Assembly: GCA_007693505.1 (NCBI GenBank) | Contig: REDL01000082.1 | Location: 1 to 64,000, forward strand | Reading direction: 5' to 3' | Length of the DNA stretch: 64,000 nucleotides | DNA from: Desulfovibrionales bacterium | GTDB taxonomy: Bacteria; Desulfobacterota; Desulfovibrionia; Desulfovibrionales; Desulfonatronaceae | Part shown: one piece after another, positions 1-64,000 of the stretch | How positions within the stretch are numbered: position 1 is the stretch's first letter | Layout: every line of letters begins with the position of its first letter | Translations under genes and position numbers: made by a program | Notes under the pieces: model-generated | The model's database searches: none | What the model was told of the DNA's origin: nothing | The model's input: the letters and a program-made list of their open reading frames with translations, nothing else

Positions 1-1359
1 GACACCGATACGGATACCGATACAGACACAGATACCGACACGGATACAGACACCGATACGGATACGGATACCGATACGGATACAGACACAGACACAGATA
101 CAGATACGGACACGGATACAGATGACGACAAACCACCTGTACCTGGAGATACTGATACTGATACCGATGTTGATACGGACACTGATACAGATGATGATAT
201 CAACGATCTAGAAAACGGGATTTCTTATGTAGCTTTTCGCCTGTTCAACAACTCGGTAATCAAGGTTGAAGGTTTCCATAAAGTTAGTGGATTTGAGGAC
301 ATCATAGATCCGTCTTTTCCAAATAACATGAAACCATACATTGAAACTGCGTACAATTCAGAAGTGAGTGAATATATAATCAAGGCAGGTACTGATCACT
401 TTGACCAACAAGGCAATCAGACAACAACACAAGGATGGCCTACAAACCCAGCAGGCAATGTGGGAGGTCGTGATGTAATTACAATACCATTTAGCACTGA
501 TATGCTGAATACTCATAATCAAAATACTGATGATGGAATCACTGGAATGAGCATGACATCAGTATTGCATGAAAATGATGGAGAATCCGGTGAATATCAA
601 AGTATCGGAGATGAGGATGCTGATCTGGATCTATTGGATACAGAAGACTTTGCCCCATCCTTAGCTTCTTCTCATCTCTTGACGGATGAATCCACCATCG
701 AGCCAGATCATGAACTTGAAACATTCCAGTCTTCGGTAGACAATGAAAATTCTCTACAAAACAGTAATAATCTATCCAATGAAGAGACATTCAATTATGA
801 AGACGTTAATGTTGGATTAGATACTGGACATGAAGGTACTGAGGAACAGGGCTCACTGTTGAACTCTGATTACAACACTCCTGGCACGTCAAGCCCTGCT
901 CCTGTCGATGAAACAAGCGACGTCGAGGGCATGGACCAAGAACAAGATGGCCAAGAAGATGGCATCATCAGTAGTGAATATGATGGGGGGGCACCTGACG
1001 CTCAAGACAACTCGATTGCCCCTTTAAGCGAAGATGACCAGCGAGACCTGGGAGTTGAGAGCAGTGACCTGGAAGAGGATGAAGAAGCTGGAAATCAGAC
1101 AGGAATAAATGTCCAATTAATGAATGATGACCAGTCTGAAAGTAGTGGAGTAGAGGGCTTTGAAGGAATAGACTGGGACGCAGACGAAGTCGTCCTCGAT
1201 ATTCAAATCGGTGAAGAGACTATCAGCTGGGAAGCACAGGTGATGCGAGAAGATACAGAGGATGTTCCTGATGCCCCATCGGATACAACTGACTTGGCAA
1301 CATCCGAGAACATTCCGATTATCCCTGATGATGGTGACAGCGAAACTGACGCTATTTGA
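1..1359 (+). CDS. acidic Asp-Thr repeat protein, C-terminal part (5' end outside window)
   Basis: The frame is open from the first base, so the gene starts before the window. The first 120 bases encode 20 consecutive Asp-Thr pairs with mixed synonymous codons. A short DDDKPPVPG spacer and a second Asp-Thr stretch follow to about position 200. Next come roughly 380 residues very rich in Asp, Glu, Ser, Asn and Gln, with almost no Cys and no visible catalytic motif. There is no C-terminal membrane anchor or sorting tail. It resembles the low-complexity linker and tail of a large secreted or surface protein, and function cannot be assigned. The methyltransferase and GT41 glycosyltransferase genes downstream suggest, as inference only, that the Thr-rich repeat could be glycosylated. 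Composition is AT-rich compared with DNA after 3541. Confidence 0.75.
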   Translation, partial: DTDTDTDTDTDTDTDTDTDTDTDTDTDTDTDTDTDTDTDTDDDKPPVPGDTDTDTDVDTDTDTDDDINDLENGISYVAFRLFNNSVIKVEGFHKVSGFEDIIDPSFPNNMKPYIETAYNSEVSEYIIKAGTDHFDQQGNQTTTQGWPTNPAGNVGGRDVITIPFSTDMLNTHNQNTDDGITGMSMTSVLHENDGESGEYQSIGDEDADLDLLDTEDFAPSLASSHLLTDESTIEPDHELETFQSSVDNENSLQNSNNLSNEETFNYEDVNVGLDTGHEGTEEQGSLLNSDYNTPGTSSPAPVDETSDVEGMDQEQDGQEDGIISSEYDGGAPDAQDNSIAPLSEDDQRDLGVESSDLEEDEEAGNQTGINVQLMNDDQSESSGVEGFEGIDWDADEVVLDIQIGEETISWEAQVMREDTEDVPDAPSDTTDLATSENIPIIPDDGDSETDAI

Positions 1360-1368
1360 CGACATCCA

Positions 1369-1412
1369 TTCCTGGGATGGGTGCATAAGATGAATTGCAC
1401 CCATCCCAGGAA
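1369..1412 (+). terminator. 17-bp perfect hairpin after the Asp-Thr protein gene
   Basis: Arms 1369-1385 and 1396-1412 are exact reverse complements around a 10-base loop, nine bases after the stop codon. The arm contains CCTGGGATGGGTGCA. The tract after it on the plus strand is A-rich, not T-rich, so it is not a textbook intrinsic terminator. Its position makes a transcription end or an mRNA-protecting stem the best guess. Confidence 0.55.
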
Positions 1413-1514
1413 AAAAATGGGATACAAACGATGATCTACATGATCAATATAATTTTTACATTACTCTGAAAATTATATATATTTAATTAAATTTTTTTTT
1501 TGAATAAATTTAAA

Positions 1515-2048
1515 ATGCAGCATGAGAGAAACCTTCACATCGGTGGGACACAACAAAAGGCAGGCTGGGAAATTTTTAATATTGCTGCCGGAGATAATGT
1601 CGACCATGTTGGCAATGCGATGAATATGAGTCGTTTTGCGGATCACACATTTCATTCGATATATGCATCACACATATTGGAACATTTTGATTACTATAAA
1701 GAGTTATCCAGTGTTCTCCTGGAATGGAAAAGAATCCTCAATTCTGACGGAACGCTGCTTTTGAGTGTACCGGATATGGATGTTATTGGTAAATTAATTT
1801 CGGATGATTCCTTAACAGTTCAGGAAAGTATCTATGCCATGCGAATGATTTTTGGTGGACAAACAACCCCCTACGACTACCACAAAGTCGGTTTCAATTT
1901 CAGAATACTTCATTGGTATCTTCATCGCACAGGATTCGAACGGATCATCAGAGTTGACAGCTTCAATCTCTTTAGGGACAGCTCAACAAAAATCTTCAAA
2001 GGAAAACAGATCAGTCTCAATGTCATCGCTCGTAAACCGGCAAATTGA
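1515..2048 (+). CDS. SAM-dependent methyltransferase of the glycosyltransferase-associated type
   Basis: This is a small class I methyltransferase of about 177 residues. It opens with NLHIGG, the glycine-rich SAM-binding strand-loop seen in this family. It continues with an acidic loop (DNVDHVGNAMNM), the segment FHSIYASHILEHFDY that matches the usual 'ASHVLEH' motif of Methyltransf_11 proteins, and LNSDGTLLLSVPDMD, the strand 5 region. I start it at the ATG at 1515, just before the conserved NLHIGG, instead of the TTG at 1500; neither has a clear Shine-Dalgarno sequence. Its end overlaps the glycosyltransferase start by 29 bases, so the two are probably co-translated. Such methyltransferases commonly sit in surface polysaccharide or glycoprotein loci. 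The substrate is unknown. Confidence 0.75.
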   Translation: MQHERNLHIGGTQQKAGWEIFNIAAGDNVDHVGNAMNMSRFADHTFHSIYASHILEHFDYYKELSSVLLEWKRILNSDGTLLLSVPDMDVIGKLISDDSLTVQESIYAMRMIFGGQTTPYDYHKVGFNFRILHWYLHRTGFERIIRVDSFNLFRDSSTKIFKGKQISLNVIARKPAN

Positions 2049-3534
2049 TCGGGATACTCCCCAAAGCTCCCTTGAGTCAGGAATTGAAGCATTCAAGAAA
2101 AATCATTTTGAGGAGGCTCTGAAGTATCTCTCTCATGCTACATCGGATGCGAAACACAAAGCCAGAGCGTACCGAGTGCTTGGCAACTGTCTCCGGACGA
2201 TCGGCCGTGTCGACGAAGCCATCTTGGCATACCGAAATGGGCTTCGGCATTCGTACCAGTCAACGACACACCAACGTCTGCTTAATGCACTGAATTACAC
2301 CTTATTGTCCCAGGAAGTGATTGCCAGGGAGCATCGTACGTGGGGCCTAAAGGCTGAGCAGCTTGCCAAAGAAAGATTGGTGTCAACACCATCTCAGTCC
2401 TTTCCCAGGGAAGAAAATATCCCGATACGCGTAGGCTTTGTCTCCGCTGACCTTAAATCCCATCCTGTAGCTTCCTTTTTATTGCCAATTTTTAAAAATT
2501 ACAACAAAAATCATTTTCATTACACTTGCTATGCAAATGATAGTGTCAGCGATGGGGTGACGAAACGTTGCAAAGGGCTTGTCGATGGGTGGAAAATAAT
2601 CAAGGGGACCACCACGGCTCAAGCACGAGAGCAGATACAAAAAGATGGGATTGATATTCTCATCGATCTCTCTGGACACACTTCCGGAAACAGACTCGAT
2701 ATTTTTGCCCTACGAGCTGCCCCGATCCAGGCAACCTATCTTGGATACCCAAATACAACAGGCCTCTCAAGAGTTGATTATCGGCTTGTAGACCCTGTCA
2801 CCGATCCGCCAAGTATTCCCAAGACATGGCATACTGAAAAACTCTATCGCTTGCCGGGATGTTTTCTTTGTTACGAACCGCCTTCCGACAATTTGCCTGT
2901 TTTCCCTCCACCTTATGTTCGCAAAGGACATATTACTTTTGGATCGTTCAACAAGTCGGCAAAAATAAGTGCTCAGTGTCTTGAACTTTGGGTTAAGATA
3001 CTGCAAAGGGTTCCTGACAGCAGCATGTTGTTGAAATCAATCACGTTTGAGAGTGCATCGGAAGTGAATCGATTCCGCAATCACTGCCATAAACTCGGCC
3101 TTGAAGACATACAAAGAATCGATTGCCGCAGGCCGTTACAATACCGCAAAGAACATCTTGATCTCTACAATGAGATGGATATTGCTTTGGACACGTTTCC
3201 CTATAATGGCACGACGACAACTTTCCAGGCGCTTTTCATGTCAACACCGGTGCTCACCTTGCGGGGATCGTCACATGTCGCCCGAGTATCTTCCTCCATC
3301 TTGCATGCCATGGGCTTGGATGAGCTTATCGCAAATGATCCAGAGCAATATGTCGACATTGCCCTTGCCCTGGCGAACAATAAGCCAAAGATAGATACTT
3401 ACAAGAAGACCCTCCGGGAAAAGCTGCTCAATTCACCTCTTGTTGATGGTCCTCGATTTGTGACCCACCTTGAAGAGGCCTTCGCAGAAATGTTCAAGGC
3501 CAGCAATGCGAGTGTTGCTCAGGAAATGCGGTAA
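2020..3534 (+). CDS. TPR and GT41 (SPINDLY/O-GlcNAc transferase-like) glycosyltransferase
   Basis: The protein has about 504 residues. TPR-like helices occupy residues 10-110 (GIEAFKKNHFEEALKYLSHA, then a repeat with GRVDEAILAYRNGL). The rest is the GT41 catalytic region: IRVGFVSADLKSHPVASF with the conserved His, DILIDLSGHTSGNRLDIFALR, then PIQATYLGYPNTTG. After these come FGSFNKSAKIS with the UDP-contacting Lys, and DTFPYNGTTTTFQAL followed by TPVLTLRG. Family knowledge: GT41 enzymes move a sugar from a UDP donor to Ser/Thr of proteins, and bacterial members often modify flagellins or adhesins. The frame is open further upstream, but the ATG at 2020 gives a sensible N-terminus with only a short overlap into the methyltransferase gene. 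Low GC content suggests transfer. The Asp-Thr protein next door is a candidate acceptor by inference. Confidence 0.88.
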   Translation: MSSLVNRQIDRDTPQSSLESGIEAFKKNHFEEALKYLSHATSDAKHKARAYRVLGNCLRTIGRVDEAILAYRNGLRHSYQSTTHQRLLNALNYTLLSQEVIAREHRTWGLKAEQLAKERLVSTPSQSFPREENIPIRVGFVSADLKSHPVASFLLPIFKNYNKNHFHYTCYANDSVSDGVTKRCKGLVDGWKIIKGTTTAQAREQIQKDGIDILIDLSGHTSGNRLDIFALRAAPIQATYLGYPNTTGLSRVDYRLVDPVTDPPSIPKTWHTEKLYRLPGCFLCYEPPSDNLPVFPPPYVRKGHITFGSFNKSAKISAQCLELWVKILQRVPDSSMLLKSITFESASEVNRFRNHCHKLGLEDIQRIDCRRPLQYRKEHLDLYNEMDIALDTFPYNGTTTTFQALFMSTPVLTLRGSSHVARVSSSILHAMGLDELIANDPEQYVDIALALANNKPKIDTYKKTLREKLLNSPLVDGPRFVTHLEEAFAEMFKASNASVAQEMR

Positions 3535-3540
3535 GCCGAA

Positions 3541-4311
3541 ATGATAATGAACAGACTCGGATCTCCCCTTTTTACCAAGACCCGAGGTTTGTCCGTGCCC
3601 GCTCCCAGGGGTGCCCCCGTGAAGCTGATGTTGCGCGGGCAGATCGTCAGTATCGTGCTGATGCTTTTCGCTTTTTCGTTGGTTTCGGTCCTGGGCATGG
3701 TGGCGGTGTTCTATCCTCACGTTTCCCAGGGCAGCATCGCGGCGGCGGAAACTGCGCGGAACATCGGCTTCGGCGCGGGCGTGTTCGGTTTGAGTCTGGT
3801 GTTCCTGACGGTGTTTCATCGCCAGTACGCGCCATTCACCGCGCCGGTGTACGCCCTGGCCGGCGGAGTGTTCATGTCCGGCCTGGCCTTGGGCTTCGAG
3901 GCTCGTTTTCCCGGGATAGCGGTCCAGTCGATTTTCCTGACCCTGGCCATTTTCTGCTCCATGCTCTTCCTCTACGCCACCCGGATCATCAAGGTCACCC
4001 GCCAGCTGATGACGTTCATCTTCACGGCCACGGCGGCCATTGCCCTGACCTATCTGGCAGGGTTCCTGCTGCTCCTGCTGGGTATGCCCATCCCGCTCCT
4101 GCACGCCGCCGGGACCGGCGGAATCTTGTGGTTCGGCTTCATCGTGACCATCGCGGCCATGAACCTGCTGGTGGATTTCCAGCGCATTGAAAAGCTGGAA
4201 AGCCGCCAACATCCCGCATACATGCCCTGGTTCGTGGGCCTGGGCTTGATGGTCAGCCTGGTCTGGTTGTACATCTCGGTGCTCCGACTTCTGGCTCGGG
4301 TTCGCAGATAG
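3541..4311 (+). CDS. Bax inhibitor-1/YccA-like membrane protein (Bax1-I type)
   Basis: A 256-residue integral membrane protein with seven hydrophobic segments after a 30-residue polar N-terminus. The central motif YAPFTAPVYALAGGVF, the segment ATRIIKVTRQL, and the end (MNLLVDFQRIEKLESRQ, then YMPWFVGLGLMVSLVWLY) match the bacterial Bax1-I family in order and spacing. The last segment is followed by a basic tail. Members are inner-membrane proteins proposed to act in ion or stress homeostasis; the bacterial role is not settled. It begins six bases after the glycosyltransferase stop, but the composition changes sharply at this point, so a shared origin is unlikely. It converges with the next gene with 23 bases between the stops. 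Confidence 0.85.
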   Translation: MIMNRLGSPLFTKTRGLSVPAPRGAPVKLMLRGQIVSIVLMLFAFSLVSVLGMVAVFYPHVSQGSIAAAETARNIGFGAGVFGLSLVFLTVFHRQYAPFTAPVYALAGGVFMSGLALGFEARFPGIAVQSIFLTLAIFCSMLFLYATRIIKVTRQLMTFIFTATAAIALTYLAGFLLLLLGMPIPLLHAAGTGGILWFGFIVTIAAMNLLVDFQRIEKLESRQHPAYMPWFVGLGLMVSLVWLYISVLRLLARVRR

Positions 4312-4334
4312 AAAAGACCACTCCGGCAACACTT

Positions 4335-6167
4335 TCAAAACTTCTTCAATCCATGCTCCTCTGCATCCCAGTGCGGCAGCATCTTCGCGAAAAACGAGGC
4401 CACGTGCTGGATGGTGTCGATGCGGAACCACTGCCGGGTGTACTTGAAGCGGATCCCGCCCAGGGCCAAGTCAGGGCGGGGCGCGAAGTAGAGCGAGTCC
4501 TTGGTGTTCACCAAATGCAGCAGGGCCCAGGCAGCCAGGCGCAGGGCCGGCCAGAGTTCCGCCGCGGTTGTCCGATCGCCCATTTTCACGGCCAGCTCAT
4601 AGGCCCCCAGCAGTCCCTCGCAGCGAGCCCCGTCCGCGTAAGGGTAATCCCCGAAATTGTAGTAGAACGCCCCGGCATAGTCCGGGTACGGCGCGTCAGT
4701 GACTGTGTACATCAACTGGACCATCTTCCGGGCATCGGTAAAAACAAAGTCCGCGTATGACGGATCGCGCATTTCCGGAAAGTCCCAGAGTTCCTTGATA
4801 CCCATCATCAGCCAGGAGTCCGAAGGCAGGGCCGTGTACTCAGAGGCCCGGGTTTTGGGCCGGACCAGGAGCAGAAACTCCAGGGCCTTGCGCAGCTTTT
4901 GAAATATCAGTTCCCTGTCCCCGGGCGCTGCCAAATGCAGGTATTTCGCCAGTCCGCAGACTGCCTCTCCGGGATAATAGAAGGAAAAATACTTCTGATT
5001 GTCTTCCTCGCTGACCGGCTTGTCGAGATAGATATTGTAGTAGCGGAATTCTCCGCTGGCCGTGACCTGGTTGACCAGATGCCAAGCCAGTCTGTCCGCC
5101 CAGGCTTGGTAGCGATCATCGCCGGTCAAAAGCTGGTACTCGGCCAGCAGGTACAGGGCTATGGCCGATCCGCCCAGCTTGCCCTTTTTCTCGCTGTAGA
5201 CAAAGCCGCCCTCCCGGCTCTGGTACTCCTGGAGCCGAGTCTGCTCCAGGAGATAATCCACGGCCCGCCTGACGTTATTCAGGGTCTGCCCGGTGCGCGT
5301 GTATTTTTCGGAAAACAGGCAGGTCAGGGCTCCACCGCAGTGGCGCAGAATGTTGTAGTAGGGGTTCTTCCGGGGATCCCGGTGCGGGTGCTCATGGTCC
5401 CTGCGGGTGTCCAGGGCCGCGTCGTAGTAGTAGAGAAACTTGCCGTCCTGCTCCTGGGTCAGCTGAATATGCTCAATGGCCAAGTTCAGGGCATCCTCCA
5501 GCTTGGCCTTGGCCACTTCTCCCACCAAGGGGTGGCCGCGGTACAATGGCAACCAAGTGTTTTCCGAAGCATCACCACCTGAGACAAAACTCAAGGAACG
5601 AAAACGCTGGAACACGGCTTGGCGCACGTACTCCTCACCATGAACCCGATGCAGATAGACCCGCATCTGGCCAATGCTCATGACCGAACGGACATAGGCA
5701 TCGCCGGGCAAGAAGAGATGTAGCTTGCCGTCCGGTCCTACATACTCCAGGCCGTCGACACCAATTTCAAAATGATGCTCATGACCATGATGTCTGCGGA
5801 GCCGATAGAAATTTACGGGCAAGGGTGATGTTAAAGTATAATCCATTTGCAGCCGAAAGGGCCGTGTAGCCAGAGCACTTAACCTGGGATGGCGAAGCAA
5901 CCGGCTCAAGACAATGGAAAACCGCTTGGACGAAACACCTTCACCACCTCGGCTGACCAGTATCCGTTTTCGGCCAGGTGCATAGAGAACCAGAGTCAGG
6001 CGATGATAGTGTTTTGGAAAGCTGGTTTTGGCGTAAATTTGCTCAACTATCTTCAAGCTGACATCTTGATTACCAGGAAGGATGTCCCGCACTCTTTCCA
6101 AGAATTTCCTATCACACTTGTGAGCATGAAATGCTAAGTGAAAGGTTGTAAACCCACCAGGAATCAT
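4335..6167 (-). CDS. unknown protein with AMMECR1-like N-terminus and alpha/alpha-toroid C-terminus
   Basis: About 610 residues. Residues 1-220 contain SRGGEG and then FEIGVDGLEYVGPDGKLHLF followed by LPGDAYVRSVMSIGQ. The second stretch resembles the AMMECR1 strand 'IGkhGL...LLPqV', but this is by eye and weak. From about residue 240 the protein is a run of paired helices with aromatic turns typical of six-hairpin glycosidase or terpenoid-cyclase toroids: GGFVYSEKKGKLGGSAIALY, FSFYYPGEAVCGLAKYL, YNFGDYPYADGARCEGLLGA. Acidic residues lie where a sugar site might be. No signal peptide is seen. The open frame reaches a TTG at 6173, but the ATG at 6167 is the better start. The function is not known to me; carbohydrate processing or binding is a reasonable guess. 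Confidence 0.7.
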   Translation of the reverse strand: MIPGGFTTFHLAFHAHKCDRKFLERVRDILPGNQDVSLKIVEQIYAKTSFPKHYHRLTLVLYAPGRKRILVSRGGEGVSSKRFSIVLSRLLRHPRLSALATRPFRLQMDYTLTSPLPVNFYRLRRHHGHEHHFEIGVDGLEYVGPDGKLHLFLPGDAYVRSVMSIGQMRVYLHRVHGEEYVRQAVFQRFRSLSFVSGGDASENTWLPLYRGHPLVGEVAKAKLEDALNLAIEHIQLTQEQDGKFLYYYDAALDTRRDHEHPHRDPRKNPYYNILRHCGGALTCLFSEKYTRTGQTLNNVRRAVDYLLEQTRLQEYQSREGGFVYSEKKGKLGGSAIALYLLAEYQLLTGDDRYQAWADRLAWHLVNQVTASGEFRYYNIYLDKPVSEEDNQKYFSFYYPGEAVCGLAKYLHLAAPGDRELIFQKLRKALEFLLLVRPKTRASEYTALPSDSWLMMGIKELWDFPEMRDPSYADFVFTDARKMVQLMYTVTDAPYPDYAGAFYYNFGDYPYADGARCEGLLGAYELAVKMGDRTTAAELWPALRLAAWALLHLVNTKDSLYFAPRPDLALGGIRFKYTRQWFRIDTIQHVASFFAKMLPHWDAEEHGLKKF

Positions 6168-6202
6168 CGACAAAACACTACCCCCTGAGAACTACCCATC
6201 GC

Positions 6203-6219
6203 TTGGCAACAATTTTGCA
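6203..6219 (+). promoter_or_regulatory. candidate sigma-54 promoter for the PEP-CTERM gene
   Basis: TTGGCAACAATTTTGCA has the GG and GC pairs separated by exactly 10 bases, as in the -24/-12 element (consensus TGGCAC-N5-TTGC). Transcription would start near 6231, about 110 bases before the ATG at 6340. Exosortase/PEP-CTERM systems are often controlled by the sigma-54 activator PrsR, which makes the match more credible. It is a single motif match without visible upstream activator sites. Confidence 0.55.
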
Positions 6220-6339
6220 CAAAATACAGTTAAGCATAGGACTGAAGGTTTCGGCTTTCTGGAAAACTCGGAAATGCTTAGGTCGTTTCTCCTCGATCAA
6301 ATTACCGTTTTATACGAAACATACCGCTGGAGGTAGATA

Positions 6340-7221
6340 ATGAAACCAAGTTTACGAATAATGTCCATTGCGACAATCCTGATCCTTTGGGTTTCAACAG
6401 CCAACGCCGCCCTGCTGTCTCTCGATGTATGGGAAACCAAGGTCTTACCGAGCCATGATGTCGGGAGTTGGGTTCATGATGAGATTGATTATTCCTACGC
6501 TGTCGACACCTGGACGGACTTCGTTGGCGGACCGAGGTACAAAATACATGGCATGGACTTGCAACTGAGAAAGGATTTTTTCGAATTTCAATTCGTGACG
6601 AACTTCGAAGGCTATAAGAAATATACGGGTACGGCCGCTCCCGGAAAAGTTTTTCTCGGCGATCTCTTTTTCAGCACAAAAATGAACGAAACCTATGACG
6701 CTGCATTCTCCTTTGCTGAAATTGATTTTAATACCTTTCTCGACCCGGATAAAAGCGTCTCGTTTTCGGATCAAAAACTCTATTCCGTTAAATCGTGGAC
6801 AACATCGACGGAATTCTATGGTACAAGTTTGGGTGGAACATTAAGTGGAAGCTATTTTACCCATGGTGTGGCATATGGCGCTTTTGACCAAGATGGCAAC
6901 CTGGTCAAGAAGGTCAACCCAGCTATCGTTGAAGTCGGCTCAGGAACTCGCATTGAAGATTATTTCGCCACACTTTCCCGGTCGGCAATTCAGAATGGCA
7001 TGTATACCTACACAGTCACAGGTTATTTTGATCTTGTACGCGCCTTGGGCATGAACTGGGGTGACAGCTTTGATGTTCTTTGGACCCAGACTTGTGGGAA
7101 TGCGGCCATCATGGCCACGGTGAACACCGTCCCCGAACCCGGCACCCTGCTTCTGCTGTTCATGGGCCTGGGGGGGCTGGTGCTGGTGCGGATGCGGTTT
7201 CGTTCCAGGAACTCTGGTTAA
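6340..7221 (+). CDS. PEP-CTERM sorted exported protein
   Basis: A 293-residue protein with a signal peptide (basic start, hydrophobic core IATILILWV, cleavage after STANA). The C-terminus is classic PEP-CTERM: VPEPGTLLLLFMGLGGLVLV followed by the basic tail RMRFRSR. Family knowledge: the VPEP motif is recognised by an exosortase that cleaves and releases the protein to the cell surface or extracellular matrix; no exosortase gene is in this window. The mature part is about 240 residues of mixed beta-rich sequence without a motif I recognise. A strong ribosome site (GGAGGT, seven bases before the ATG) supports the start. The gene stands alone between a candidate sigma-54 promoter and an intrinsic terminator, so it is probably monocistronic. 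Confidence 0.9.
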   Translation: MKPSLRIMSIATILILWVSTANAALLSLDVWETKVLPSHDVGSWVHDEIDYSYAVDTWTDFVGGPRYKIHGMDLQLRKDFFEFQFVTNFEGYKKYTGTAAPGKVFLGDLFFSTKMNETYDAAFSFAEIDFNTFLDPDKSVSFSDQKLYSVKSWTTSTEFYGTSLGGTLSGSYFTHGVAYGAFDQDGNLVKKVNPAIVEVGSGTRIEDYFATLSRSAIQNGMYTYTVTGYFDLVRALGMNWGDSFDVLWTQTCGNAAIMATVNTVPEPGTLLLLFMGLGGLVLVRMRFRSRNSG

Positions 7222-7290
7222 AACTCGTAACGCCTGACACTTCTTCTGATTAGGCTGTTGTCTGATTTTATCGGACGGCTACATATCTCA

Positions 7291-7329
7291 AGCATCCCGG
7301 TTCTGTTATGGATCGGGATGCTTTTTTTG
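7291..7329 (+). terminator. intrinsic terminator after the PEP-CTERM gene
   Basis: Nine-base arms AGCATCCCG (7291-7299) and CGGGATGCT (7314-7322) are followed directly by a T-run. This is a standard Rho-independent terminator for the plus strand. It lies just past the end of the convergent SPOR-domain gene. Confidence 0.85.
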
Positions 7330-7337
7330 TGCTGGCC

Positions 7338-9002
7338 TTATTCCCGGTTTTCCGACATCGGCCCCCACCCACCGTCCTCAACGACCCTCTTTCGAAGTCC
7401 CTCCGCCTTCGACTCTCTGGGGAACGATCCCAAAAAAACGGCCTGATCCCTGACGCGCTGAACCGGCCAACCGTAATCTTCCAGCACTCTGGCCACGGGT
7501 GCCGGATCCCCCTCCACTTCCAGGCGCAGGCGCCATTCCTGTTCGGAGTTGTCCACGGGCTCGACCAGGGCCTGTGGTAGGACACGCTGAATGTATTCCA
7601 GAGCGCGTACGTCCGAGCGGGACTGGAGCATTACCGCCTTGGCGTCCTCCATTGTGGCAAATGGGCCGATAAGCACCCGGTGGTAGATCCGGCCGGCGAT
7701 CTCCATGGAAAAGACCGATGCCGGCCAGCCATGGCCCGCGAACCACTCCGCCTCCGCCTCCGCGAGTTCCCGCTGCACATGGGCCACCACCTGGATGAAA
7801 CCGGTCTGAACGTGGCTTTCGGCACCGGTCGTCGGGTCTGCGCCGCGGATGGCGTAGTCGCGAATGATCCCTTCGGACAGAAGATTGTAAAGCCGAACCG
7901 GGGCTCCGGTATGCATCCCCGGCGGGCGGACCGGATGGGGCATGAATTCCGGCGGACGGACAGTCCTCCCGCGCCGCTCCAGATTGGCACCATTATCATT
8001 GGAGCGTTCGGGTGCAGTAACCTCCCCAGGAGCAACGAATTTAATCGCACCTAGATTTTCGGCCATGGCGTTGCCAAGTGTTTCAAAGGATGTCCACGCA
8101 CTGAAATGGATCGTATCCGGCGCGGCAATACCGAAAATCCCTGGTGGATAGGTCAGGAAGAGTGTGCCCTTCCACCAATTGCTGACCACCTCGACCGACC
8201 CGTCAATCTGGCTTGAGAGCGTTTCAGCGGCGTGCAGGGCCGATGGTTTTTCGCGATGGGCGGCAGCATCGAGTACCAGAAAGAATAGACCGGATTCCGG
8301 CGAAAAGCCGGAGAGCAGCTCCCACTGACCGGTATTTAATGGCGCTTCCCCCCACCTTTGATACGCTGCTTCCAAGTCAGCAAAGCGTCCAAGGCTGAGC
8401 CAATAGCCATCTGTTGCACTGTGCATCCGACGTGGGATCAGGGCGGGAAAGTCGATGTCCGCGTTTGCGGGGAGGGCACGGACACCAATCAATTGAGGAT
8501 TGGCTGAGTGGACCAGATCCAAAAACATCTGATCCTTTGTGCCGTACACTGCTTGCACCAAAGCCGGCAACGCATCCGACAACTCTCCAATGGAGCTCAG
8601 ACCTATACTCCCCAGCATGCGGGGAATTTCCGTCGATTCGAATACCGGGCGATACGGTTCAGTGGGCTGATCTTCAATTCCGATACGGTCGCCAGCTTCC
8701 CTTTGATCATCGTCCCGGGAGACAGCTTCATCGGCGGAAGATAATGGCGGGGCATCGGACCTCTCGGGAAAAACAACCCGCCCCGCATGATCCTTCGGGG
8801 TGACGTTCGGGGAGGGTCTTGAAGGCGCTTCAAGGAGATCTCCCAGGTTATCTTCGGAAGATCGCTCAGAAATGCTGACTTGCGGAGGTTCGTCTATCTC
8901 CCGAGATAGCATAAAAAAAAGAGCCAAAAGCAGCAGACCGACCGCAAGGATCACGGTCGGCAGGGATCGAAGGGCGAACCCGGCATCGCGCCCTGATTGC
9001 AC
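7338..9002 (-). CDS. membrane-anchored SPOR-domain protein
   Basis: About 554 residues with one N-terminal membrane segment (LPTVILAVGLLLLALFF) and then a long periplasmic part. Residues 45-100 are a low-complexity linker. Three or four SPOR-like units follow: GYWLSLGRFADLEAAYQRWG near 200, GFIQVVAHVQRELAEAEAEW near 400 with YHRVLIGPFATMEDAKAV, and a last one ending FLGSFPRESKAEGLRKRV. SPOR repeats bind denuded peptidoglycan at division sites, so a cell-envelope or septum role is likely. The open frame starts at a GTG at 9011 that touches AAGGAGG; the GTG at 9002 sits nine bases after that site and is the better start. It lies 14 bases after deaD and is probably co-transcribed with it. Confidence 0.8.
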   Translation of the reverse strand: MQSGRDAGFALRSLPTVILAVGLLLLALFFMLSREIDEPPQVSISERSSEDNLGDLLEAPSRPSPNVTPKDHAGRVVFPERSDAPPLSSADEAVSRDDDQREAGDRIGIEDQPTEPYRPVFESTEIPRMLGSIGLSSIGELSDALPALVQAVYGTKDQMFLDLVHSANPQLIGVRALPANADIDFPALIPRRMHSATDGYWLSLGRFADLEAAYQRWGEAPLNTGQWELLSGFSPESGLFFLVLDAAAHREKPSALHAAETLSSQIDGSVEVVSNWWKGTLFLTYPPGIFGIAAPDTIHFSAWTSFETLGNAMAENLGAIKFVAPGEVTAPERSNDNGANLERRGRTVRPPEFMPHPVRPPGMHTGAPVRLYNLLSEGIIRDYAIRGADPTTGAESHVQTGFIQVVAHVQRELAEAEAEWFAGHGWPASVFSMEIAGRIYHRVLIGPFATMEDAKAVMLQSRSDVRALEYIQRVLPQALVEPVDNSEQEWRLRLEVEGDPAPVARVLEDYGWPVQRVRDQAVFLGSFPRESKAEGLRKRVVEDGGWGPMSENRE

Positions 9003-9016
9003 CCTGTCCACCCTCC

Positions 9017-10759
9017 TTACTTATCCCAACCCTGCGAACCGCCGCCCATGGGCCGCTTGGCCCGAAACGGGCGGATGGTCGCGGGCCGTTTGCGCGAAGG
9101 CCGCTGGTCATCGTCCGCGCGTCCACCCGGGGCGAGTTCCTTGACCTCAATACGCAGGCCCCGAATCTGGTTGCCGTTCATCACCCGGACCACCTCTCCG
9201 GCGAACTCCGAAGGCACTTCCACGAAACAGCGATTGTCCTGCAGCAGGATCTTGCCGATCTGTCTGCCGGACAAGCCGGTTTCACCGGCAATGGCCCCGA
9301 CAACGTCGCGGACCTCCACATTCTGATTGCGGCCGACATTGAGCTGCAAGCGGGTCATGCCCTGACGGGGGGCAATTTCTCGCGAACGTCCGCCGGGATG
9401 CTCCCGGTCCCCGAAACGACCCCGGGATGGCTCCGTGAAAAGCAGCGCATCATCCTGGGCTTCACGGGGCGGCCCCATAAGCATTTTCAGCAAGGCCGCG
9501 GCCATATCCAGGGAAGAGACCTGTTCGTTTTCCAAAAAGTGCTCCACGGTACGAATCTGCTTGTCCAGCTCACCCGCGGTCATGCTCTCCCGAATCCGGT
9601 TCAGGAACATTTCCGTCTTGGCCTGCTCCACGTCCCCGACGCTGGGCACACTGCGCTGCACCATCTTGGCCTTGGTGAACCGCTGGATGTCCCGCAGCTT
9701 GTAGAACTCCCGACCCGAGGCAAAGGTGAAGGCCCGCCCGGTCCGCCCGGCCCGCCCGGTGCGGCCGATGCGATGCACGTAATACTCCACGTCGCTGGGA
9801 ATATCGAAGTTGAACACCGCCTCCACGTCATCCACGTCAATGCCGCGGGCGGCCACGTCCGTGGCCACGAGGATTTCCACGTTGCCGGAACGGAACTTGC
9901 CCATGACCCGGTCGCGCTGTCCCTGGTTCATGTCCCCGTGCAGTCCTTCAGACATGTACCCCCGGGCCTGGAGATGCTCCACGATCTGGTCCACACCCCG
10001 CTTGGTATTGGAAAAAACAATACTCAGCTTGGGATTGTAGACATCGATGATCCGGCACATGGCCTCCAGGCGCGATCCCCGGGGCACTTCGTAGAAAAAC
10101 TGTTCAATATTCGGAACAGTGAGCACCTTCTGGGACACCTTGGCCAGGAGCCGATCCGTCAGGTATTTGTCTGCCAAACGCAGAATTTCCGGTGGCATGG
10201 TCGCGGAAAAGAGGACGGTCTGCCGTTCTGCAGGCGCTGCCTGGAGAATCTGCTCAATATCTTCCCGAAATCCCATGTCCAGCATCTCGTCCGCTTCATC
10301 CAAAACGGCGATCTTGATCTTGTCCAGCTGGATGGTCCCCCGGTCCAGATGGTCCATGACCCGGCCCGGCGTGCCAATGACCACCTGCACGCCCTGGCGC
10401 AGGACCCGAAACTGCCGGTCAATGGGCTGGCCGCCGTACACCGGAAGTACGGTGACCCCCTTGCGGTACTTGGCCAGGGTATTCAACTCTTCGGCCACCT
10501 GGATAGCCAATTCCCGAGTCGGGCAGATCACGATGGCCTGGATGTCGCGGTTGGCAGGATCGACCTTTTCCAGAACCGGAATCCCGAATGCCACGGTTTT
10601 TCCGGTTCCGGTCTGGGCCTGCCCAATGACGTCCCGGCCCTGCATGAGCATCGGAATGGCCAGGGCCTGGATCGGTGAGGGTTCCTCGAAGCCCATGCCC
10701 TGAACGGCCTTCAAAATTTCTTCGGACAACCCCAGTTCCGCAAATTGCTCAATAGACAT
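9017..10759 (-). CDS. deaD: DEAD-box ATP-dependent RNA helicase (DeaD/CsdA type)
   Basis: A 580-residue helicase with all core motifs: Q-motif FEEPSPIQ, Walker A AQTGTGKT (48-55), PTREL (80-84), TPGR (130-133), DEAD (154-157), SAT (185-187), and HRIGRTGR (329-336). A linker leads to a C-terminal DbpA-type RNA-binding domain (LQLNVGRNQNVEVRDVVGAI, about residues 475-550) and a basic Arg/Gly-rich tail. This is the full domain set of DeaD/CsdA, which remodels structured RNA in ribosome assembly and mRNA decay, often at low temperature. The ribosome site AAGGA lies nine bases before the ATG. The roughly 500-base gene-free stretch upstream could hold a long leader, as is known for cold-shock helicases, but no specific element is seen. 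Confidence 0.95.
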   Translation of the reverse strand: MSIEQFAELGLSEEILKAVQGMGFEEPSPIQALAIPMLMQGRDVIGQAQTGTGKTVAFGIPVLEKVDPANRDIQAIVICPTRELAIQVAEELNTLAKYRKGVTVLPVYGGQPIDRQFRVLRQGVQVVIGTPGRVMDHLDRGTIQLDKIKIAVLDEADEMLDMGFREDIEQILQAAPAERQTVLFSATMPPEILRLADKYLTDRLLAKVSQKVLTVPNIEQFFYEVPRGSRLEAMCRIIDVYNPKLSIVFSNTKRGVDQIVEHLQARGYMSEGLHGDMNQGQRDRVMGKFRSGNVEILVATDVAARGIDVDDVEAVFNFDIPSDVEYYVHRIGRTGRAGRTGRAFTFASGREFYKLRDIQRFTKAKMVQRSVPSVGDVEQAKTEMFLNRIRESMTAGELDKQIRTVEHFLENEQVSSLDMAAALLKMLMGPPREAQDDALLFTEPSRGRFGDREHPGGRSREIAPRQGMTRLQLNVGRNQNVEVRDVVGAIAGETGLSGRQIGKILLQDNRCFVEVPSEFAGEVVRVMNGNQIRGLRIEVKELAPGGRADDDQRPSRKRPATIRPFRAKRPMGGGSQGWDK

Positions 10760-11261
10760 TGTCTGGTTTCCTTTATGTTGTTCTCAATATTGGGTGTATA
10801 GCTATACCGGTTCAGCGACTTGAGCGCCACCCTACAGTGACTCACCCGTCAACCAGTGATACCCGGTAGGTATCTAATCAGCAAATCCGCCAAAAAGATC
10901 TGGATACCGGCGTTCGCCGGTATGACTGATGTAGATGCAGCTTGCCTCGATAAGTCCTTCCGGCGAAAGCCGGTATCCAGTGCAGGTGAATGACCATCCG
11001 ACGGATGAACTGAATAGTTATCCCGGTAGGGAATTATCAATCCGTTGCAAAACTCTCGATTCCTGCCTTGCTGCAAAAATCTTTCGCTCTCACGCTTGAA
11101 TCCCTGCACGTCGACGCTGGTCAATTTGCAGGAAAGCAAATCCACGCCGTAACGAACGTTGTGACCCGAAGAGGCCGGACACCGTACACGTCCAGACAGT
11201 TTTTTTACTCCTTGCACCGGGATTATTTGAATGGACTGCGGATAAGGACATTTTTATATTT
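10760..11261. other. gene-free stretch between deaD and the cupin gene
   Basis: I see no supportable gene on either strand. It contains the inverted repeat pair at 10900-10980 and a 12-base palindrome GTATAGCTATAC at 10796-10807, close upstream of deaD. The one long open frame here reads the repeat as 'SVIPANAGIQ', a known false-ORF signature. Confidence 0.6.
10900..10980. repeat. REP-like inverted repeat pair
   Basis: Two 21-base copies in inverted orientation, at 10900-10920 and 10960-10980, differ at one base. Each holds the core ATACCGGC..TTCGCCGG, itself a small palindrome. The same kind of core (TTCCGGCTTTCGCCGGAA) forms the centre of the two 132-bp elements at 17533 and 25240. This matches the widespread 'CCGGCGAAAGCCGG' family of intergenic repeats. 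Confidence 0.8.
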
Positions 11262-11663
11262 TCATTTAAGGCTGATGGTTGGCAACACGTCTTCGTCCAG
11301 ATCTTCATAGGCCTCCGGGACGAATCGAGGCGTGCAAACCGCCAGAAAAAGCAGGTCGGTAATTCCTGGATTGGTAATCCGCTGCGGGACTCCGGGTGGG
11401 ATCAGCACAACGTCGCCGGGTTTCATGGTCTGGGGTGGATTGCCGTCAATCTCCACAAGGCCATGCCCTTCCATAATGATGTACCGCTCCATGATCCCAA
11501 CAAGCCGATGCAGGCGGGTGGTCACTCCGGGCAGCACTCGCGCACGGACCACGGAAACAACCCCATCCTCGCCGGAATTCCAATATTCCGTGATAAAACA
11601 ACGTTCTTCGAAATAGTACTCGTCCAGGGAACCCTTGTGCACCAAGGGCAATGTCTTGGTCAT
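11262..11663 (-). CDS. small single-domain cupin protein
   Basis: About 133 residues forming one cupin barrel. Motif 1 is seen as VLPGVTTRLHRLVGIMERYIIMEG (written here only as the region around residues 45-68), and motif 2 as KPGDVVLIPPGVPQRI. Metal ligands appear reduced, with one clear His (LHRL) and an Arg/Gln where the second His often lies, so metal binding is uncertain. The start at 11663 follows GGGAGG by five bases; the frame opens 15 bases earlier at a GTG without such a site. It lies 22 bases after sfsA on the same strand. Such cupins often act as small-molecule isomerases, sensors or sugar-binding proteins; no specific role can be given. Confidence 0.8.
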   Translation of the reverse strand: MTKTLPLVHKGSLDEYYFEERCFITEYWNSGEDGVVSVVRARVLPGVTTRLHRLVGIMERYIIMEGHGLVEIDGNPPQTMKPGDVVLIPPGVPQRITNPGITDLLFLAVCTPRFVPEAYEDLDEDVLPTISLK

Positions 11664-11685
11664 TTTTCCTCCCGCCACAATGAGC

Positions 11686-12387
11686 TCAACAAGTCACCGG
11701 CAAGTATGTTCGCAGGTGAATTTCCCGCTGCGTGACATGCGCCCGCCATGCCAGGGCCTGCACGCCATGTTCCAGCACTCGACGCAATGTCCGGCCATAG
11801 ACCGGGTCGATGGTGTCCGCCGGGGCAAGCCGCTGTGCATCACCACGTTGGACGCAAAAAAAGATCACGGCCCGATTGCCCGCCGCGGCCAACTCCGCAA
11901 GCGCCTCCAAATGACGGGACGCCCGTGTGCTTACGGCATCCGGGAAAATCGCGGTTCCCTGGTCGTCCACCGCCGTGACGTTCTTGACCTCAACATAACA
12001 CGCCTGGCCCTCTCCATTCTCCAGGAGCAGGTCAATACGTCCATGGGGCACCGTCACCTCGCGGCGAATGGGCCGATATCCCTGCAACTCGGCAACGGTT
12101 CCGGCGGCCAAAGCCTCCCAGACCAAGCCGTTGCTGCGTCCGGTATGTATCCCCACCAAAACGCCGGAGCAGGTCTCGCTCAACTCCCAGGTCCAGGGAT
12201 ACTTGCGCTTGGCATTGTCCGCCCGACTCAGCCAGACCCGCATGCCTGGGTCCGAACATCCGAGCATTGATCCGGTGTTCGGCGTATGGGCGGTTACCAG
12301 TTGACCGTCCTCCAGATGCACATCAGCAAGAAAGCGCTTGTACCGGCGCACCAATGTTCCGGAAATCAAGGGCTGGGGCAGGAGCAT
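11686..12387 (-). CDS. sfsA: sugar fermentation stimulation protein SfsA
   Basis: A 233-residue SfsA homologue of usual length. It shows RYKRFLADVHLEDGQ and HTPNTGSMLGC near the N-terminus, the OB-like nucleic-acid binding part. The nuclease-like core follows with GRIDLLLE, YVEVKNVT, FPDAVSTRASRHLEAL and AVIFFCVQR; the Asp/Glu/Lys of the PD-(D/E)XK-like motif are all present. SfsA was named for an effect on maltose gene expression in Escherichia coli and is now viewed as a DNA-binding or nuclease-fold protein of unclear role. It lies 64 bases after the GH57 gene on the same strand. Confidence 0.93.
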   Translation of the reverse strand: MLLPQPLISGTLVRRYKRFLADVHLEDGQLVTAHTPNTGSMLGCSDPGMRVWLSRADNAKRKYPWTWELSETCSGVLVGIHTGRSNGLVWEALAAGTVAELQGYRPIRREVTVPHGRIDLLLENGEGQACYVEVKNVTAVDDQGTAIFPDAVSTRASRHLEALAELAAAGNRAVIFFCVQRGDAQRLAPADTIDPVYGRTLRRVLEHGVQALAWRAHVTQREIHLRTYLPVTC

Positions 12388-12451
12388 CTGCGGAGCGCCT
12401 CAGGAATCCGCGGTGGACAAGAACATGACCCACATGCAGACCGGACCACTC

Positions 12452-14599
12452 CTACCCGCCAAACCGCAGCGTCAGGCGAAATCGTTCTTCGCCTCCAGGA
12501 GCCAGTCGCAGAGGGCGACAAAAATAAAACGCAGAGCCCTGGGGCGTACGCTCAAATCCACTCTCGGACTTGGTCACGGCCCACAGCGGAACGTGACGCA
12601 ACGTGGCCTCCGGATGCACTTCCACCAGAAACCGCCCCTGGGAATAGGGACAGGAGAAGGAAACATCCGCAAGATCCGCAAAGCTCCAGGAGCGCTCCAG
12701 GTCCTGTTCCGCCGGAGTTCCCCCGTTGCGGGAGGATCGACCGGTACATTGCGACGTCAACCCCAAAGCCAGCTCCGTGGCCCAGATCAGCTCGTCGCCG
12801 CCAACTGCCTCGTTCTCCGTACTCGGCAGGGTCAGGCGGTAGTCCAGTTCCAGACGGTCGGCATAGAGATGAAATGTCTTTTCCACCATCAGCTCGGCAA
12901 CGAATGTTTCCATCACACCTGAAACCGTCATGCCCCCCTGAAAGCGGAGATGCAAGCCGTCGGCCTCGTCGCGCACCGTCCAGTCCATGGAGGTGCCCCA
13001 GGAGCTGGCCACGGGCTGGAATATGCCATGGGTCAGGTCTTCCAGGCTTGTTCGCGCCGGCAACAGATAGTCGGTAAAGGGCATATGGTCGAAACGATCA
13101 TAATCCAAAAACGTCTCCAGCCCGGGTTCCTTGGCCCGAACCTCCGCGGAATGGATATGGAAAAACTCCTTCCACTGGGGATGGTCCGGGGTGATCACCT
13201 CACCCTTTGCCGCGGCGTCCCGCAGGGCCTGATGATAGGGTTCCGGATGCCGGGAAAAGGCCGTAGCCAGATTCAGACGTTTGGGGAGGAAATCCAACTC
13301 TTTGGCCGCAGCCCCGTTCTGCGGACTCAAAAAGAGCTGCCACGGCCCGAAACGGGCATGCAACTCCGCACGGCCGTCCACGTCCACATCCCTCACAGAC
13401 CAGGAGGGAGAGGGCCAGAGGCCTGATTCTTCCTGGGCGGCCAGCAGATTGGCCGCATTGGCCTGGCGCAGGTGGGTCAGATAGACCCCGCCGAAAACCC
13501 CATGCCAGTAGGCGCAGTTGCACTGGCTGGCCCAGACCCGCTTGCGGCCCTCAGCAACACCGGTCTCGCCTTGCAGCTGATCCAAAGCCCGTGACAAATC
13601 CTGGCCCCGCTTCTGCAACCAGTTCACTTCCGGATACTTCACCAGAAAGTTGCGCCAGAATCCACCGGAAAGAAACCGGGATATGTCCTGGGTCTCGCAT
13701 GCCCGACGATAGGTTCCCAGGGTCGCGGCTTCCTGGGAGGGCATGGCCCAGTCCATCATTTCCAGGTACGAGGCTGTGGGTAGATAGACCCGGCCCTGGT
13801 CCACGTGCCGATCCATGTACTCGGCTGGCGTGACGGTCTTGATCCAGTCTTTCCGCTCCAGCAGCCCGTCGAAAAACCGGCGCATATAGCCCTGCTCCCA
13901 GCAATGCTCGTGGGTCCTGGGCCACAGCCCGAAGCGCTCGGCGTCGTCGCCCAAACAGGCCAAAGGGGCAACGCCCATATCTCGACCCAGCTCGGCCAGA
14001 TCGTTCAGCAAGGTCCAGACCGCGTCCAGAGGCTGCCAGGGAATCAGCCTGCGCAGCGGCTTGAGGTTGACCAGCAGGCGCAAGGGATACCCGCAATCCT
14101 CGGTCAACCATGTCCCGGCCAGACAGCGCACCCCGGCCCGGTGCAAATGGTTGTCGTCCACCAAACTGTAACGGATGCCCAGAGGATTCAGCCAGGATGG
14201 CAGATGTGGTTCCCAAACACGCTCGGTCAGCCAGAGCCCGGTGGGCGTGACTGACCAGAGGTCCTGCATGGCTTGCATGTGCATTCGCACCTGCCCCTGG
14301 GCATCCTCGGGGCGGAGCATGGGCAAGACGGGTTCGTAGTAGCCACCGGCCAGAATTTCCACCTGCCCGCGTTTGACCAATCGCTCCACCTGATCATGAA
14401 CCACGGGTCGATGCCCCAGGAGCCAGTCCAGCAAACAGCCGGAAAAATGCAGCCCGACCCGGATCTCCGGATAGGCCCAGAGGTGATCCAGGAGCGGCTT
14501 GTAAGCCAAATCGTAGGCATCGGCAAACACGTGATCAAAGTTGCCCACTGGTTGATGAAAGTGCAGCACCAGGGAGAAGTAAACCGGTGGTTTGGACAT
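12452..14599 (-). CDS. glycoside hydrolase family 57 enzyme (alpha-amylase/4-alpha-glucanotransferase type)
   Basis: About 715 residues. The five GH57 conserved regions are visible in order: LVLHFHQPVGNF, ILAGGYYEPVLPML, WLTERVWEPHL with the predicted nucleophile Glu, CLGDDAERFGLW with the predicted acid Asp, and YLPTASYLEMMDW. A beta-rich C-terminal part has the size of 4-alpha-glucanotransferases such as the Thermococcus enzyme, so a role in glycogen or maltodextrin remodelling in the cytoplasm is likely. No signal peptide is seen. The frame opens at 14668, but the ATG at 14599 fits better: GGAGG lies ten bases before it and the conserved region 1 follows directly. It is downstream of paaK on the same strand. 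Confidence 0.88.
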   Translation of the reverse strand: MSKPPVYFSLVLHFHQPVGNFDHVFADAYDLAYKPLLDHLWAYPEIRVGLHFSGCLLDWLLGHRPVVHDQVERLVKRGQVEILAGGYYEPVLPMLRPEDAQGQVRMHMQAMQDLWSVTPTGLWLTERVWEPHLPSWLNPLGIRYSLVDDNHLHRAGVRCLAGTWLTEDCGYPLRLLVNLKPLRRLIPWQPLDAVWTLLNDLAELGRDMGVAPLACLGDDAERFGLWPRTHEHCWEQGYMRRFFDGLLERKDWIKTVTPAEYMDRHVDQGRVYLPTASYLEMMDWAMPSQEAATLGTYRRACETQDISRFLSGGFWRNFLVKYPEVNWLQKRGQDLSRALDQLQGETGVAEGRKRVWASQCNCAYWHGVFGGVYLTHLRQANAANLLAAQEESGLWPSPSWSVRDVDVDGRAELHARFGPWQLFLSPQNGAAAKELDFLPKRLNLATAFSRHPEPYHQALRDAAAKGEVITPDHPQWKEFFHIHSAEVRAKEPGLETFLDYDRFDHMPFTDYLLPARTSLEDLTHGIFQPVASSWGTSMDWTVRDEADGLHLRFQGGMTVSGVMETFVAELMVEKTFHLYADRLELDYRLTLPSTENEAVGGDELIWATELALGLTSQCTGRSSRNGGTPAEQDLERSWSFADLADVSFSCPYSQGRFLVEVHPEATLRHVPLWAVTKSESGFERTPQGSAFYFCRPLRLAPGGEERFRLTLRFGG

Positions 14600-14617
14600 G
14601 AACAGGGGTCCTCCAAC

Positions 14618-14632
14618 GCGGGCCATGCCCGC
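14618..14632 (-). promoter_or_regulatory. short GC hairpin in the leader of the GH57 gene
   Basis: GCGGGC and GCCCGC arms around CAT end a few bases before the GGAGG ribosome site of the GH57 gene. The stem could influence translation. It is only six base pairs and may be incidental. Confidence 0.3.
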
Positions 14633-14735
14633 AACCCAATTATCAGTTCTTTGTGTCGGGAAAACCAATTACCAAATAACCAATTACTGATAACAATTTC
14701 TTGTTTTTTTATGACAAGGTCTCATGGGCAAGGCA

Positions 14736-16085
14736 CTAAAAGGGCAGTTCCGAAGCCGGGACTTCCCGCTCCTGAAAGGTGGTCTTGTAGGTCAATCCGG
14801 CCAGCGGCAAGCGCTTTTGCGGGGCTTGACGCAGACGCAGGCCCAGGCCAAGGACGCGACGCAGTTGCCCCCGCAACGTCTCCAGGGTTGCCCCGGAAAG
14901 CGGACCGGCCTCGGAGTGGGCCAGAATTAATTCCACCTGGTCGCCCAACCCGTGCACGGTCTGGATAAGCAACCGAAAGTCCGGCGACTCTGGAGCGATC
15001 TCCCGGACCACCTGCTCCACCAGCCCGGGATGAAGCCGGATGCCGCGGATGGAGACGGCGGCGTCGGTGCGTCGAAAAACCGGCGACAGCCGGGCAGAAA
15101 GTCGACCGCAAGGACAGGCGGCCAGATGCAGCCGACTGATGTCCCCGGTTCGAAAGCGGATTAGCGGGTAGCCTTGGGTGGTCAGGCTGGTCACCACCAC
15201 CTCGCCTTCTTCGCCCGGGGGAAGGGTATCACCAGTCTGCGGATCAATGATTTCAATATAAAAATGATCCTCGGCCAGATGCATGCCGCTTTGCTGAGAG
15301 CATTCCGCAGCCAGGGCCGGCTCGATCATTTCGGCCACGCCGTAGACCGAATAGGCTCGTAAGCCCAAACCCTGCTCCAGCAGAGCACGCACCTGAGGCT
15401 GCAGAGCTTCCGGCCCGAACAGCCCCACCCGGAGATGCAACCCGGCAGCTCCTTCCTGCCCCACTGTGTCCCGGCCGTCTGCGTCACCATTCCCAGCCTC
15501 CTGCAACGTCTTGAGCAGGTTCAGGGCAAAAGCCGGGGTGCTGGCCAGCACGGTAGATCGGAAATCCTGCATCATCTTCAGTTGCAGGGCGCCGGACACC
15601 GTTGCCGCGGGGGTAAGCACCGCTCCCAGGGATTCCGCGCCCTGGTTGAAGGTAAAGGCACCGGGAAACTGACTATAATGGAAAGCCACCTGGATGATGT
15701 CCGTGCGCCCCACGTCGGCAGCGGCCATGGCCCGACACATCAGTTCCGTCCACATGCGCAGATCCTGCCTGGTATACCCCACAACAATGGGGTCGACGCT
15801 GGAAGCGGCCAACCGCAGCTGGACCACGCTGCGCAATGGCACGGCAAACAAACCGTAGGGATACGCCTGAATCAGATCTTCTCGGGTGGTGAATGGAATC
15901 CCGGCCAAATCCGGCAACTGCCGCACATCTTCAGGCAGCAGTCCGATCTCCCGAAATCGCCTGGCATACAGATCCACATTGCGCGCCGTCAGGTTGAGCG
16001 TCATTTGCAGCCGCTCCAGCTGAACCTGCTCCAGAGCCTCCCGATCCATGCATTCCGCCTGGGGATTCCAAATGGTATACTCCAT
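14736..16085 (-). CDS. phenylacetate-CoA ligase-like protein with an altered ATP loop
   Basis: About 449 residues aligning along its length with the PaaK-like gene at 29250. Shared segments include LYARRFREIGL, IPFTTREDLIQAYPYGLFAV, the SVYGVAEM region, IRFRTGDISRL, and IRGIRLHPGLVEQVV. PaaK enzymes join aryl acetates to CoA with ATP. The phosphate-binding A3 motif, TSSGFSGGTT in the paralogue, is here reduced to AASSVDPIVV, shorter and without the glycine-rich loop. Catalysis by the usual route is therefore doubtful. A Cys pair region (CPCGRL) remains. The ATG at 16085 follows GGGAGCGG; an ATG 15 bases earlier overlaps livF. It is the last gene of a paaK-livFGMH operon, so uptake and activation or sensing of an aryl or branched acid is inferred. 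Confidence 0.75.
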   Translation of the reverse strand: MEYTIWNPQAECMDREALEQVQLERLQMTLNLTARNVDLYARRFREIGLLPEDVRQLPDLAGIPFTTREDLIQAYPYGLFAVPLRSVVQLRLAASSVDPIVVGYTRQDLRMWTELMCRAMAAADVGRTDIIQVAFHYSQFPGAFTFNQGAESLGAVLTPAATVSGALQLKMMQDFRSTVLASTPAFALNLLKTLQEAGNGDADGRDTVGQEGAAGLHLRVGLFGPEALQPQVRALLEQGLGLRAYSVYGVAEMIEPALAAECSQQSGMHLAEDHFYIEIIDPQTGDTLPPGEEGEVVVTSLTTQGYPLIRFRTGDISRLHLAACPCGRLSARLSPVFRRTDAAVSIRGIRLHPGLVEQVVREIAPESPDFRLLIQTVHGLGDQVELILAHSEAGPLSGATLETLRGQLRRVLGLGLRLRQAPQKRLPLAGLTYKTTFQEREVPASELPF

Positions 16086-16087
16086 GC

Positions 16088-16825
16088 TCACCGCTCCCAT
16101 TTCGCCTTATAGTCCCGGCCCAGGTACGCCCGACGGAAATCGTCGTTGCCTTGCAGTTCCTCGGCCGTGCCGCTGAGCAACATCCTGCCAGCCTGCAGAA
16201 CATAGGCCCGGTCGCTGATGCGCATGGCCGCAAGGGCGTTCTGTTCCACCAGCAGGATGGTCAGACCTTCCTGACGCAGCTCTGTCAACGTCCGGAAAAT
16301 CTCCTTAATCACCAGTGGAGCAAGCCCAAGAGAGGGTTCGTCCAGGAGCAACAGCCGAGGCTTGGCCATCAGGGCCCGGGCAATGGCCAGCATCTGCTGC
16401 TCTCCACCGCTCAATGTGCCGGCTTTCTGGTCCAGTCGCTGCCCCAAAACCGGAAACAGTTCCAGCAAACGGATGCGATTGGCCCGAATATCCGCTTGGG
16501 CCAGTCGCCGACGCAGGGCGAATGCCCCCAGGTCCAGATTTTCCCGCACGGTCATGGAAGGAAAGAGTTCCCGGGCTTCTGGAACCTGAACCACTCCCGA
16601 GGCCACGATCCGATGGGGCGCCAACGTCTTCAGTTCGAGGTCTTCGAACCGCAACTCTCCGGAAAAAGGACGAATCAAGCCGCTAATCACTTGCAACAGC
16701 GTGCTTTTACCCGCTCCATTGGCGCCCACCAGACAGACCGTTTCACCCTGGGCCACATGCAGACTGATCCCGTGCAATACGGAAATTCCGGCATATCCGG
16801 CACTCACATTGCGAATGCGCAGCAT
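16088..16825 (-). CDS. livF: branched-chain-type ABC transporter ATPase LivF (operon 1)
   Basis: About 245 residues: Walker A GANGAGKST, Q-loop and LivF-type VPEARELFPSMTVRENL, signature LSGGEQQMLAIARAL, Walker B LLLLDEPSLGLAP, switch LLVEQNA. The start at 16825 (MLRIRNVSAGYAG) has GGAGG about 11 bases before it. The longer frame would run into the PIN toxin gene and is not needed for the fold. It is the second ATPase of a HAAT-type importer with LivG, LivM and LivH of this operon. Substrate in related clusters can be amino acids, urea or aromatic acids; the paaK neighbour favours an organic acid, as inference. Confidence 0.92.
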   Translation of the reverse strand: MLRIRNVSAGYAGISVLHGISLHVAQGETVCLVGANGAGKSTLLQVISGLIRPFSGELRFEDLELKTLAPHRIVASGVVQVPEARELFPSMTVRENLDLGAFALRRRLAQADIRANRIRLLELFPVLGQRLDQKAGTLSGGEQQMLAIARALMAKPRLLLLDEPSLGLAPLVIKEIFRTLTELRQEGLTILLVEQNALAAMRISDRAYVLQAGRMLLSGTAEELQGNDDFRRAYLGRDYKAKWER

Positions 16826-16853
16826 GTACTTTTCATCCTCCAGGCAGGTGCGA

Positions 16854-17288
16854 TCAATAATCCGTTTCGATCTTTTTTCCTGGATCGACAATGATCAAGT
16901 CCGGAAAGATCGTCCTGAAGTCTGCAACATTGCGTGTAACCAGACCATCAAACATTGAAGCAAAAGCTCCGATGAGTATCTCCGCGATGGGCCTTTTGGG
17001 AACAGCTTTCAATTTCTTAAGATGAACGTATCTCGCCCAGGCAGCATGTGCGACCATGAAGTCTTCCCAAATCCATGGGCAATGGTACTCCGCGGACAAC
17101 TCGTCAAAAAAAAGCCGTTGTGTATGTTGGTCACCCATAAAAGCGGGAGACCATTCGATAAAAGAGATTGGTGAAACGACAAGTCCTTGCGGCAACAACT
17201 CTTGCAGCATGAGAGCAGAAGCCTTCCCATAGCGCTGGTCCTCATCAAACACATCGATCAAAACACACGTGTCCACGACCCATGCCAT
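16854..17288 (-). CDS. PIN-domain toxin, VapC-like
   Basis: About 144 residues. It shows WVVDTCVLIDVF with the first catalytic Asp, SPISFIEW with the conserved Glu, a middle segment RPIAEILIGAFA, and LVTRNVADFRTIFP, the usual C-terminal PIN motif. The third acidic position is Glu (IAEIL) where Asp is more common. VapC toxins are metal-dependent RNases cutting tRNA or rRNA. The start ATG at 17288 overlaps the upstream antitoxin stop by one base (TGATG), typical of coupled toxin-antitoxin pairs. The reading frame is intact, unlike the other toxins in this window. It sits inside a liv transporter operon, just upstream of livF, and its composition is more AT-rich than livF and livG. Confidence 0.8.
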   Translation of the reverse strand: MAWVVDTCVLIDVFDEDQRYGKASALMLQELLPQGLVVSPISFIEWSPAFMGDQHTQRLFFDELSAEYHCPWIWEDFMVAHAAWARYVHLKKLKAVPKRPIAEILIGAFASMFDGLVTRNVADFRTIFPDLIIVDPGKKIETDY

Positions 17289-17678
17289 CAGGAACGTTCT
17301 CCTTCCCTGAGTTCGCGAATCCATTCGTCCGTGGATTTGGTTTCCCGGAAGCACTTGGCAAATCCCAAAGCGACGAGCGGGCCTTTGACCATGTCTTTCC
17401 CTGTGTCTTGAAATTGCGACTCCTTGCCCTCAGAGACTGGTATCACAATGACTTCAACATTGCGCCCAATCGCCCAATCCGGAATTGTAATGCAATGAGA
17501 AGGGCCATTTGGAACGATGATCTCCCTATGTGAGGTCACTGCAAAAAATCCCTTTTCCTGCGAAAACGTGTGCTGTGATTTTGCTCAACACCTTGGAAAG
17601 ACTGGATTCCGGCTTTCGCCGGAATGACGAATTTCAAGGTTTTGCGACTTTCTGCAGTAACATCCTATGTGCTTCCAT
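17288..17678 (-). pseudogene. VapB-like antitoxin gene interrupted by a 132-bp element
   Basis: Removing the element at 17533-17664 and one copy of the 7-bp target duplication restores one frame from the ATG at 17678 (MEAHREIIVPNG...) to the stop at 17288, with AGAGAGG upstream as ribosome site. As it stands, the original start runs into a stop within the element. A GTG inside the element end (17539) can start the same frame as MTSHREII, giving an 83-residue protein of the original length with three changed residues; an AGGAAAAGGG tract lies about ten bases before it. The residual protein ends DEWIRELREGERS, likely the toxin-binding tail. Whether antitoxin is still made is unknown, but the toxin downstream is intact, so some expression seems required. 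Confidence 0.72.
17533..17664. mobile_element. 132-bp miniature inverted-repeat element, copy A
   Basis: This is nearly identical over its whole length to 25240-25371. Ends are imperfect inverted repeats of the form GT(C/T)ACTGCA(A/G)AAAG. The centre is a palindromic TTCCGGCTTTCGCCGGAA. It is flanked by CTATGTG at 17526-17532 and 17665-17671, a target-site duplication. It carries no gene, as expected for a non-autonomous MITE moved by a transposase elsewhere. Insertion is after codon 4 of the antitoxin gene. Confidence 0.88.
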
Positions 17679-17726
17679 TTCGACGCCTCTCTGTTCATAT
17701 TTGCGATGAGTAACTCAAGGTCTGCG

Positions 17727-18497
17727 CTACTCGCCAAGATAGGCCGCGATCACGTCCGGGTTGGATTGCATTTCACGGGGCGCCCCCTGGGCCAGCAACC
17801 GGCCGTGATGCAGGACGAGGACGTGATCCGTGTGGGTCATGACCATGTCCATGTCGTGCTCCACCATGACCATGCTCAGCCCTCGACCGCGCAGATCGTG
17901 CAGCAATTCGGCCATGGTTTCCCGCTCGGCCATGGTCAACCCGCCCATGGGCTCGTCCAAGAGCAGCAAGCGGGGCTCGCCCACCACGGCCCGGGCCAGT
18001 TCCAGAAGCTTGCGCTGCCACAAGGACAACTCGCTCACCGGCCGATCCCAGACATCAGCCAAGCTGTAACGTTCCAGCACAGCCAAACCCGTATCCCGCA
18101 AGGTCCGCTCCTCACGCCGACTGCCCGGACTGCTCAGCAGATGCGCCCACAACCCGACCCGCCCGCGACAGTGCAGCCCCAAAAGCAGATTGTCCAGGAC
18201 ATGCATCTCCAGCACGAGCTGCACGGCCTGAAACGTCCGGGCCAGTCCCAGCGCGGCCCGCTGATGCACGCCCAGCCCGTCCAAGCGCCGTCCGTCCAGA
18301 ACCACCTCCCCGCGCTGGGGCGCGTACAGCCCGCAAATCACGTTCAAAAGCGACGTCTTCCCGGCCCCATTGGGCCCGATCAGTGCGGTCCACAACCCCG
18401 AGGACACACCCACGGTAATGTCCGAAAGCGCCTGTAATCCGCCGAATCGCAGGGAGATGTCGCGCAGGGAGAGGAGGTAAGACTCTTTATCGCTCAT
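17727..18497 (-). CDS. livG: branched-chain-type ABC transporter ATPase LivG (operon 1)
   Basis: 256 residues: Walker A GPNGAGKTS, LivG-type RTFQAVQLVLEMHVLDNLLLG, Walker B LLLLDEPMGGL, switch MVEHDMDMVMTHTDHVLVLHHG, and end NPDVIAAYLGE. The signature is SELSLWQRKLLELARAV; the position that is normally Gly (LSYGQ in LivG proteins, LPYGR in the operon-2 copy) is Trp here. That could alter ATP-sandwich closure, though I cannot check how common it is. It is preceded by a broken glycosyltransferase fragment and followed by the antitoxin/PIN toxin pair, so the operon has been invaded on both sides of this gene. Confidence 0.9.
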   Translation of the reverse strand: MSDKESYLLSLRDISLRFGGLQALSDITVGVSSGLWTALIGPNGAGKTSLLNVICGLYAPQRGEVVLDGRRLDGLGVHQRAALGLARTFQAVQLVLEMHVLDNLLLGLHCRGRVGLWAHLLSSPGSRREERTLRDTGLAVLERYSLADVWDRPVSELSLWQRKLLELARAVVGEPRLLLLDEPMGGLTMAERETMAELLHDLRGRGLSMVMVEHDMDMVMTHTDHVLVLHHGRLLAQGAPREMQSNPDVIAAYLGE

Positions 18498-18498
18498 G

Positions 18499-18845
18499 CT
18501 ACTTGGTACTCATTGATACTATTTTTTGGTACAAAGAGGCATAGCTTTTCGCCATTCGCGAACATGTAAAATGTTTGAGAACATGAGCTCGGCAATCATT
18601 GGGCACGATTTTGTCGATATTCTTGATATGTTCAATAGTTTCTGAAATCCTGTTTGCTAAAAAACCAGTTTTTCCATGCAAAATGATTTCAGGCAGTGCT
18701 CCATTCCGCGTGCCAAGAACTGGCGTTCCGCTAATCATGGATTGCCTGCTTTGCTGAGAGCGGTCGCCAACCAAGAAATTACTCTTTCAGTCCCTCCATA
18801 AAGCTTACGGGGAATTGTTCCAGGCGACACAATACAAATATTCAT
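18499..18845 (-). pseudogene. remnant of a family-4 glycosyltransferase with a large internal deletion
   Basis: The ATG at 18845 opens MNICIVSPGTIPRKLYGGTE, followed by RVISWLATALSKAGN, a textbook N-terminus of a GT4 enzyme (Gly-Gly donor loop), and hits a stop after about 36 residues. In another frame the sequence resumes with SGTPVLGTRNGALPEIILHG and KTGFLANRISET, the C-terminal donor-binding motif, ending near FTCSRMAKSYASLYQKIV. Some 200-250 residues between them are missing and the frames differ, so this is a dead gene. It is AT-rich and sits between livM and livG of a GC-rich operon. It shows a past insertion into the operon that was later mostly deleted. Confidence 0.82.
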
Positions 18846-18847
18846 AA

Positions 18848-19846
18848 TTATATCCGAGTCCTTCGAGCGCGACGGACCACTTTCTGTATTGCTACGCCCA
18901 TCTCCGGCAGTAGTCCTTTAGGGCAGAACATCAGGACCAACATCAGGATCAGGCCGTGGAGCAGGATCATCAGGTCGGGCCAGGCGTGGAGCCATTCCGG
19001 GAGCAGGAGCAGGAAGGCCGCGCCGAAGATGCCGCCCCAGAGGTTGCCCAGACCGCCCAAGGCGGTCATGGTCACCAGCTGCAGGGAGACGAACATGTCG
19101 AAACTGTGCGGGCTGATGAACTGGAAATAATGGGCATACAGGGCTCCGGCCAGGGCGGTGAGCAGGGCCGCGGCAGTGAACAGGCCGACCTTGTAGCGGG
19201 TGACCGGGACGCCCAGGGAGGCCGGCAGGAGGTCGCCCTGGTGCAGGCTGCGCAGGGCACGACCGGGGCGGGTGCGCAGGAAATTGGCGCAGAGCCAGAG
19301 CACCACCAGCAACACGGCCCATACCACATAAAAAAAAATCCGATCGTCGCTCAGGTTCACTCCGGCCAGTTCCATGCCGGGTATGCCAAACAGCCCGGAG
19401 GTGCCTCCGGTCATGGGCTCCCACTGAATACAGACGATGGTGAAAATGATGTTGAAGCCCAAGGTGGCCATAACCAGATAGTGGCCCTCCAGCTTGAGTG
19501 TGGGCACGGCCAAAACCAGGGCCACCAGACAGGCGATGCCCACGGCGCAAAGCATGGCCAGCCCCACCGGAAGTCCAAAGTGCACACTGAGAATGCCCGA
19601 ACCGTACGCCCCCAGGCCAAAAAAAGCTGCCTGACCCAGGGAAACCTGTCCGGCCATGCCGATCAGCAGATTCAGACCGGTCACGGCCAGGGCAAATACG
19701 CCGATCAGACTGCCCAAGGAGAGCAGGTAGGTGTCCGCGACGAGCCAGGGCGTGGCCAGCACGGCCAAGGCCAGGGCCGCATACGGCGTCCAGGCCGCCA
19801 TCCGCCCCCCGCCTCCCTCTCGACGCCCCCTTTCATTCATGTTCAT
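18848..19846 (-). CDS. livM: branched-chain-type ABC permease LivM (operon 1)
   Basis: 332 residues with about nine hydrophobic segments. Family motifs are VTGLNLLIGMAGQVSLGQAAFFGLGAY, cited here by its region (residues 55-80), then YLVMATLGFNIIF, GGTSGLFGIPG, and the permease-loop segment TMTALGGLGNLWGGIFGAAFL. It pairs with LivH to form the membrane channel. The start is uncertain: ATG at 19846 gives a Gly/Arg-rich leader, and ATG at 19801 lies after a strong GGGAGG tract and may be the true start. The stop is three bases before the glycosyltransferase remnant. Confidence 0.93.
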   Translation of the reverse strand: MNMNERGRREGGGGRMAAWTPYAALALAVLATPWLVADTYLLSLGSLIGVFALAVTGLNLLIGMAGQVSLGQAAFFGLGAYGSGILSVHFGLPVGLAMLCAVGIACLVALVLAVPTLKLEGHYLVMATLGFNIIFTIVCIQWEPMTGGTSGLFGIPGMELAGVNLSDDRIFFYVVWAVLLVVLWLCANFLRTRPGRALRSLHQGDLLPASLGVPVTRYKVGLFTAAALLTALAGALYAHYFQFISPHSFDMFVSLQLVTMTALGGLGNLWGGIFGAAFLLLLPEWLHAWPDLMILLHGLILMLVLMFCPKGLLPEMGVAIQKVVRRARRTRI

Positions 19847-19966
19847 CCGCCATGTCCTGTTTCGCTGCGCGATGCTCCGCTCAAGAAGTCAGAATCTTTC
19901 TCCCACACACAGCCTTACGTCTTTCGTCTACTTCCCTAAATTTCCGTCTCCAGTCTCCCGCCTTCT

Positions 19967-19994
19967 GACTTCTGAATCCTGACTTCTGAATCCT
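19967..19994. repeat. two tandem 14-bp copies upstream of livM
   Basis: GACTTCTGAATCCT is repeated twice head-to-tail without a gap in the 156-base space between livH and livM. A partial third copy lies just before. No function is apparent. Confidence 0.75.
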
Positions 19995-20002
19995 TCCCTT
20001 TC

Positions 20003-20884
20003 TCACACCCGCCTCGTCCTGGCCTTCCCGAAGAGTCCAGCCGGCCGAATCCACAAAACGCAAAGCAGGATCAGGAACGCCAGAGCGTCCTTGTATGCCG
20101 AGGAAACAAAACCGGCTGCCAGGGATTCCAGGACACCCAGCAACAATCCGCCGGCCACCGCACCCCAGACATGGCCGTACCCGCCGAGAATGGCCGCGGC
20201 AAAGCCCTTCAACCCGAGCATCACCCCGGCGCTGTAGTGCATGCCGGTAATCGGCGCGATAAGCATTCCGGCTGTGGCCCCCAACCCGGCACTCAAAGCA
20301 AAAGAAATCATCACCATTCGGGCCACCGGGACGCCCACCAGAATCGCGCCGTGCCGGTTGTCGGAAACCGCGCGGATGGCCTGCCCCACGGCAGTGCGTT
20401 GAAAAAAAAGATGGAGCAAGGCCACGCAGATCATGGTCACGGCCAATATCCACAAGGCCTGACGGGAGATCACCGCACCGGCTACCAAGAGCGGGGCTTC
20501 CGTGGAAAACGCGGGCAAGGCCCGGGCGGTTTTGCCCCAAATCAAGGACGCTGCCCCACGAGCAGCAATGGAAAATCCCACAGTGACCAGGACCAGAATA
20601 AGAACATGCCGGGATCTGGCCAGGCCAAGAGGAACGCGTTCCAAAAAGACACCCAGCAACATTGCCGCGGCAATACTGGTTACAAAGGCAACAGGCATTG
20701 CCAGGCCCATGTCCTGGGTCAGTCCAATCATCAGCATGGCCCCGAGCATCACGAACTCACCCTGGGCGAAATTCACCAGGCCCGTGGCGTTGTAAATGAT
20801 GCAGAACCCCACGGCCACCAGAGCGTAAATGCTGCCGGATGTCAGGCCGGAAAGCAGAAATTGTGGAAGTTGGTCAAGGAGCAT
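20003..20884 (-). CDS. livH: branched-chain-type ABC permease LivH (operon 1)
   Basis: 293 residues and eight hydrophobic segments. Diagnostic LivH parts are GLTSGSIYALVAVGFCIIYN, ATGLVNFAQGEFVMLGAM, the loop VGVPVARMVMISFALSAGLG, and GLKGFAAAILGGYGHVWGAV. This is the first transporter gene of operon 1. There is no livK-type binding protein upstream; the gene before it is apgM, 27 bases away. The permease must rely on a binding protein encoded elsewhere, or the system may be partly degenerate. Confidence 0.94.
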   Translation of the reverse strand: MLLDQLPQFLLSGLTSGSIYALVAVGFCIIYNATGLVNFAQGEFVMLGAMLMIGLTQDMGLAMPVAFVTSIAAAMLLGVFLERVPLGLARSRHVLILVLVTVGFSIAARGAASLIWGKTARALPAFSTEAPLLVAGAVISRQALWILAVTMICVALLHLFFQRTAVGQAIRAVSDNRHGAILVGVPVARMVMISFALSAGLGATAGMLIAPITGMHYSAGVMLGLKGFAAAILGGYGHVWGAVAGGLLLGVLESLAAGFVSSAYKDALAFLILLCVLWIRPAGLFGKARTRRV

Positions 20885-20911
20885 GGCGGGAAATAGCGCA
20901 AAATGGTCGGC

Positions 20912-22114
20912 TTAGCGTGCGAAGCGATCCAGCGCCCAGGGCAGCAAATCCTCGCCCTTTTCCAGCATCAAGCCGGAGGATGCGGCCTGGGCTTCGCTGA
21001 AGTGCGGGATGCCGGAAGCCGTGGCGTCCGGGTGCCAGAATAGGAACGGCACCGGATCGGGGACATGGGTCCGTTTGATCAACGGCGTGAAGTGATCGCA
21101 GGCCACGAGGATCGCGGCGTCCATGTCCCGCAAGCCCTCCCGAATCGGCCCGACCACCTGGGCGTCGAAGTCCGTGATGGCCCGGACCTTGTTTTCCAGG
21201 CTGCCCTGGTGTCCGCACTCATCCGGGGCCTCCACGTGCAGGAAGACAAAATCGCCCTGTTGCAAAAAATCCAGTGCCGCGGCCACTTTCCCGGCGTAGT
21301 TCGTGTCCAGGTACCCGGTGGCACCGGGCACATCCAGGACCGCCATGCCCATGGCCCGCCCGAGGCCCTTGACCAGATCCACCGCGGAAATTACCGCCCC
21401 GACCTGGCCGAACCGCTCCTGAAAGTCCGGCAGATGCAGCGGACGTCCCTGGCCCCACAGCCAGACGGCGTTGGCTTGGGAGGCATTGCGCTCCGGATTG
21501 TCCAAAAGAACGGCGGCCTCGCGCACCACGCGCCAGAGTTCCGGGCATTGCTGGTACACGGCCAGGTCCGGCTCCAGAGTCTGATCCAGGATGTCATGGG
21601 GCGGGCGGATGGCCAGTCCGGCTTCAGCGGCCTTGACACGGCCCGGCTGCACCAGCAGATGGCGGTATTGGACTCCTGGGTGAAAAACAGCGTCTGCTCC
21701 ACCCAGTTCCTGTTGGAGCATTTTCACCAGGGGCGTGGCCGTGACCGTGTCGATGTGCCCGGCGGAGTAGTCCAACATGACGCCGCCTGGCTCCAGGGAG
21801 CTGACCCGAACAAGATTGCAGCGCCAGACCAGGTCGTCGGCATCCAAAATCAACCCCTGGGCAGCCGCCTCGATGGGGCCCCGCCCGGTATGGTGTTTGA
21901 CCGGATCGCAACCCAGCAAGGCCATGTTCGCGATATCCGAACCCGGTGGCATGCCTTCGGGGATGGTCCGGCACAGCCCGACCACGCCTTCTCGGGCCAG
22001 GGTGTCCATATGCGGTGTGTCCGCGGCCTCCAGGGGCGTCTTGCCGGCCAACTCATCCACGGGCCAATCACCCATGCCGTCGGCGATCAAAAAAACGGTT
22101 TTTCTCGGGCTCAT
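20912..22114 (-). CDS. apgM: cofactor-independent phosphoglycerate mutase, ApgM family
   Basis: About 400 residues. Metal and phosphate sites of the alkaline-phosphatase-like fold are visible: FLIADGMGDWP, PPGSDIANMALLGCDP with the phospho-Ser, HVEAPDECGHQGS, and ACDHFTPL. This is the archaeal-type 2,3-bisphosphoglycerate-independent enzyme that converts 3- to 2-phosphoglycerate in glycolysis and gluconeogenesis, common in Desulfovibrionales. The ATG at 22114 (MSPRKTVFL) is chosen; a GTG nine bases upstream is also possible. It is followed closely by livH and preceded by ddl on the same strand. Confidence 0.92.
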   Translation of the reverse strand: MSPRKTVFLIADGMGDWPVDELAGKTPLEAADTPHMDTLAREGVVGLCRTIPEGMPPGSDIANMALLGCDPVKHHTGRGPIEAAAQGLILDADDLVWRCNLVRVSSLEPGGVMLDYSAGHIDTVTATPLVKMLQQELGGADAVFHPGVQYRHLLVQPGRVKAAEAGLAIRPPHDILDQTLEPDLAVYQQCPELWRVVREAAVLLDNPERNASQANAVWLWGQGRPLHLPDFQERFGQVGAVISAVDLVKGLGRAMGMAVLDVPGATGYLDTNYAGKVAAALDFLQQGDFVFLHVEAPDECGHQGSLENKVRAITDFDAQVVGPIREGLRDMDAAILVACDHFTPLIKRTHVPDPVPFLFWHPDATASGIPHFSEAQAASSGLMLEKGEDLLPWALDRFAR

Positions 22115-22155
22115 GCCGTCCACTCTTTAAATTGTCTCGTTTGTCGTCCAGGAAC

Positions 22156-23097
22156 TCAATGCTCACGCATGCCCAACTCGATCAATCGGGCCAGCAGATG
22201 ATCGAAGTCCAGACCATGGGCCGCCGCGGCCTGAGGCAACAGACTGGTTGCCGTCATTCCAGGGAGGGTGTTGACCTCCAGAAGGGAGGCCTGTCCCTCA
22301 TGCAGAATAAAATCAGCCCGACTGTAGTCCCGAAGGCCCAGTATGCGGTGCGCATGCAAGGCCATGGACTGAATGCCTCGGCTGACATCTCCTGGAAGCG
22401 GGGCCGGACAGACTTCCTCGGCCCGCCCGGGAAGGTACTTGCTATCATAGTCAAAAAACGACGCCCCCTCACCGGGGCGAATCAAGATCAACGGCAAGGC
22501 TTCATCGCCTAGAACAGAGCAGGTCACCTCCACTCCAGGCAGGTACTGCTCCACCAATACGTCACGCCCCTGCTGCAGGATCTTCTGGACAGCAGGCACC
22601 AAGCCAGCGTGCTCGCGCACCATCTCGACCCCAAGACTGGATCCGCCAAGATTCGGCTTGACCACATAGGGTGGAGCAAACGGACACGAAATTTCAGCTG
22701 ATAAATCAGAGGGCTGGTCCGTAAAATGATCTCTTCCCAAAACCGCGGGCACGAAAACCCATGGGGGAGTGGCCAGGTTGTTCTTGACGAACAAGGCTTT
22801 GGATACCGCCTTGTCCAAGGCCAGAATCGAGCCGGCCGGACCACTGCCCTGGTAGGGCTTGCCCATGCCGTCCAGCATGGCCTGAACCAAACCGTCCTCT
22901 CCCGGAGCTCCGTGCAAATTCAAAAAGACAAAGTCAACGTCCTCCGCCAGGTGAGGCAACATGGTCAGGCCATCGCGGGGATCGAACAGCGTCACCGTAT
23001 GCCCCAAACGGCGCAAAGAGGTCTCTATTCCCGCTGCACCGTTCAGGGAAACCTCGCGTTCGTCAGACCAGCCGCCAGCTATCAAAAGAATACGCAT
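22156..23097 (-). CDS. ddl: D-alanine--D-alanine ligase
   Basis: 313 residues, the usual length. It has the ATP-grasp motifs of Ddl: LLIAGGWSDEREVSLNGA with the conserved Glu and Ser, FLNLHGAPGEDG, KPYQGSGPAGSILALDK, PYVVKPNLGGSSLGVEMV, and LEVNTLPGMTATSLLP with the metal ligands. It makes the D-Ala-D-Ala dipeptide for peptidoglycan in the cytoplasm. The ATG at 23097 has AAGGTGGA before it; the frame opens one codon earlier at a TTG. It overlaps the end of the HD-domain gene by 35 bases, suggesting translational coupling. Confidence 0.95.
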   Translation of the reverse strand: MRILLIAGGWSDEREVSLNGAAGIETSLRRLGHTVTLFDPRDGLTMLPHLAEDVDFVFLNLHGAPGEDGLVQAMLDGMGKPYQGSGPAGSILALDKAVSKALFVKNNLATPPWVFVPAVLGRDHFTDQPSDLSAEISCPFAPPYVVKPNLGGSSLGVEMVREHAGLVPAVQKILQQGRDVLVEQYLPGVEVTCSVLGDEALPLILIRPGEGASFFDYDSKYLPGRAEEVCPAPLPGDVSRGIQSMALHAHRILGLRDYSRADFILHEGQASLLEVNTLPGMTATSLLPQAAAAHGLDFDHLLARLIELGMREH

Positions 23098-23695
23098 CAA
23101 ATTCCACCTTCAAGGCCTTGCTGAGCAGGCGTTCAATGGCCCGCCCCTGTTCCAGGGACTGCTGAATATGTTGCCGCGCCTTGGCGTTCATGCCGTAGCG
23201 CTCCTGGAGATCGGCGAACCGCTCGTCCAGGGAGACGATTTCCGTGTGCCGAACCCTTTTGTCGCTGTAGCAGACCACCAGGGAAACCGGGTAACGCTGC
23301 AAATCCATGGGAAAGGGCCAGTCAACGTGATGCAGCACCGCCCGAGCCACCACCGGATTCCCGGTCCGCTCCTGAACCCAGGCCGCTCCGATCTGGCTAT
23401 GACTGCCACCGTGCCGAATGGTGTAGAATTTGGCCACGTCATGCAACATGGCTGCCGCCCGGACATGGTCAATTTCCAGCGCAGGAAGGATTGCCGACTG
23501 GACCATTTCGGCGATGGTCAGCGCAACACGCGTCACCAGCAGGCTGTGCGTCTGAATGTGTTCCGGCATCTCCCAGACTGACCACATCTCTCGACACGCT
23601 TCGACGGAAGGCGTCTTCGCATGCATTGTCCAATCTGGGCCGTCCGGAAACGGGTCAAGGACTTGTTCTGGATAATCGCGGACAATCTCGCTCAT
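23063..23695 (-). CDS. HD-domain hydrolase
   Basis: About 210 residues from the ATG at 23695, which has CAGGT eight bases upstream; the frame opens at 23794 without a ribosome site and would intrude on the promoter region of hypC. HD-motif residues are HSLLVTRVALTIAE, AAAMLHDVAKF, GGSHSQIGA and VLHHVD, in the order of small HDIG/HDOD phosphohydrolases. A substrate cannot be named; nucleotide or phosphate-ester hydrolysis is the family theme. It overlaps ddl downstream and diverges from hypC. Confidence 0.82.
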   Translation of the reverse strand: MSEIVRDYPEQVLDPFPDGPDWTMHAKTPSVEACREMWSVWEMPEHIQTHSLLVTRVALTIAEMVQSAILPALEIDHVRAAAMLHDVAKFYTIRHGGSHSQIGAAWVQERTGNPVVARAVLHHVDWPFPMDLQRYPVSLVVCYSDKRVRHTEIVSLDERFADLQERYGMNAKARQHIQQSLEQGRAIERLLSKALKVEFDAYSFDSWRLV

Positions 23696-23756
23696 GGCGT
23701 GCACCTGCCCGACAGTTGCCGTTCCGTTGCTGGCGGCTTGTGGTCTACATTCCGGT

Positions 23757-23785
23757 TTGACAGACAAAGAGATCAAGCTTATCAA
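23757..23785 (+). promoter_or_regulatory. candidate sigma-70 promoter of hypC-hypD
   Basis: TTGACA (23757-23762) and TATCAA (23780-23785) are separated by 17 bases. The -35 is perfect and the -10 matches four of six. Transcription would start near 23792, 27 bases before the hypC ATG. Confidence 0.55.
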
Positions 23786-23818
23786 TTGACTCATAAAAAA
23801 GCAAAAGGAGACTCCATT

Positions 23819-24052
23819 ATGTGTTTAGCCGTACCCATGGAAGTAAAGCATATCAACACCGAGTTGAATGTCGCGGACGTGGAAATCGCCGGGGTGAAGC
23901 GCCAGGTGCGCCTGGACATCATCGACTACCCGGCCGCGGTTGGCGACTACGTGATTGTTCACGCCGGATTTGCCTTGCGCCGCCTGGACCGGGAGGACGC
24001 CCTGGAAACCTTGAAACTGTTTCAGGAAGGGTTGAACCTTCAAGTCCATTGA
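23819..24052 (+). CDS. hypC: hydrogenase maturation factor HypC
   Basis: 77 residues, the usual length, starting MCLAVPMEVKHI with the essential Cys2. It ends with the conserved GDYVIVHAGFALRRLDREDA helix. HypC is a chaperone that shuttles the Fe(CN)2CO unit between HypD and the large subunit of NiFe hydrogenase. AAGGAG lies eight bases before the ATG. hypD follows after 14 bases. Confidence 0.97.
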   Translation: MCLAVPMEVKHINTELNVADVEIAGVKRQVRLDIIDYPAAVGDYVIVHAGFALRRLDREDALETLKLFQEGLNLQVH

Positions 24053-24066
24053 GGAGTGACGCAACA

Positions 24067-25170
24067 ATGGCCTTGAACAACGCATCGGACATGTTGACAA
24101 AATTCAAGGATCCGGCTCTGTGCCGCAACCTCCTGGACAAAATCCGGGCCGAGCTGCCCGGTCCCCTGGCCTTCATGGAAGTCTGCGGCACGCACACCGT
24201 GGCCATTTTTCAAAGCGGACTGCGCTCTCTGCTCCCGGAGGAGATCCGGCACCTTTCCGGCCCCGGCTGCCCGGTCTGCGTGACCCATGAAGGCGAGGTG
24301 GCGGCATTTCTGGAACTGGCCCGCAAGGACAACGTGATCATCGCCACCTTCGGCGACCTGATGCGCGTACCCGGCCCCAAGGGAGCCAGCCTGAAACAGG
24401 CCCAGGCCGAGGGCTGCCGGATCGAAATCGTCTACTCCGCCTTCGACGCCCTGGCCTTGGCCCGCAAGCACCCCGAGTCCTGGGTTGTCTTTCTGGGAGT
24501 GGGCTTTGAAACAACCGCCCCCACGGTGGCCGCCACCATCAAGGTCGCCAAGGAGCAGGGCCTGGAGAATTTCCTCGTCTTCGCCATGCACAAGCTCGTC
24601 CCCCCGGCCCTGGCCGCCCTGCTCCAGGATCCCGAGGTCAATGTGGACGCCCTGATTCTCCCCGGCCACGTCTCCACGATCATCGGCGTCGAGCCCTACC
24701 GATTTCTGGCCGATCAGCACGGCGTCCCCTCGATCATCACCGGCTTCGAACCCCTGGACATCCTCCAGGCCCTGCTGCTGATCATCGACCAGCGCAAGAA
24801 CGGCCAGCCCCAGGTGTTCAACCAATACTCCCGGGCCGTGGCCGACAACGGCAACCCCAAGGCCAGGGAGACCATGACCGAGGTTTTCACGGTTTCCGAC
24901 GCCCTCTGGCGCGGCCTGGGCCGCATCCCGGAAAGCGGACTGGCCCTGGCTGGCGAATACCATCGCTTCGACGCCCTCACCACCCTGGATGTCCAGGTCC
25001 AGGATCTCCCCCCCCTGCCCGGCTGCCGCTGCGGCGACGTCCTCAAAGGCAAAATGCAACCCAACCACTGCCCCCTCTTCAGCAAAACCTGCACCCCCGC
25101 CACCCCCGTCGGCCCCTGTATGGTGTCCACGGAAGGAAGCTGCGCGGCATATTATAAATATGCGCTGTAA
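24067..25170 (+). CDS. hypD: hydrogenase maturation protein HypD
   Basis: 367 residues. Motifs in order are FMEVCGTHTVAIFQSGLRSL, LSGPGCPVCVTHEGE, VVFLGVGFETTAPT, LPGHVSTIIGVEPY, ITGFEPLDIL, then CRCGDVLKGKMQPNHCPLF and the C-terminal Cys residues that hold the 4Fe-4S cluster. HypD is the scaffold on which the Fe(CN)2CO cofactor of NiFe hydrogenase is built with HypC and HypE. GAGGAG precedes the start. The frame is open upstream through hypC, but the ATG at 24067 matches the family N-terminus. Its partner hypE is about 2.9 kb downstream, beyond a toxin-antitoxin island. Confidence 0.97.
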   Translation: MALNNASDMLTKFKDPALCRNLLDKIRAELPGPLAFMEVCGTHTVAIFQSGLRSLLPEEIRHLSGPGCPVCVTHEGEVAAFLELARKDNVIIATFGDLMRVPGPKGASLKQAQAEGCRIEIVYSAFDALALARKHPESWVVFLGVGFETTAPTVAATIKVAKEQGLENFLVFAMHKLVPPALAALLQDPEVNVDALILPGHVSTIIGVEPYRFLADQHGVPSIITGFEPLDILQALLLIIDQRKNGQPQVFNQYSRAVADNGNPKARETMTEVFTVSDALWRGLGRIPESGLALAGEYHRFDALTTLDVQVQDLPPLPGCRCGDVLKGKMQPNHCPLFSKTCTPATPVGPCMVSTEGSCAAYYKYAL

Positions 25171-25199
25171 TAGGGAGGCTTAAAGCCTGAAAATGTACA

Positions 25200-25525
25200 A
25201 TGAAAGTAAGAGATGTCATCACGTTGATAGAAGGTGATGAGGTCACTGCAAAAAGTCCCTTTTCCCGCGAAAACGTGTGATGTGATTTTGCTCAACACCC
25301 TGGAAAGACTGAATTCCGGCTTTCGCCGGAATGAGGAATTTCAAGGTTTTGCGACTTTCTGCAGTAACATCAGGTGATGGTTGGTTTCTCGTTGCGACCA
25401 AAGGCAGCCATCGTCAGTTTAAGCACCCGGTCAAACCTGGACGAGTGACAATTTCAGGAAAGCCAAGTGATGATTTAGCAGCAGGAACTCTTGGCAGTAT
25501 CTACAAGCAATCGGGGATAAAATGA
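25200..25525 (+). pseudogene. hicA: hicA toxin gene interrupted by a 132-bp element
   Basis: Deleting 25240-25379 (element plus one 8-bp target copy) restores a 61-residue HicA: start MKVRDVITLIEGDGWFLVAT, then KGSHRQFKHPVKPG with the catalytic His region, and a normal end. The present gene reads 13 native codons, then element codons to a TGA. An ATG inside the element at 25331 enters the native frame and would give a 64-residue protein whose first residues come from the element (MRNFKVLRL...). HicA is a double-stranded-RNA-binding-fold mRNA endonuclease. The hybrid keeps the His but lacks the first strand, so activity is doubtful. The stop overlaps the hicB start. Confidence 0.85.
25240..25371. 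mobile_element. 132-bp miniature inverted-repeat element, copy B
   Basis: Same length and almost the same sequence as copy A at 17533, in the same orientation on the plus strand. It is flanked by a perfect 8-bp target duplication AGGTGATG (25232-25239 and 25372-25379). The inverted ends GTCACTGCA and TGCAGTAAC and the central CCGGC palindrome are all present. It interrupts hicA after codon 13. Confidence 0.9.
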
Positions 25526-25737
25526 AAAAATACTTAATAGTTGTTGAGGAAACGGAAACAGAATTCTCAGCTTTTTCTCCGGACTTGGATGGTTGTATTG
25601 CAACAGGCAAAACGCGTGAAGATGTCGAGAACACTATGAAAGATGTAATACAATTCCACCTTGAAGGACTGAAGGAAGACGGCTTTCTTGCACCTCCTCC
25701 TCGTTCTTATCCTGCGTATTGTGAAGTATTCGCCTGA
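25522..25737 (+). CDS. hicB: HicB antitoxin
   Basis: 71 residues: MKKYLIVVEETETEFSAFSP, then DLDGCIATGKTREDVENTM and a helix to FHLEGLKEDG. This is the partial RNase H fold of HicB antitoxins. It seems to lack the long C-terminal DNA-binding domain of larger HicB proteins. It overlaps the hicA stop by four bases. The reading frame is intact although its toxin gene is interrupted. Confidence 0.9.
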   Translation: MKKYLIVVEETETEFSAFSPDLDGCIATGKTREDVENTMKDVIQFHLEGLKEDGFLAPPPRSYPAYCEVFA

Positions 25738-25790
25738 AAGGCTTTGCAGATTTGCTGAATGCTGTCAGCAAGTAAACGGAGGAACCAATT

Positions 25791-26033
25791 ATGAGCACAG
25801 CCGTTGCAGATGAAAATTTTCACAGTGCAATGAAGCAGCCCGACACAGTCCGCGCCCGTATAGCTGAGGCTCTCATTTCCCGTCTTGACAGTCCCGTGGA
25901 TCATCATGTCGACCGAGCTTGGCAGGTCGAGATATACGAGAGACTCCATGAAATCGATTCCGGTGCCGTCGAGTGCACCCCCTGGGAAGATATCAGAGAC
26001 AGACTTTACCGGAACGCGAATGTATGCCGCTGA
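25791..26033 (+). CDS. addiction module antitoxin, Unstab_antitox type
   Basis: 80 residues with the family pattern ARIAEALISRLDSP...AWQVEIYERLHEIDSGAVEC and PWEDIRDRLYRN. These antitoxins pair with RelE/ParE toxins. GGAGG stands nine bases before the ATG. The frame is intact, while the overlapping downstream toxin is broken. It belongs to the toxin-antitoxin island between hypD and hypE. Confidence 0.85.
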   Translation: MSTAVADENFHSAMKQPDTVRARIAEALISRLDSPVDHHVDRAWQVEIYERLHEIDSGAVECTPWEDIRDRLYRNANVCR

Positions 26034-26316
26034 TGTTCATCCCGACGTGTACGGGGAGCCGGAGCATTCGCGCGCATGATCCGAAAAGCCTGCGGCCAAC
26101 CTTGGGACGGAGTTTCTTGGCGAAGTCGATAAACCCATCGAGACCGTGCGCAATTCGCCGACAATCTGGCCATTTCGAAATGAACGACAACGCATTCGGC
26201 GAAACCTCATGCATCTCTTCCCTTACGCCGTGATCTATCGCATCCAACACGAGACCATGCTGGGTCATTGCCGTGATGCACCTGCCACGGCATCCCGACT
26301 ACTGGCGAGAGAGTAG
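26020..26316 (+). pseudogene. broken RelE/ParE-type toxin
   Basis: The ATG at 26020 overlaps the antitoxin end and starts MYAADVHPDVYGEPE. A TGA stops it at 26077. The same frame then continues LGTEFLGEVDKPIETVRNSP, FPYAVIYRIQHETML, and a one-base shift near 26262 leads to VIAVMHLPRHPDYWRE, the conserved toxin end. So two lesions, a nonsense codon and a frameshift, inactivate an otherwise full-length RelE-superfamily mRNA interferase. Confidence 0.85.
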
Positions 26317-26359
26317 GGAACTGCTGGCACGACAAGGCCAGAGTGCAGACATCATCAAA

Positions 26360-26589
26360 CGCTACGCCGTGAAGTCCCCGGCCACGCCCAATTCATCATC
26401 GCCTCCCATTCCCCCATCCTGCTGGCCTATCCGGGCGCGACCCTGTAGGCATTCTCGACGGAGGGAATCGCGGAAATTGCATATCGAGAGACAGAGCATT
26501 ATCTTGTGACCAGGGACTTTCTCAATGCACCGGAGCGGTATTTCAGGTATCTTTTCGCCGAAGATGAAGGAAAGGAAGATTACCAATGA
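26360..26589 (+). pseudogene. C-terminal remnant of an AAA-type ATPase
   Basis: In one frame: HAQFIIASHSPILLAYPGAT, then a TAG, then AFSTEGIAEIAYRETEHYLV, TRDFLNAPERYFRYLF and a stop at 26587. The 'FIIATHSPILLAYPGA...' block with the 'YRETEHY..TRDFL..PE' tail is the end of predicted SMC-like AAA ATPases (AAA_21 type), which are frequent in mobile and defence loci. Only the last roughly 70 residues survive. The Walker motifs are gone. Confidence 0.75.
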
Positions 26590-26669
26590 GACAGGAACCA
26601 AGGTCCACCTAAAATTTTGCTGTCACCACACGCACTCAAGTACATTACGAAAATTTCAAGTATCGATAA

Positions 26670-26867
26670 ATCAAGCCTCGAAAAATCAGAAAACTGTTGC
26701 TCGATCTTGAGAAAGCTGGACTCAAAAACCGTGGAGGCAAAGGAGGCCACCGGAATTATGAGCACCAATCTGGTTCTTGAATAACAATTTCCGGTAATCC
26801 GAGTGACGACGCAAAGCCTTACCAGGAACGAGAAGTCAAGCAAAAGGTCATAAAGGCAACGCAATGA
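26670..26867 (+). pseudogene. second hicA, inactivated by start loss and a stop codon
   Basis: The frame reads (I)KPRKIRKLLLDLEKAGLKN, then RGGKGGHRNYEHQSGS, a TGA at 26778, and ITISGNPSDDAKPYQEREVK to a natural stop overlapping the next ATG. The His motif GGKG(S/G)HRNYEH identifies HicA. The codon where ATG is expected is ATC, and an in-frame TAA precedes it. CGA to TGA would explain the internal stop. It stands directly before an intact hicB-like gene. Confidence 0.8.
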
Positions 26868-27103
26868 ATGAGGGCGCAAAATATCTCAAAATCGTGAAAT
26901 GGTTTGACGAGGATCAATGTTTTATCGGCCAGTGCCCTGGTGTCATAGATCCATACTGCCACGGAAACAACGAGAAGGATGTGTACGCGGAGCTTTGTGA
27001 AATAGTCGATGAAAGGCTGGACTTGCTGAAAAAGGAAGGCAAACCCTTGCCAGAGCGGACATATGGCCGAGGAATAGCGCAAAAGCTTGCGGAAGCAGCC
27101 TGA
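26864..27103 (+). CDS. HicB-like antitoxin
   Basis: 79 residues. The pattern YLKIVKWFDEDQCFIGQCPG, HGNNEKDVYAELCEIVDERL and a short basic end fits the HicB-like beta-strand/helix fold. The ATG overlaps the stop of the broken hicA, the same arrangement as in the first hic pair. The frame is intact. Confidence 0.8.
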   Translation: MNEGAKYLKIVKWFDEDQCFIGQCPGVIDPYCHGNNEKDVYAELCEIVDERLDLLKKEGKPLPERTYGRGIAQKLAEAA

Positions 27104-27131
27104 TTGCCATTATCCATTAAAATGTCTCTCC

Positions 27132-27236
27132 AAGACATTCCCCTTTGGCGTCCTTTTCCGGGATCGTCCCGATGAAATCATCGTCGTAGCGGTCATGCAC
27201 CTCCACCGAGATCCCGATTACTGGAAGCATAGATAA
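27132..27236 (+). pseudogene. C-terminal scrap of a RelE-type toxin
   Basis: An in-frame stretch reads FPFGVLFRDRPDEIIVVAVM, then HLHRDPDYWKHR and a stop. This is the last third of a RelE/ParE toxin of the kind paired with Unstab_antitox proteins. The N-terminal two-thirds and any antitoxin of its own are absent. The antitoxin at 25791 already has its own toxin wreck. Confidence 0.78.
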
Positions 27237-27261
27237 AGCTGGGCCATCAGACGGATGAAAA

Positions 27262-27594
27262 ATGAAAGAAACACAAACAATTCAAGAAATGCTTGCCGAA
27301 AGGCTCCGCACCGTCGACCCCAAGATGGTTGCCCTTTTCGGAAGTCATGCCCATGGAACTCCGGGCCAGGACAGCGACTTTGATGTCTATGTCGTGACCA
27401 GGGACCAGTTTATTCCCAAAAATTATCAGGAAAAAAGGCAACTCGTCAGAAAAGTCTCCAAGCCGATCCAGGATATTCGTCAAAAAGTCAGCATTGACCT
27501 GCTGGTCCACACCGAACCCATGAGTGAACTTTTTTTCTCACAAAAGAGTTCGTTTGCCAGAGAAATTCAAAATAACGGGATTTCGTTATTATGA
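27262..27594 (+). CDS. MNT-type nucleotidyltransferase (MntA-like antitoxin)
   Basis: 110 residues. The nucleotidyltransferase motif is complete: VALFGSHAHGTPGQDSDFDV with GS and the DxD pair, and a third acidic residue in VSIDLLVHT. In HEPN/MNT modules the MNT protein blocks the HEPN toxin, in known cases by AMPylating or oligoadenylating it. It overlaps the HEPN start by four bases. Both partners have intact frames. Confidence 0.88.
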   Translation: MKETQTIQEMLAERLRTVDPKMVALFGSHAHGTPGQDSDFDVYVVTRDQFIPKNYQEKRQLVRKVSKPIQDIRQKVSIDLLVHTEPMSELFFSQKSSFAREIQNNGISLL

Positions 27595-27986
27595 CCAAGG
27601 AACTGGCCAAGGCATGGCTCTTTTCCGCACCCGCGGACTTGAAAAGCATTGGGTATATCATTCATGACGAATTTTTATCGCACATTGTTGCCTTTCATGC
27701 CCAGCAGTGCGTGGAAAAGAGTTTCAAGGCGATCCTTGAAAACTCGCAAAAAAGGGTTCCCAAGGAACACTCGACTCTCAAGCTCTACGGCATGATCCAG
27801 CCAGAAATCCAGATGGATCTGGATATGGATATCCTGACGGATTTAGACGATCTCTACATCGATGCTCGATATCCCGGCGATTTCGGTTTGCTGCCCCACG
27901 GCAAGCCGTCACGCGAGGAAGCACGGGAGTTCATGATGTTCGCGCAAGAGATCTTTGAAACAATCAGCAACCATGTCGGTGCATAA
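27591..27986 (+). CDS. HEPN-domain protein (toxin partner of the MNT protein)
   Basis: 131 residues, all-helical. HEPN hallmarks are LAKAWLFSAPADLKSIGYII, the AFHAQQCVEKSFKAIL helix and the end LYIDARYPGDFG. The RX4-6H RNase motif of active HEPN toxins is not clear to me, so it may be a non-cleaving HEPN or use variant residues. It follows the MNT gene in the usual overlapping order and is the last gene of the island before hypE. Confidence 0.82.
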   Translation: MTKELAKAWLFSAPADLKSIGYIIHDEFLSHIVAFHAQQCVEKSFKAILENSQKRVPKEHSTLKLYGMIQPEIQMDLDMDILTDLDDLYIDARYPGDFGLLPHGKPSREEAREFMMFAQEIFETISNHVGA

Positions 27987-28031
27987 ATCATCTCCCGACA
28001 CTCAAACCATAATCCAACCCCACATTAGCTC

Positions 28032-29039
28032 ATGACCACCCCACGACTCCTCCTCGACACCGGCAGCGGCGGCAAGGCTTCGCATCGTTTGATTAAGGAC
28101 GTGTTTCTGAAACATTTCAGCAACGACGTTCTGGACCGGCTGGACGACGCGGCCTTGATTCAGGCCACGGGTCCCTTGGCCATGAGCACGGACAGCTTCA
28201 CCGTCACTCCGCTCATTTTTCCCGGCGGAGATATTGGTTCCCTGGCCGTGAACGGCACGGTCAACGACGTGGCCATGCTCGGGGCGCGGCCGCTTTATTT
28301 GAGCTGCGCGTTTATTCTGGAGGAAGGGTTGGAGTTGGACGTGCTGGAGCAGGTGGTCCGGTCCACGGCCGAGGCCGCGAAGCGGGCCGGGGTGAAGATC
28401 GTCACCGGGGACACCAAGGTGGTGCCCAAGGGCGCGGTGGACAGGATGTTCATCAACACCACGGGGATCGGTGAAATACTGGCGCAGCCCTGCCCCCAGG
28501 GCCACCGGGCCGCGCCGGGCGACGCGATCCTGGTCAGCGGGACCATGGGCGATCACGGCCTGACCATCCTGGCCACCAGGGAAGGCTTGAGCTTCGAGGC
28601 CCCGATCCAGAGCGACTGCGCCGGGTTGAACCACCTCATCGCCAAGCTGCTGGCCGCCATCCCGGATATCCACGTCCTGCGTGACCCCACCCGGGGCGGC
28701 CTGGCTACCACGCTCAACGAAATCGCCGGGCAGTCCGGTGTGCAGTGTCTGATTCGCGAGGAGGCCGTGCCCGTGAACCCGGTGGTGGCCGCGGGCTGCT
28801 CCTTCCTCGGCCTGGACCCGCTCTACCTGGCCAACGAGGGCAAGCTGATCTGCATCCTCCCGGCCCAATACGCCGAACAGGCCCTGGAGATCATGCGTCG
28901 GGACGAGTTCGGCGCCGACGCCGCCCACATCGGCGACATCCAGCCCGACCACCCCGGCCGGGTGGTCCTGCAAACCCCGCTCGGAGGCCGCCGTCTGCTG
29001 GACATGCTCGAAGGCGAGCAGCTTCCGCGTATCTGTTAA
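28032..29039 (+). CDS. hypE: hydrogenase maturation carbamoyl dehydratase HypE
   Basis: 335 residues of the PurM/AIR-synthase-like family. It shows DTGSGGKASHRLIKDVF, DDAALI, MSTDSFTVTPLIFPGGDIG, NGTVNDVAMLGARPLYLSC, GDTKVVPKG and DPTRGGLATTLNEIA. The last residues PRIC carry the essential C-terminal Cys, which HypF carbamoylates and HypE converts to thiocyanate for the hydrogenase Fe-CN ligands. It is on the same strand as hypC-hypD but separated by about 2.9 kb. The start lies 45 bases after the HEPN gene with no clear own promoter, so expression may depend on read-through or an unseen promoter. Confidence 0.96.
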   Translation: MTTPRLLLDTGSGGKASHRLIKDVFLKHFSNDVLDRLDDAALIQATGPLAMSTDSFTVTPLIFPGGDIGSLAVNGTVNDVAMLGARPLYLSCAFILEEGLELDVLEQVVRSTAEAAKRAGVKIVTGDTKVVPKGAVDRMFINTTGIGEILAQPCPQGHRAAPGDAILVSGTMGDHGLTILATREGLSFEAPIQSDCAGLNHLIAKLLAAIPDIHVLRDPTRGGLATTLNEIAGQSGVQCLIREEAVPVNPVVAAGCSFLGLDPLYLANEGKLICILPAQYAEQALEIMRRDEFGADAAHIGDIQPDHPGRVVLQTPLGGRRLLDMLEGEQLPRIC

Positions 29040-29087
29040 TTGCCTTCGGGTAACACTACAGCGACACGTCCGCTTCCATTGCCTGAC

Positions 29088-29183
29088 CAAGGTTTTTAAC
29101 CACGGGGCACACGGGGATCACAGGGAAAAACCTTGATTTTTACAAATATGTTCTCCGTGTCCCCCGTGATCCCGGTGGTTAAA
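29088..29183. repeat. inverted repeat between the convergent hypE and paaK genes
   Basis: CAAGGTTTTT (29088-29097) and AAAAACCTTG (29126-29135) are perfect inverted arms. The wider stretch TTAACCAC..GGGG..GGATCAC recurs in inverted form ending GTGGTTAA at about 29182. It resembles the common 'accacggggcacacggggatcac' intergenic repeat class. It could act as a bidirectional transcription stop. Confidence 0.6.
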
Positions 29184-29249
29184 TCTTCCGCTGGATCGGC
29201 TGTTGCCCGCATAATGTTGTTGGAGTGGCAATTGCCTTCGGCTCATTGC

Positions 29250-30545
29250 CTACGGGTTTCGCCGATCCACCACCCGCCCAATGCCGGTTTCCAGCTCGGT
29301 GATGGTTTGGCGCTCCACCAACTGCACATCGAAGACCAGCCCCAGTTCCATGGCCAACTGCTGCCGGGTCCGCTCAATGAAGCGTTGCTGGGTCTTGATT
29401 TGATCCGGCTCGACCATGTCCGCCTCCACCAGGAGTTTGGCCGTGTCCAGTCCGCCGTGGCGGTCCACCACAATCAAATGGTTCGGCTGGACGTGGTGCG
29501 TCTCCGCCAGAATGGCCTTGATCCGCTCCGGATAGACGTTGATCCCCTGGATGATCAGCATGTCGTCACTGCGGCCCTGGATGCGCTCCATGCGCGTGAA
29601 GGTCCGGCCGCAGGAGCACGGGTCCGGGATCAGCCTGGTCAGATCCCCGGTGCGAAAGCGGACCATGGGCAGGGCTTCCTTGGTCAGGGTGGTCAGCACC
29701 AGCTCGCCCATCTGCCCCGCCGGAACCGGCTGAAGGGTTTGCGGGTCAATGATCTCGGCCAGGAAATGATCTTCCTGGACGTGCATGCCCCGCCGCTCCA
29801 AACACTCTCCGGCCACCCCCGGCCCCATGATCTCGCTGACGCCGTAGTTGTCCGTGGCCGTGATGTTCAGGCGTTCCTGAATGGTTCGGCGCGTATCCTC
29901 GGACCAGACCTCCCCGCTGAACAGGCCCCAGCGCAGGGGCAAGGCGTTGCGGTTCACGCCCATCTCGTCCATCAGGTCGGCCAGAAACAGGGCGTAACTG
30001 GGAATGCAGGCCAGGGCTGTGGCCCGGTAGTCCAGGATGATGCCCACCTGCCGGCGGGCGTTGCCGCTGGAGACCGGCACCACCGTGGCCCCCAGGGTCT
30101 CCGCGCCGTAGTGCATGCCAAAGGCCATGGTGGACAGGCCGTAGGCATGAGCCACATGCACCACGTCTTCCTTGCCCGCCCCACCAGCGGCCAGAACCCG
30201 GGCCGTGAGCCTCGACCACTTTCGAATGTCGCTGAGGGTATAGCCGAAGACCGTGGTCCCACCGGAAAAACCCGAGGACGTTTGCAAGCGCACCACCTCG
30301 CGCAGGGGCACGGCAAACAGGCCGTAGGGCGCGTTGTCCCGCAAATCCTGGCGCGTGGTCAGGGGCAGTTCGCGGACGTCGTCCAGGGAGGTAAAATCAT
30401 AGGGGTCCAGGCCCAGTTCCTCGAACTTCTTGCGATAGAACGGAACGTTACGCGAAACCCTGGTCAAGGTGGACTGCAATCGCTCCAGCTGAAGCTGCTC
30501 CAGTTCCTCCTGCCCCATGCCCTCCAGTTCCGGCTCAAACATCAT
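29250..30545 (-). CDS. phenylacetate-CoA ligase-family enzyme
   Basis: 431 residues, the usual PaaK length. Motifs are LPLTTRQDLRDNAPYGLFAV, the ATP loop TSSGFSGGTTVFGYT, NYGVSEIMGPGVAGEC, VRFRTGDLTRLIPDPCSCGR, and IIQGINVYPERIKAIL. Family members activate phenylacetate or related aryl acids with CoA and ATP. In anaerobes they act on products of aromatic amino acid oxidation, often next to indolepyruvate ferredoxin oxidoreductase. A GGAGGTGGA ribosome site lies before two adjacent ATGs. Its start overlaps the livF stop, so it is translationally coupled to the transporter. All catalytic motifs are intact, unlike in the paralogue at 14736. Confidence 0.9.
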   Translation of the reverse strand: MMFEPELEGMGQEELEQLQLERLQSTLTRVSRNVPFYRKKFEELGLDPYDFTSLDDVRELPLTTRQDLRDNAPYGLFAVPLREVVRLQTSSGFSGGTTVFGYTLSDIRKWSRLTARVLAAGGAGKEDVVHVAHAYGLSTMAFGMHYGAETLGATVVPVSSGNARRQVGIILDYRATALACIPSYALFLADLMDEMGVNRNALPLRWGLFSGEVWSEDTRRTIQERLNITATDNYGVSEIMGPGVAGECLERRGMHVQEDHFLAEIIDPQTLQPVPAGQMGELVLTTLTKEALPMVRFRTGDLTRLIPDPCSCGRTFTRMERIQGRSDDMLIIQGINVYPERIKAILAETHHVQPNHLIVVDRHGGLDTAKLLVEADMVEPDQIKTQQRFIERTRQQLAMELGLVFDVQLVERQTITELETGIGRVVDRRNP

Positions 30546-31273
30546 TCCACCTCCACATCCCGCCCCAGATAGGCGCGTTGCACATCCCGGTTCAGCAGCA
30601 GCTCCTCGGACGGCCCCTGCAGAATGATCCGCCCGGTTTCCAACACATAGCCCCGATCCGCGATCTTCAGAGCGCTCTTGGCGTTTTGCTCCACCAATAA
30701 CACGGTCAGGCCGAAGACGTCGCGCAACTCGGCCACATGACGAAAGATCATCTGGGACAGGGCCGGAGCCAAGCCCATACCGGGCTCGTCCAGAAGCAGC
30801 ATCCGGGGCTTGGCCATTAGGGCTCGGCCAATGGCCAGCATCTGTTGCTCCCCGCCGGACAGATTTCCTGCCGGCTGATCCTTGCGCTGCCCCAGGACCG
30901 GAAACATCTCGTAAATCTCCTGGATGTCCTTGCGGATCGCGGCCTTGTTCTTCAGGCTGTAACGCTGGTACGCGCCCAGGAGCAGGTTGTCCTCCACGCT
31001 CATGGGCTTGAACACAAGACGCCGCTCCGGCACTTGGGAAATACCCGCGGCCACGATCCGCTCCGGACGCTCCCGGGTGATCTCCCGGCCCTCAAAGGTC
31101 AAACCGCCTCCCTTGGCCCGCAACAGCCCGGAAATGGTGGTCAACAAGGTGGTCTTCCCAGCCCCGTTCCCCCCGATCAAGGCCACGACCTCTCCCTGAT
31201 GCACATGCAGGGAAACCCGCCGGATGGCATGCACCCGACCGTAAAAGACATCGACGTTTTTCAGAACGAGCAT
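30542..31273 (-). CDS. livF: branched-chain-type ABC transporter ATPase LivF (operon 2)
   Basis: 243 residues with Walker A GGNGAGKTT, VPERRLVFKPMSVEDNLLLG, signature LSGGEQQMLAIGRAL, Walker B MLLLDEPGMGLAP, and LLVEQNAKSALKIADRGYVL. All key residues are intact. It couples to the ligase gene downstream. Only 16 bases separate its start from the broken ParE-type toxin. Confidence 0.95.
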   Translation of the reverse strand: MLVLKNVDVFYGRVHAIRRVSLHVHQGEVVALIGGNGAGKTTLLTTISGLLRAKGGGLTFEGREITRERPERIVAAGISQVPERRLVFKPMSVEDNLLLGAYQRYSLKNKAAIRKDIQEIYEMFPVLGQRKDQPAGNLSGGEQQMLAIGRALMAKPRMLLLDEPGMGLAPALSQMIFRHVAELRDVFGLTVLLVEQNAKSALKIADRGYVLETGRIILQGPSEELLLNRDVQRAYLGRDVEVE

Positions 31274-31289
31274 GAATTACATGGCCTTA

Positions 31290-31517
31290 TTACTTTGTTC
31301 TGCCCGCCAGCGTTTGCCTGATCCCGTGCGGACTTCGGCGTATCGGCAATACGGCGACGACATAAACATTCAACTGATCCATCGAATAATATATCGAATA
31401 CGGGAAGCGCTTTGCGGGCATACGATAAAGGGCGTTCATGCGTGGATAGAAACTTTTCCCATCAACAAGATCTCCACCGACTTCCCGTAGTACAATAACT
31501 TTGTTGAATCTTTCTCA
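31290..31517 (-). pseudogene. broken ParE/RelE-type toxin between livF and livG (operon 2)
   Basis: An ATG at 31517 overlaps the antitoxin stop and gives MRKIQQSYCTTGSRW, then a quick stop. Another frame holds the toxin body: VLREVGGDLVDGKSFYPRMN, ALYRMPAKRFPYSIYYSMDQ, LNVYVVAVLPIRRSPHGIRQ and a stop at 31290. The N-terminal third is deleted and the frame broken. It matches the C-terminal two-thirds of ParE-family toxins. Confidence 0.82.
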
Positions 31518-31694
31518 TTTCTTGAGGCTTGCGAGCTCATCAAGGCTGATAAACGCGGCGGTTCCGTTTTCAATTTTCCGGACTCTTTCGTCGAGAATAT
31601 CCCAATGCCATTGCGGAGATTCGATCTCGTGCTCCTGGAGTGACAAAGAATCCCAAAGCTGTTCCATGGGTTCGATTCTCTCCGGAACGGTCAT
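31515..31694 (-). CDS. short Unstab_antitox-type antitoxin
   Basis: A 59-residue gene: MTVPERIEPMEQLWDSLSLQ, then SPQWHWDILDERVRKIENGT and a short end AFISLDELASLKK. The W-x(6-8)-R-x-x-x-I-E-x-G pattern is that of addiction module antitoxins paired with RelE/ParE toxins, as in the gene at 25791. The frame is intact, and its stop overlaps the broken toxin's ATG by three bases. AGGA lies about 11 bases before the start. It sits within the liv operon, on the same strand. Confidence 0.8.
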   Translation of the reverse strand: MTVPERIEPMEQLWDSLSLQEHEIESPQWHWDILDERVRKIENGTAAFISLDELASLKK

Positions 31695-31808
31695 TTTAGC
31701 GATATCCTAATTCATCATACAGGCGCTCCTTGGACAAAGAACAAACTGTCCGCGTTGGAAGAAAAAACAGCACGGCTCCTGGCTTCCGGCTCCACTGGCT
31801 CTTTGAAC

Positions 31809-32603
31809 TCACTCCGCCTCCTCGCCCAGATACGCCGCGACCACCTCCGGATTCTTCTGGATCTCTGCCGGAGTGCCGGAAGCGATGACCTTTCCGAAAT
31901 GGAGGACAGTGATGGCATCGCTGACGCCCATGATCAGGTCCATGTCGTGTTCCACGATGGCCACGGTGATGCCCAGCTCATCGCGGACACGGCGGATCAG
32001 ACCGGCCAGGGTGCGGGTTTCCGCGGTATTCAGGCCGGCCGCGGGTTCGTCCAGAAGCAGAATACGCGGCTGGGCAGCCAGGGCCCGGGCCAGTTCCAAG
32101 AGACGCTGCCGACCGTAGGGCAACTCCCCGGCGGGGAGGTTCCAATCGCCTTTCAGCCCAACAAAGGCCAATTTTTCCTCGGCCAGCTCCCGACAACGAC
32201 GCTCACCCTGAAAAAACGCAGGCGTCTTGAACAGGGCGCTCAGCGCCCCGTAGCGGACCACGCGGTGCACCCCGGTCATCACGTTTTCCAGGACATTCAT
32301 GGTCGTGAAGACTTCCAGATTTTGGAAGGTGCGCACCGCCCCGGCCTGGGCCCGTTTCCATGCCGGACTCCGGGTCATGTCCTGGCCCAGAAGATGAACC
32401 GCACCTTCCGTGCTGGTGACCATGCCGCTGACCACATTCAGCAGTGTTGTCTTGCCCGCGCCGTTGGGGCCAATCAATGCGGTTATGGTGCCTTCTCGGA
32501 CATCAAAATCCACGTCAGTCAAGGCCATCACTCCGCCGAAACGGACATGCACGGCTTGGCAGGAGAGAATCACGTCTTTGTCAACACCACTGCGCTCAGG
32601 CAC
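31809..32603 (-). CDS. livG: branched-chain-type ABC transporter ATPase LivG (operon 2)
   Basis: About 264 residues. Walker A GPNGAGKTT, RTFQNLEVFTTMNVLENVMTG, signature LPYGRQRLLELARALA, Walker B ILLLDEPAAGL, IVEHDMDLIMGVSDAITVL, and the NPEVVAAYLGEE end. The GTG at 32603 has GGAGG seven bases upstream; the frame opens earlier at a TTG without such a site. It overlaps the livM stop by a few bases. Confidence 0.94.
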   Translation of the reverse strand: MPERSGVDKDVILSCQAVHVRFGGVMALTDVDFDVREGTITALIGPNGAGKTTLLNVVSGMVTSTEGAVHLLGQDMTRSPAWKRAQAGAVRTFQNLEVFTTMNVLENVMTGVHRVVRYGALSALFKTPAFFQGERRCRELAEEKLAFVGLKGDWNLPAGELPYGRQRLLELARALAAQPRILLLDEPAAGLNTAETRTLAGLIRRVRDELGITVAIVEHDMDLIMGVSDAITVLHFGKVIASGTPAEIQKNPEVVAAYLGEEAE

Positions 32604-33561
32604 GACCAAGCCTCCGACGGACCAGGGCAACCAGCTTGGAGACGCCCCCGGCCATGCCTTGGGGCAGATACATCATGCACAGGATCAGGATCAGGCCGTA
32701 AATGATCACCTCCATGTTCTCATAAGCCCTTAGGAATTCCGGCATGGCCGTCAGGAAAACCGTTCCGGCGATACCACCCCACAGACTGGCCATACCGCCC
32801 AGAACAACCATGGTGATCAACTGTACGGAAAAATGGAATCCAAAGGAGGACGGAGCCACGAAGCTGAGATAGTGTGCGTAGAGCACTCCGGCAATGCCGG
32901 CGAAAATCGCCGAAAGCACAAAGATGAACAGCTTGTAACGGGCCACGTTGATGCCCATGGACTGAGCCGCCTTGTCGCTGGCGTGCAGGGCCATCAGGGC
33001 CCGGCCGATTCGGGAGTGGATCAGATTCAAAGAAATCAGTAGCACCACGGTTACCGTGGTCCAGACCAGAAAGAAGTAGGAGAGTTCTGAATCAAAGGTA
33101 AATCCGCCGAAGTGAAGCTGGGGAATACCCACGAACCCGGACGGTCCGCCGGTCAGGGCAATGGCTTCGTTGAAAAAAATATACACGATCAGTCCAAAGC
33201 CCAGGGTGGCCATGGCCAAATAGTAGCCTTTGAGCTTGAGAACGGGCATGCCCACCACCAGGGCCACCACGGCGGTCAACCCCACACCGGAAAGCATGCC
33301 CACGGCCAGAGGAAACCCGTAGGTGGCGGTCATCACCGCCGTGGTATAGGCGGAAATCCCGAACAGGGCCGCATGTCCCAGGGAAATCTGCCCGGCAAAG
33401 CCCAACAGCAGATTCAAGCCCATGACGATGATCGCGATGATCCCGGCCATGGTCAGGATGCTCAGGTAGTAATAGTCGTAGGACAGCAGGGTCGGCGTGG
33501 CCAGGACCAGAACGTAGAACGCGGACACCGGGGCCAGTTGGCGAAGAGTTGAAGACTTCAT
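32596..33561 (-). CDS. livM: branched-chain-type ABC permease LivM (operon 2)
   Basis: 321 residues with about nine membrane segments. Family segments are IVMGLNLLLGFAGQISLGHA, YLAMATLGFGLIVY, TGGPSGFVGIPQ, MVVLGGMASLWGGIAGTVFL, and the end LPQGMAGGVSKL. Its start lies three bases from the livH stop. Confidence 0.95.
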   Translation of the reverse strand: MKSSTLRQLAPVSAFYVLVLATPTLLSYDYYYLSILTMAGIIAIIVMGLNLLLGFAGQISLGHAALFGISAYTTAVMTATYGFPLAVGMLSGVGLTAVVALVVGMPVLKLKGYYLAMATLGFGLIVYIFFNEAIALTGGPSGFVGIPQLHFGGFTFDSELSYFFLVWTTVTVVLLISLNLIHSRIGRALMALHASDKAAQSMGINVARYKLFIFVLSAIFAGIAGVLYAHYLSFVAPSSFGFHFSVQLITMVVLGGMASLWGGIAGTVFLTAMPEFLRAYENMEVIIYGLILILCMMYLPQGMAGGVSKLVALVRRRLGRA

Positions 33562-33564
33562 GCC

Positions 33565-34446
33565 CTACACCCGCTCCGTGTCCGGCGCCCCGAACAGGCC
33601 GGAGGGGCGCCAGAGCAGGATGGCCAGGATGACCACGAAGGCGATGGCGTCCTTGTAGGCCGAGGAAATCAAGCCGGCGCCAAAGGCTTCAAGGACGCCC
33701 AGAAGCAGCCCACCGGCGGCGGCGCCAAAGGGGTTGCCCAGGCCGCCAAGGATGCAGGCGGCGAAGCCCTTCAGGCCCAGGAGCACGCCGACGTCGTAGG
33801 AGGTCATGGTCAGGGGGGTGAGGATGGCGCCGCCCACTGCGCCCACGAAGGCCGAAAGCATGAACGAGGCCATGACCATCCGCTCCACGCTGATGCCCAT
33901 GAGTCGTGCCGCCTTGGGTTCGAAAGAACAGGCCAACATGGCCCGACCAAAGATGGTCCGGCTGAAAAAATAGCGCATACCGGCCAGAACCAGGAGGGTG
34001 ATGCCCAATATCCAAAAACTCTGGGGAGCGATGGTCGCGCCCAGGATCGGAATGGGCGTGGTGCCGGAAAAGGCCGGAAGCACGTAAGTGTCCTTGCCCC
34101 AAAGCAGCATCATCAGCCCGCGAATGGTTATGGATACGCCGATGGTCACGATGATCAGGTTGATCACCGAGGTGTGCTGGACAGGGCGGATGGTCAGACG
34201 TTCCATGACCAGCCCTACCAGGGTGGTGGTCAGCACGGCCAGAAATACGGCCGCGGGCAGACCGGGGTCCAGCCAATGCATGAAGACGACGGCCAGCAAG
34301 CCGCCGAGCATGACGAATTCGCCCTGAGCAAAATTGATGATGCCCGTGGTGTTGAATATGATCGTAAATCCCAGAGCGGCCAGACCGTAGGTGCTGCCCA
34401 CGGTCAGGCCCGCCGCCAGGAATTGCAGAAACGTTCCCAGATCCAT
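33565..34446 (-). CDS. livH: branched-chain-type ABC permease LivH (operon 2)
   Basis: 293 residues, the same length as the operon-1 copy. LivH segments are AAGLTVGSTYGLAALGFTII, TTGIINFAQGEFVMLGGL, MGISVERMVMASFMLSAFVG, and LKGFAACILGGLGNPFGAAA. The start overlaps the livK stop by one base. Confidence 0.96.
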   Translation of the reverse strand: MDLGTFLQFLAAGLTVGSTYGLAALGFTIIFNTTGIINFAQGEFVMLGGLLAVVFMHWLDPGLPAAVFLAVLTTTLVGLVMERLTIRPVQHTSVINLIIVTIGVSITIRGLMMLLWGKDTYVLPAFSGTTPIPILGATIAPQSFWILGITLLVLAGMRYFFSRTIFGRAMLACSFEPKAARLMGISVERMVMASFMLSAFVGAVGGAILTPLTMTSYDVGVLLGLKGFAACILGGLGNPFGAAAGGLLLGVLEAFGAGLISSAYKDAIAFVVILAILLWRPSGLFGAPDTERV

Positions 34447-35588
34447 TACTCGACCAGCAGTTCCCAGTCTCCGTCCGTGATCCGGACCATGACGAAGGCC
34501 TGTTCATCCAGCCCGTTGTGATCCTCGGGGGACATTTCAAAAATTCCGCCGGTGCCGATGAAGCCGCTGATTTGTTGCAGATTGTCCCGGATGGCCTGGG
34601 GCGTGGCTTCTCCAGCCTTGGTAATGGCCTCAACGATGAGCTGCAGCGCATCAAAGGCATAGCCGCCGAACGTGGACACCTCTGCATTGAACCGGGCTTC
34701 ATAGGCCTGGATGTACTCCAGGAGCAAGGCCTTCTGCGGATGGCCCTCCGGCAGTTGATCGGCCACGGCCAGACGTCCCGCAGGCAGAATCAACCCTTCG
34801 GCTGCCTCCCCGGCCAACTCGATGAACCGCTTGGAAGCCACGCCGTGGCTCATGTACATGGACGTCTGTATGCCCAGTTGGACACGATTACGGGCAATAA
34901 CCGCAGGACCCGGGTTCGTGCCCCAGACGATGATCGCGTCCGGACTCAGGCCGCGGATTTTGGTCAGTTGGGGGGTCATGTCCGTATCTCTTGGTCCGTA
35001 GATCTCATCGGCAACCAGATTCATCCCGAATTCCGGGAGCAGCTCCTGGAGGACTTCCCGACCGGCCTGACCGAATCCGTCAGAGACCGTCAGGATGGCA
35101 ATATCAGAAAAGCCAAGAGCCTGGGCATGCCCCAGAATCCTGAGCACGGCGTGACGATCGGACTGCGGCGTCTTGAAAACCCAGGGATTGATGGGTTTGA
35201 CGATCCGCTCGGCCGCGGCCATGGAAACCAGTGGGATTCGAGCCGAGGAAAAGCGCGGCATGATCGCCAGGGTGTTGCCGGAGGTGGTCGCGCCGATGGC
35301 CGCCACCACCCGGTCCCGGCTGAGCAGCCTGTTCGCCGCGGCAACAGCCCTGTTCACCTCGGTTTCATCGTCATAGATGATCACTTCCAAGGGACGGCCC
35401 AACAATCCGCCCTGCTCGTTGATCTGGTCCTGCAGCATCAGCAGGGTGTTGCGCTGCGGCTCACCAAGAAAAGACGCCGGCCCCGTGGCGGAGAGGATGG
35501 CCCCGATCTTGATCGGTTCAGCGGCTGACGCGACGGAAAAGGTTCCAAGAACAAAAACCGTGGTAACGGCAAGCAGACGGCGAAACAT
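34446..35588 (-). CDS. livK: periplasmic branched-chain-type binding protein LivK
   Basis: 380 residues with a signal peptide (MFRRLLAVTTVFVLGTFSVA, cleaved after ASA). The mature protein is of the Peripla_BP_6 type: IKIGAILSATGPASFLGEPQ, INEQGGLLGRPLEVIIYDDE, IGATTSGNTLAIMP, and VFKTPQSDRHAVLRI. It captures the substrate for LivHMGF in the periplasm. AAGGAG lies before the start. It heads operon 2, after an intrinsic terminator that isolates it from the P-type ATPase gene. With the ligase at the end of the operon, an aryl or branched carboxylate substrate is inferred, but amino acids remain possible. Confidence 0.95.
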   Translation of the reverse strand: MFRRLLAVTTVFVLGTFSVASAAEPIKIGAILSATGPASFLGEPQRNTLLMLQDQINEQGGLLGRPLEVIIYDDETEVNRAVAAANRLLSRDRVVAAIGATTSGNTLAIMPRFSSARIPLVSMAAAERIVKPINPWVFKTPQSDRHAVLRILGHAQALGFSDIAILTVSDGFGQAGREVLQELLPEFGMNLVADEIYGPRDTDMTPQLTKIRGLSPDAIIVWGTNPGPAVIARNRVQLGIQTSMYMSHGVASKRFIELAGEAAEGLILPAGRLAVADQLPEGHPQKALLLEYIQAYEARFNAEVSTFGGYAFDALQLIVEAITKAGEATPQAIRDNLQQISGFIGTGGIFEMSPEDHNGLDEQAFVMVRITDGDWELLVE

Positions 35589-35640
35589 GATGCAGCTCCT
35601 TGGGGTGATGGCAATTGGTCACAATGGTGCAATGCAAACC

Positions 35641-35681
35641 ATGAAAAACTCTCCAGGGTTTTGCAAACAACAAAACCCTGG
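35641..35681 (-). terminator. intrinsic terminator after the P-type ATPase gene
   Basis: Arms CCAGGGTTTTG and CAAAACCCTGG (35671-35681 and 35653-35663) are perfect. On the minus strand they are followed by AGAG and a run of five T. It lies between the ATPase stop and the livK start. Confidence 0.8.
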
Positions 35682-35731
35682 ATGTAGGCCGGTGTCTCGA
35701 AAAACCCGGCTGATCGTTCGGATCAATGTGG

Positions 35732-38497
35732 TTAGTGGAGTGTTTTCGTTCGTCGCCACAAGTATTTCTCCCCCTCGACCAACAGAAACAGGATGATCCC
35801 GAAGATAAAAATTCGCAACCATGTCACCGCATCAAGACCCTCCGTGCGAAACAGGAACTGCATCGGCGGGGCGTAGGTGAAGGCGAGCTGTAAAACCGCC
35901 AGCACCAGAATAGACCAAAGCACCGCGGAGCTGCCCAGAAAGGCGTTGCGGCTCAGCGAACTCTCCTGGATGAATCGACTGTTGAACAGGTAGCAGACTT
36001 GGCCGAAGACCAGGGTGTTGATGGCCACGGTTGCCGCCAGCCCCTGAGTGGCCCCATTGTCCAGCATGTACAGATAGTGGCCCAGGGCACCGACGGTCAA
36101 TAAGACGGAGACAAAGGAGATTCGCCACAACAGAAAACGGGAAACCAGCGGTTCATCAGATTGACGCGGAGCCCGACGCATGACATTGCGCTCCGCGGGT
36201 TCAAAGGCCAGTGCCAAGGCCAGGGAAACGGCGGTAACCATGTTGATCCAGAGAATCTGCGGCGGCGAGATGGGTAAACTGAACCCATTAACGGCATCGG
36301 CCGCGCCAAGCCCCAGGAAAATCGCGGCAATAACCACCAGAGCCTGTCCGCCGTTGGTGGGCAAAATAAACAATATCGCCTTCTTGATGTTATCGTAGAC
36401 CGTCCGCCCCTCCTCCACGGCATTGGCAATGGAGGCAAAATTGTCATCGGCCAGAACCATGTCCGAGGCATCCTTGGCCGCCTCCGTGCCGTTGCGACCC
36501 ATGGCCACGCCCACGTCGGCCCGCTTCAGGGCCGGCGCGTCATTGACTCCATCGCCAGTCATGGCCACGATCTTGTTATTGGCCTGCAGAGCCTTGACGA
36601 TCCGCAGCTTGTGCTCCGGGGTCACCCGGGCAAAAACATCCACCTCGGCGGCGCGCTCACGGAGCTGATCATCGTCCATGGTGTCGAGATCCTTGCCGGA
36701 AAGTGCCGTCTCACCGTCGCCAATGCCCAGCTTGAGGCCGATGGCCTTGGCCGTGATCACATGGTCTCCGGTGATCATCTTCACATTGATTCCGGCGCTG
36801 TCGCACTCCTTCATGGGTTCGCACTCGCCGATCAACTTGCCCGCGGCCTCCACGGCCTCCTCCCGAGGGGGATCAATGATGCCGAACAACCCAAGCATCG
36901 TGAATCCGTCCTGCACGTCGTCCGTGGACAACTGGTCCGGGACCGTGTCGATCCGGCGCACGGCCAAGGCCAACAGGCGCTGCCCTTTGGAGGCGATGCG
37001 CTCCTCCTCCTTATCCCAAAAACCAGCATCTATCTCACTCTGATCTTGACCGGCCCGTTGATCGGAGCAGGCTTCAAGAACTTTTTCCGGAGCTCCTTTG
37101 AGAATGATCAGTCCGTCGCCATCCGGATCATTATGCAATGTGGCCATGAATTTGTTTTCCGAACTGAAAGGAATTGAATCCACTCGCGAATAGCGCTCAT
37201 TCTCCTTCTTTTGCTCCAGCCCGGCCTTCAACGCCGCGGTTACCAGCGCCGCCTCGGTGGGTGCCCCCTGGGCCGTCCAGTTGTCCTTATCTTCCGAAAC
37301 CTCGGCTTCGTTGCAAAGCAGCCCGAAGCGTAACAGCTCCAACACATCCTGATCATCCTGATGCGGATCAAATTCGGCATCATCCTGATGAAACTTCCCC
37401 TTGGGTGCATATCCCACTCCAGACACCGTCACAGTGCGGTCGGCCGTGCGCAAAGTTTGCACGGTCATTTCGTTGCGGGTCAAGGTGCCGGTCTTGTCCG
37501 TGCAGATCACGGTGACAGAGCCCAAGGTCTCCACCGCGGGCAATCGACGGATGATCGCATTGCGCCGCGCCATGCGCTGGACGCCGATGGACAGGGTAAT
37601 GGTCACAATGGCCGGCAACCCCTCGGGAATGGCCGCGACGGCCAACCCCACCGCAGCCATGAACATCTCTCCTGGAGAAAATTCTTGAAAAAAATATCCG
37701 AAGGCGAACGTCACCGCGGCCATGCCGATGATGGCCACGCTGAGCACATTGCCGAATCGGCCCAACTGCTTCAGAAGCGGGGTGGTCAGGGTCTCGACAC
37801 CGGAGAGCATTTCGCTGATCCGGCCAATCTCGGTATCCTTGCCGGTACCGACAACCACGCCACGACCCTGACCGTACGTGACCATGGTGCTGGAAAAACC
37901 CATCCCGGAGCGGTCGCCGAGAGAACTGTCTTTTTCCACGGGTTCGGTATTTTTTTCCACAGGGACCGACTCACCGGTCAGGGCCGCTTCCTCGACCTGC
38001 AGGTCACGGGCTTTGAGGAGCCGAATGTCCGCCGGGAGCTTGTCGCCGGCCTGGAGCAGGATCACGTCTCCCGGGACCAGCTCACGCGCCGGAACCTCCT
38101 CCTTCTTTCCATCCCGGAGCACCACGGCTGTGGGAGCAAGCATGTCCCGGATGCTGTCCAAAGACTTTTCCGCCTTGCCTTCCTGGATGAATCCGATCAG
38201 CGCATTGACCAGCACCACGGCAAGAATCACGCCCATATCCAGCCACTCGGCCAACAGTCCCGTGATCACCGCAGCCGCCAGCAGGAGGTAGATCAGCACG
38301 TTGTTGAACTGGACAAGAAAGCGCATGATTGCGCTACGTCCCTTGGCCTTGGGCAGTTCATTCGGCCCGAATCGTTTCAGTCGATCAGAAGCATTGTCCC
38401 GGGAGAGGCCGTCTTTACTGCTTTCCAGTTGGTCCAGCACTTCCGAGATATCCATGGAGTGCCAAGTGTGTTTTGCTGTATTGTTTTCTTGTGGCAT
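35732..38497 (-). CDS. P-type cation-transporting ATPase (P2 class, calcium-pump-like)
   Basis: About 921 residues. Motifs are the actuator LTGESVPVEKNT, membrane-4 AAIPEGLPAIVTITLS, the phosphorylation site CTDKTGTLTRNEM, KGAPEKVLEACS, MITGDHVITAKAIG, TGDGVNDAPALKRADVGVAM, and FILPTNGGQALVVI in membrane segment 5. The N-terminal cation-ATPase domain (HSMDISEVLDQLESSKDGLS) and ten membrane segments are present. PEGLP in segment 4 is typical of Ca2+/Mn2+ and Na+/K+-type pumps, not heavy-metal pumps; the ion is not certain. The ATG at 38497 is chosen; the frame opens at a TTG further upstream. It follows the stress-protein gene and probably forms a two-gene operon with it. Confidence 0.93.
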   Translation of the reverse strand: MPQENNTAKHTWHSMDISEVLDQLESSKDGLSRDNASDRLKRFGPNELPKAKGRSAIMRFLVQFNNVLIYLLLAAAVITGLLAEWLDMGVILAVVLVNALIGFIQEGKAEKSLDSIRDMLAPTAVVLRDGKKEEVPARELVPGDVILLQAGDKLPADIRLLKARDLQVEEAALTGESVPVEKNTEPVEKDSSLGDRSGMGFSSTMVTYGQGRGVVVGTGKDTEIGRISEMLSGVETLTTPLLKQLGRFGNVLSVAIIGMAAVTFAFGYFFQEFSPGEMFMAAVGLAVAAIPEGLPAIVTITLSIGVQRMARRNAIIRRLPAVETLGSVTVICTDKTGTLTRNEMTVQTLRTADRTVTVSGVGYAPKGKFHQDDAEFDPHQDDQDVLELLRFGLLCNEAEVSEDKDNWTAQGAPTEAALVTAALKAGLEQKKENERYSRVDSIPFSSENKFMATLHNDPDGDGLIILKGAPEKVLEACSDQRAGQDQSEIDAGFWDKEEERIASKGQRLLALAVRRIDTVPDQLSTDDVQDGFTMLGLFGIIDPPREEAVEAAGKLIGECEPMKECDSAGINVKMITGDHVITAKAIGLKLGIGDGETALSGKDLDTMDDDQLRERAAEVDVFARVTPEHKLRIVKALQANNKIVAMTGDGVNDAPALKRADVGVAMGRNGTEAAKDASDMVLADDNFASIANAVEEGRTVYDNIKKAILFILPTNGGQALVVIAAIFLGLGAADAVNGFSLPISPPQILWINMVTAVSLALALAFEPAERNVMRRAPRQSDEPLVSRFLLWRISFVSVLLTVGALGHYLYMLDNGATQGLAATVAINTLVFGQVCYLFNSRFIQESSLSRNAFLGSSAVLWSILVLAVLQLAFTYAPPMQFLFRTEGLDAVTWLRIFIFGIILFLLVEGEKYLWRRTKTLH

Positions 38498-38575
38498 GGG
38501 TGGCTGTTTACGTCCTGGTTTTGGTTGTGCTGCTGTGCACCGAAAGGGTATGCGAGGAAGTGCCAAGCAAGCCGG

Positions 38576-39460
38576 CTAGAGTCGACAGCTTGAGGGACTG
38601 ACCCACAACGCCGCCCCTTCAAGTTTGGCCAGGAGGGACCTGCTGACCGATCCCATGGAGAAAAATCCAGGTCCGGATGCTCCGGTACGGCCCACGGCAA
38701 CGGCGGCATACCTGCCGCTATCCGCCTCCTGCTGTAACGCCGCGGCAGGATAGATTCCGGACAGCACTTTGGTCTCAATGCGATCTCGGGGCACGCCATT
38801 CTCCAAAAGAGAGGCCAAGGCATGCTCAAAAAACTCCTGGTAGATGGCTTCCGGAGCCTGACTGCCTGGAATGTGCGCCAGGACAATCCGCTGCTCCGGT
38901 TGGTCGGCGACAATGAACCCGACATGGTCGGCGATCTGAACGCAAGGCTCGGATCCGTCCACCGCCACAAGCACGTGCTTGCGGCCACGCTCAGGACGCT
39001 GACAAACCCAGATGGGAAAGGACAGCTCCTCGTTCATGATCCGTTTCGTGACACTGTCGACAAACAATTCCTCAAACCGGGAAAGCCCGCGTCGGCCAAG
39101 CACCAGGGCATCAAAGTTTCCTTTGGCACACTCCTGGATCAAATCCCTGGCAGATCCGTACTGGCTAAAGACAAACTTTTTGGCGACGAGATCATCCTTG
39201 AATCCGGAGTCAACCAGCGAGTCCTTGCCCTGGGCCAACAATTCCATGGCGCGCCGCTCCTGACCCCGTTTCCAGTCCTCGGTCCAACGCTTCCGTTGAT
39301 AGACGTCGCTGTCGTCCAGATAGACCGCCGGAGGGTGCGGTGCAACATAGAGCAATGTCAGGCGGACATCCGTTTTATTCGTAAAAAAATCATTCACGAA
39401 CCGCACAGCCTGCAATGAGCTTTGGTCATCGCCGACAGCCAAAAGCAAATGCTTTTCCAT
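38576..39460 (-). CDS. tandem-domain universal stress protein
   Basis: About 294 residues with two UspA domains. Domain 1 starts KHLLLAVGDDQSSLQAVRFV and ends with DALVLGRRGLSRFEELFVDS (G-2X-G-type ATP loop). Domain 2 starts KHVLVAVDGSEPCVQIADHV and ends YAAVAVGRTGASGPGFFSMG, then SVSRSLLAKL. Such tandem proteins bind ATP and help cells survive stress. AGAAGG lies eight bases before the chosen ATG; the longer frame begins at a GTG without a site. The pairing with an ion pump suggests ion-stress or energy-stress expression. Confidence 0.93.
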   Translation of the reverse strand: MEKHLLLAVGDDQSSLQAVRFVNDFFTNKTDVRLTLLYVAPHPPAVYLDDSDVYQRKRWTEDWKRGQERRAMELLAQGKDSLVDSGFKDDLVAKKFVFSQYGSARDLIQECAKGNFDALVLGRRGLSRFEELFVDSVTKRIMNEELSFPIWVCQRPERGRKHVLVAVDGSEPCVQIADHVGFIVADQPEQRIVLAHIPGSQAPEAIYQEFFEHALASLLENGVPRDRIETKVLSGIYPAAALQQEADSGRYAAVAVGRTGASGPGFFSMGSVSRSLLAKLEGAALWVSPSSCRL

Positions 39461-39763
39461 AAGGGCAACCTTCTGAAATATGTTCACGCGGTGATGCTGC
39501 GTATTCTCGGCAGATTCCGGAGCAAAAACAAGGATTGATTTTGCTCACCAAAGCCGTGAGTGGATAAAAAAAAAGAATGTTCCCACAAAGACGCACTGAG
39601 GGTCAATCCTCACCACTCTTTCCAGCTCGACCAGAATGCGTTACCTACCCCGGAACATGATGTTCGGGCGAGGTGATGCAGACGCCAAACGTCGGTAAAA
39701 ATCCACCACGGAATCAGTCCGAGCATTTTTCTTCCGCTTCTTCTCATATTCCAGGAGGCTCTC
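39461..39763. other. gene-free divergent region between the stress protein and flavoredoxin genes
   Basis: About 300 bases with no gene that I can support. It must hold promoters for both divergent genes, but no pair of boxes stands out. A run of A near 39566 and a short CTCAC/GTGAG dyad near 39545 are the only visible features. Confidence 0.5.
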
Positions 39764-40348
39764 ATGAAACAATCACTCGGTGCCAAGCCCCTTGTTTTTC
39801 CCACCCCGGTGTGGATCGTGGGATCGTATGATCAGCAGGACAAACCGAACATCATGACCATCGCCTGGGGAGGGGTCTGCTGCTCCAAGCCACCGTGCCT
39901 GACCATATCCTTGCGCAAGGCCACCTATACCTATGCCTGCATCACCGCCCGAAAAGCCTTCACTGTCAACGTCTCCACGGAGTCGGACATCGTGCTCGCC
40001 GACTATTGCGGCATAGCCTCCGGCAAGACAGCGGACAAGTTTGCCGTCACCGGACTCACCCCGGTCAGATCGGAACTTGTGGACGCTCCGTATATCCATG
40101 AATTTGCCTTGGCAGCGGAATGTAAACTCGTGCAGACCGTGGAACTCGGTCTGCATACCATGTTCATTGGCGAAATTATGGACATCAAGGCTGACGAATC
40201 CGTGCTCGGGTCGGATGGCCTGCCGGACCTGGACAAGCTGCGCCCGGTGGCCTTCGGTCCGGTGATCCGCACCTATCATGGACTGGGAGATTATCTCGGC
40301 CCGGCCTTTTCCATCGGCCAGAGCGTTGCCAAGACGGACAACGGGTAG
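39764..40348 (+). CDS. flavoredoxin-type flavin reductase domain protein
   Basis: 194 residues: [52 protein letters not shown], and [20 protein letters not shown], which fit closely the flavoredoxin I know from Desulfovibrio gigas. The family binds FMN non-covalently and, in Desulfovibrio, was linked to electron flow in thiosulfate or sulfite reduction. AGGAGG precedes the ATG by seven bases. It appears to be a single-gene unit. It is one of the better markers that this genome belongs to a sulfate reducer. Confidence 0.88.
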
Positions 40349-40387
40349 AGTTGTGATGATGTACTGTTTGCGAGTTGAGTGGGACAA

Positions 40388-40417
40388 GCATCCTGCCTGA
40401 ACGGACAGGCAGGATGC
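40388..40417. repeat. 12-bp perfect hairpin after the flavoredoxin gene
   Basis: GCATCCTGCCTG (40388-40399) and CAGGCAGGATGC (40406-40417) pair around six bases. It looks like a REP-type repeat and may stabilise or end the upstream transcript. There is no T-run. Confidence 0.65.
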
Positions 40418-40526
40418 CTGTCCTGCTATGTTGACATGTCTCCTGCCATTGTCGGAGAGCAAACTGCGAAGCGCGGCAAACACGGCAAATTTTAGCCCGC
40501 CTTCGCCCGTACGTGGAGAATCGGCC

Positions 40527-43388
40527 TTGAAAGTCCTGATGTACAACGAGCTGACACCCGGCAAGATCCCCGGCTTCAAGAAGGTCGTGTCGTTTCTGGA
40601 AAACGGGGATTTTCGCTCCGCGGAAGTCAAGAAACTGGCCCCGAATCTCTTCAGGGCCCGGCTGGACAAGAGCGGCCGCCTGCTGTTTTCCCTGTACCGG
40701 CACAACGGCGAAACCTGCATTCTGGCCCTGGAGCACATCCCGAACCACGCGTATGAAAAATCCCGCTTTCTGCGCGGCGCCACCATCCAGGAAGACAAGA
40801 TCCCGGTCCTGGCCAACCCCGCTACAGAGCAGCCCGAGGACTTGGTCTATCTGAACCCGACCAGTTCCACCTTCCATTTGCTGGACAAGATCCTGTCCTT
40901 TGATGACCTGCAGCAGGCTGTGTTCACGGTGCCCCCGCCGCTGATCGTGATCGGCTCCGCGGGCAGCGGCAAGACCGCTCTGACCCTGGAAAAGATGAAG
41001 CTGGCTGCCGGGGACGTGCTGTACGTGACCACCTCGCCGTACCTGGTCCAGAGTGCCCGGAACATCTATCACGCCTACGGGTACGCCAACGAGGCCCAGA
41101 ACATCGACTTCCTGTCCTACCAGGAGTTCCTGGAAAGCATCCGGGTTCCCCAGGGCCGGGAGCTCAGCTTTCGGGAATTCGAGGCCTGGATCTCCCGCCA
41201 GCGCCTGTCTAGGGATCTGCGCGACGCCCACCAGCTGTATGAGGAGTTCAAAGGCGTGCTGACCGGATCGGCAGACGCGGTCTGTCTGAGCCAGGAGCAG
41301 TATCTGGGGCTGGGAGTGAAGCAGTCCATCTATCCCCGGGAGCAGCGCCAGGAGGTCTATGACCTGTTTCGCGGCTACCTGCGCCTGCTCCAGGACCAGG
41401 GCTGCTATGACGTGAACATGCTCAGCCACGCCTATGCCGATCTGATCCAGCCGCGGTACGATTTTGCCGTGGTGGACGAGGTCCAGGACCTCACCGCGGT
41501 GCAGCTGCAGCTGATCCTGCGCTCCCTGCGCAAGATCCGCAATTTCATCCTCTGCGGCGACTCCAATCAGATCGTCCACCCGAACTTCTTCTCCTGGGCC
41601 CGGGTAAAGAGTTTTTTTTACGCCCAGGAGGACGCCGGCCCCCCTTCTGAACTGATCCGCATCCTGAACACCAATTATCGCAACTCCCCGGAAATCACCG
41701 AGCTGGCCAACCGGATCCTGAAAATGAAAAACGCCCGGTTCGGCTCCGTGGACCGGGAAAGCAACTATCTGGTCCACAGCACGGCCCGAGAGCCGGGCAA
41801 GGTACTGCTGCTGCGCGACGAGCCGTCGCGGCTGCGGGAGATGGGGCAGCGGGCCAGAACCTCCACCCGGTACGCGGTGATCGTCCTGCATCCCGAGCAA
41901 AAGGCTGCGGCCAGAGCCGCCTTCGGCAGCCCCCTGGTCTTTTCCATCCAGGAAGCCAAGGGGTTGGAATACGAAAACGTGATCCTGTTCAACGTCACCT
42001 CCTCGGCGGCCAAGCGGTTCGCGGAGATCACCAGCGGCGTGACCCCGGAGCAGCTCCAGGGCGAAGACCTGAACTACGGACGGGCCAAGGACAAGAGCGA
42101 CAAATCCCTGGAAATCTACAAGTTCTACATCAACGCCCTGTACGTGGCCGTAACCCGGGCCGTGACCAACCTGTTCTGGGTGGAAAGCGAGCCCGGGCAT
42201 GCGCTGTTCAGCCTGCTGGGCCTGGAAGCCCTGACCGGCAAGCTGGACTTGGACAGCCGCCAGTCCAGCCTGGATGAATGGCGGCAAGAGGCGCACAAGC
42301 TGGAGCTGCAGGGCAAGCAGGAGCAGGCCGAGGCCATCCGCCGCGACATCCTCAAGCAGAAGACCCCGCCCTGGAAGGTGCTGGTGGATGAAACCCTGGC
42401 CGCGGTGGAGCACAACGCCCTGGTCCAGGGCGAGAAGAAGTCCCGGTTGCAGCTCTTTGACTACGCCCTGGTCTACAACGACCAGAAGCGGCTCCACGAT
42501 CTGCGCAAGGTCGGTTTCGCTCCCGCGGACAAACCGGATAAGGGGCTGACCATCCTGAATCAAAAGCACTTTTACACCTACGAGCTGAAGCAAAGCGCCG
42601 CGGTGATGCGCCAGGTGGATGATTTCGGGGTGGACTTCCGGGACGTCTTCAACCAGACTCCCCTAATGAACGCGGCCCGGATGGGCAATGCTGATCTGGC
42701 CAGGCGCCTGCTGGAGGCCGGAGCGGACACCTCCAGCGTGAACAGCGCCGGGTTCAATGCCTTCCGGATCATCCTGGAGCAGGCGGTCGTGAACCCCAAG
42801 TACGCGACCCGCAAGCTGCCGGAACTGTACGATCTGCTGGTTCCGGACAGCATGTCCGTCCAGGTGGAAGGCAAGCTGATCAAGATCGACAAGATCTGCA
42901 TGGACTTTTTTCTGCTCAACCTGATGATGGCCATGTTCTATGTCCGGTTCGGGGTCAAGTTCCTGCATCAGGCCGGGCGCTGCTTTGAAACCGCGGACTT
43001 CATCCAGGTCATGGAACCCTTCCCGGAAAGCGTCCTCCTGGAGCGCCGCAAGAAGCGGCCTTACCTGTCCAGCATTCTCGCCAAGAACGAAATGCACCGG
43101 GACGGTCCCTACAATCGCCGGCTGTTCGTGCGGATGCGCCAGGGCAACTACCTCTTCAATCCCCGGCTCAGTCTGCGCGTGGAAGGCCAGTGGTGCAACA
43201 TCTACGACGTTCTGAACGTGAACATGCTCTACGTCCGTTTTGACCTCAAAAACACGGACGCGAACCAGCTGGCCCGCATCGAAAACATTACCGACAACAA
43301 TCTGCTGCGATTGCGAACCTGGCTGGACAAAACACGCCAGGAGCCCGAAACCTCTTCCACCAAGGGTATGCATCCGGAGCAGAGCTGA
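40527..43388 (+). CDS. superfamily 1 (UvrD-like) helicase with RelE-like N-terminus and ankyrin repeat
   Basis: About 953 residues. Residues 1-75 (APNLFRARLDKSGRLLFSLY, then TCILALEHIPNHAYEKSRFL) have the strand pattern of RelE-superfamily toxins. The helicase follows: Walker A GSAGSGKT at 143-150, motif II DEVQD at 317-321, GDSNQIVHPNFFSW, NTNYRNSPEI, QEAKGLEYENVILF at 475, and YVAVTRA near 540. A helical linker leads to an ankyrin unit near 708-750 (NQTPLMNAARMGNADLARRL, LEAGADTSSVNSAGFN). The C-terminal 200 residues are unassigned. The start is probably TTG at 40527, nine bases after GGAGA; ATG at 40539 is an alternative. The DUF554 gene begins three bases after its stop. RelE-UvrD combinations exist, but the role is unknown; a nucleic-acid stress or defence function is possible. 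Confidence 0.82.
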   Translation: MKVLMYNELTPGKIPGFKKVVSFLENGDFRSAEVKKLAPNLFRARLDKSGRLLFSLYRHNGETCILALEHIPNHAYEKSRFLRGATIQEDKIPVLANPATEQPEDLVYLNPTSSTFHLLDKILSFDDLQQAVFTVPPPLIVIGSAGSGKTALTLEKMKLAAGDVLYVTTSPYLVQSARNIYHAYGYANEAQNIDFLSYQEFLESIRVPQGRELSFREFEAWISRQRLSRDLRDAHQLYEEFKGVLTGSADAVCLSQEQYLGLGVKQSIYPREQRQEVYDLFRGYLRLLQDQGCYDVNMLSHAYADLIQPRYDFAVVDEVQDLTAVQLQLILRSLRKIRNFILCGDSNQIVHPNFFSWARVKSFFYAQEDAGPPSELIRILNTNYRNSPEITELANRILKMKNARFGSVDRESNYLVHSTAREPGKVLLLRDEPSRLREMGQRARTSTRYAVIVLHPEQKAAARAAFGSPLVFSIQEAKGLEYENVILFNVTSSAAKRFAEITSGVTPEQLQGEDLNYGRAKDKSDKSLEIYKFYINALYVAVTRAVTNLFWVESEPGHALFSLLGLEALTGKLDLDSRQSSLDEWRQEAHKLELQGKQEQAEAIRRDILKQKTPPWKVLVDETLAAVEHNALVQGEKKSRLQLFDYALVYNDQKRLHDLRKVGFAPADKPDKGLTILNQKHFYTYELKQSAAVMRQVDDFGVDFRDVFNQTPLMNAARMGNADLARRLLEAGADTSSVNSAGFNAFRIILEQAVVNPKYATRKLPELYDLLVPDSMSVQVEGKLIKIDKICMDFFLLNLMMAMFYVRFGVKFLHQAGRCFETADFIQVMEPFPESVLLERRKKRPYLSSILAKNEMHRDGPYNRRLFVRMRQGNYLFNPRLSLRVEGQWCNIYDVLNVNMLYVRFDLKNTDANQLARIENITDNNLLRLRTWLDKTRQEPETSSTKGMHPEQS

Positions 43389-43391
43389 CCC

Positions 43392-44081
43392 ATGCCCATC
43401 GGTACCCTGATCAATGCCTGCGCCATCATCATCGGCAGTCTGCTCGGCCTGGTACTTGGCGGGCGCTTCTCGGACCGCTACCGCACCCTGGTCTACCACT
43501 CCATCGGGCTCTGCGTGCTGGTCATTGGCCTACATATGGCCCTGAGCTTCCAAAACATTCTGATCCTGGTTTTTTCCATGCTCTGCGGTGCGCTCTGCGG
43601 CCAACTCCTCCGCCTGGATGACCGTCTGACCATGGCCGGCAACGCCCTGAAAAATCGCCTCGGCTCCAAGGACGCCCGATTCACGGATGGTTTCGTTACC
43701 GCCTCCCTGCTGTTTTGCATCGGCTCCATGGCCATTCTTGGCTCCATCGACGAGGGCATTCGCGGTGACCGGACCATCCTGCTGACCAAATCCATCCTGG
43801 ACGGCTTTATTTGCATCCCCCTGGCCTCCACCTACGGCATTGGTGTGATGTTTTCCTTTTTGTCCGTCCTGCTCTACCAGGGCGGCATCACTCTTTTGGC
43901 TGGTCAGGCCCAAAACCTCTTCACCGAGCCAATCATCGCCCAACTCACCTCCACCGGAGGCCTGCTGATCATGGGCATCGGCATCAATCTGCTGGAACTG
44001 AAAACCATCAACGTCACCAATATGCTGCCCGCGCTGTTCTTTGCCGTACTCTTTACGGTTTTCTTTTCAAATGCCTTTTGA
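43392..44081 (+). CDS. DUF554 membrane protein (YdfK-like)
   Basis: 229 residues with about seven hydrophobic segments. The DUF554 pattern is clear: MPIGTLINACAIIIGSLLGL, GLCVLVIGLHMAL, FTDGFVTASLLFCIGSMAIL, GSIDEGIRGDRTILLTKSIL, DGFICIPLASTYGIGVMFS, and IMGIGINLLELKTINVTNML. The function of the family is not established; a transporter is often suggested. It starts three bases after the helicase stop, so the two are probably co-transcribed. Confidence 0.9.
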   Translation: MPIGTLINACAIIIGSLLGLVLGGRFSDRYRTLVYHSIGLCVLVIGLHMALSFQNILILVFSMLCGALCGQLLRLDDRLTMAGNALKNRLGSKDARFTDGFVTASLLFCIGSMAILGSIDEGIRGDRTILLTKSILDGFICIPLASTYGIGVMFSFLSVLLYQGGITLLAGQAQNLFTEPIIAQLTSTGGLLIMGIGINLLELKTINVTNMLPALFFAVLFTVFFSNAF

Positions 44082-44097
44082 TAGCCTTGAGTCAAAT

Positions 44098-44121
44098 GGC
44101 CGGTCATGGTGCCGACCGGCC
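44098..44121. terminator. GC-rich hairpin after the DUF554 gene
   Basis: GGCCGGTC and GACCGGCC are perfect 8-base arms around an eight-base loop, 16 bases after the stop. No T-run follows. It may separate the helicase-DUF554 unit from the rnf-like unit. Confidence 0.4.
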
Positions 44122-44214
44122 TGCATGGATGTGTCGCTGGTAAGATGAATATCCTCACCGCGACAATCGCCCCCAACTTAACCCACCATCCAGGCCTCGA
44201 GCCTGCCGACATAT

Positions 44215-45288
44215 ATGAAACTGCCCCCGATTCAGAAACAGAAGATCATGGTCAAGGTGCTCTACGCGCTTTTACCCGTGCTCGTGACCGCGACCTATTT
44301 CTTCGGGTTACGAGTTTTGGCCGTTGTCGCCGTGGCCATGGCCTTCGCCTTTCTTACGGAATGGTTCATGGCTTCGCGCCGAGGCGGCAAGGTCACCCAG
44401 GCCTGCTTTGTCACGGGTGCCCTGTACGCCCTGGCCTTGCCCCCCAACACCCCGTTCTGGATCACCGCCGTGGGCATCGTGGTCGGCATTCTGTTCGGCA
44501 AGGAATTGTTTGGAGGCTTTGGCAAGAACGTCTTCAACCCGGCCATTGTCGGTCGGGCGTTTGTCTGGCTGAGTTTCCCCCTGGAATTAACCAACCAATT
44601 TGTCCCGGTTTTCCGGGATTTTCCCGGCGGGCTGGTCCACTGGAGCATGGCCACGGCCGAAAAGCTCCCGGAATACCTGCACCAGGCATCACGAGAGATT
44701 GGCCACGACGTCGTGGACGTGATGACCTCGGCCACGCCCATGGTGGCGCGCAAATCGTTTGACTCCGAAATCGGCGCCATGGACTTGTTTCTGGGGTCCA
44801 TCGGTGGATTCTTCCAGTACGGTGAACAGACCCTGCTCCTCGGAGCAGGATCCATGGGCGAAGTCAGCGCGGCGGCCATCCTGGTGGGAGCGATCTACCT
44901 GCTGTACACCAAGACGGCCCAGTGGCGCCTGATGCTTCCACCGATCATCGGGGCTTCGGCCCTGTGCCTTTTCCTGCGTTACGGCCTGGGGGTGGATGCC
45001 GTCCCCCCGTTGGAATTCACGCTCTTTTCCGGCGCCCTGCTCTATGCAGCGGTATTCATGGTCACCGAACCGGTCAGTGGTCCGAAGCTGCCGGCATCCC
45101 AATGGATCTACGGCCTGTTCATCGGCATGATGATCGTTTTTTTCCGGGCTTACGGGATCTTCTCCGGGGCCGTGGCCTTCTCCATCCTGCTCGGCAACAT
45201 GCTCGCCCCGTCCCTGGACCTCTGGATCAAACGCTTTTCGGCCCGGCCTGCCAAATCGCAACCCGCCTCCGGGGGAGGCAAGTCATGA
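44215..45288 (+). CDS. rnfD: Rnf complex subunit D-like (RnfD/NqrB family)
   Basis: 357 residues and about ten membrane segments. Family motifs are FGGFGKNVFNPAIVGRAFVW, the covalent FMN site DVMTSATPMVARKSF with the acceptor Thr in SATP, GSMGEVSAAAILVGAIYLLY, and MVTEPVSGPKLPASQWIYGL. RnfD carries a flavin that passes electrons across the membrane in ferredoxin:NAD or Na+-pumping complexes. Its stop overlaps the rnfG start by four bases. The usual upstream rnfC is missing; the gene before it is DUF554. Confidence 0.88.
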   Translation: MKLPPIQKQKIMVKVLYALLPVLVTATYFFGLRVLAVVAVAMAFAFLTEWFMASRRGGKVTQACFVTGALYALALPPNTPFWITAVGIVVGILFGKELFGGFGKNVFNPAIVGRAFVWLSFPLELTNQFVPVFRDFPGGLVHWSMATAEKLPEYLHQASREIGHDVVDVMTSATPMVARKSFDSEIGAMDLFLGSIGGFFQYGEQTLLLGAGSMGEVSAAAILVGAIYLLYTKTAQWRLMLPPIIGASALCLFLRYGLGVDAVPPLEFTLFSGALLYAAVFMVTEPVSGPKLPASQWIYGLFIGMMIVFFRAYGIFSGAVAFSILLGNMLAPSLDLWIKRFSARPAKSQPASGGGKS

Positions 45289-45959
45289 AAAAGGACTCCC
45301 TTCCCTATGTCCTGGGCTTCATGTTGGCCATCAGTGCGTTCTTTGGAACCGGTGTCTCCCTGGTACATCACAGTACCAAGGACATGCTGGCCCGCAACGA
45401 ACAAATGCACCGCAACCGGACTATTGCCCATGCCTTTGACCTGCCGGTGGTGGGTCGGGACGCTGATGCCTTTGCCGCGGCGGTAGAGGAGCATGTGCGG
45501 GAAAGCAGGCTGCCCACGGACCAGCGCAACTGGACGGTCTTTGAACGGACCACCGAGGCCGTTGAAACCTCGGAGACGGACCGCGGGGACATCGGGTTCA
45601 TCTTTCAAGGTCAGGGGGTTTGGGACCTTATCCGCGGGGTGATCGTACTCAGTCCGGACCTGGAAGTTATCCGCAACCTCCGATTCCTGGAGCACGGTGA
45701 AACGCCCGGTCTCGGTGGACGGATCGAGGAAGACTGGTTTCTCGAACAGTTTCAAGGGGTGCGCGTCGCCTGGGACCGCCCCAGGGACAGTCGGCTGATT
45801 ATCGGAACCGCCCTGGACCCGGACGCTGCCAACCGCGTGGACGCCATCACCGGAGCCACGGGAACCTCCCAGGCGCTGATGGAGATGCTCAACACGGATC
45901 TGCACAATTTCCGCCAGGCCTTTCAAGACAACCAGCACACCCTGGAAACCGAGCGCTGA
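45285..45959 (+). CDS. rnfG: Rnf complex subunit G-like, FMN-binding
   Basis: 224 residues: one N-terminal membrane segment (LPYVLGFMLAISAFFGTGVS), then a periplasmic part. The segment GVWDLIRGVIVLSPDLEVIR, LEHGETPGLGGRIEEDWFLE, and the covalent FMN motif DAITGATGTSQAL with the T/S-GAT signature are those of RnfG/NqrC. The flavin is attached to the Thr by an ApbE enzyme, not encoded here. It is coupled to rnfD by a stop/start overlap and followed by rnfE after three bases. Confidence 0.9.
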   Translation: MKKDSLPYVLGFMLAISAFFGTGVSLVHHSTKDMLARNEQMHRNRTIAHAFDLPVVGRDADAFAAAVEEHVRESRLPTDQRNWTVFERTTEAVETSETDRGDIGFIFQGQGVWDLIRGVIVLSPDLEVIRNLRFLEHGETPGLGGRIEEDWFLEQFQGVRVAWDRPRDSRLIIGTALDPDAANRVDAITGATGTSQALMEMLNTDLHNFRQAFQDNQHTLETER

Positions 45960-45962
45960 ACC

Positions 45963-46574
45963 ATGGCCGAAACCTCGAAAAGCATCTTTGAAAAAGGCAT
46001 CTGGGCCGAGAATCCGGTTTATCGGCAGGTCTTGGGCATCTGCTCGGCTCTGGCCGTGACCAACATGCTGACCAACACTCTGCTGATGTGCGCCGGGGTG
46101 ATCTTCACCACGGCCATGTCCAACCTGACCGTCTCCATCCTGCGCAACTACATTCCCACCCGGATCCGCATGATGGTCCAGGTGCTGATCATCGCCAGCT
46201 TCGTGATGATGGTGGACATTATGATCCGCGCGGCAGCTCCGGATATTCATCGCTTTATCGGCCCCTACGTTGGCTTGATCATCACCAACTGCATCATCAT
46301 GGGCCGGGCCGAGGCCTTTGCCAGCCAAAACCGCCCCTGGCCGTCACTCCTGGACGGCCTGGCCACCGGCCTGGGCTACTCCTTCGTGCTCATCGCCATT
46401 GCCCTGGTTCGCGAACCCCTGGGCTTTGGGACCATACTCGGCTACTCCCTGCCGGCCAAGGATCTGTGGTGGCAATCCTGGACCATCATGATCATGCCAC
46501 CCGGCGCTTTCTTCACCCTGGGTCTGCTTACCTGGTGGGCCCGGGCCAAGACGGATCCCAGCGTAAAGGAATAA
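45963..46574 (+). CDS. rnfE: Rnf complex subunit E-like (RnfE/NqrD family)
   Basis: 203 residues with six membrane segments. LGICSALAVTNMLTNTLLMC and GPYVGLIITNCIIMGRAEAF contain the two Cys that in RnfA/RnfE and NqrD/NqrE hold an intramembrane iron-sulfur centre. The rest (SLLDGLATGLGYSFVLIAIA, LVREPLGFGTILGYSL) also fits. RnfE normally pairs with RnfA in inverted topology. No rnfA or rnfB follows; the next gene, rel, is convergent. The cluster is thus D-G-E only. Confidence 0.9.
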   Translation: MAETSKSIFEKGIWAENPVYRQVLGICSALAVTNMLTNTLLMCAGVIFTTAMSNLTVSILRNYIPTRIRMMVQVLIIASFVMMVDIMIRAAAPDIHRFIGPYVGLIITNCIIMGRAEAFASQNRPWPSLLDGLATGLGYSFVLIAIALVREPLGFGTILGYSLPAKDLWWQSWTIMIMPPGAFFTLGLLTWWARAKTDPSVKE

Positions 46575-46636
46575 CGTTAAAAAACTCCCAGTTCCCGGTG
46601 GATCAGGCAATCTCTACAACAGCGAACGGCTTGGGC

Positions 46637-48784
46637 TCACTTTTCGGTGAGCCGAACCACCTCCACCACGGAATCCAATTTGCTGATCTTCTCAATGACG
46701 CCGTACAAATGGGCAGAGTCCCGAACGTCGACCTGAAACAACATCTCCGTCTTGCCATCCGGCCGGGAATGAAATGACCCGGAATCAATGTTCATGGCCT
46801 CCCCGGCCATGAGCATGCTGATCTCGCCCAGCACGCCGGGAACATTTTTGCAGATAAGCCGGATCTTGGCCGGGAACGGCTTGCTTGCGTCGCCCTCCCA
46901 GTACACGTCCAGCATGCGCTCCGGTTCCAGGTGGGCCACGTTCGGGCAGTCCACGGTGTGCACGATGGCACCACGCCCGCGACTGATGAACCCGACTATG
47001 GGGTCACCGGGCAACGGATTGCAGCATTTGGCGAACTGAACCAGAATGTCGTCCACGCCCTTGATGCTGATCCCCTTGGTTTTTCCCGGCCTCGCCTGCT
47101 CTTGTGCTGTTGGTGACCGCTCCTCCCGCGCTTCCACTGCCTTCTGCTCCGCGGGCAGCATCCGGTTGAGCACCTGTCTGGGTGTGATCCGTGCATAGCC
47201 CACGGCGGTCAAGAGATCCTCGGGCGTTTTGAAGGACAGTTCTTCCACGACCTTGTCGAACCGCCCGTCCTTCATGGCCTTGGCCATGTTCACGCCGACC
47301 TTGCGACCTTCCTTCTCCAGAATCTCGCGGGCAAAGGCAATACTCCGATCCCGCTCCTCGGTGCGCACCCAATGCTTGATCCGGGCCTTGGCCTTGGCTG
47401 TCTTGACGAATTTCAGCCAATCCTTGCTGGGATGGCGACCAGAGTCCGTGATGATCTCTACGGTATCGCCATTGTGCAGCGGGGTGGACAAGGGCACCAA
47501 TCTGCCGTTGACCCGGGCTCCAGTGCAGTGATTGCCCACCTCGGTATGCACCATGTAAGCGAAGTCCACAGGGGTTGCCCCTTCCGGCAGTTCCTTGACG
47601 TCTCCCCGAGGCGTGAACACATAGACCTCATCTTGAAACAAATCGATCCGCAACGAGGCCATAAATTCACGTGGATTCTCCAAATCCTGCTGCCAGTCCA
47701 GGATTTGGCGCAGCCAGGAAAATCGATCGACGTCTTTATCCTTGCCTTTTGCTCCCTCCTTGTATTGCCAATGGGCCGCAACCCCGTATTCAGCCAGACG
47801 GTTCATATCCTCGGTGCGGATCTGGATCTCGATACGCTCTCCATCCGGACCGAATACCGTGGTGTGCAAACTTTGGTACATATTCTTCTTGGGCATGGAG
47901 ATGTAGTCCTTGAATCTTCCCGGAACGGGTTTCCACAAGGAGTGAACCAACCCCAGCACGGCGTAACAGTCTTTGATGGAACCGACGATGGTTCGAAAGG
48001 CGATCAAGTCGTAGACTTGATCCAGATTCAAGCCTTGCTGCAACATCTTATGGTAGATACTGTAAATGTGCTTGATCCGCCCTTTGACCCGCCCGGTTAT
48101 CTTGTTGGTCTCCAGGAGTTCTTCGATCATGGAGATGACCTTGCCAATATACTCCTGACCAACACTTTGGTGCTGCTGGACGCCGTTGGCTATTTGTTGA
48201 TAGATATCCGGCTTCAGGTATCGTAGGCTCAAATCCTCCAGTTGGACCTTGACCCGGTACAAACCGAGCCTGTTGGCGAGGGGAGCGTAGATATCCAGAG
48301 TCTCCTTGGCGATCAGGCGCTGTTTGATGTTTTTCTGGAATTCCAGGGTGCGCATGTTGTGCAGACGGTCTGCCAGCTTGACCATCAGTACCCGGATATC
48401 ATCAGCCATGGCCAGGATCATTTTACGGATGTTTTCGGCCTGGGCCTCTTCCTTGGAGTGAAAACTCATCTTGCTGATCTTGGTGGTCCCGGCAACAATC
48501 TTGGCCACGTCGTTGCCGAATTCCGCGGCGACCTCCTTGATGGTCACCTTGGTATCCTCCACGGTGTCGTGCAGCAGGCCGGCGGTAATGGACGCTTTGT
48601 CCAGTTTCATCTCAGCCAGGGAATTGGCTACTTCCAATGGGTGAAAAAGATAGGGTTCCCCGGAAAGACGGGTCTGTCCGGCATGGGCCGCCGCGGAAAA
48701 AACGTAGGCTTTCTGAATCAGGTTCATGTCTTCCGGAGACATATATCCGGAGACCTTTTCCAAAATTTCATGGATGCGGATCAT
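46637..48784 (-). CDS. rel: bifunctional (p)ppGpp synthetase/hydrolase, Rel/SpoT family
   Basis: 715 residues with the full domain set. HD hydrolase motifs: AHAGQTRLSGEPYLFHPLEV, LLHDTVED, VKLADRLHNMRTL. Synthetase motifs: YDLIAFRTIV, RFKDYISMPKKNMYQSLHTT, EIQIRTEDMNRLAEYGVAAH. Then TGS (VYVFTPRGDVKELPEGATPV), a zinc-finger-like part with the Cys pair in FAKCCNPLPGDPIVG, and a C-terminal ACT domain. RFKD is the charge type of bifunctional enzymes, and the HD site is intact, so it can both make and destroy the alarmone. It controls the stringent response. It converges with rnfE, and a small hairpin overlaps its stop codon. Confidence 0.96.
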   Translation of the reverse strand: MIRIHEILEKVSGYMSPEDMNLIQKAYVFSAAAHAGQTRLSGEPYLFHPLEVANSLAEMKLDKASITAGLLHDTVEDTKVTIKEVAAEFGNDVAKIVAGTTKISKMSFHSKEEAQAENIRKMILAMADDIRVLMVKLADRLHNMRTLEFQKNIKQRLIAKETLDIYAPLANRLGLYRVKVQLEDLSLRYLKPDIYQQIANGVQQHQSVGQEYIGKVISMIEELLETNKITGRVKGRIKHIYSIYHKMLQQGLNLDQVYDLIAFRTIVGSIKDCYAVLGLVHSLWKPVPGRFKDYISMPKKNMYQSLHTTVFGPDGERIEIQIRTEDMNRLAEYGVAAHWQYKEGAKGKDKDVDRFSWLRQILDWQQDLENPREFMASLRIDLFQDEVYVFTPRGDVKELPEGATPVDFAYMVHTEVGNHCTGARVNGRLVPLSTPLHNGDTVEIITDSGRHPSKDWLKFVKTAKAKARIKHWVRTEERDRSIAFAREILEKEGRKVGVNMAKAMKDGRFDKVVEELSFKTPEDLLTAVGYARITPRQVLNRMLPAEQKAVEAREERSPTAQEQARPGKTKGISIKGVDDILVQFAKCCNPLPGDPIVGFISRGRGAIVHTVDCPNVAHLEPERMLDVYWEGDASKPFPAKIRLICKNVPGVLGEISMLMAGEAMNIDSGSFHSRPDGKTEMLFQVDVRDSAHLYGVIEKISKLDSVVEVVRLTEK

Positions 48785-49201
48785 TATGAGTGCCTGTCAC
48801 GGAATCGGAAACGGCATGGTGCACTGGATCGTTCCGGCTGGATGATTTGCTGTATGGTTTGCTGGACGAATGAAACGGATGATCATTGCTCGAGCCCTCG
48901 TACTTCCAAGCAGGACAGGAAGCAATTTTTCCTGGCTCTTGCGACATTCCGACATTTTGATTAAATGAATCAACCCTAATCAAAATGTTGCGAATACGAG
49001 GAGGTCTTGATCATTTCTCTCGAAACGGAGTATAAGAAAAGCTTACTTTGCCATTGACTGAACCCCCTCAATCGAAACAAGCAAAAAATGCAAATAAAGA
49101 TCTATGGTTGCTTCTGCGCGAGAGGAAGCATTGCGTGTTGATACAGCCATCAGGAGTTTTTTCAACAAAAAGGTTGGCTCACGGAGGAGCTTGAAATACA
49201 C
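48785..49201. other. gene-free divergent region between rel and the SNF2 gene
   Basis: About 417 bases with no supportable gene. It contains the inverted repeat at 48952-48988 and AT-rich stretches near 49000-49100 that could hold promoters. A short open frame starting at 49104 overlaps the SNF2 start and is not convincing. Confidence 0.5.
48952..48988. promoter_or_regulatory. 12-bp inverted repeat, candidate operator
   Basis: ACATTTTGATTA (48952-48963) and TAATCAAAATGT (48977-48988) are exact reverse complements with a 13-base spacer. The spacing and AT-rich arms look more like a regulator site than a terminator, and no T-run follows. The binding protein is unknown. Confidence 0.45.
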
Positions 49202-52200
49202 ATGGGTAAAGGTGAAGAAGCCGAAGTGCTGCACGCCGCGCAGCGCTTCATTCAAGAAAATGTCCCGGAGTACATCGCCTCGGGAGCGCAGGCGCTCATT
49301 GCGGCCGAAGGCGATTATAAAGTCTCCTTGAAAAAATTCGATGACCACTGGGATGTCTCCGGCCAATTCCAAACGGATGATTTCCAGGTCTACAATGCTG
49401 AACTGGGAATCAACCTCAAGGACCCCAACGCCAATTTTTTCTGCAATTGCCCGGACTCGTTTTCCGGTGTTTGCCGGCATGTGGCCGCCACGGCCCTGCA
49501 TCTTGTATCCTCTTTGCAAAGCGACAATCAAGAGGACATGCCCAAACCGCGGACCGAGTGGCGCAAGACGTTTCGGCAATTCTTCGCCATGGAAGTGGAG
49601 GCGGAAGCCGGCAAGCAGTACTTCATCGTACGCTTCTATCCGGAGCCCAAACGCCTGCAGGTAGCCTTTTTCCGGGCCAGGCAAAACAAATCGGGCATTT
49701 CCCAGGTTACCGTCCCAATCACCTTGGAACAACTGGTCCGCAACCCGGAATGGTCCGAACTTTCACCGGAATTGCCCCAGATCGCCGAGCGTATCGGGCA
49801 GCATCTGGAATATTTCGGGCACCGGGTCGACATTCCCCAGGGGTTGCTGACCTGGTTTCTGTGGGGCATCAAAAACGAATACTACCTGCGCTGGGAGGAC
49901 ACGGATCAACCGGTGCGCGTGGAAAGCAAAACATTGCGCCTGCAGATTCGGCCCAAGCTCTCCGAGGACGGCCTGAATTTCGACTTGCTGCTCGGCCGGG
50001 AAGGCAAAACCCCTTTTTCCATCACCGGACAAGAACTCTTTTTTTACGGACAATTTCCACTCTGGGTCTGCTGGCGACGACAGTTCCTGCCGGTCCAGAC
50101 CGGCCTGGATCCGCAACTGGTCCAGAACCTTGTGGAGGTTCAGCCCATTGTCCCCCACGGGGACATTGCTGAATTCCTGGACAGAGTCTGGACCAAGATT
50201 CCTGCATCCGACTTGATCGGACAGGAAGACTTTCTGGAACGGATGCAGCCGATTTTTGTTCCAGCCACCTACGATCCAAAACTCTTCCTGGACGAGGAAG
50301 GCAGCTTCCTCACCCTGCAAATCCAGAATACCTACACTACGGAACATGGTGAAATCACTCTGGACGCCCCCAACCCAGACTTGCAGACCGGCAGCTACCA
50401 GCATGGCGGCAAGGCGTACCTGCTCCGCCGGGACCAGGAAAAAGAAGCGACTCTGATCAGCAAGCTGACATCACTGAATTTCCAGGCCCGCAGCCCGGAA
50501 ACCTGGTTTTTGGAGCCAGAGGAGGCCATCACTTTCCTCCTGGATGCCTATCCGGAAATGATTCAGGAATACCGAGTGTTTGGAGAGCAAAGCCTGAGCC
50601 GCTACAAAGTCCGTTTGGCAGATCCCGAAGTCATCGCTATTTTAGAGACCCAGGAGGACAAGGCCGAAGACAAGTGGTTCAACCTGGACATCTCCGTGGA
50701 CTACGAAGGTGAGCGGGTGCCCATTGAAAAAATCTGGAAAGCCTGGACCCAGGGCAAGCGCTATGTCCAGCTCAAGGACGGATCCTACACGCGTCTTCCC
50801 GAGTCCTGGCTGAAAACTCTCGGGCACCGCCTGGAAAGCCTGGGTATTGATCCGGAAAAGCCGCTTAAGCGCAAGTTCAAACAATTCGAGGCTCCGGTCC
50901 TGGATAAAATCCTGGAGGACCTCCCGGAAACCTCTACGGATGATTTCTGGCAGGATCTGCGGTTGAAGATCCACGACTTCGAATCCGTGGAGCAAATCGA
51001 GGCCCCCAAAGGGCTGCAGGCTGACTTGCGCCCCTACCAGCTCCAGGGATTGAGCTACCTGAACTTCTTGCGCAAGTATGGCTTCGGAGGAATTCTGGCG
51101 GACGAGATGGGGCTGGGCAAGACTGTTCAGACCCTGGCCTTTATCCAGCATATGATCAGTAAAAAACACGAGGGACCGAACCTGATCGTCGTTCCCACAT
51201 CCGTGCTGCCCAACTGGGACCGGGAGGCCCAGAAGTTCCTTCCCAACCTTCGCCGGTTGCTGATCTACGGCATCAACCGTGAACCGCTATTCAAGCAGAT
51301 TCCGGAATCCGACCTGGTGATCACCACGTATGCACTGTTGCGCCGCGACATGGACGAGTTGATGAAGCACGAATTCAACAGCATCATCCTGGACGAGGCC
51401 CAAAACATCAAGAATCCGAACACCATCACCGCCCGGTCCGTGCGTCGACTGAACGCCCGATTCCGGCTCTGTCTGTCGGGTACGCCCATCGAGAACAACC
51501 TTCTGGAACTGTGGTCGCTGTTCGAATTTCTGATGCCCGGTTTTCTTGGCTCCCAGCATGCCTTTCACAGTGGCTTTGTCCGGCCGATCAAGGACGGGGA
51601 TGAGGAGTCCCTGGAGCAACTCAGGCTGCGGGTCAAGCCCTTTATCCTGCGCCGCAAAAAGGCCGATGTGGCCAAAGACCTGCCGCCCAAGGTGGAGAAC
51701 GTCTACTACTGCGCATTGGAAGACGAACAAATGGAACTGTATGCGGCCGTGGCCAAAAAACTCAAGGACCAGGTGCTCAGAAACATCGACGAGCAGGGCA
51801 TGGCCAAGAGCCAAATGTCCATCCTGGACGCCCTGCTCAAGCTGCGCCAGATCTGCTGCCATCCGCGTTTATTGCGCCTGGACATGCCCGGCGTGAGCAC
51901 GAATATCAGCTCCGGCAAATTCGAGGCCTTCAAGGACCTGACTACAGGCATCGTGGAAGACGGCCACAAGGTCCTGGTCTTCTCCCAGTTCGTACAGATG
52001 TTGCACCTGATCCGCGGATGGCTGCAAACCACGAACATCCCCTTCACCTATCTGGACGGGTCCAGCAAGGACCGTTTTGAACAGGTGGACAAATTCAACA
52101 ACGACGAATCCATTCGCCTGTTCCTGATCTCGCTCAAGGCCGGCGGCACGGGCTTGAACCTGACCTCCGCGGACTATGTCATCCACTATGACCCCTGGTG

Positions 52201-52417
52201 GAACCCGGCCGTGGAAAGCCAGGCCATTGACCGCACCCACCGCATTGGCCAGACCAAGCAGGTCTTTGCCTACAAGATGATCTGCGAGAACACGGTGGAG
52301 GAAAAAATCCTCAAGCTGCAGGACCAGAAACGCAACGTGGCCGAATCCATCATCCCCGGACAGGACGTCTGGAAGAACATTACCCGCAACGATCTGGAGA
52401 TGCTTTTGGACGTGTAG
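49202..52417 (+). CDS. SWIM-zinc-finger SNF2/Rad54-family helicase
   Basis: 1071 residues. A SWIM zinc finger (C81-x-C83, C91-x-H93 in FFCNCPDSFSGVCRHVAA) is followed by a long middle region typical of bacterial SNF2 proteins. The ATPase follows: Walker A DEMGLGKT at 634-641, DEAQ at 731-734, SGTPIENNLLELWSL. The second lobe has LVFSQFVQML, SLKAGGTGLNLTSADYVIHY, DPWWNPAVESQAIDRTHRIG. It is a double-stranded-DNA translocase remodelling protein-DNA or RNA polymerase complexes; HepA/RapA-like roles are possible but RapA itself lacks SWIM. A GGAGGAG lies upstream of the ATG. It reads alone, converging with the next gene. Confidence 0.92.
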   Translation: MGKGEEAEVLHAAQRFIQENVPEYIASGAQALIAAEGDYKVSLKKFDDHWDVSGQFQTDDFQVYNAELGINLKDPNANFFCNCPDSFSGVCRHVAATALHLVSSLQSDNQEDMPKPRTEWRKTFRQFFAMEVEAEAGKQYFIVRFYPEPKRLQVAFFRARQNKSGISQVTVPITLEQLVRNPEWSELSPELPQIAERIGQHLEYFGHRVDIPQGLLTWFLWGIKNEYYLRWEDTDQPVRVESKTLRLQIRPKLSEDGLNFDLLLGREGKTPFSITGQELFFYGQFPLWVCWRRQFLPVQTGLDPQLVQNLVEVQPIVPHGDIAEFLDRVWTKIPASDLIGQEDFLERMQPIFVPATYDPKLFLDEEGSFLTLQIQNTYTTEHGEITLDAPNPDLQTGSYQHGGKAYLLRRDQEKEATLISKLTSLNFQARSPETWFLEPEEAITFLLDAYPEMIQEYRVFGEQSLSRYKVRLADPEVIAILETQEDKAEDKWFNLDISVDYEGERVPIEKIWKAWTQGKRYVQLKDGSYTRLPESWLKTLGHRLESLGIDPEKPLKRKFKQFEAPVLDKILEDLPETSTDDFWQDLRLKIHDFESVEQIEAPKGLQADLRPYQLQGLSYLNFLRKYGFGGILADEMGLGKTVQTLAFIQHMISKKHEGPNLIVVPTSVLPNWDREAQKFLPNLRRLLIYGINREPLFKQIPESDLVITTYALLRRDMDELMKHEFNSIILDEAQNIKNPNTITARSVRRLNARFRLCLSGTPIENNLLELWSLFEFLMPGFLGSQHAFHSGFVRPIKDGDEESLEQLRLRVKPFILRRKKADVAKDLPPKVENVYYCALEDEQMELYAAVAKKLKDQVLRNIDEQGMAKSQMSILDALLKLRQICCHPRLLRLDMPGVSTNISSGKFEAFKDLTTGIVEDGHKVLVFSQFVQMLHLIRGWLQTTNIPFTYLDGSSKDRFEQVDKFNNDESIRLFLISLKAGGTGLNLTSADYVIHYDPWWNPAVESQAIDRTHRIGQTKQVFAYKMICENTVEEKILKLQDQKRNVAESIIPGQDVWKNITRNDLEMLLDV

Positions 52418-52515
52418 TGGCTCACGGCATCTCTCCGTTGGGGCGGCACAGTGCAGCAAAACGGGCTGGCCAAGCGAAGTGCAAGAACCAGTCGTGCAGG
52501 GATGATTTCGAGATA

Positions 52516-53619
52516 TCAGGCCGAAGAGGAGGCAAGGCGCAACGCCGCGGCCAGTTCCTGGCAATGCGCCTCCAGCCGGGGCAGGATGGTTTCCAGTTCG
52601 GGCCGGGAGAACAGGGACAACAACGACTCATGTCCTTCCCAGAGATCCTCCGCGGAAAAAGACGGGAGCAGGTAGGCCAAGTCCCCCAGGCCACCTGCCT
52701 CCGTTCCATGCCCACCAACACCGGCATAAAATCCGTGCATCCCGGCTTGCATCAATGCCTGATCCAGCCAGACCCACTCCCCGACACCCTCCACCCGATC
52801 CAGGCGCATCCGCAGGGCAAGGTCCAAGACAAAGGCCAGCATCGCGGACAACGGATTATCCGTCTCGATCAGCTGGCTGTGCTTACGGACTGTGGTCAGC
52901 CGGACCGTCACTCCCTTTTCATCCCAGCGAACGATAAAATCCCCGGCTGCGTGGCTCCAGGGGTGAACGCAGGCCCCGGTGGCCGGATCGAGGCAAAGGG
53001 TCAAAATCCGACCAGCCTGGAAAAACACCTCTCGGACTTGCTCGGTCCCCAGCCGCCTAACTCCCTGCTCGTAGTCCCAGAGCGAGAACCCGCCGTCCTC
53101 GGCGACATGAAACTCGTGATACCCCGTAAACCAGGGAACAATCAGGAAGGTCACCGCCTCGTCGTCCCGAAAAGCCAGGGGGCGAGGAAGTAAAGCCTCG
53201 CTCAAGGTTTGTCCCAGACTGTCCAGAACCAAAGCCTCCCGGTGCAAGGCCTTCCGCCCTCGCGGCGAAATCGCAGTCAGCACTGCGAACCTGGGTCTGA
53301 AGTCTTCCCTGCTGTCATTATCCCAAAACAGCTCCAGACTCGCAGGATGGTACAGCGCACCATGCTTTTCCGCACGGATCACCATTTTGTCCGGAAGGGT
53401 CGAACGCTCAAGACTCCCGGCCAACATCCGCGGCACTGCCTGGTCATCGCGTGCAAGCATCAGGGTGATGGCCGCGAAATAATCGCCATACGTCGTGCCC
53501 TGGTCGCATCCATCCAGTGGAAGCCGCAGTCCCTCTTCCGTTACCGGCAGATCTCCGGAGGGCGTAGCTACGCGACAAACCAGGTGTGGTACTTCTTGCA
53601 GATGATTCGCCGTGGTCAT
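52516..53619 (-). CDS. unknown protein, possible kinase/phosphotransferase fold
   Basis: 367 residues, soluble. I do not recognise the family. Features: HREALVLDSLGQTLSEALLP with PRPLAF, then VTFLIVPWFTGYHEFHVAED, and ACVHPWSHAAGDFIVRWDEK. The layout (Glu in an early helix, a hinge-like strand, then His...GDF) is reminiscent of aminoglycoside-phosphotransferase-like kinases, where His and Asp form the catalytic loop, but a glycine-rich loop is not seen. It overlaps mscS by four bases (ATGA), so the two are co-translated, and the MscS-YkgJ-unknown order may be one envelope-stress unit. No confident function. Confidence 0.7.
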   Translation of the reverse strand: MTTANHLQEVPHLVCRVATPSGDLPVTEEGLRLPLDGCDQGTTYGDYFAAITLMLARDDQAVPRMLAGSLERSTLPDKMVIRAEKHGALYHPASLELFWDNDSREDFRPRFAVLTAISPRGRKALHREALVLDSLGQTLSEALLPRPLAFRDDEAVTFLIVPWFTGYHEFHVAEDGGFSLWDYEQGVRRLGTEQVREVFFQAGRILTLCLDPATGACVHPWSHAAGDFIVRWDEKGVTVRLTTVRKHSQLIETDNPLSAMLAFVLDLALRMRLDRVEGVGEWVWLDQALMQAGMHGFYAGVGGHGTEAGGLGDLAYLLPSFSAEDLWEGHESLLSLFSRPELETILPRLEAHCQELAAALRLASSSA

Positions 53620-54701
53620 TTCGGTTCTCCGGTTTCCACCTCGGCCCGGACCCTGGGCAGAGCCTGGGGGTACTCACGCTGGAGAAACTCCATCAGTTTC
53701 TCGCGAACATGACAGCGCAGGTCCCAGGCTGTTCCCGCGTCTTCAGCGCTCATCAGGGCGCGCAACTCCACGGTGCGCTCCCGGGCATCGGTAACCTGCA
53801 GCCCGGCCACCCGACCGTCCCAGCCAGGACTGTCGTCCAGAATCCGTTGCAATTCGCGGCGCAGTTCTTGAACCGGCACGGTGTAATCCACATACAGAAA
53901 CACCGTGCCCAAAATATCCGCGGAACTCCGTGTCCAGTTCTGGAAAGGCCGTTCCATGAAATAGGTGATGGGCACGATCAGCCGACGCTGGTCCCAGATT
54001 TGGACCACCACGTAGGTCAGGGTGATTTCCTCAATTCGCCCCCACTCCCCTTCCACGATAACCACGTCGTCCAGACGGATGGGTTGAGTCAGGGCCACCT
54101 GGATTCCGGCGAACAGGGTGGAGATGCTGCGCTGGGCCGCGAAACCGGCGATGATGCCGATCACCCCGGCCGAAGCCAGCAGGCTGACCCCGATTTGCCG
54201 CACGTTATCCAGAGTCATCAGCATGGAAGAGACAGCGATCACAGAAATGACGAAAATCAAGATCCGCCGCAAAATTCCCAACTGCGTGTGCATCTTGCGG
54301 GCTCGCAGATTGTCTCGGATGTTGATCTGAAACCGGCGCAGCACCAGTTCCTGAAGCAGGGACGTGAAACGGATCAAGGACCAGGCAACGGCCATGATGA
54401 AGGCCATGCTCAAGAAGTGTCGAAAGGTCTCCAGCAGTTCCTCGGGCATGACCAGGGCCGGCGCGACCACCGACATGATCAGCAGCGGAAAGAGCAGCCG
54501 GGAAGGCGCGGCCAAGTGCCGAGGAATCAGGGCCAGCACCCTGTCCGATTGATCAGGGGCGGTCCGGCGCAAGACGTGAAAGAGCAACGCGTGCAGCATC
54601 AACCCTATCGTCAAGGCCACGATGATCACGGTTGCTGATACTCCCAGGCCCCACCAGTCGATTTCCCAAAAATCGTTCATCAATTCCTGAAATTCCTGCA
54701 T
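53616..54701 (-). CDS. MscS-family mechanosensitive channel
   Basis: About 361 residues. There are four or five membrane helices. The pore-lining region is LLASAGVIGIIAGFAAQRSI, followed by STLFAGIQVALTQPIRLDDV, VIVEGEWGRIEEITLTYVVV and VPITYFMERPFQNWTRSS, the beta domain of MscS proteins. It opens on membrane tension to release solutes on osmotic downshock, in line with the BCCT osmolyte importer in this window. The frame opens at a TTG at 54731; the ATG at 54701 lies just after the upstream stop and is preferred, with AGGGGA 12 bases before it. Confidence 0.9.
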   Translation of the reverse strand: MQEFQELMNDFWEIDWWGLGVSATVIIVALTIGLMLHALLFHVLRRTAPDQSDRVLALIPRHLAAPSRLLFPLLIMSVVAPALVMPEELLETFRHFLSMAFIMAVAWSLIRFTSLLQELVLRRFQINIRDNLRARKMHTQLGILRRILIFVISVIAVSSMLMTLDNVRQIGVSLLASAGVIGIIAGFAAQRSISTLFAGIQVALTQPIRLDDVVIVEGEWGRIEEITLTYVVVQIWDQRRLIVPITYFMERPFQNWTRSSADILGTVFLYVDYTVPVQELRRELQRILDDSPGWDGRVAGLQVTDARERTVELRALMSAEDAGTAWDLRCHVREKLMEFLQREYPQALPRVRAEVETGEPK

Positions 54702-54708
54702 GCTGTTT

Positions 54709-55389
54709 TCAATCCCCTGGTCCGCCGACAAATCTTATATCATTTGAACTTGGTTGCTGCGCACTGAACTGACGCATTTTTTTGGCCAGCTCTTTCCAAC
54801 TGCACTGCTGCAGCACCCGAACTTGTCGGTGGATATGGTTTTCCTTGATTGCGATATCCTTGTCCGTTTCATCCACAATACCGTAAAATGGCAACATGAC
54901 CCGAAACGCCATATTCTTGAATGGTTCCGATGGAGTGAGCACGTCTTCACGTCGGCTGTAGAACGGATCTTCGTCCTCGGCGCAGGGTATATCGAACACG
55001 TTGAATTGCCGACAGGCCATGGGACGCAAAGCGTGCACCGCGCAGGTATCGTTGACCAGAAAAGGGCAGGGATCACCCTGCTCAAAGTGCTCCAGCTGCG
55101 AGATCAGCACCTGCCGCGTTACTCCGGCCACCTGTTCGGTACAGTACCAGGCCATTCCGGCCATTTCCAACGGGTAGACCGGAACCGCGGCGTGGATTCG
55201 GCAGCAGTTGGCGCAACCCTTGCTGCAGGCCACATTTCGCCCCCTGGTTTCGGCCTCTTTGGCGATCTCGCGCTCGATACCCTGGTCAACGATGGAGTAT
55301 GCATCCAAAAGCAAGGCCAGCCAAGTTAGTCTGGCTTCGTCTTCAGGGAAACTGAGTCGTTTTTCAGGGTAGACATGTTGCACATCCAT
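54709..55389 (-). CDS. YkgJ-type Cys-cluster protein (zinc/iron-chelating domain)
   Basis: 226 residues. The family Cys pattern is complete: CSKGCANCCRIHAAVPVYPL, then CPFLVNDTCAVHALRPMACR and a later Cys in FDIPCAED. YkgJ (CxxCxxxxCC) proteins are thought to bind Zn or an iron-sulfur centre; their role is unknown. The gene ends seven bases before the mscS start, so an operon is likely. Confidence 0.85.
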   Translation of the reverse strand: MDVQHVYPEKRLSFPEDEARLTWLALLLDAYSIVDQGIEREIAKEAETRGRNVACSKGCANCCRIHAAVPVYPLEMAGMAWYCTEQVAGVTRQVLISQLEHFEQGDPCPFLVNDTCAVHALRPMACRQFNVFDIPCAEDEDPFYSRREDVLTPSEPFKNMAFRVMLPFYGIVDETDKDIAIKENHIHRQVRVLQQCSWKELAKKMRQFSAQQPSSNDIRFVGGPGD

Positions 55390-55539
55390 TCTTTTCTCCG
55401 GTTATTACTGGTTTATACTGCTTCCGTATTTCATCTCCAAAATGCGCTTCAGAATCTATTTCCATGAATTCGCACCGCAGGGAATCCGTAAACATGACGG
55501 TGACATTTTTTTCTCTGGCTTACGATCGGTAAAGAGTGC

Positions 55540-56001
55540 TCACCCAGCTGAAGTGAACGGGTGGAGTCTGTCTGTTGATTCAGCATGTTTGCTCGAAAGA
55601 ATATAGCTATTGATACCTTCCTGGGGCGAGTAACGAGCCACGAGAGAGTCCAGCAGCTTGTTCGCGAGGCACCCACCCAATGCCTCAAACGTCTTGACCT
55701 GTAGCAGGTGCAAATGATCGGTCTGCAGATAATGATCCAAAGGGCCTCGGACTCCCGGATATTCAATCACCACTTGGAACCCATCGCCATGGATTTGAAA
55801 ACGGGCGGTGATGTCCGCATTGTACTTGGATGTCTTGATGGTGCTCAGGGCATAAAGAAAAACTTCTTCAACAGCCAATTGCAACTGATTGGCATCCGCG
55901 AACAAGGTGTTTCGCACCCGGCAAATGGCCTTGACGCCGGCGGCTACGACCCCGGCCATCTCCCGAAGCGGGGCCACCGTCACACGAACTAGCTCTACCA
56001 T
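55540..56001 (-). CDS. anti-sigma-factor-like ATP-binding protein (HATPase_c type)
   Basis: 153 residues. It opens VRVTVAPLREMAGVVAAGVK, then FADANQLQLAVEEVFLYALS, resembling the N-box helix of RsbW/SpoIIAB kinases, though the key Asn looks replaced. FQVVIEYPG and GGCLANKLLDSL may form the G-box. It could be a serine kinase of a partner-switching system or a degenerate relative. No antagonist (STAS) gene is adjacent. It lies 22 bases after the protease gene on the same strand. Confidence 0.5.
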   Translation of the reverse strand: MVELVRVTVAPLREMAGVVAAGVKAICRVRNTLFADANQLQLAVEEVFLYALSTIKTSKYNADITARFQIHGDGFQVVIEYPGVRGPLDHYLQTDHLHLLQVKTFEALGGCLANKLLDSLVARYSPQEGINSYILSSKHAESTDRLHPFTSAG

Positions 56002-56023
56002 GGTCGTTGCTCAACCCCCTCAT

Positions 56024-57049
56024 TCAGCGTAAATCCACCGCAGTTTCGGGCGAGCTGGGCCGTTTTCCTCCCAAACGCCGCCAGACCACCCAAGCCGCCG
56101 CAAAACCCATGAGGATCAGCCAGTCGCCACCAAAACCCCGGCTCGAAGCCACGGTGCATCCTCCGCCGCCTCCGTCTCCTCCGCAATCGCCAACTCCGGA
56201 AATCCCCTTGACCCAGCCGCAATAATTGGCCATCCGGACGTAAACCCCATAAATTCCCGGAGTCCCGCACTGCAACCCCCAGCTTGTCACTCCGGCCAGG
56301 AAGGCATTTCCTTCCCCGTCCCGAACAATCATTGGACCACCCGAGTCCCCCTGACAGGTATCTCGGGTACCGTCACCCGGCCCAGCACCGATCATGTTGT
56401 CCGAAATGACGAAAAACGGGGGCGGATAGGCCAAAATCAGGGCAACTTGACTGACTATGGGAAATTGCGCCTCTTGGAGCACATTGGGAAAGCCTCTTCC
56501 CGGCCCCAGTGAACCCCATCCCGCCACCCAGGAGGGCACACCGGGACTGGCCAAACCCGCCGGATCCCCTGGAGGAACCAGCGGCAATGCGCCCCACGTC
56601 GTTCCCGCAACCGGCTGCCTGGCTAACTGCAGCAAGGCCAGGTCGGATTCATTTGTATTGGGATTGTATTGGGGGTGAACCACTATCTGAGCAACAGGTA
56701 TCCGGTCGCCTCCGTCCCCGCGCAGGTCGGTCCGGCCGCTGAGTATGTGCAGGTCCGCTGGGGCATAGGCCAACGCGCCACTTCGGTCCGTTACGCAATG
56801 CGCCGCGGTGACGACCCACTCTCCGGAAAGCAGCGTTCCTCCGCAAAACTGGGCCTGAAAAGGATCGTCCACGCCGGCATGCAAAAGGGCCACGATCCAC
56901 GGCCAATTCCGGATATCCGTTGCCTGACCGCCGAGAATTTTCTCAACGGCGAATCCATTTTCAAGCTGACCGCTCCACGCCCAGCCAGGGACGAACAGTG
57001 ACGTTCCCAACAGTACCATCAAGGCCATCGTGGTCCAAAGCTTCCTCAT
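56024..57049 (-). CDS. secreted trypsin-like serine protease with a GGGGGC C-terminal sorting tail
   Basis: About 341 residues. A signal peptide (LWTTMALMVLLGTSLFVPGW) leads to a chymotrypsin-fold S1 domain: ILGGQATDIRNWPWIVALLH, VVTAAHC with the active His, NESDLALLQL with Asp, DTCQGDSGGPMIV with Ser. So the catalytic triad is complete, and Asp six residues before the Ser suggests trypsin-like specificity. The end is unusual: GDCGGDGGGGGCTVASS, then a hydrophobic segment (DWLILMGFAAAWVVW) and a basic tail RRLGGKR. That is the layout of Gly-rich/Cys CTERM sorting signals (JDVT-, Synerg- or MYXO-CTERM like), which anchor proteases to the surface. The ATG at 57049 has AAGGA seven bases before it. 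Confidence 0.88.
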   Translation of the reverse strand: MRKLWTTMALMVLLGTSLFVPGWAWSGQLENGFAVEKILGGQATDIRNWPWIVALLHAGVDDPFQAQFCGGTLLSGEWVVTAAHCVTDRSGALAYAPADLHILSGRTDLRGDGGDRIPVAQIVVHPQYNPNTNESDLALLQLARQPVAGTTWGALPLVPPGDPAGLASPGVPSWVAGWGSLGPGRGFPNVLQEAQFPIVSQVALILAYPPPFFVISDNMIGAGPGDGTRDTCQGDSGGPMIVRDGEGNAFLAGVTSWGLQCGTPGIYGVYVRMANYCGWVKGISGVGDCGGDGGGGGCTVASSRGFGGDWLILMGFAAAWVVWRRLGGKRPSSPETAVDLR

Positions 57050-57256
57050 GCGTCCATCCTTTTGGTTGACCATGTGCCCATGTAGAGCAGATTACTTGGT
57101 TTTTTTCCGCAAAAAAAAGAAAAAATCTTACCCCCCGGAATTGTTGGGCATAGCCCGAACAGCCGTCAGTGACAACCCTATTGAACACCACGTGCAAAAA
57201 GCATACGTTATTTTTTTACGAGCTGACCACGAACATTCTTTCCAGGAGTTCCAACC

Positions 57257-58102
57257 ATGTGGGATTATACCGACAAGGTGCGCGACCATTTTCTCAACCC
57301 CCGGAACGCGGGTCCAATGGAGGATCCCACGGTGGTGGGCGAGGTGGGCAGTCTAGCCTGCGGCGACGCGCTGAAACTTTTTTTGAAAATTGACAATTCC
57401 GGACGCATCACCGACGCGACATTCCAGACCTTCGGTTGCGCCAGCGCCATAGCCTCCAGTTCCGTGCTCACCGAACTGCTCAAGGGCAAAACCGTGGACG
57501 AAGCGGCAGCCATCACCAACAAGGAAATCGCCGCGGAGCTGGGTGGCCTGCCCCGCGAAAAAATGCACTGCTCGGTCATGGGTCAGGAGGCCCTGGAGTC
57601 AGCCCTGAAACGCTACCGCGGCGAACTGGAGCCCTTGGCCAAACCTGAAGGCGAAATTGTCTGCAAATGTTTTGGAGTGACCGACGTACAGATTCGTCGG
57701 GCCATTACCGAAAACGGCCTGACTACCGTAGAGGAGATCACCGACTACACCAAGGCTGGTGGCGGCTGCGGCGAGTGCGTCCTGGACCTGGAGCGCATTC
57801 TGGCCGAAACCCGGGGAACGGAGCCGGCCAAACCAAAGCCCGCCGTACCCCAACGCAAGCTGACCAACCTCCAACGGATGCAGTTGGTGACCAAGGTTAT
57901 CGACGAGGAGATCCGCCCCAGTCTGAAGAAGGATCGCGGAGATATCGAGCTGCTGGATATCGAAGGCCCCAGGGTACTGGTCTCCATGCGTGGAGCCTGC
58001 TCCGGCTGCCCCTCCAGCCAATTGACCATCAAGGAACTGGTCCAACGCCGACTCCGCGATGCCGTGGACCCGGAGATCATCGTGGAGGAGGTGCGCTCAT
58101 GA
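57257..58102 (+). CDS. nifU: iron-sulfur cluster scaffold NifU
   Basis: 281 residues with the three NifU parts. IscU-like N-terminus: YTDKVRDHFLNPRNAGPMED, LACGDALKLFLKI, TFGCASAIASSS, HCSVMGQEAL with three Cys. Central ferredoxin-like [2Fe-2S] domain: IVCKCFGVTD and GGGCGECVLDL. Nfu C-terminus: MRGACSGCPSSQLTIKELVQ with the CxxC. It assembles and delivers clusters with sulfur from NifS. AGGAG precedes the start. No nitrogenase gene is near, so it probably serves as the general Fe-S system, as in many strict anaerobes. The stop overlaps nifS. Confidence 0.96.
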   Translation: MWDYTDKVRDHFLNPRNAGPMEDPTVVGEVGSLACGDALKLFLKIDNSGRITDATFQTFGCASAIASSSVLTELLKGKTVDEAAAITNKEIAAELGGLPREKMHCSVMGQEALESALKRYRGELEPLAKPEGEIVCKCFGVTDVQIRRAITENGLTTVEEITDYTKAGGGCGECVLDLERILAETRGTEPAKPKPAVPQRKLTNLQRMQLVTKVIDEEIRPSLKKDRGDIELLDIEGPRVLVSMRGACSGCPSSQLTIKELVQRRLRDAVDPEIIVEEVRS

Positions 58103-59283
58103 AGGAGATATACCTGGACAACAACGCAACGACCATGGTCGCCCCGGAAGTCCTGGAGACCATGTTGCCTTTTCTGCGGGATTCATACGGAAACGCCTCC
58201 AGCATGCATGGCTTCGGCGGCAAGGTCGGCGCGTTTATCAGTCAGGCTCGCGAACAGACGGCGCAGTGCCTGGGCTGCTCTCCGGACGAAATCATCTTCA
58301 CCTCCTGCGGCACGGAGAGCGACAATACAGCCATTTTTTCAGCTGTCCGCTCCCAGCCGGAAAAACGGCATGTCGTGACCACCCGGGTGGAGCACCCGGC
58401 AGTTTTGAACGTCGCCAGCCACCTTGAAATCGCCGGCTATGAAGTCACCCATCTTAAAGTGGATGAACAGGGACGATTGGACCTGCAGGAACTGGAGGAC
58501 AGCTTGCGCCCGGACACGGCGCTGGTTTCCGTAATGCATGCCAACAACGAAAACGGGATCATTTTCCCTCTGGAATCCATCTCCGAGATCGTGAAAGACC
58601 GGGGCATTCTCCTGCACACCGATGCGGTCCAGACCGTGGGCAAGCTGCCCATCGACCTACAGAAATTGGCCGTGGACTTCCTGGCCCTTTCCGCCCATAA
58701 AGTCCACGGCCCCAAAGGTGTGGGAGCACTCTATATCCGTCGCGGAGTGCCGTTTCGTCCCTTCATGCTCGGTGGACACCAGGAAAAAGGACGTCGGGCT
58801 GGAACGGAAAACGTGGCTGGGATCGTGGCCCTGGGCAAGGCCATGGAAATGGCCGCAATCGGCATCCACGAGAAGAACAGCCGAGTCCGGACGCTGCGTG
58901 ACCGACTTGAACAAGGTATCCTGGACGCGATTCCAGACGTCCGCCGCAACGGAGACCCGGAAAACCGGCTACCGAATACCACCAGTCTGGCCTTCAAGTT
59001 CATCGAGGGGGAGTCCATCCTGTTGATGTTGGACCAGCACGGCATTTGCGCCAGTTCCGGATCAGCCTGTACCTCCGGGAGCCTGGAACCTTCCCACGTT
59101 CTCCGGGCCATGGGCGTACCGTTCACCTACGCCCATGGCTCCATCCGGTTCAGCCTAAGCCGCTACACCACGGACGCGGAAATTGATCTGGTCCTGCAGG
59201 AACTGCCCGGAATCGTCTCCAGACTCCGGGCCATGTCACCCTTCACCGCAACCAGCAAGGCCACCGGGGACTGTGCCTGCTGA
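58099..59283 (+). CDS. nifS: cysteine desulfurase NifS
   Basis: 394 residues: YLDNNATTMVAPEVLETMLP, TSCGTESDNTAIFS, VEHPAVLN, VSVMHANNENGIIFPLESIS, HTDAVQTVGKLP, and the PLP lysine in LSAHKVHGPKGVG. The active Cys loop ASSGSACTSGSLEPSHVLRA is of the NifS/short-loop type. It removes sulfur from cysteine as persulfide for NifU. It starts four bases inside the nifU stop. The C-terminal tail ends in Cys-Ala-Cys, which is uncommon. cysE follows after 18 bases. Confidence 0.97.
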   Translation: MKEIYLDNNATTMVAPEVLETMLPFLRDSYGNASSMHGFGGKVGAFISQAREQTAQCLGCSPDEIIFTSCGTESDNTAIFSAVRSQPEKRHVVTTRVEHPAVLNVASHLEIAGYEVTHLKVDEQGRLDLQELEDSLRPDTALVSVMHANNENGIIFPLESISEIVKDRGILLHTDAVQTVGKLPIDLQKLAVDFLALSAHKVHGPKGVGALYIRRGVPFRPFMLGGHQEKGRRAGTENVAGIVALGKAMEMAAIGIHEKNSRVRTLRDRLEQGILDAIPDVRRNGDPENRLPNTTSLAFKFIEGESILLMLDQHGICASSGSACTSGSLEPSHVLRAMGVPFTYAHGSIRFSLSRYTTDAEIDLVLQELPGIVSRLRAMSPFTATSKATGDCAC

Positions 59284-59301
59284 GCCCTCTTAAGGATGCT
59301 C

Positions 59302-60240
59302 ATGAGCTCGCCTGAAATGCTTGAACTCAACATCGCCCCGCTCAAAGAGGTGGTCCGCCGCCTCTGCGAGCCGGACGCCTGCAAGGACGTCTGTCGGGCG
59401 CCGGTCCATGACCAGCCTATGCCATCGGTTTCGGCAATCACGGAAATCGTGGACCGCCTGCGGGCAGTCCTTTTTCCCGGATACTTTGGCGACTCCGAGG
59501 TCACCCCGGAGTCGCTGAACTACCACATCGGAGCCGGTTTGGACCGGGTCTACCGGTTGGCCACGGAACAAATCCGGCGCGGTTACTGTTTCCTTTGCCG
59601 GGTCAATGAAGAAGAGGATTGCGGAGACTGCCACGACGTCGCCGTGGATTTGGCCACCAAGTTCATCACCACCCTGCCCAAAATTCGCGGGTTACTGGCC
59701 ACAGACGTTCAGGCCGCCCTGGCCGGAGATCCCGCGGCCAAAACGCCGGGAGAGATCATCTTCAGCTACCCCAGCATCCAGGCTTTGACCCACTACCGCA
59801 TCGCCCATGAACTCTACCACCTGGGCGTGGACATGATCCCCCGGATCATCTGCGAGATGGCCCATTCCAACACAGGTATCGATATCCATCCCGGTGCGGA
59901 AATCGGCACTCATTTCTTCATCGACCACGGCACGGGTACGGTCATCGGCGAAACCAGCATCATCGGTAACAATGTCCGACTTTACCAAGGAGTAACCCTG
60001 GGAGCCAAGTCCTTTCCCAAAGACGCCAACGGACAAATCATTAAAGGGTTGCCTCGTCACCCGGTCCTGGAGGACGATGTGATCATCTACTCCGGCGCAA
60101 CCATCCTGGGTCGAGTGACCATCGGCAAGGGCTCGGTTATCGGCGGCAACGTCTGGGTCACGGAAAGCGTCCCCCCAGGCTCCCGCCTGATCCAGCAACG
60201 TCCCAGCTCGCAGTTGTTTAGCGGTGGCGAGGGTATTTGA
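59302..60240 (+). CDS. cysE: serine O-acetyltransferase
   Basis: About 312 residues. The C-terminal half has the left-handed-helix hexapeptide repeats: GIDIHPGAEIGTHFFIDHGT, GTVIGETSIIGNNVRLYQGV, TLGAKSFPKD, HPVLEDDVIIYSGATILGRV. The catalytic His/Asp (DHGTG) are present. The N-terminus is long, as in EpsC-type enzymes, and contains Cys clusters (CEPDACKDVC and CFLCRVNEEEDCGDC) that could sense redox or bind metal. It makes O-acetylserine for cysteine synthesis, thus feeding NifS. The ATG at 59302 has AAGGA five bases before it; one at 59296 is too close to it. Confidence 0.94.
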   Translation: MSSPEMLELNIAPLKEVVRRLCEPDACKDVCRAPVHDQPMPSVSAITEIVDRLRAVLFPGYFGDSEVTPESLNYHIGAGLDRVYRLATEQIRRGYCFLCRVNEEEDCGDCHDVAVDLATKFITTLPKIRGLLATDVQAALAGDPAAKTPGEIIFSYPSIQALTHYRIAHELYHLGVDMIPRIICEMAHSNTGIDIHPGAEIGTHFFIDHGTGTVIGETSIIGNNVRLYQGVTLGAKSFPKDANGQIIKGLPRHPVLEDDVIIYSGATILGRVTIGKGSVIGGNVWVTESVPPGSRLIQQRPSSQLFSGGEGI

Positions 60241-60381
60241 GTGCTGCGTGCTGAGACAGTAAGCTGGAAATCTTCACCGCGTTACGTTTCAATGTGCGGA
60301 TTGGTATTTATGGAACCACGATGTCGGCAATATGCCTTTTTCGATGCCAGGGCCATTGCCGTGCTTTGATTGGAGGAAAGA

Positions 60382-60891
60382 ATGCCGCTTTACGAATTCT
60401 ACTGCAAGGATTGCCATACTATCTATAACTTCTTTTCTCCGCGGATCAACACGGAGAAGCGGCCAGACTGCCCCAAGTGCGGACGAAACGAGCTGGAACG
60501 ACAGGTTTCGGTATTCGCCATTTCCAAGAATCGCCCGGAGTCCGAGGACGGTGGAGACGGCATGGACGGGATGCCGGACCTTTCCGGTCTGGATGAGGCC
60601 AAGCTGGAGCGGGCCATGGCCATGATGGCCCACGAGGCCGAGGGCATGAACGAGGACGATCCCCGGCAGGCGGCCCAATTGATGCGCAAGCTCTGCGACG
60701 TAACGGGCATGAACTTTGGGGAGGGGATGGAAGAGGCACTGGCCAGAATGGAAGCCGGAGACGACCCCGAGCAGATTGAGGCGGAAATGGGCGACATGTT
60801 CGAGAACATGGACTTCAGCCCCACCAGCGCCAAAAAACTGCGCCGGGCCCTGCGCGCACCAGCCCGGGACGAGACCATCTACGATATGTGA
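60382..60891 (+). CDS. FmdB-type zinc ribbon protein
   Basis: 169 residues. The N-terminal FmdB ribbon reads MPLYEFYCKDCHTIYNFFSP and CPKCGRNELERQVSVFAI, with two CxxC pairs for Zn. It is followed by an unusually long acidic, Met-rich helix region (MPDLSGLDEAKLERAMAMMA, MGDMFENMDF) ending at a basic stretch. FmdB proteins were suggested as regulators of formamidase or amidase genes; the long tail here is of unknown role. GGAGG lies five bases before the ATG. The frame opens four codons earlier at a TTG. Confidence 0.85.
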   Translation: MPLYEFYCKDCHTIYNFFSPRINTEKRPDCPKCGRNELERQVSVFAISKNRPESEDGGDGMDGMPDLSGLDEAKLERAMAMMAHEAEGMNEDDPRQAAQLMRKLCDVTGMNFGEGMEEALARMEAGDDPEQIEAEMGDMFENMDFSPTSAKKLRRALRAPARDETIYDM

Positions 60892-61021
60892 GCCCCCCGT
60901 TCAGCATTGCGCGGTTCCATGTCCAAAACCAAATCGCAACAAAACCCAGAGTCTTCACCAATACAATCGGTTTCAACCACGGGAACGAACAAAATCCATC
61001 GCGGATGTTCATTCAGTTTTT

Positions 61022-61834
61022 TCAAGGCATCGACAAATCCAATGCCGAACTCTTGAACCTGATCGGTTTTCCCGGTGCAAGTCCCAGCACTGCGGCGGCA
61101 CTGCCCTGGTTGACTGCCAGTTCCCAAAATCCCTGGCTCCCTACCAGAATGCCGACTCCATTTACCGGGATTTCCGCGTAGGTCCGTACCGGGGTCAGCG
61201 ACTGGAGCAACGGCATCCTCATTTCGATCCAGCCCAACCCCGCAACAGGCCAAAGCCGTTCCGGCAAATTGAGCAGGCAATTGCCGAAGCGATCCACATG
61301 CAGGACACGGGCTGTGACCTGCGCACCCTCCCATTTCGGCGCGGCCCAATCCTGACGGACGAGATCCTCCGGGGCCAGAGGCCGGCCCAACGCTTCCGGT
61401 TTTTTCCCGAGAGCCAAACGGGCTGCGGTTGGAGCCAGAATGTCCCGGCCGTGAAAGGTCGCGGCAACCCCTTCAGCCCCCCCCTGCAAGGCCAGCTCCC
61501 AGGCTCGCACCTCGCGCCCGGTTTCGATGACCAAACCAGCTAAACCGTTATCCGGCCCCAGATAGAAACGGCCGGAGCACTGGATGATCACCAACCGACG
61601 CTCGGTCCCCACACCTGGATCCACCACCCCCAACAGTACACCATCTTTTGGGATGTAGGGCCAGCTGGCAGCCAAAAAAAACGCCCCCTGCATGATGTCA
61701 AAGGGTCGAACCTGATGCGTGATGTCCACGATCACGGCCTCAGGGGCCATCCCGGCCAGAACAACTTTCATCTGCCCGACATACGCATCCTCCAGCCCAA
61801 AATCCGTCAGCAAGGCGATGACTGGTCTATGCAC
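61022..61834 (-). CDS. SAM hydroxide adenosyltransferase family protein (DUF62)
   Basis: About 270 residues: PVIALLTDFGLEDAYVGQMK, VDITHQVRPFDIMQGAFFLA, GVVDPGVGTERRLVII, YLGPDNGLAGLV, FHGRDILAPTAARLALG, and VLHVDRFGNCLLNLP with the Asp-x-x-Gly-Asn that closes the SAM pocket. The family hydrolyses S-adenosylmethionine to adenosine and methionine using hydroxide; its fluorinase and chlorinase relatives need a specific loop that I do not see here. The GTG at 61834 follows AGGAG by seven bases and puts the conserved TDFG near the start; the frame opens further upstream. Confidence 0.9.
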   Translation of the reverse strand: MHRPVIALLTDFGLEDAYVGQMKVVLAGMAPEAVIVDITHQVRPFDIMQGAFFLAASWPYIPKDGVLLGVVDPGVGTERRLVIIQCSGRFYLGPDNGLAGLVIETGREVRAWELALQGGAEGVAATFHGRDILAPTAARLALGKKPEALGRPLAPEDLVRQDWAAPKWEGAQVTARVLHVDRFGNCLLNLPERLWPVAGLGWIEMRMPLLQSLTPVRTYAEIPVNGVGILVGSQGFWELAVNQGSAAAVLGLAPGKPIRFKSSALDLSMP

Positions 61835-62027
61835 ATCCACTCTCCTGTTCATGATGCATGAAATGTAACCGGTCAGCTTGATTCGATTCCATGTCTTGCC
61901 CAAAAATGCGCCGAGCAGTTCCTGCTTATTTCTTGCAAACCTTCAGCCTGCACGTCACTGATCACGCATCAAGGCCAACTGAGGATGGCGTTGTGACGAT
62001 CACCCTATCGGTTTAGGTATCAACACC

Positions 62028-63548
62028 CTACATGCTGCTCCCATTGCTCCCAGCGTGACCCCGAAAGTCGCTCTCCCGCGACTCTGAAGCCAGGGCTTTC
62101 CAGATATTGTAGCACATGAGCAACAACACGAAATTGAAGGGCAAGGCCGCGGTGATGGCCATCCGCTGCAAGGCCGCCAGGCCTCCGGATACGAGCAGGA
62201 TCGCGGCCACGGAGGACTGGGTGATCCCCCAGACGATTTTCTTGGCCAGGGGCGGGTTGGGCGAGCCGTTGCTGGTCATGATCCCCAGCACAAAGGTAGC
62301 TGAATCCGCGGAGGTGACGAAAAAGACGATCAGCAGCAAGATGGCGGCATTGGAGAGAATCAAAGCCCCGGGGAAATGATCGAAGACCAGAAAGAGGCCC
62401 GTGGAGACATCCTGCTGCACCATGGCACCGATACCCGCTCCCTGTTCCAGTTCCAGAAACAAGGAGGCCCCGCCGAACACGCTGAACCAGGCAAAGGTTA
62501 ACAGGGTCGGCACCAGCAGGGCTCCGCTGATGAACTCCCGGATGGTCCGTCCCCGAGATATGCGGGCCACGAAAATGCCCACAAACGGCGACCAGGCAAT
62601 CCACCACGCCCAGTAAAACAGTGTCCAGTTCTTGTACCATTCCTGACCCAAAAATGGATTCACCGCCAAGCTCATTTCCAGCATGTTGCCGATATAGCCA
62701 CCGATAGTGTCCGTGAACACGTTGAGCATGTAGGACGTCGGCCCGGCAACCAGCATGAACAGGAGCAGGACAAAGGCCAGGAAAATATTCATCTTGCTCA
62801 GCGTCTGAATACCTTTGTCCAGTCCAACCGTGGCGGAAATCATGAACAGCATTGTGGTGCCGAGGATGATCAGTAACGTGACCATGGTGGAGGATGGCAG
62901 GCCGTACAAATGTTCAAGGCCGCTGTTGATCTGGATCGCACCGAGCCCCAGGGAGGTGGCAATGCCAAAGATGGTGGCGAACACGGCCAGGATGTCGATA
63001 AAATGGCCCATGGGTCCGTAGATGCGGTTGCCGAGCATGGGATAAAAGCAGGAACTGATCAGCGGCGGCATGCCGCGGCGGAAGGAAAAATAGGCAATGC
63101 CCAGGCTCATCACGATATAAATTGCCCAGGGGTGCAACCCCCAATGGAAATAGCTGTAGCGCATGGCAAAGGTGGCGGCCTCGCCGGTTTCCGGCGAAAT
63201 GAACTCCGGCGGGTCCATGTAGTGGCTGAGAGGTTCAGCCACACCCCAAAAAATCAGCCCAATGCCCATCCCGGCGGCGAACAGCATGCTGAACCAGCCA
63301 AAATAGGTATATACCGGCTTTTCATGATCCCGACCCAGCTTGATGTCGCCATACCGGCTGAGCGCAAGAACCACGCAAAATACCAGGAAGAAAAAGCCGG
63401 AAAGCATGTAGGCCCAGCCAAAATGCGCAATGATTGCCCCATGCAACCGGGCAGAACCTCTATCCAGCAGGTCGGCATCGACCACCCCGGCAAGGACGAA
63501 CACGGCAACGATGAGTAGGGAAATGCAAAAAACCCTGTTTTGAAACAT
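62028..63548 (-). CDS. BCCT-family betaine/carnitine/choline transporter
   Basis: 506 residues with twelve membrane segments. Family motifs are MGIGLIFWGVAEPLSHYMDP, the Trp-rich segment WTLFYWAWWIAWSPFVGIFV and ARISRGRTIREF, and AVFATIFGIATSLGLGAIQI. The GMGIG motif (with Met/Ile in place of Asp or Gly variants) is the kind found in Na+-coupled betaine carriers. It imports a quaternary ammonium compatible solute, probably glycine betaine, driven by Na+ or H+. The C-terminal tail is short, so osmosensing through a long tail is unlikely. It lies 27 bases after the stress protein on the same strand and probably shares its transcript. Confidence 0.93.
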   Translation of the reverse strand: MFQNRVFCISLLIVAVFVLAGVVDADLLDRGSARLHGAIIAHFGWAYMLSGFFFLVFCVVLALSRYGDIKLGRDHEKPVYTYFGWFSMLFAAGMGIGLIFWGVAEPLSHYMDPPEFISPETGEAATFAMRYSYFHWGLHPWAIYIVMSLGIAYFSFRRGMPPLISSCFYPMLGNRIYGPMGHFIDILAVFATIFGIATSLGLGAIQINSGLEHLYGLPSSTMVTLLIILGTTMLFMISATVGLDKGIQTLSKMNIFLAFVLLLFMLVAGPTSYMLNVFTDTIGGYIGNMLEMSLAVNPFLGQEWYKNWTLFYWAWWIAWSPFVGIFVARISRGRTIREFISGALLVPTLLTFAWFSVFGGASLFLELEQGAGIGAMVQQDVSTGLFLVFDHFPGALILSNAAILLLIVFFVTSADSATFVLGIMTSNGSPNPPLAKKIVWGITQSSVAAILLVSGGLAALQRMAITAALPFNFVLLLMCYNIWKALASESRESDFRGHAGSNGSSM

Positions 63549-63575
63549 GGCAATATCCCCAACTTCCTTGGTTGA

Positions 63576-64000
63576 TCACGGAATCAGCAGCACAGAGCTG
63601 GATACTCCGGAAGTGACCCGTGAGCAGGTTGAGCCCAGCAGCTTGGACGGAAACGGCTCATTCAGACGTCCCAAGACCACCAGATCGGCCTGGATCTGCT
63701 CGACGACGTCAATAATGTGTCTGGCCGGAGAACCGATGCGGGACATCAGGGCAATGTCCTGAAAATCGACCTTGAATTTTGCGTTCAGCTCACTGAGCAT
63801 CCTATCAGCATGCTCCCTGCGAAGCTGCTCCGTATCCGGGTCAGCGGCACGCTCCCCCACGTGCAGGATTGTCAGTTTGGAAACGTACCGGCCCAGCATG
63901 CGCACATACAGCCAAGCCCGGCTGGCTGCTTGCCGAAAATCCGTGGCAAAAACGAGATGGCGCACCTTTTCGGTACGAACCAGTTCCGGGCGGAGCTTGT
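63576..64000 (-). CDS. universal stress protein, C-terminal domain (5' end outside window)
   Basis: The visible 141 codons stay open to the window edge. The part ELVRTEKVRHLVFATDF begins a UspA domain, then ASRAWLYVRMLGRYVSKLTI, LHVGERAADPD, and ADLVVLGRLNEPFPSKLLGS, the ATP loop with G-x9-G(S/T) character, ending VLLIP. A GTG at 63965 could start a single-domain protein, but the in-frame upstream residues look like the linker after a first domain, as in the tandem protein at 38576. It is upstream of the BCCT gene. Confidence 0.82.
   Translation of the reverse strand, partial: KLRPELVRTEKVRHLVFATDFRQAASRAWLYVRMLGRYVSKLTILHVGERAADPDTEQLRREHADRMLSELNAKFKVDFQDIALMSRIGSPARHIIDVVEQIQADLVVLGRLNEPFPSKLLGSTCSRVTSGVSSSVLLIP

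Follow-up and report, generated by a model that had tools for sequence, protein, structure and literature searches.

RelE toxins are normally paired with a separate antitoxin. RelE-type toxins are RNases of the ribosomal A site, and the word helicase is absent from the survey of mono- and multidomain BECR toxins that Gerdes published in 2025 (PMC11980606). ArmD, in which a RelE-like part is joined to a GajB-like UvrD part, is essential for phage defense by ARMADA type II, and mutation of its Walker A lysine abolishes protection (PMC12458937). ArmD has as operon partners ArmA (a BrxHII-like helicase), ArmB (a PglX-like methyltransferase), and ArmC (a YprA-like helicase).

We analyzed a stretch of 64,000 nucleotides (the window) that encodes a protein whose nearest tested counterpart in architecture is ArmD. 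Both begin with a RelE-like domain followed by a UvrD-type SF1 helicase, but the window protein and its family add ankyrin repeats and a conserved tail, and the gene, in contrast to that of ArmD, is solitary. The features of the locus are as follows.

39764..40348, + strand: flavin reductase-like gene, left border of the insertion site, outside the system
40527..43388, + strand: RelE-like, SF1A helicase, ankyrin, and conserved tail protein; 953 aa, TTG start, single intact ORF
40527..40778, + strand: RelE/YoeB-like domain, residues 1-84 (family profile, alignment, AlphaFold2)
40863..42242, + strand: UvrD/Rep/PcrA-type SF1 helicase core, residues about 113-572 (Pfam, structure comparison)
40953..40976, + strand: Walker A GSAGSGKT, residues 143-150 (G143 and A145-T150 invariant, S144 nearly so)
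41475..41489, + strand: Walker B/motif II DEVQD, residues 317-321 (family alignment)
42147..42161, + strand: motif VI AVTRA, residues 541-545 (family alignment)
42360..42803, + strand: helical repeats into ankyrin repeats, residues about 612-760 (Pfam Ank, 710-739)
42846..43205, + strand: conserved C-terminal domain, residues about 774-893 (motif RKKRxYxSSILxKNE...RxLFxRxxxGxYxxNP)
43206..43385, + strand: variable C-terminal extension, last 50-60 residues, missing from many homologues
43392..44081, + strand: DUF554 membrane protein gene (PF04474, 9.4e-81), right border of the insertion site, outside the system

The TTG at 40527, given as the start in the original prediction, is right. A GTGGAG ribosome-binding motif with TTG-AAAGTCCTGAT at this position is conserved in two sister genomes of the genus, and the N termini of the homologues coincide with it in the family alignment; because of this, a start at the in-frame ATG farther upstream (40428) need not be assumed.

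The RelE fold proposed for the N terminus held up, both in matches to the ParE_like and YoeB families and in the predicted order of strands and helices. Pfam gave no match to the isolated RelE part of the window copy, but among 29 family members ParE_like (PF24732) was matched by four (best, 1.7e-5) and YoeB (PF06769) by one (0.017), and YoeB proteins were the sole PDB matches of the family profile (E about 0.1). AlphaFold2 modeled residues 1 to 72 as beta-alpha-beta4 with a pLDDT near 90. Thus, PF24732, the YoeB match of the profile, and the strand and helix order point weakly but consistently to a BECR-fold toxin domain. The domain ranks among the most conserved parts of the protein; K19, K36, R43, R51, L68, E69, H74, Y76, S79, R80, and F81 are invariant in the family alignment. 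R51, H74, Y76, and R80 lie roughly at what we take to be the positions of the catalytic Arg and His/Tyr in YoeB/RelE, and together with K36 and R43 they are compatible with an active site without proving one; with similarity to YoeB this weak (E about 0.1), catalysis by the domain is not assured. What the family has in common with the YoeB, RelE, and ParE type II toxins is therefore a weak profile similarity, the predicted fold, and the Arg and His/Tyr positions, but here the domain is fused to a helicase and an antitoxin gene is not nearby.

The helicase is complete, as predicted, with UvrD modules recognized by Pfam, intact motifs, and a Rep/UvrD/PcrA-like fold. In the window protein, Pfam found UvrD-helicase (3.5e-9), UvrD_C_2 (2.8e-7), and Ank (1.8e-4), and an alignment of 55 members showed that GxAGSGKT, DExQD, GDxNQ, and motif VI are kept in the family. 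The whole-chain AlphaFold2 model (pLDDT 86) superposes on Rep, UvrD, and PcrA over about 400 residues (Z 20 to 24, rmsd 4 to 5); the top match was Rep (1uaa; Z 23.8, 395 residues, rmsd 3.9), and HelD ranked after these three. Walker A, DExxD, motifs III to VI, and the UvrD-like fold place the protein in SF1A. Although it has the fold and motifs in common with UvrD, Rep, and PcrA, it is the product of an accessory gene with other flanking domains and is not an equivalog; its scores were far under every cutoff of the NCBIfam UvrD/Rep/PcrA/HelD equivalogs (for pcrA, 31.6 bits versus 911).

The predicted ankyrin unit is present but is not isolated; it continues a helical-repeat region, and Ank_2 was matched by 51 of the 55 homologues. 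Likewise, the 200 residues that had been called an unassigned tail have no Pfam match, but most of them form the conserved domain at about 774 to 893, and only the last 50 to 60 are variable. This domain has five invariant positions across 44 members. Its model, with a pLDDT mostly over 90, consists of two strands, a long helix, shorter helices, and two beta-hairpins, an order that together with the motif suggests a winged-helix-like domain, although Foldseek and VIA searches with the C-terminal model gave lists filled by ankyrins, without a winged-helix match.

The link to ArmD is one of architecture only. An ArmD-like RelE plus UvrD protein of 593+ aa, with PADLOC matches to NERD+UvrD and GajB, is encoded behind another large ORF in a relative from the same order (G021, L116:1420-3198), and this locus is possibly an ARMADA-type system. 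The window protein aligns with this candidate over the helicase only (about 24% identity, 289 residues); the N terminus of the candidate gave no profile alignment with the family RelE domain, in a comparison that is insensitive with a single sequence on one side. The best PADLOC models for the window protein were DRT- and Gabija-type UvrD helicases, as partial matches (GajB best, 8e-10). The UvrD-like SF1 core is thus shared with GajB, but the gene for the GajA nuclease of Gabija is missing beside the window gene and its homologues, and the RelE, ankyrin, and tail parts are extra. The Schlafen proteins SLFN11 and SLFN14 likewise have an N-terminal RNase and an SF1 helicase that superposes on that of the window protein (Z 16 to 18, about 280 residues, rmsd about 4), but their RNase fold is another one and ankyrin repeats are lacking, so that the likeness is an analogy only. 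Eukaryotic TRANK1, a UvrD plus ankyrin protein, is possible kin of the family. The literature searched (open-licence papers) gave no description of this exact family, which is real and well conserved and, apparently, undescribed as a family. It is a variant on the known RelE-UvrD theme.

A search for homologues using one genome per species gave 93 confirmed relatives, of which 80 were kept. They are mainly from Chromatiaceae, methanotrophs, Nitrosomonas, Acinetobacter, Rickettsia- and Piscirickettsia-type bacteria, and gut or termite Bacteroidota. A single architecture is found in Pseudomonadota, Bacteroidota, Nitrospirota, and others, and it is constant across phyla at 39 to 60% identity. The original prediction had named a core-genome distribution as a finding that would count against it, but the distribution is patchy and horizontal: 3 of 8 genomes of the genus and 4 of 395 sampled genomes of the phylum, the window genome counted, have a match. 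Such a distribution fits an accessory or conflict gene.

In a tree made by a quick method, with several long branches, the window copy groups with copies from Chromatiaceae (Gammaproteobacteria) with an SH-aLRT of 96, apart from those own-phylum copies that could be placed. The GC3 of the helicase gene is 0.85, versus 0.65 to 0.78 in its neighbors. Between the window and sister genome G002, dN/dS is 0.126 overall, 0.088 for the RelE part, and 0.13 for the helicase; the family is under purifying selection. From the patchy distribution, the tree, GC3, and dN/dS, the helicase gene appears to have been gained here by horizontal transfer and to be foreign yet maintained.

Copies are found on plasmids of Methylosinus, Piscirickettsia, Polymorphobacter, Thermus, and Shigella (those on Shigella virulence plasmids named from the search list alone). 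Of 5,426 E. coli genomes, 94 have a DNA-level match. The islands around five E. coli copies (L119, L120, L121, L122, and L123) are variable and contain CbtA/CbeA, RadC, antirestriction, inovirus Gp2, CDI, or IS genes. Three of these copies are annotated as pseudogenes, a sign that the gene may be costly or under relaxed selection at such sites. An ORF upstream of the gene in the E. coli islands was considered as an antitoxin and rejected; neither the window nor any other locus examined has it, apart from the prophage-like L100. In that IMG/VR contig (L100:4210-10859), the homologue directly adjoins genes for a Mu-like repressor and transposase/MuB-type proteins, as if it were prophage cargo or at a prophage edge. 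There was no match among 50,697 records of a phage collection.

The gene for the DUF554 membrane protein does start three bases past the stop codon of the helicase gene, as predicted, and a similar same-strand junction is found in G002. These are the grounds for a two-gene system of helicase fusion and membrane protein, but the rest of the evidence leaves that reading a close to negligible probability. DUF554 is present in 6 of 8 genomes of the genus and in 37 of a sample of 61 relatives, and it is often without the helicase (4 of the 8, and many genomes of the order). One of the three helicase genes in the genus is a contig-end fragment. In the window, the neighbors of the helicase gene are Usp, flavin reductase, DUF554, and Rnf genes. 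Of the four genus genomes with DUF554 alone, three reveal the site: in G004 and G006, flavin reductase is followed after about 85 bp by DUF554 and RnfD, with the helicase missing. It is also missing from this gap in G003, which holds another small ORF (L089:822-1394, with a lipoprotein-like start), and given that difference the gap may be an insertion spot. By tblastn, DUF554 was near the helicase homologue in none of the 80 homologous loci, 57 of which extend >1.5 kb downstream. A conserved linkage, and with it the predicted membrane partner, is thus refuted, but the two genes may be cotranscribed in this sublineage; a promoter scan between them gave nothing exceeding chance. Given the tree, repeated losses of the helicase at this site are less likely than insertion. 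With the helicase gene inserted, its pairing with DUF554 is a positional accident, and DUF554 is an older, unrelated resident of the site. A flavin reductase-like gene is also directly upstream of the helicase in two Paludibacter copies (L049:7300-7923 and L060:4222-4869, one lineage), a likeness to the window that is probably due to chance.

Nor did the homologues reveal any other partner. Clustering of 363 flanking ORFs of at least 70 aa gave no recurrent partner beyond close strains, and no conserved antitoxin-like gene was among them; the largest cluster, of ABC-type ATPases, came from 5 loci, and the neighbors are mostly unrelated housekeeping genes. PADLOC applied to 119 neighbors gave scattered single matches (Cas1, HEC-06, Cas12f-like, and pAgo-like), which are descriptive and without a control set, and no recurrent defense system. 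The gene is solitary, without a fixed partner or antitoxin. Of the predicted stress or anti-phage layout, the RelE-like plus UvrD part has a tested defense precedent in ArmD; the membrane partner fell away, and location in defense islands is not supported generally. Elsewhere in the window are a textbook MNT-HEPN toxin-antitoxin pair (27262-27986; NTP_transf_2 then HEPN PF05168, with a 4-base overlap and a local GC dip) and, at the low-GC start (1-3534; 42% in the first 2 kb), a gene for a TPR plus glycosyltransferase family 41 protein (1852-3534).

What might such a protein do? That Rep, UvrD, PcrA, and then HelD are its best structural matches, and that its gene is mostly chromosomal, solitary, and under purifying selection, would suit an accessory helicase of DNA repair or replication that removes DNA or RNA-polymerase obstacles as UvrD/Rep/PcrA or HelD do, with the RelE fold as an inactive binding module. 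We consider this rather unlikely: the gene is not core but rare, with a horizontal spread, the NCBIfam scores are far too low, and invariant charged residues in the RelE domain would be less needed in a mere scaffold. The A-site activity of RelE-type toxins raises the alternative of a ribosome or mRNA surveillance factor, in which the RelE domain would dock in the A site and the SF1 motor would strip or degrade mRNA under stress. The SF1 matches do include Upf1 and Ighmbp2 as well as SLFN11 and SLFN14 with their N-terminal RNase, and there is a weak Pfam match to Viral_helicase1. By Z score, however, the helicase core resembles DNA-type UvrD/Rep more than it does the Upf1-like RNA helicases, and a patchy distribution is odd for such a role, which makes this reading distinctly unlikely. 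The ankyrin repeats, and the homologues in relatives of Rickettsia and Piscirickettsia and in bivalve or termite symbionts, bring to mind a secreted or host-directed protein of intracellular bacteria, but many of the bacteria that carry the gene live freely (purple sulfur bacteria, methanotrophs, Nitrosomonas, and Thermus) and in nearly all homologues the ankyrin part lies inside the chain, with a bacterial helicase on one side and the tail on the other; this reading is very improbable.

We favor, over both the repair helicase and the surveillance factor, a helicase-gated RNase with a role in conflict or defense, a tentative reading that we hold at somewhat below an even chance. It is favored because the architecture is fixed, the motifs are intact, the RelE residues are invariant, the family is under purifying selection, carriers include mobile elements, and ArmD provides a precedent. 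Counting against it are the housekeeping neighbors, the lack of a match in the phage records, the weak RelE similarity, and the purely architectural nature of the link to ArmD. Starting from the parts that were observed (architecture, motif integrity, selection, mobility, and lack of a partner), we infer an RNase activity, its gating by the helicase, a trigger, and a role in defense. The tail, which probably binds nucleic acid, would together with the repeats and the helicase recognize foreign or abnormal nucleic acid or an intermediate of an invader's replication or transcription. Until then the RelE-like domain would be held silent inside the chain, without a separate antitoxin. ATP-driven movement of the helicase would expose it, and the freed domain would cut mRNA, probably on ribosomes, which would stop growth of the invader or halt the cell. 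A bolder form of the helicase-gated RNase, which we regard as rather doubtful, is an antitoxin-free immune protein spread across phyla as a single gene, in which the SF1A helicase would be antitoxin and sensor at once, silencing an active RelE-type RNase and releasing it at invader nucleic acid.

One lesson of this locus is that a 3-bp adjacency of genes in one genome can reflect insertion history alone. For the family, the RelE-UvrD idea of ARMADA is extended to a gene that stands alone and whose product has a protein-interaction scaffold. A single-chain RelE-helicase family without a conserved nearby antitoxin raises the question of what would keep such an RNase off and what would switch it on.
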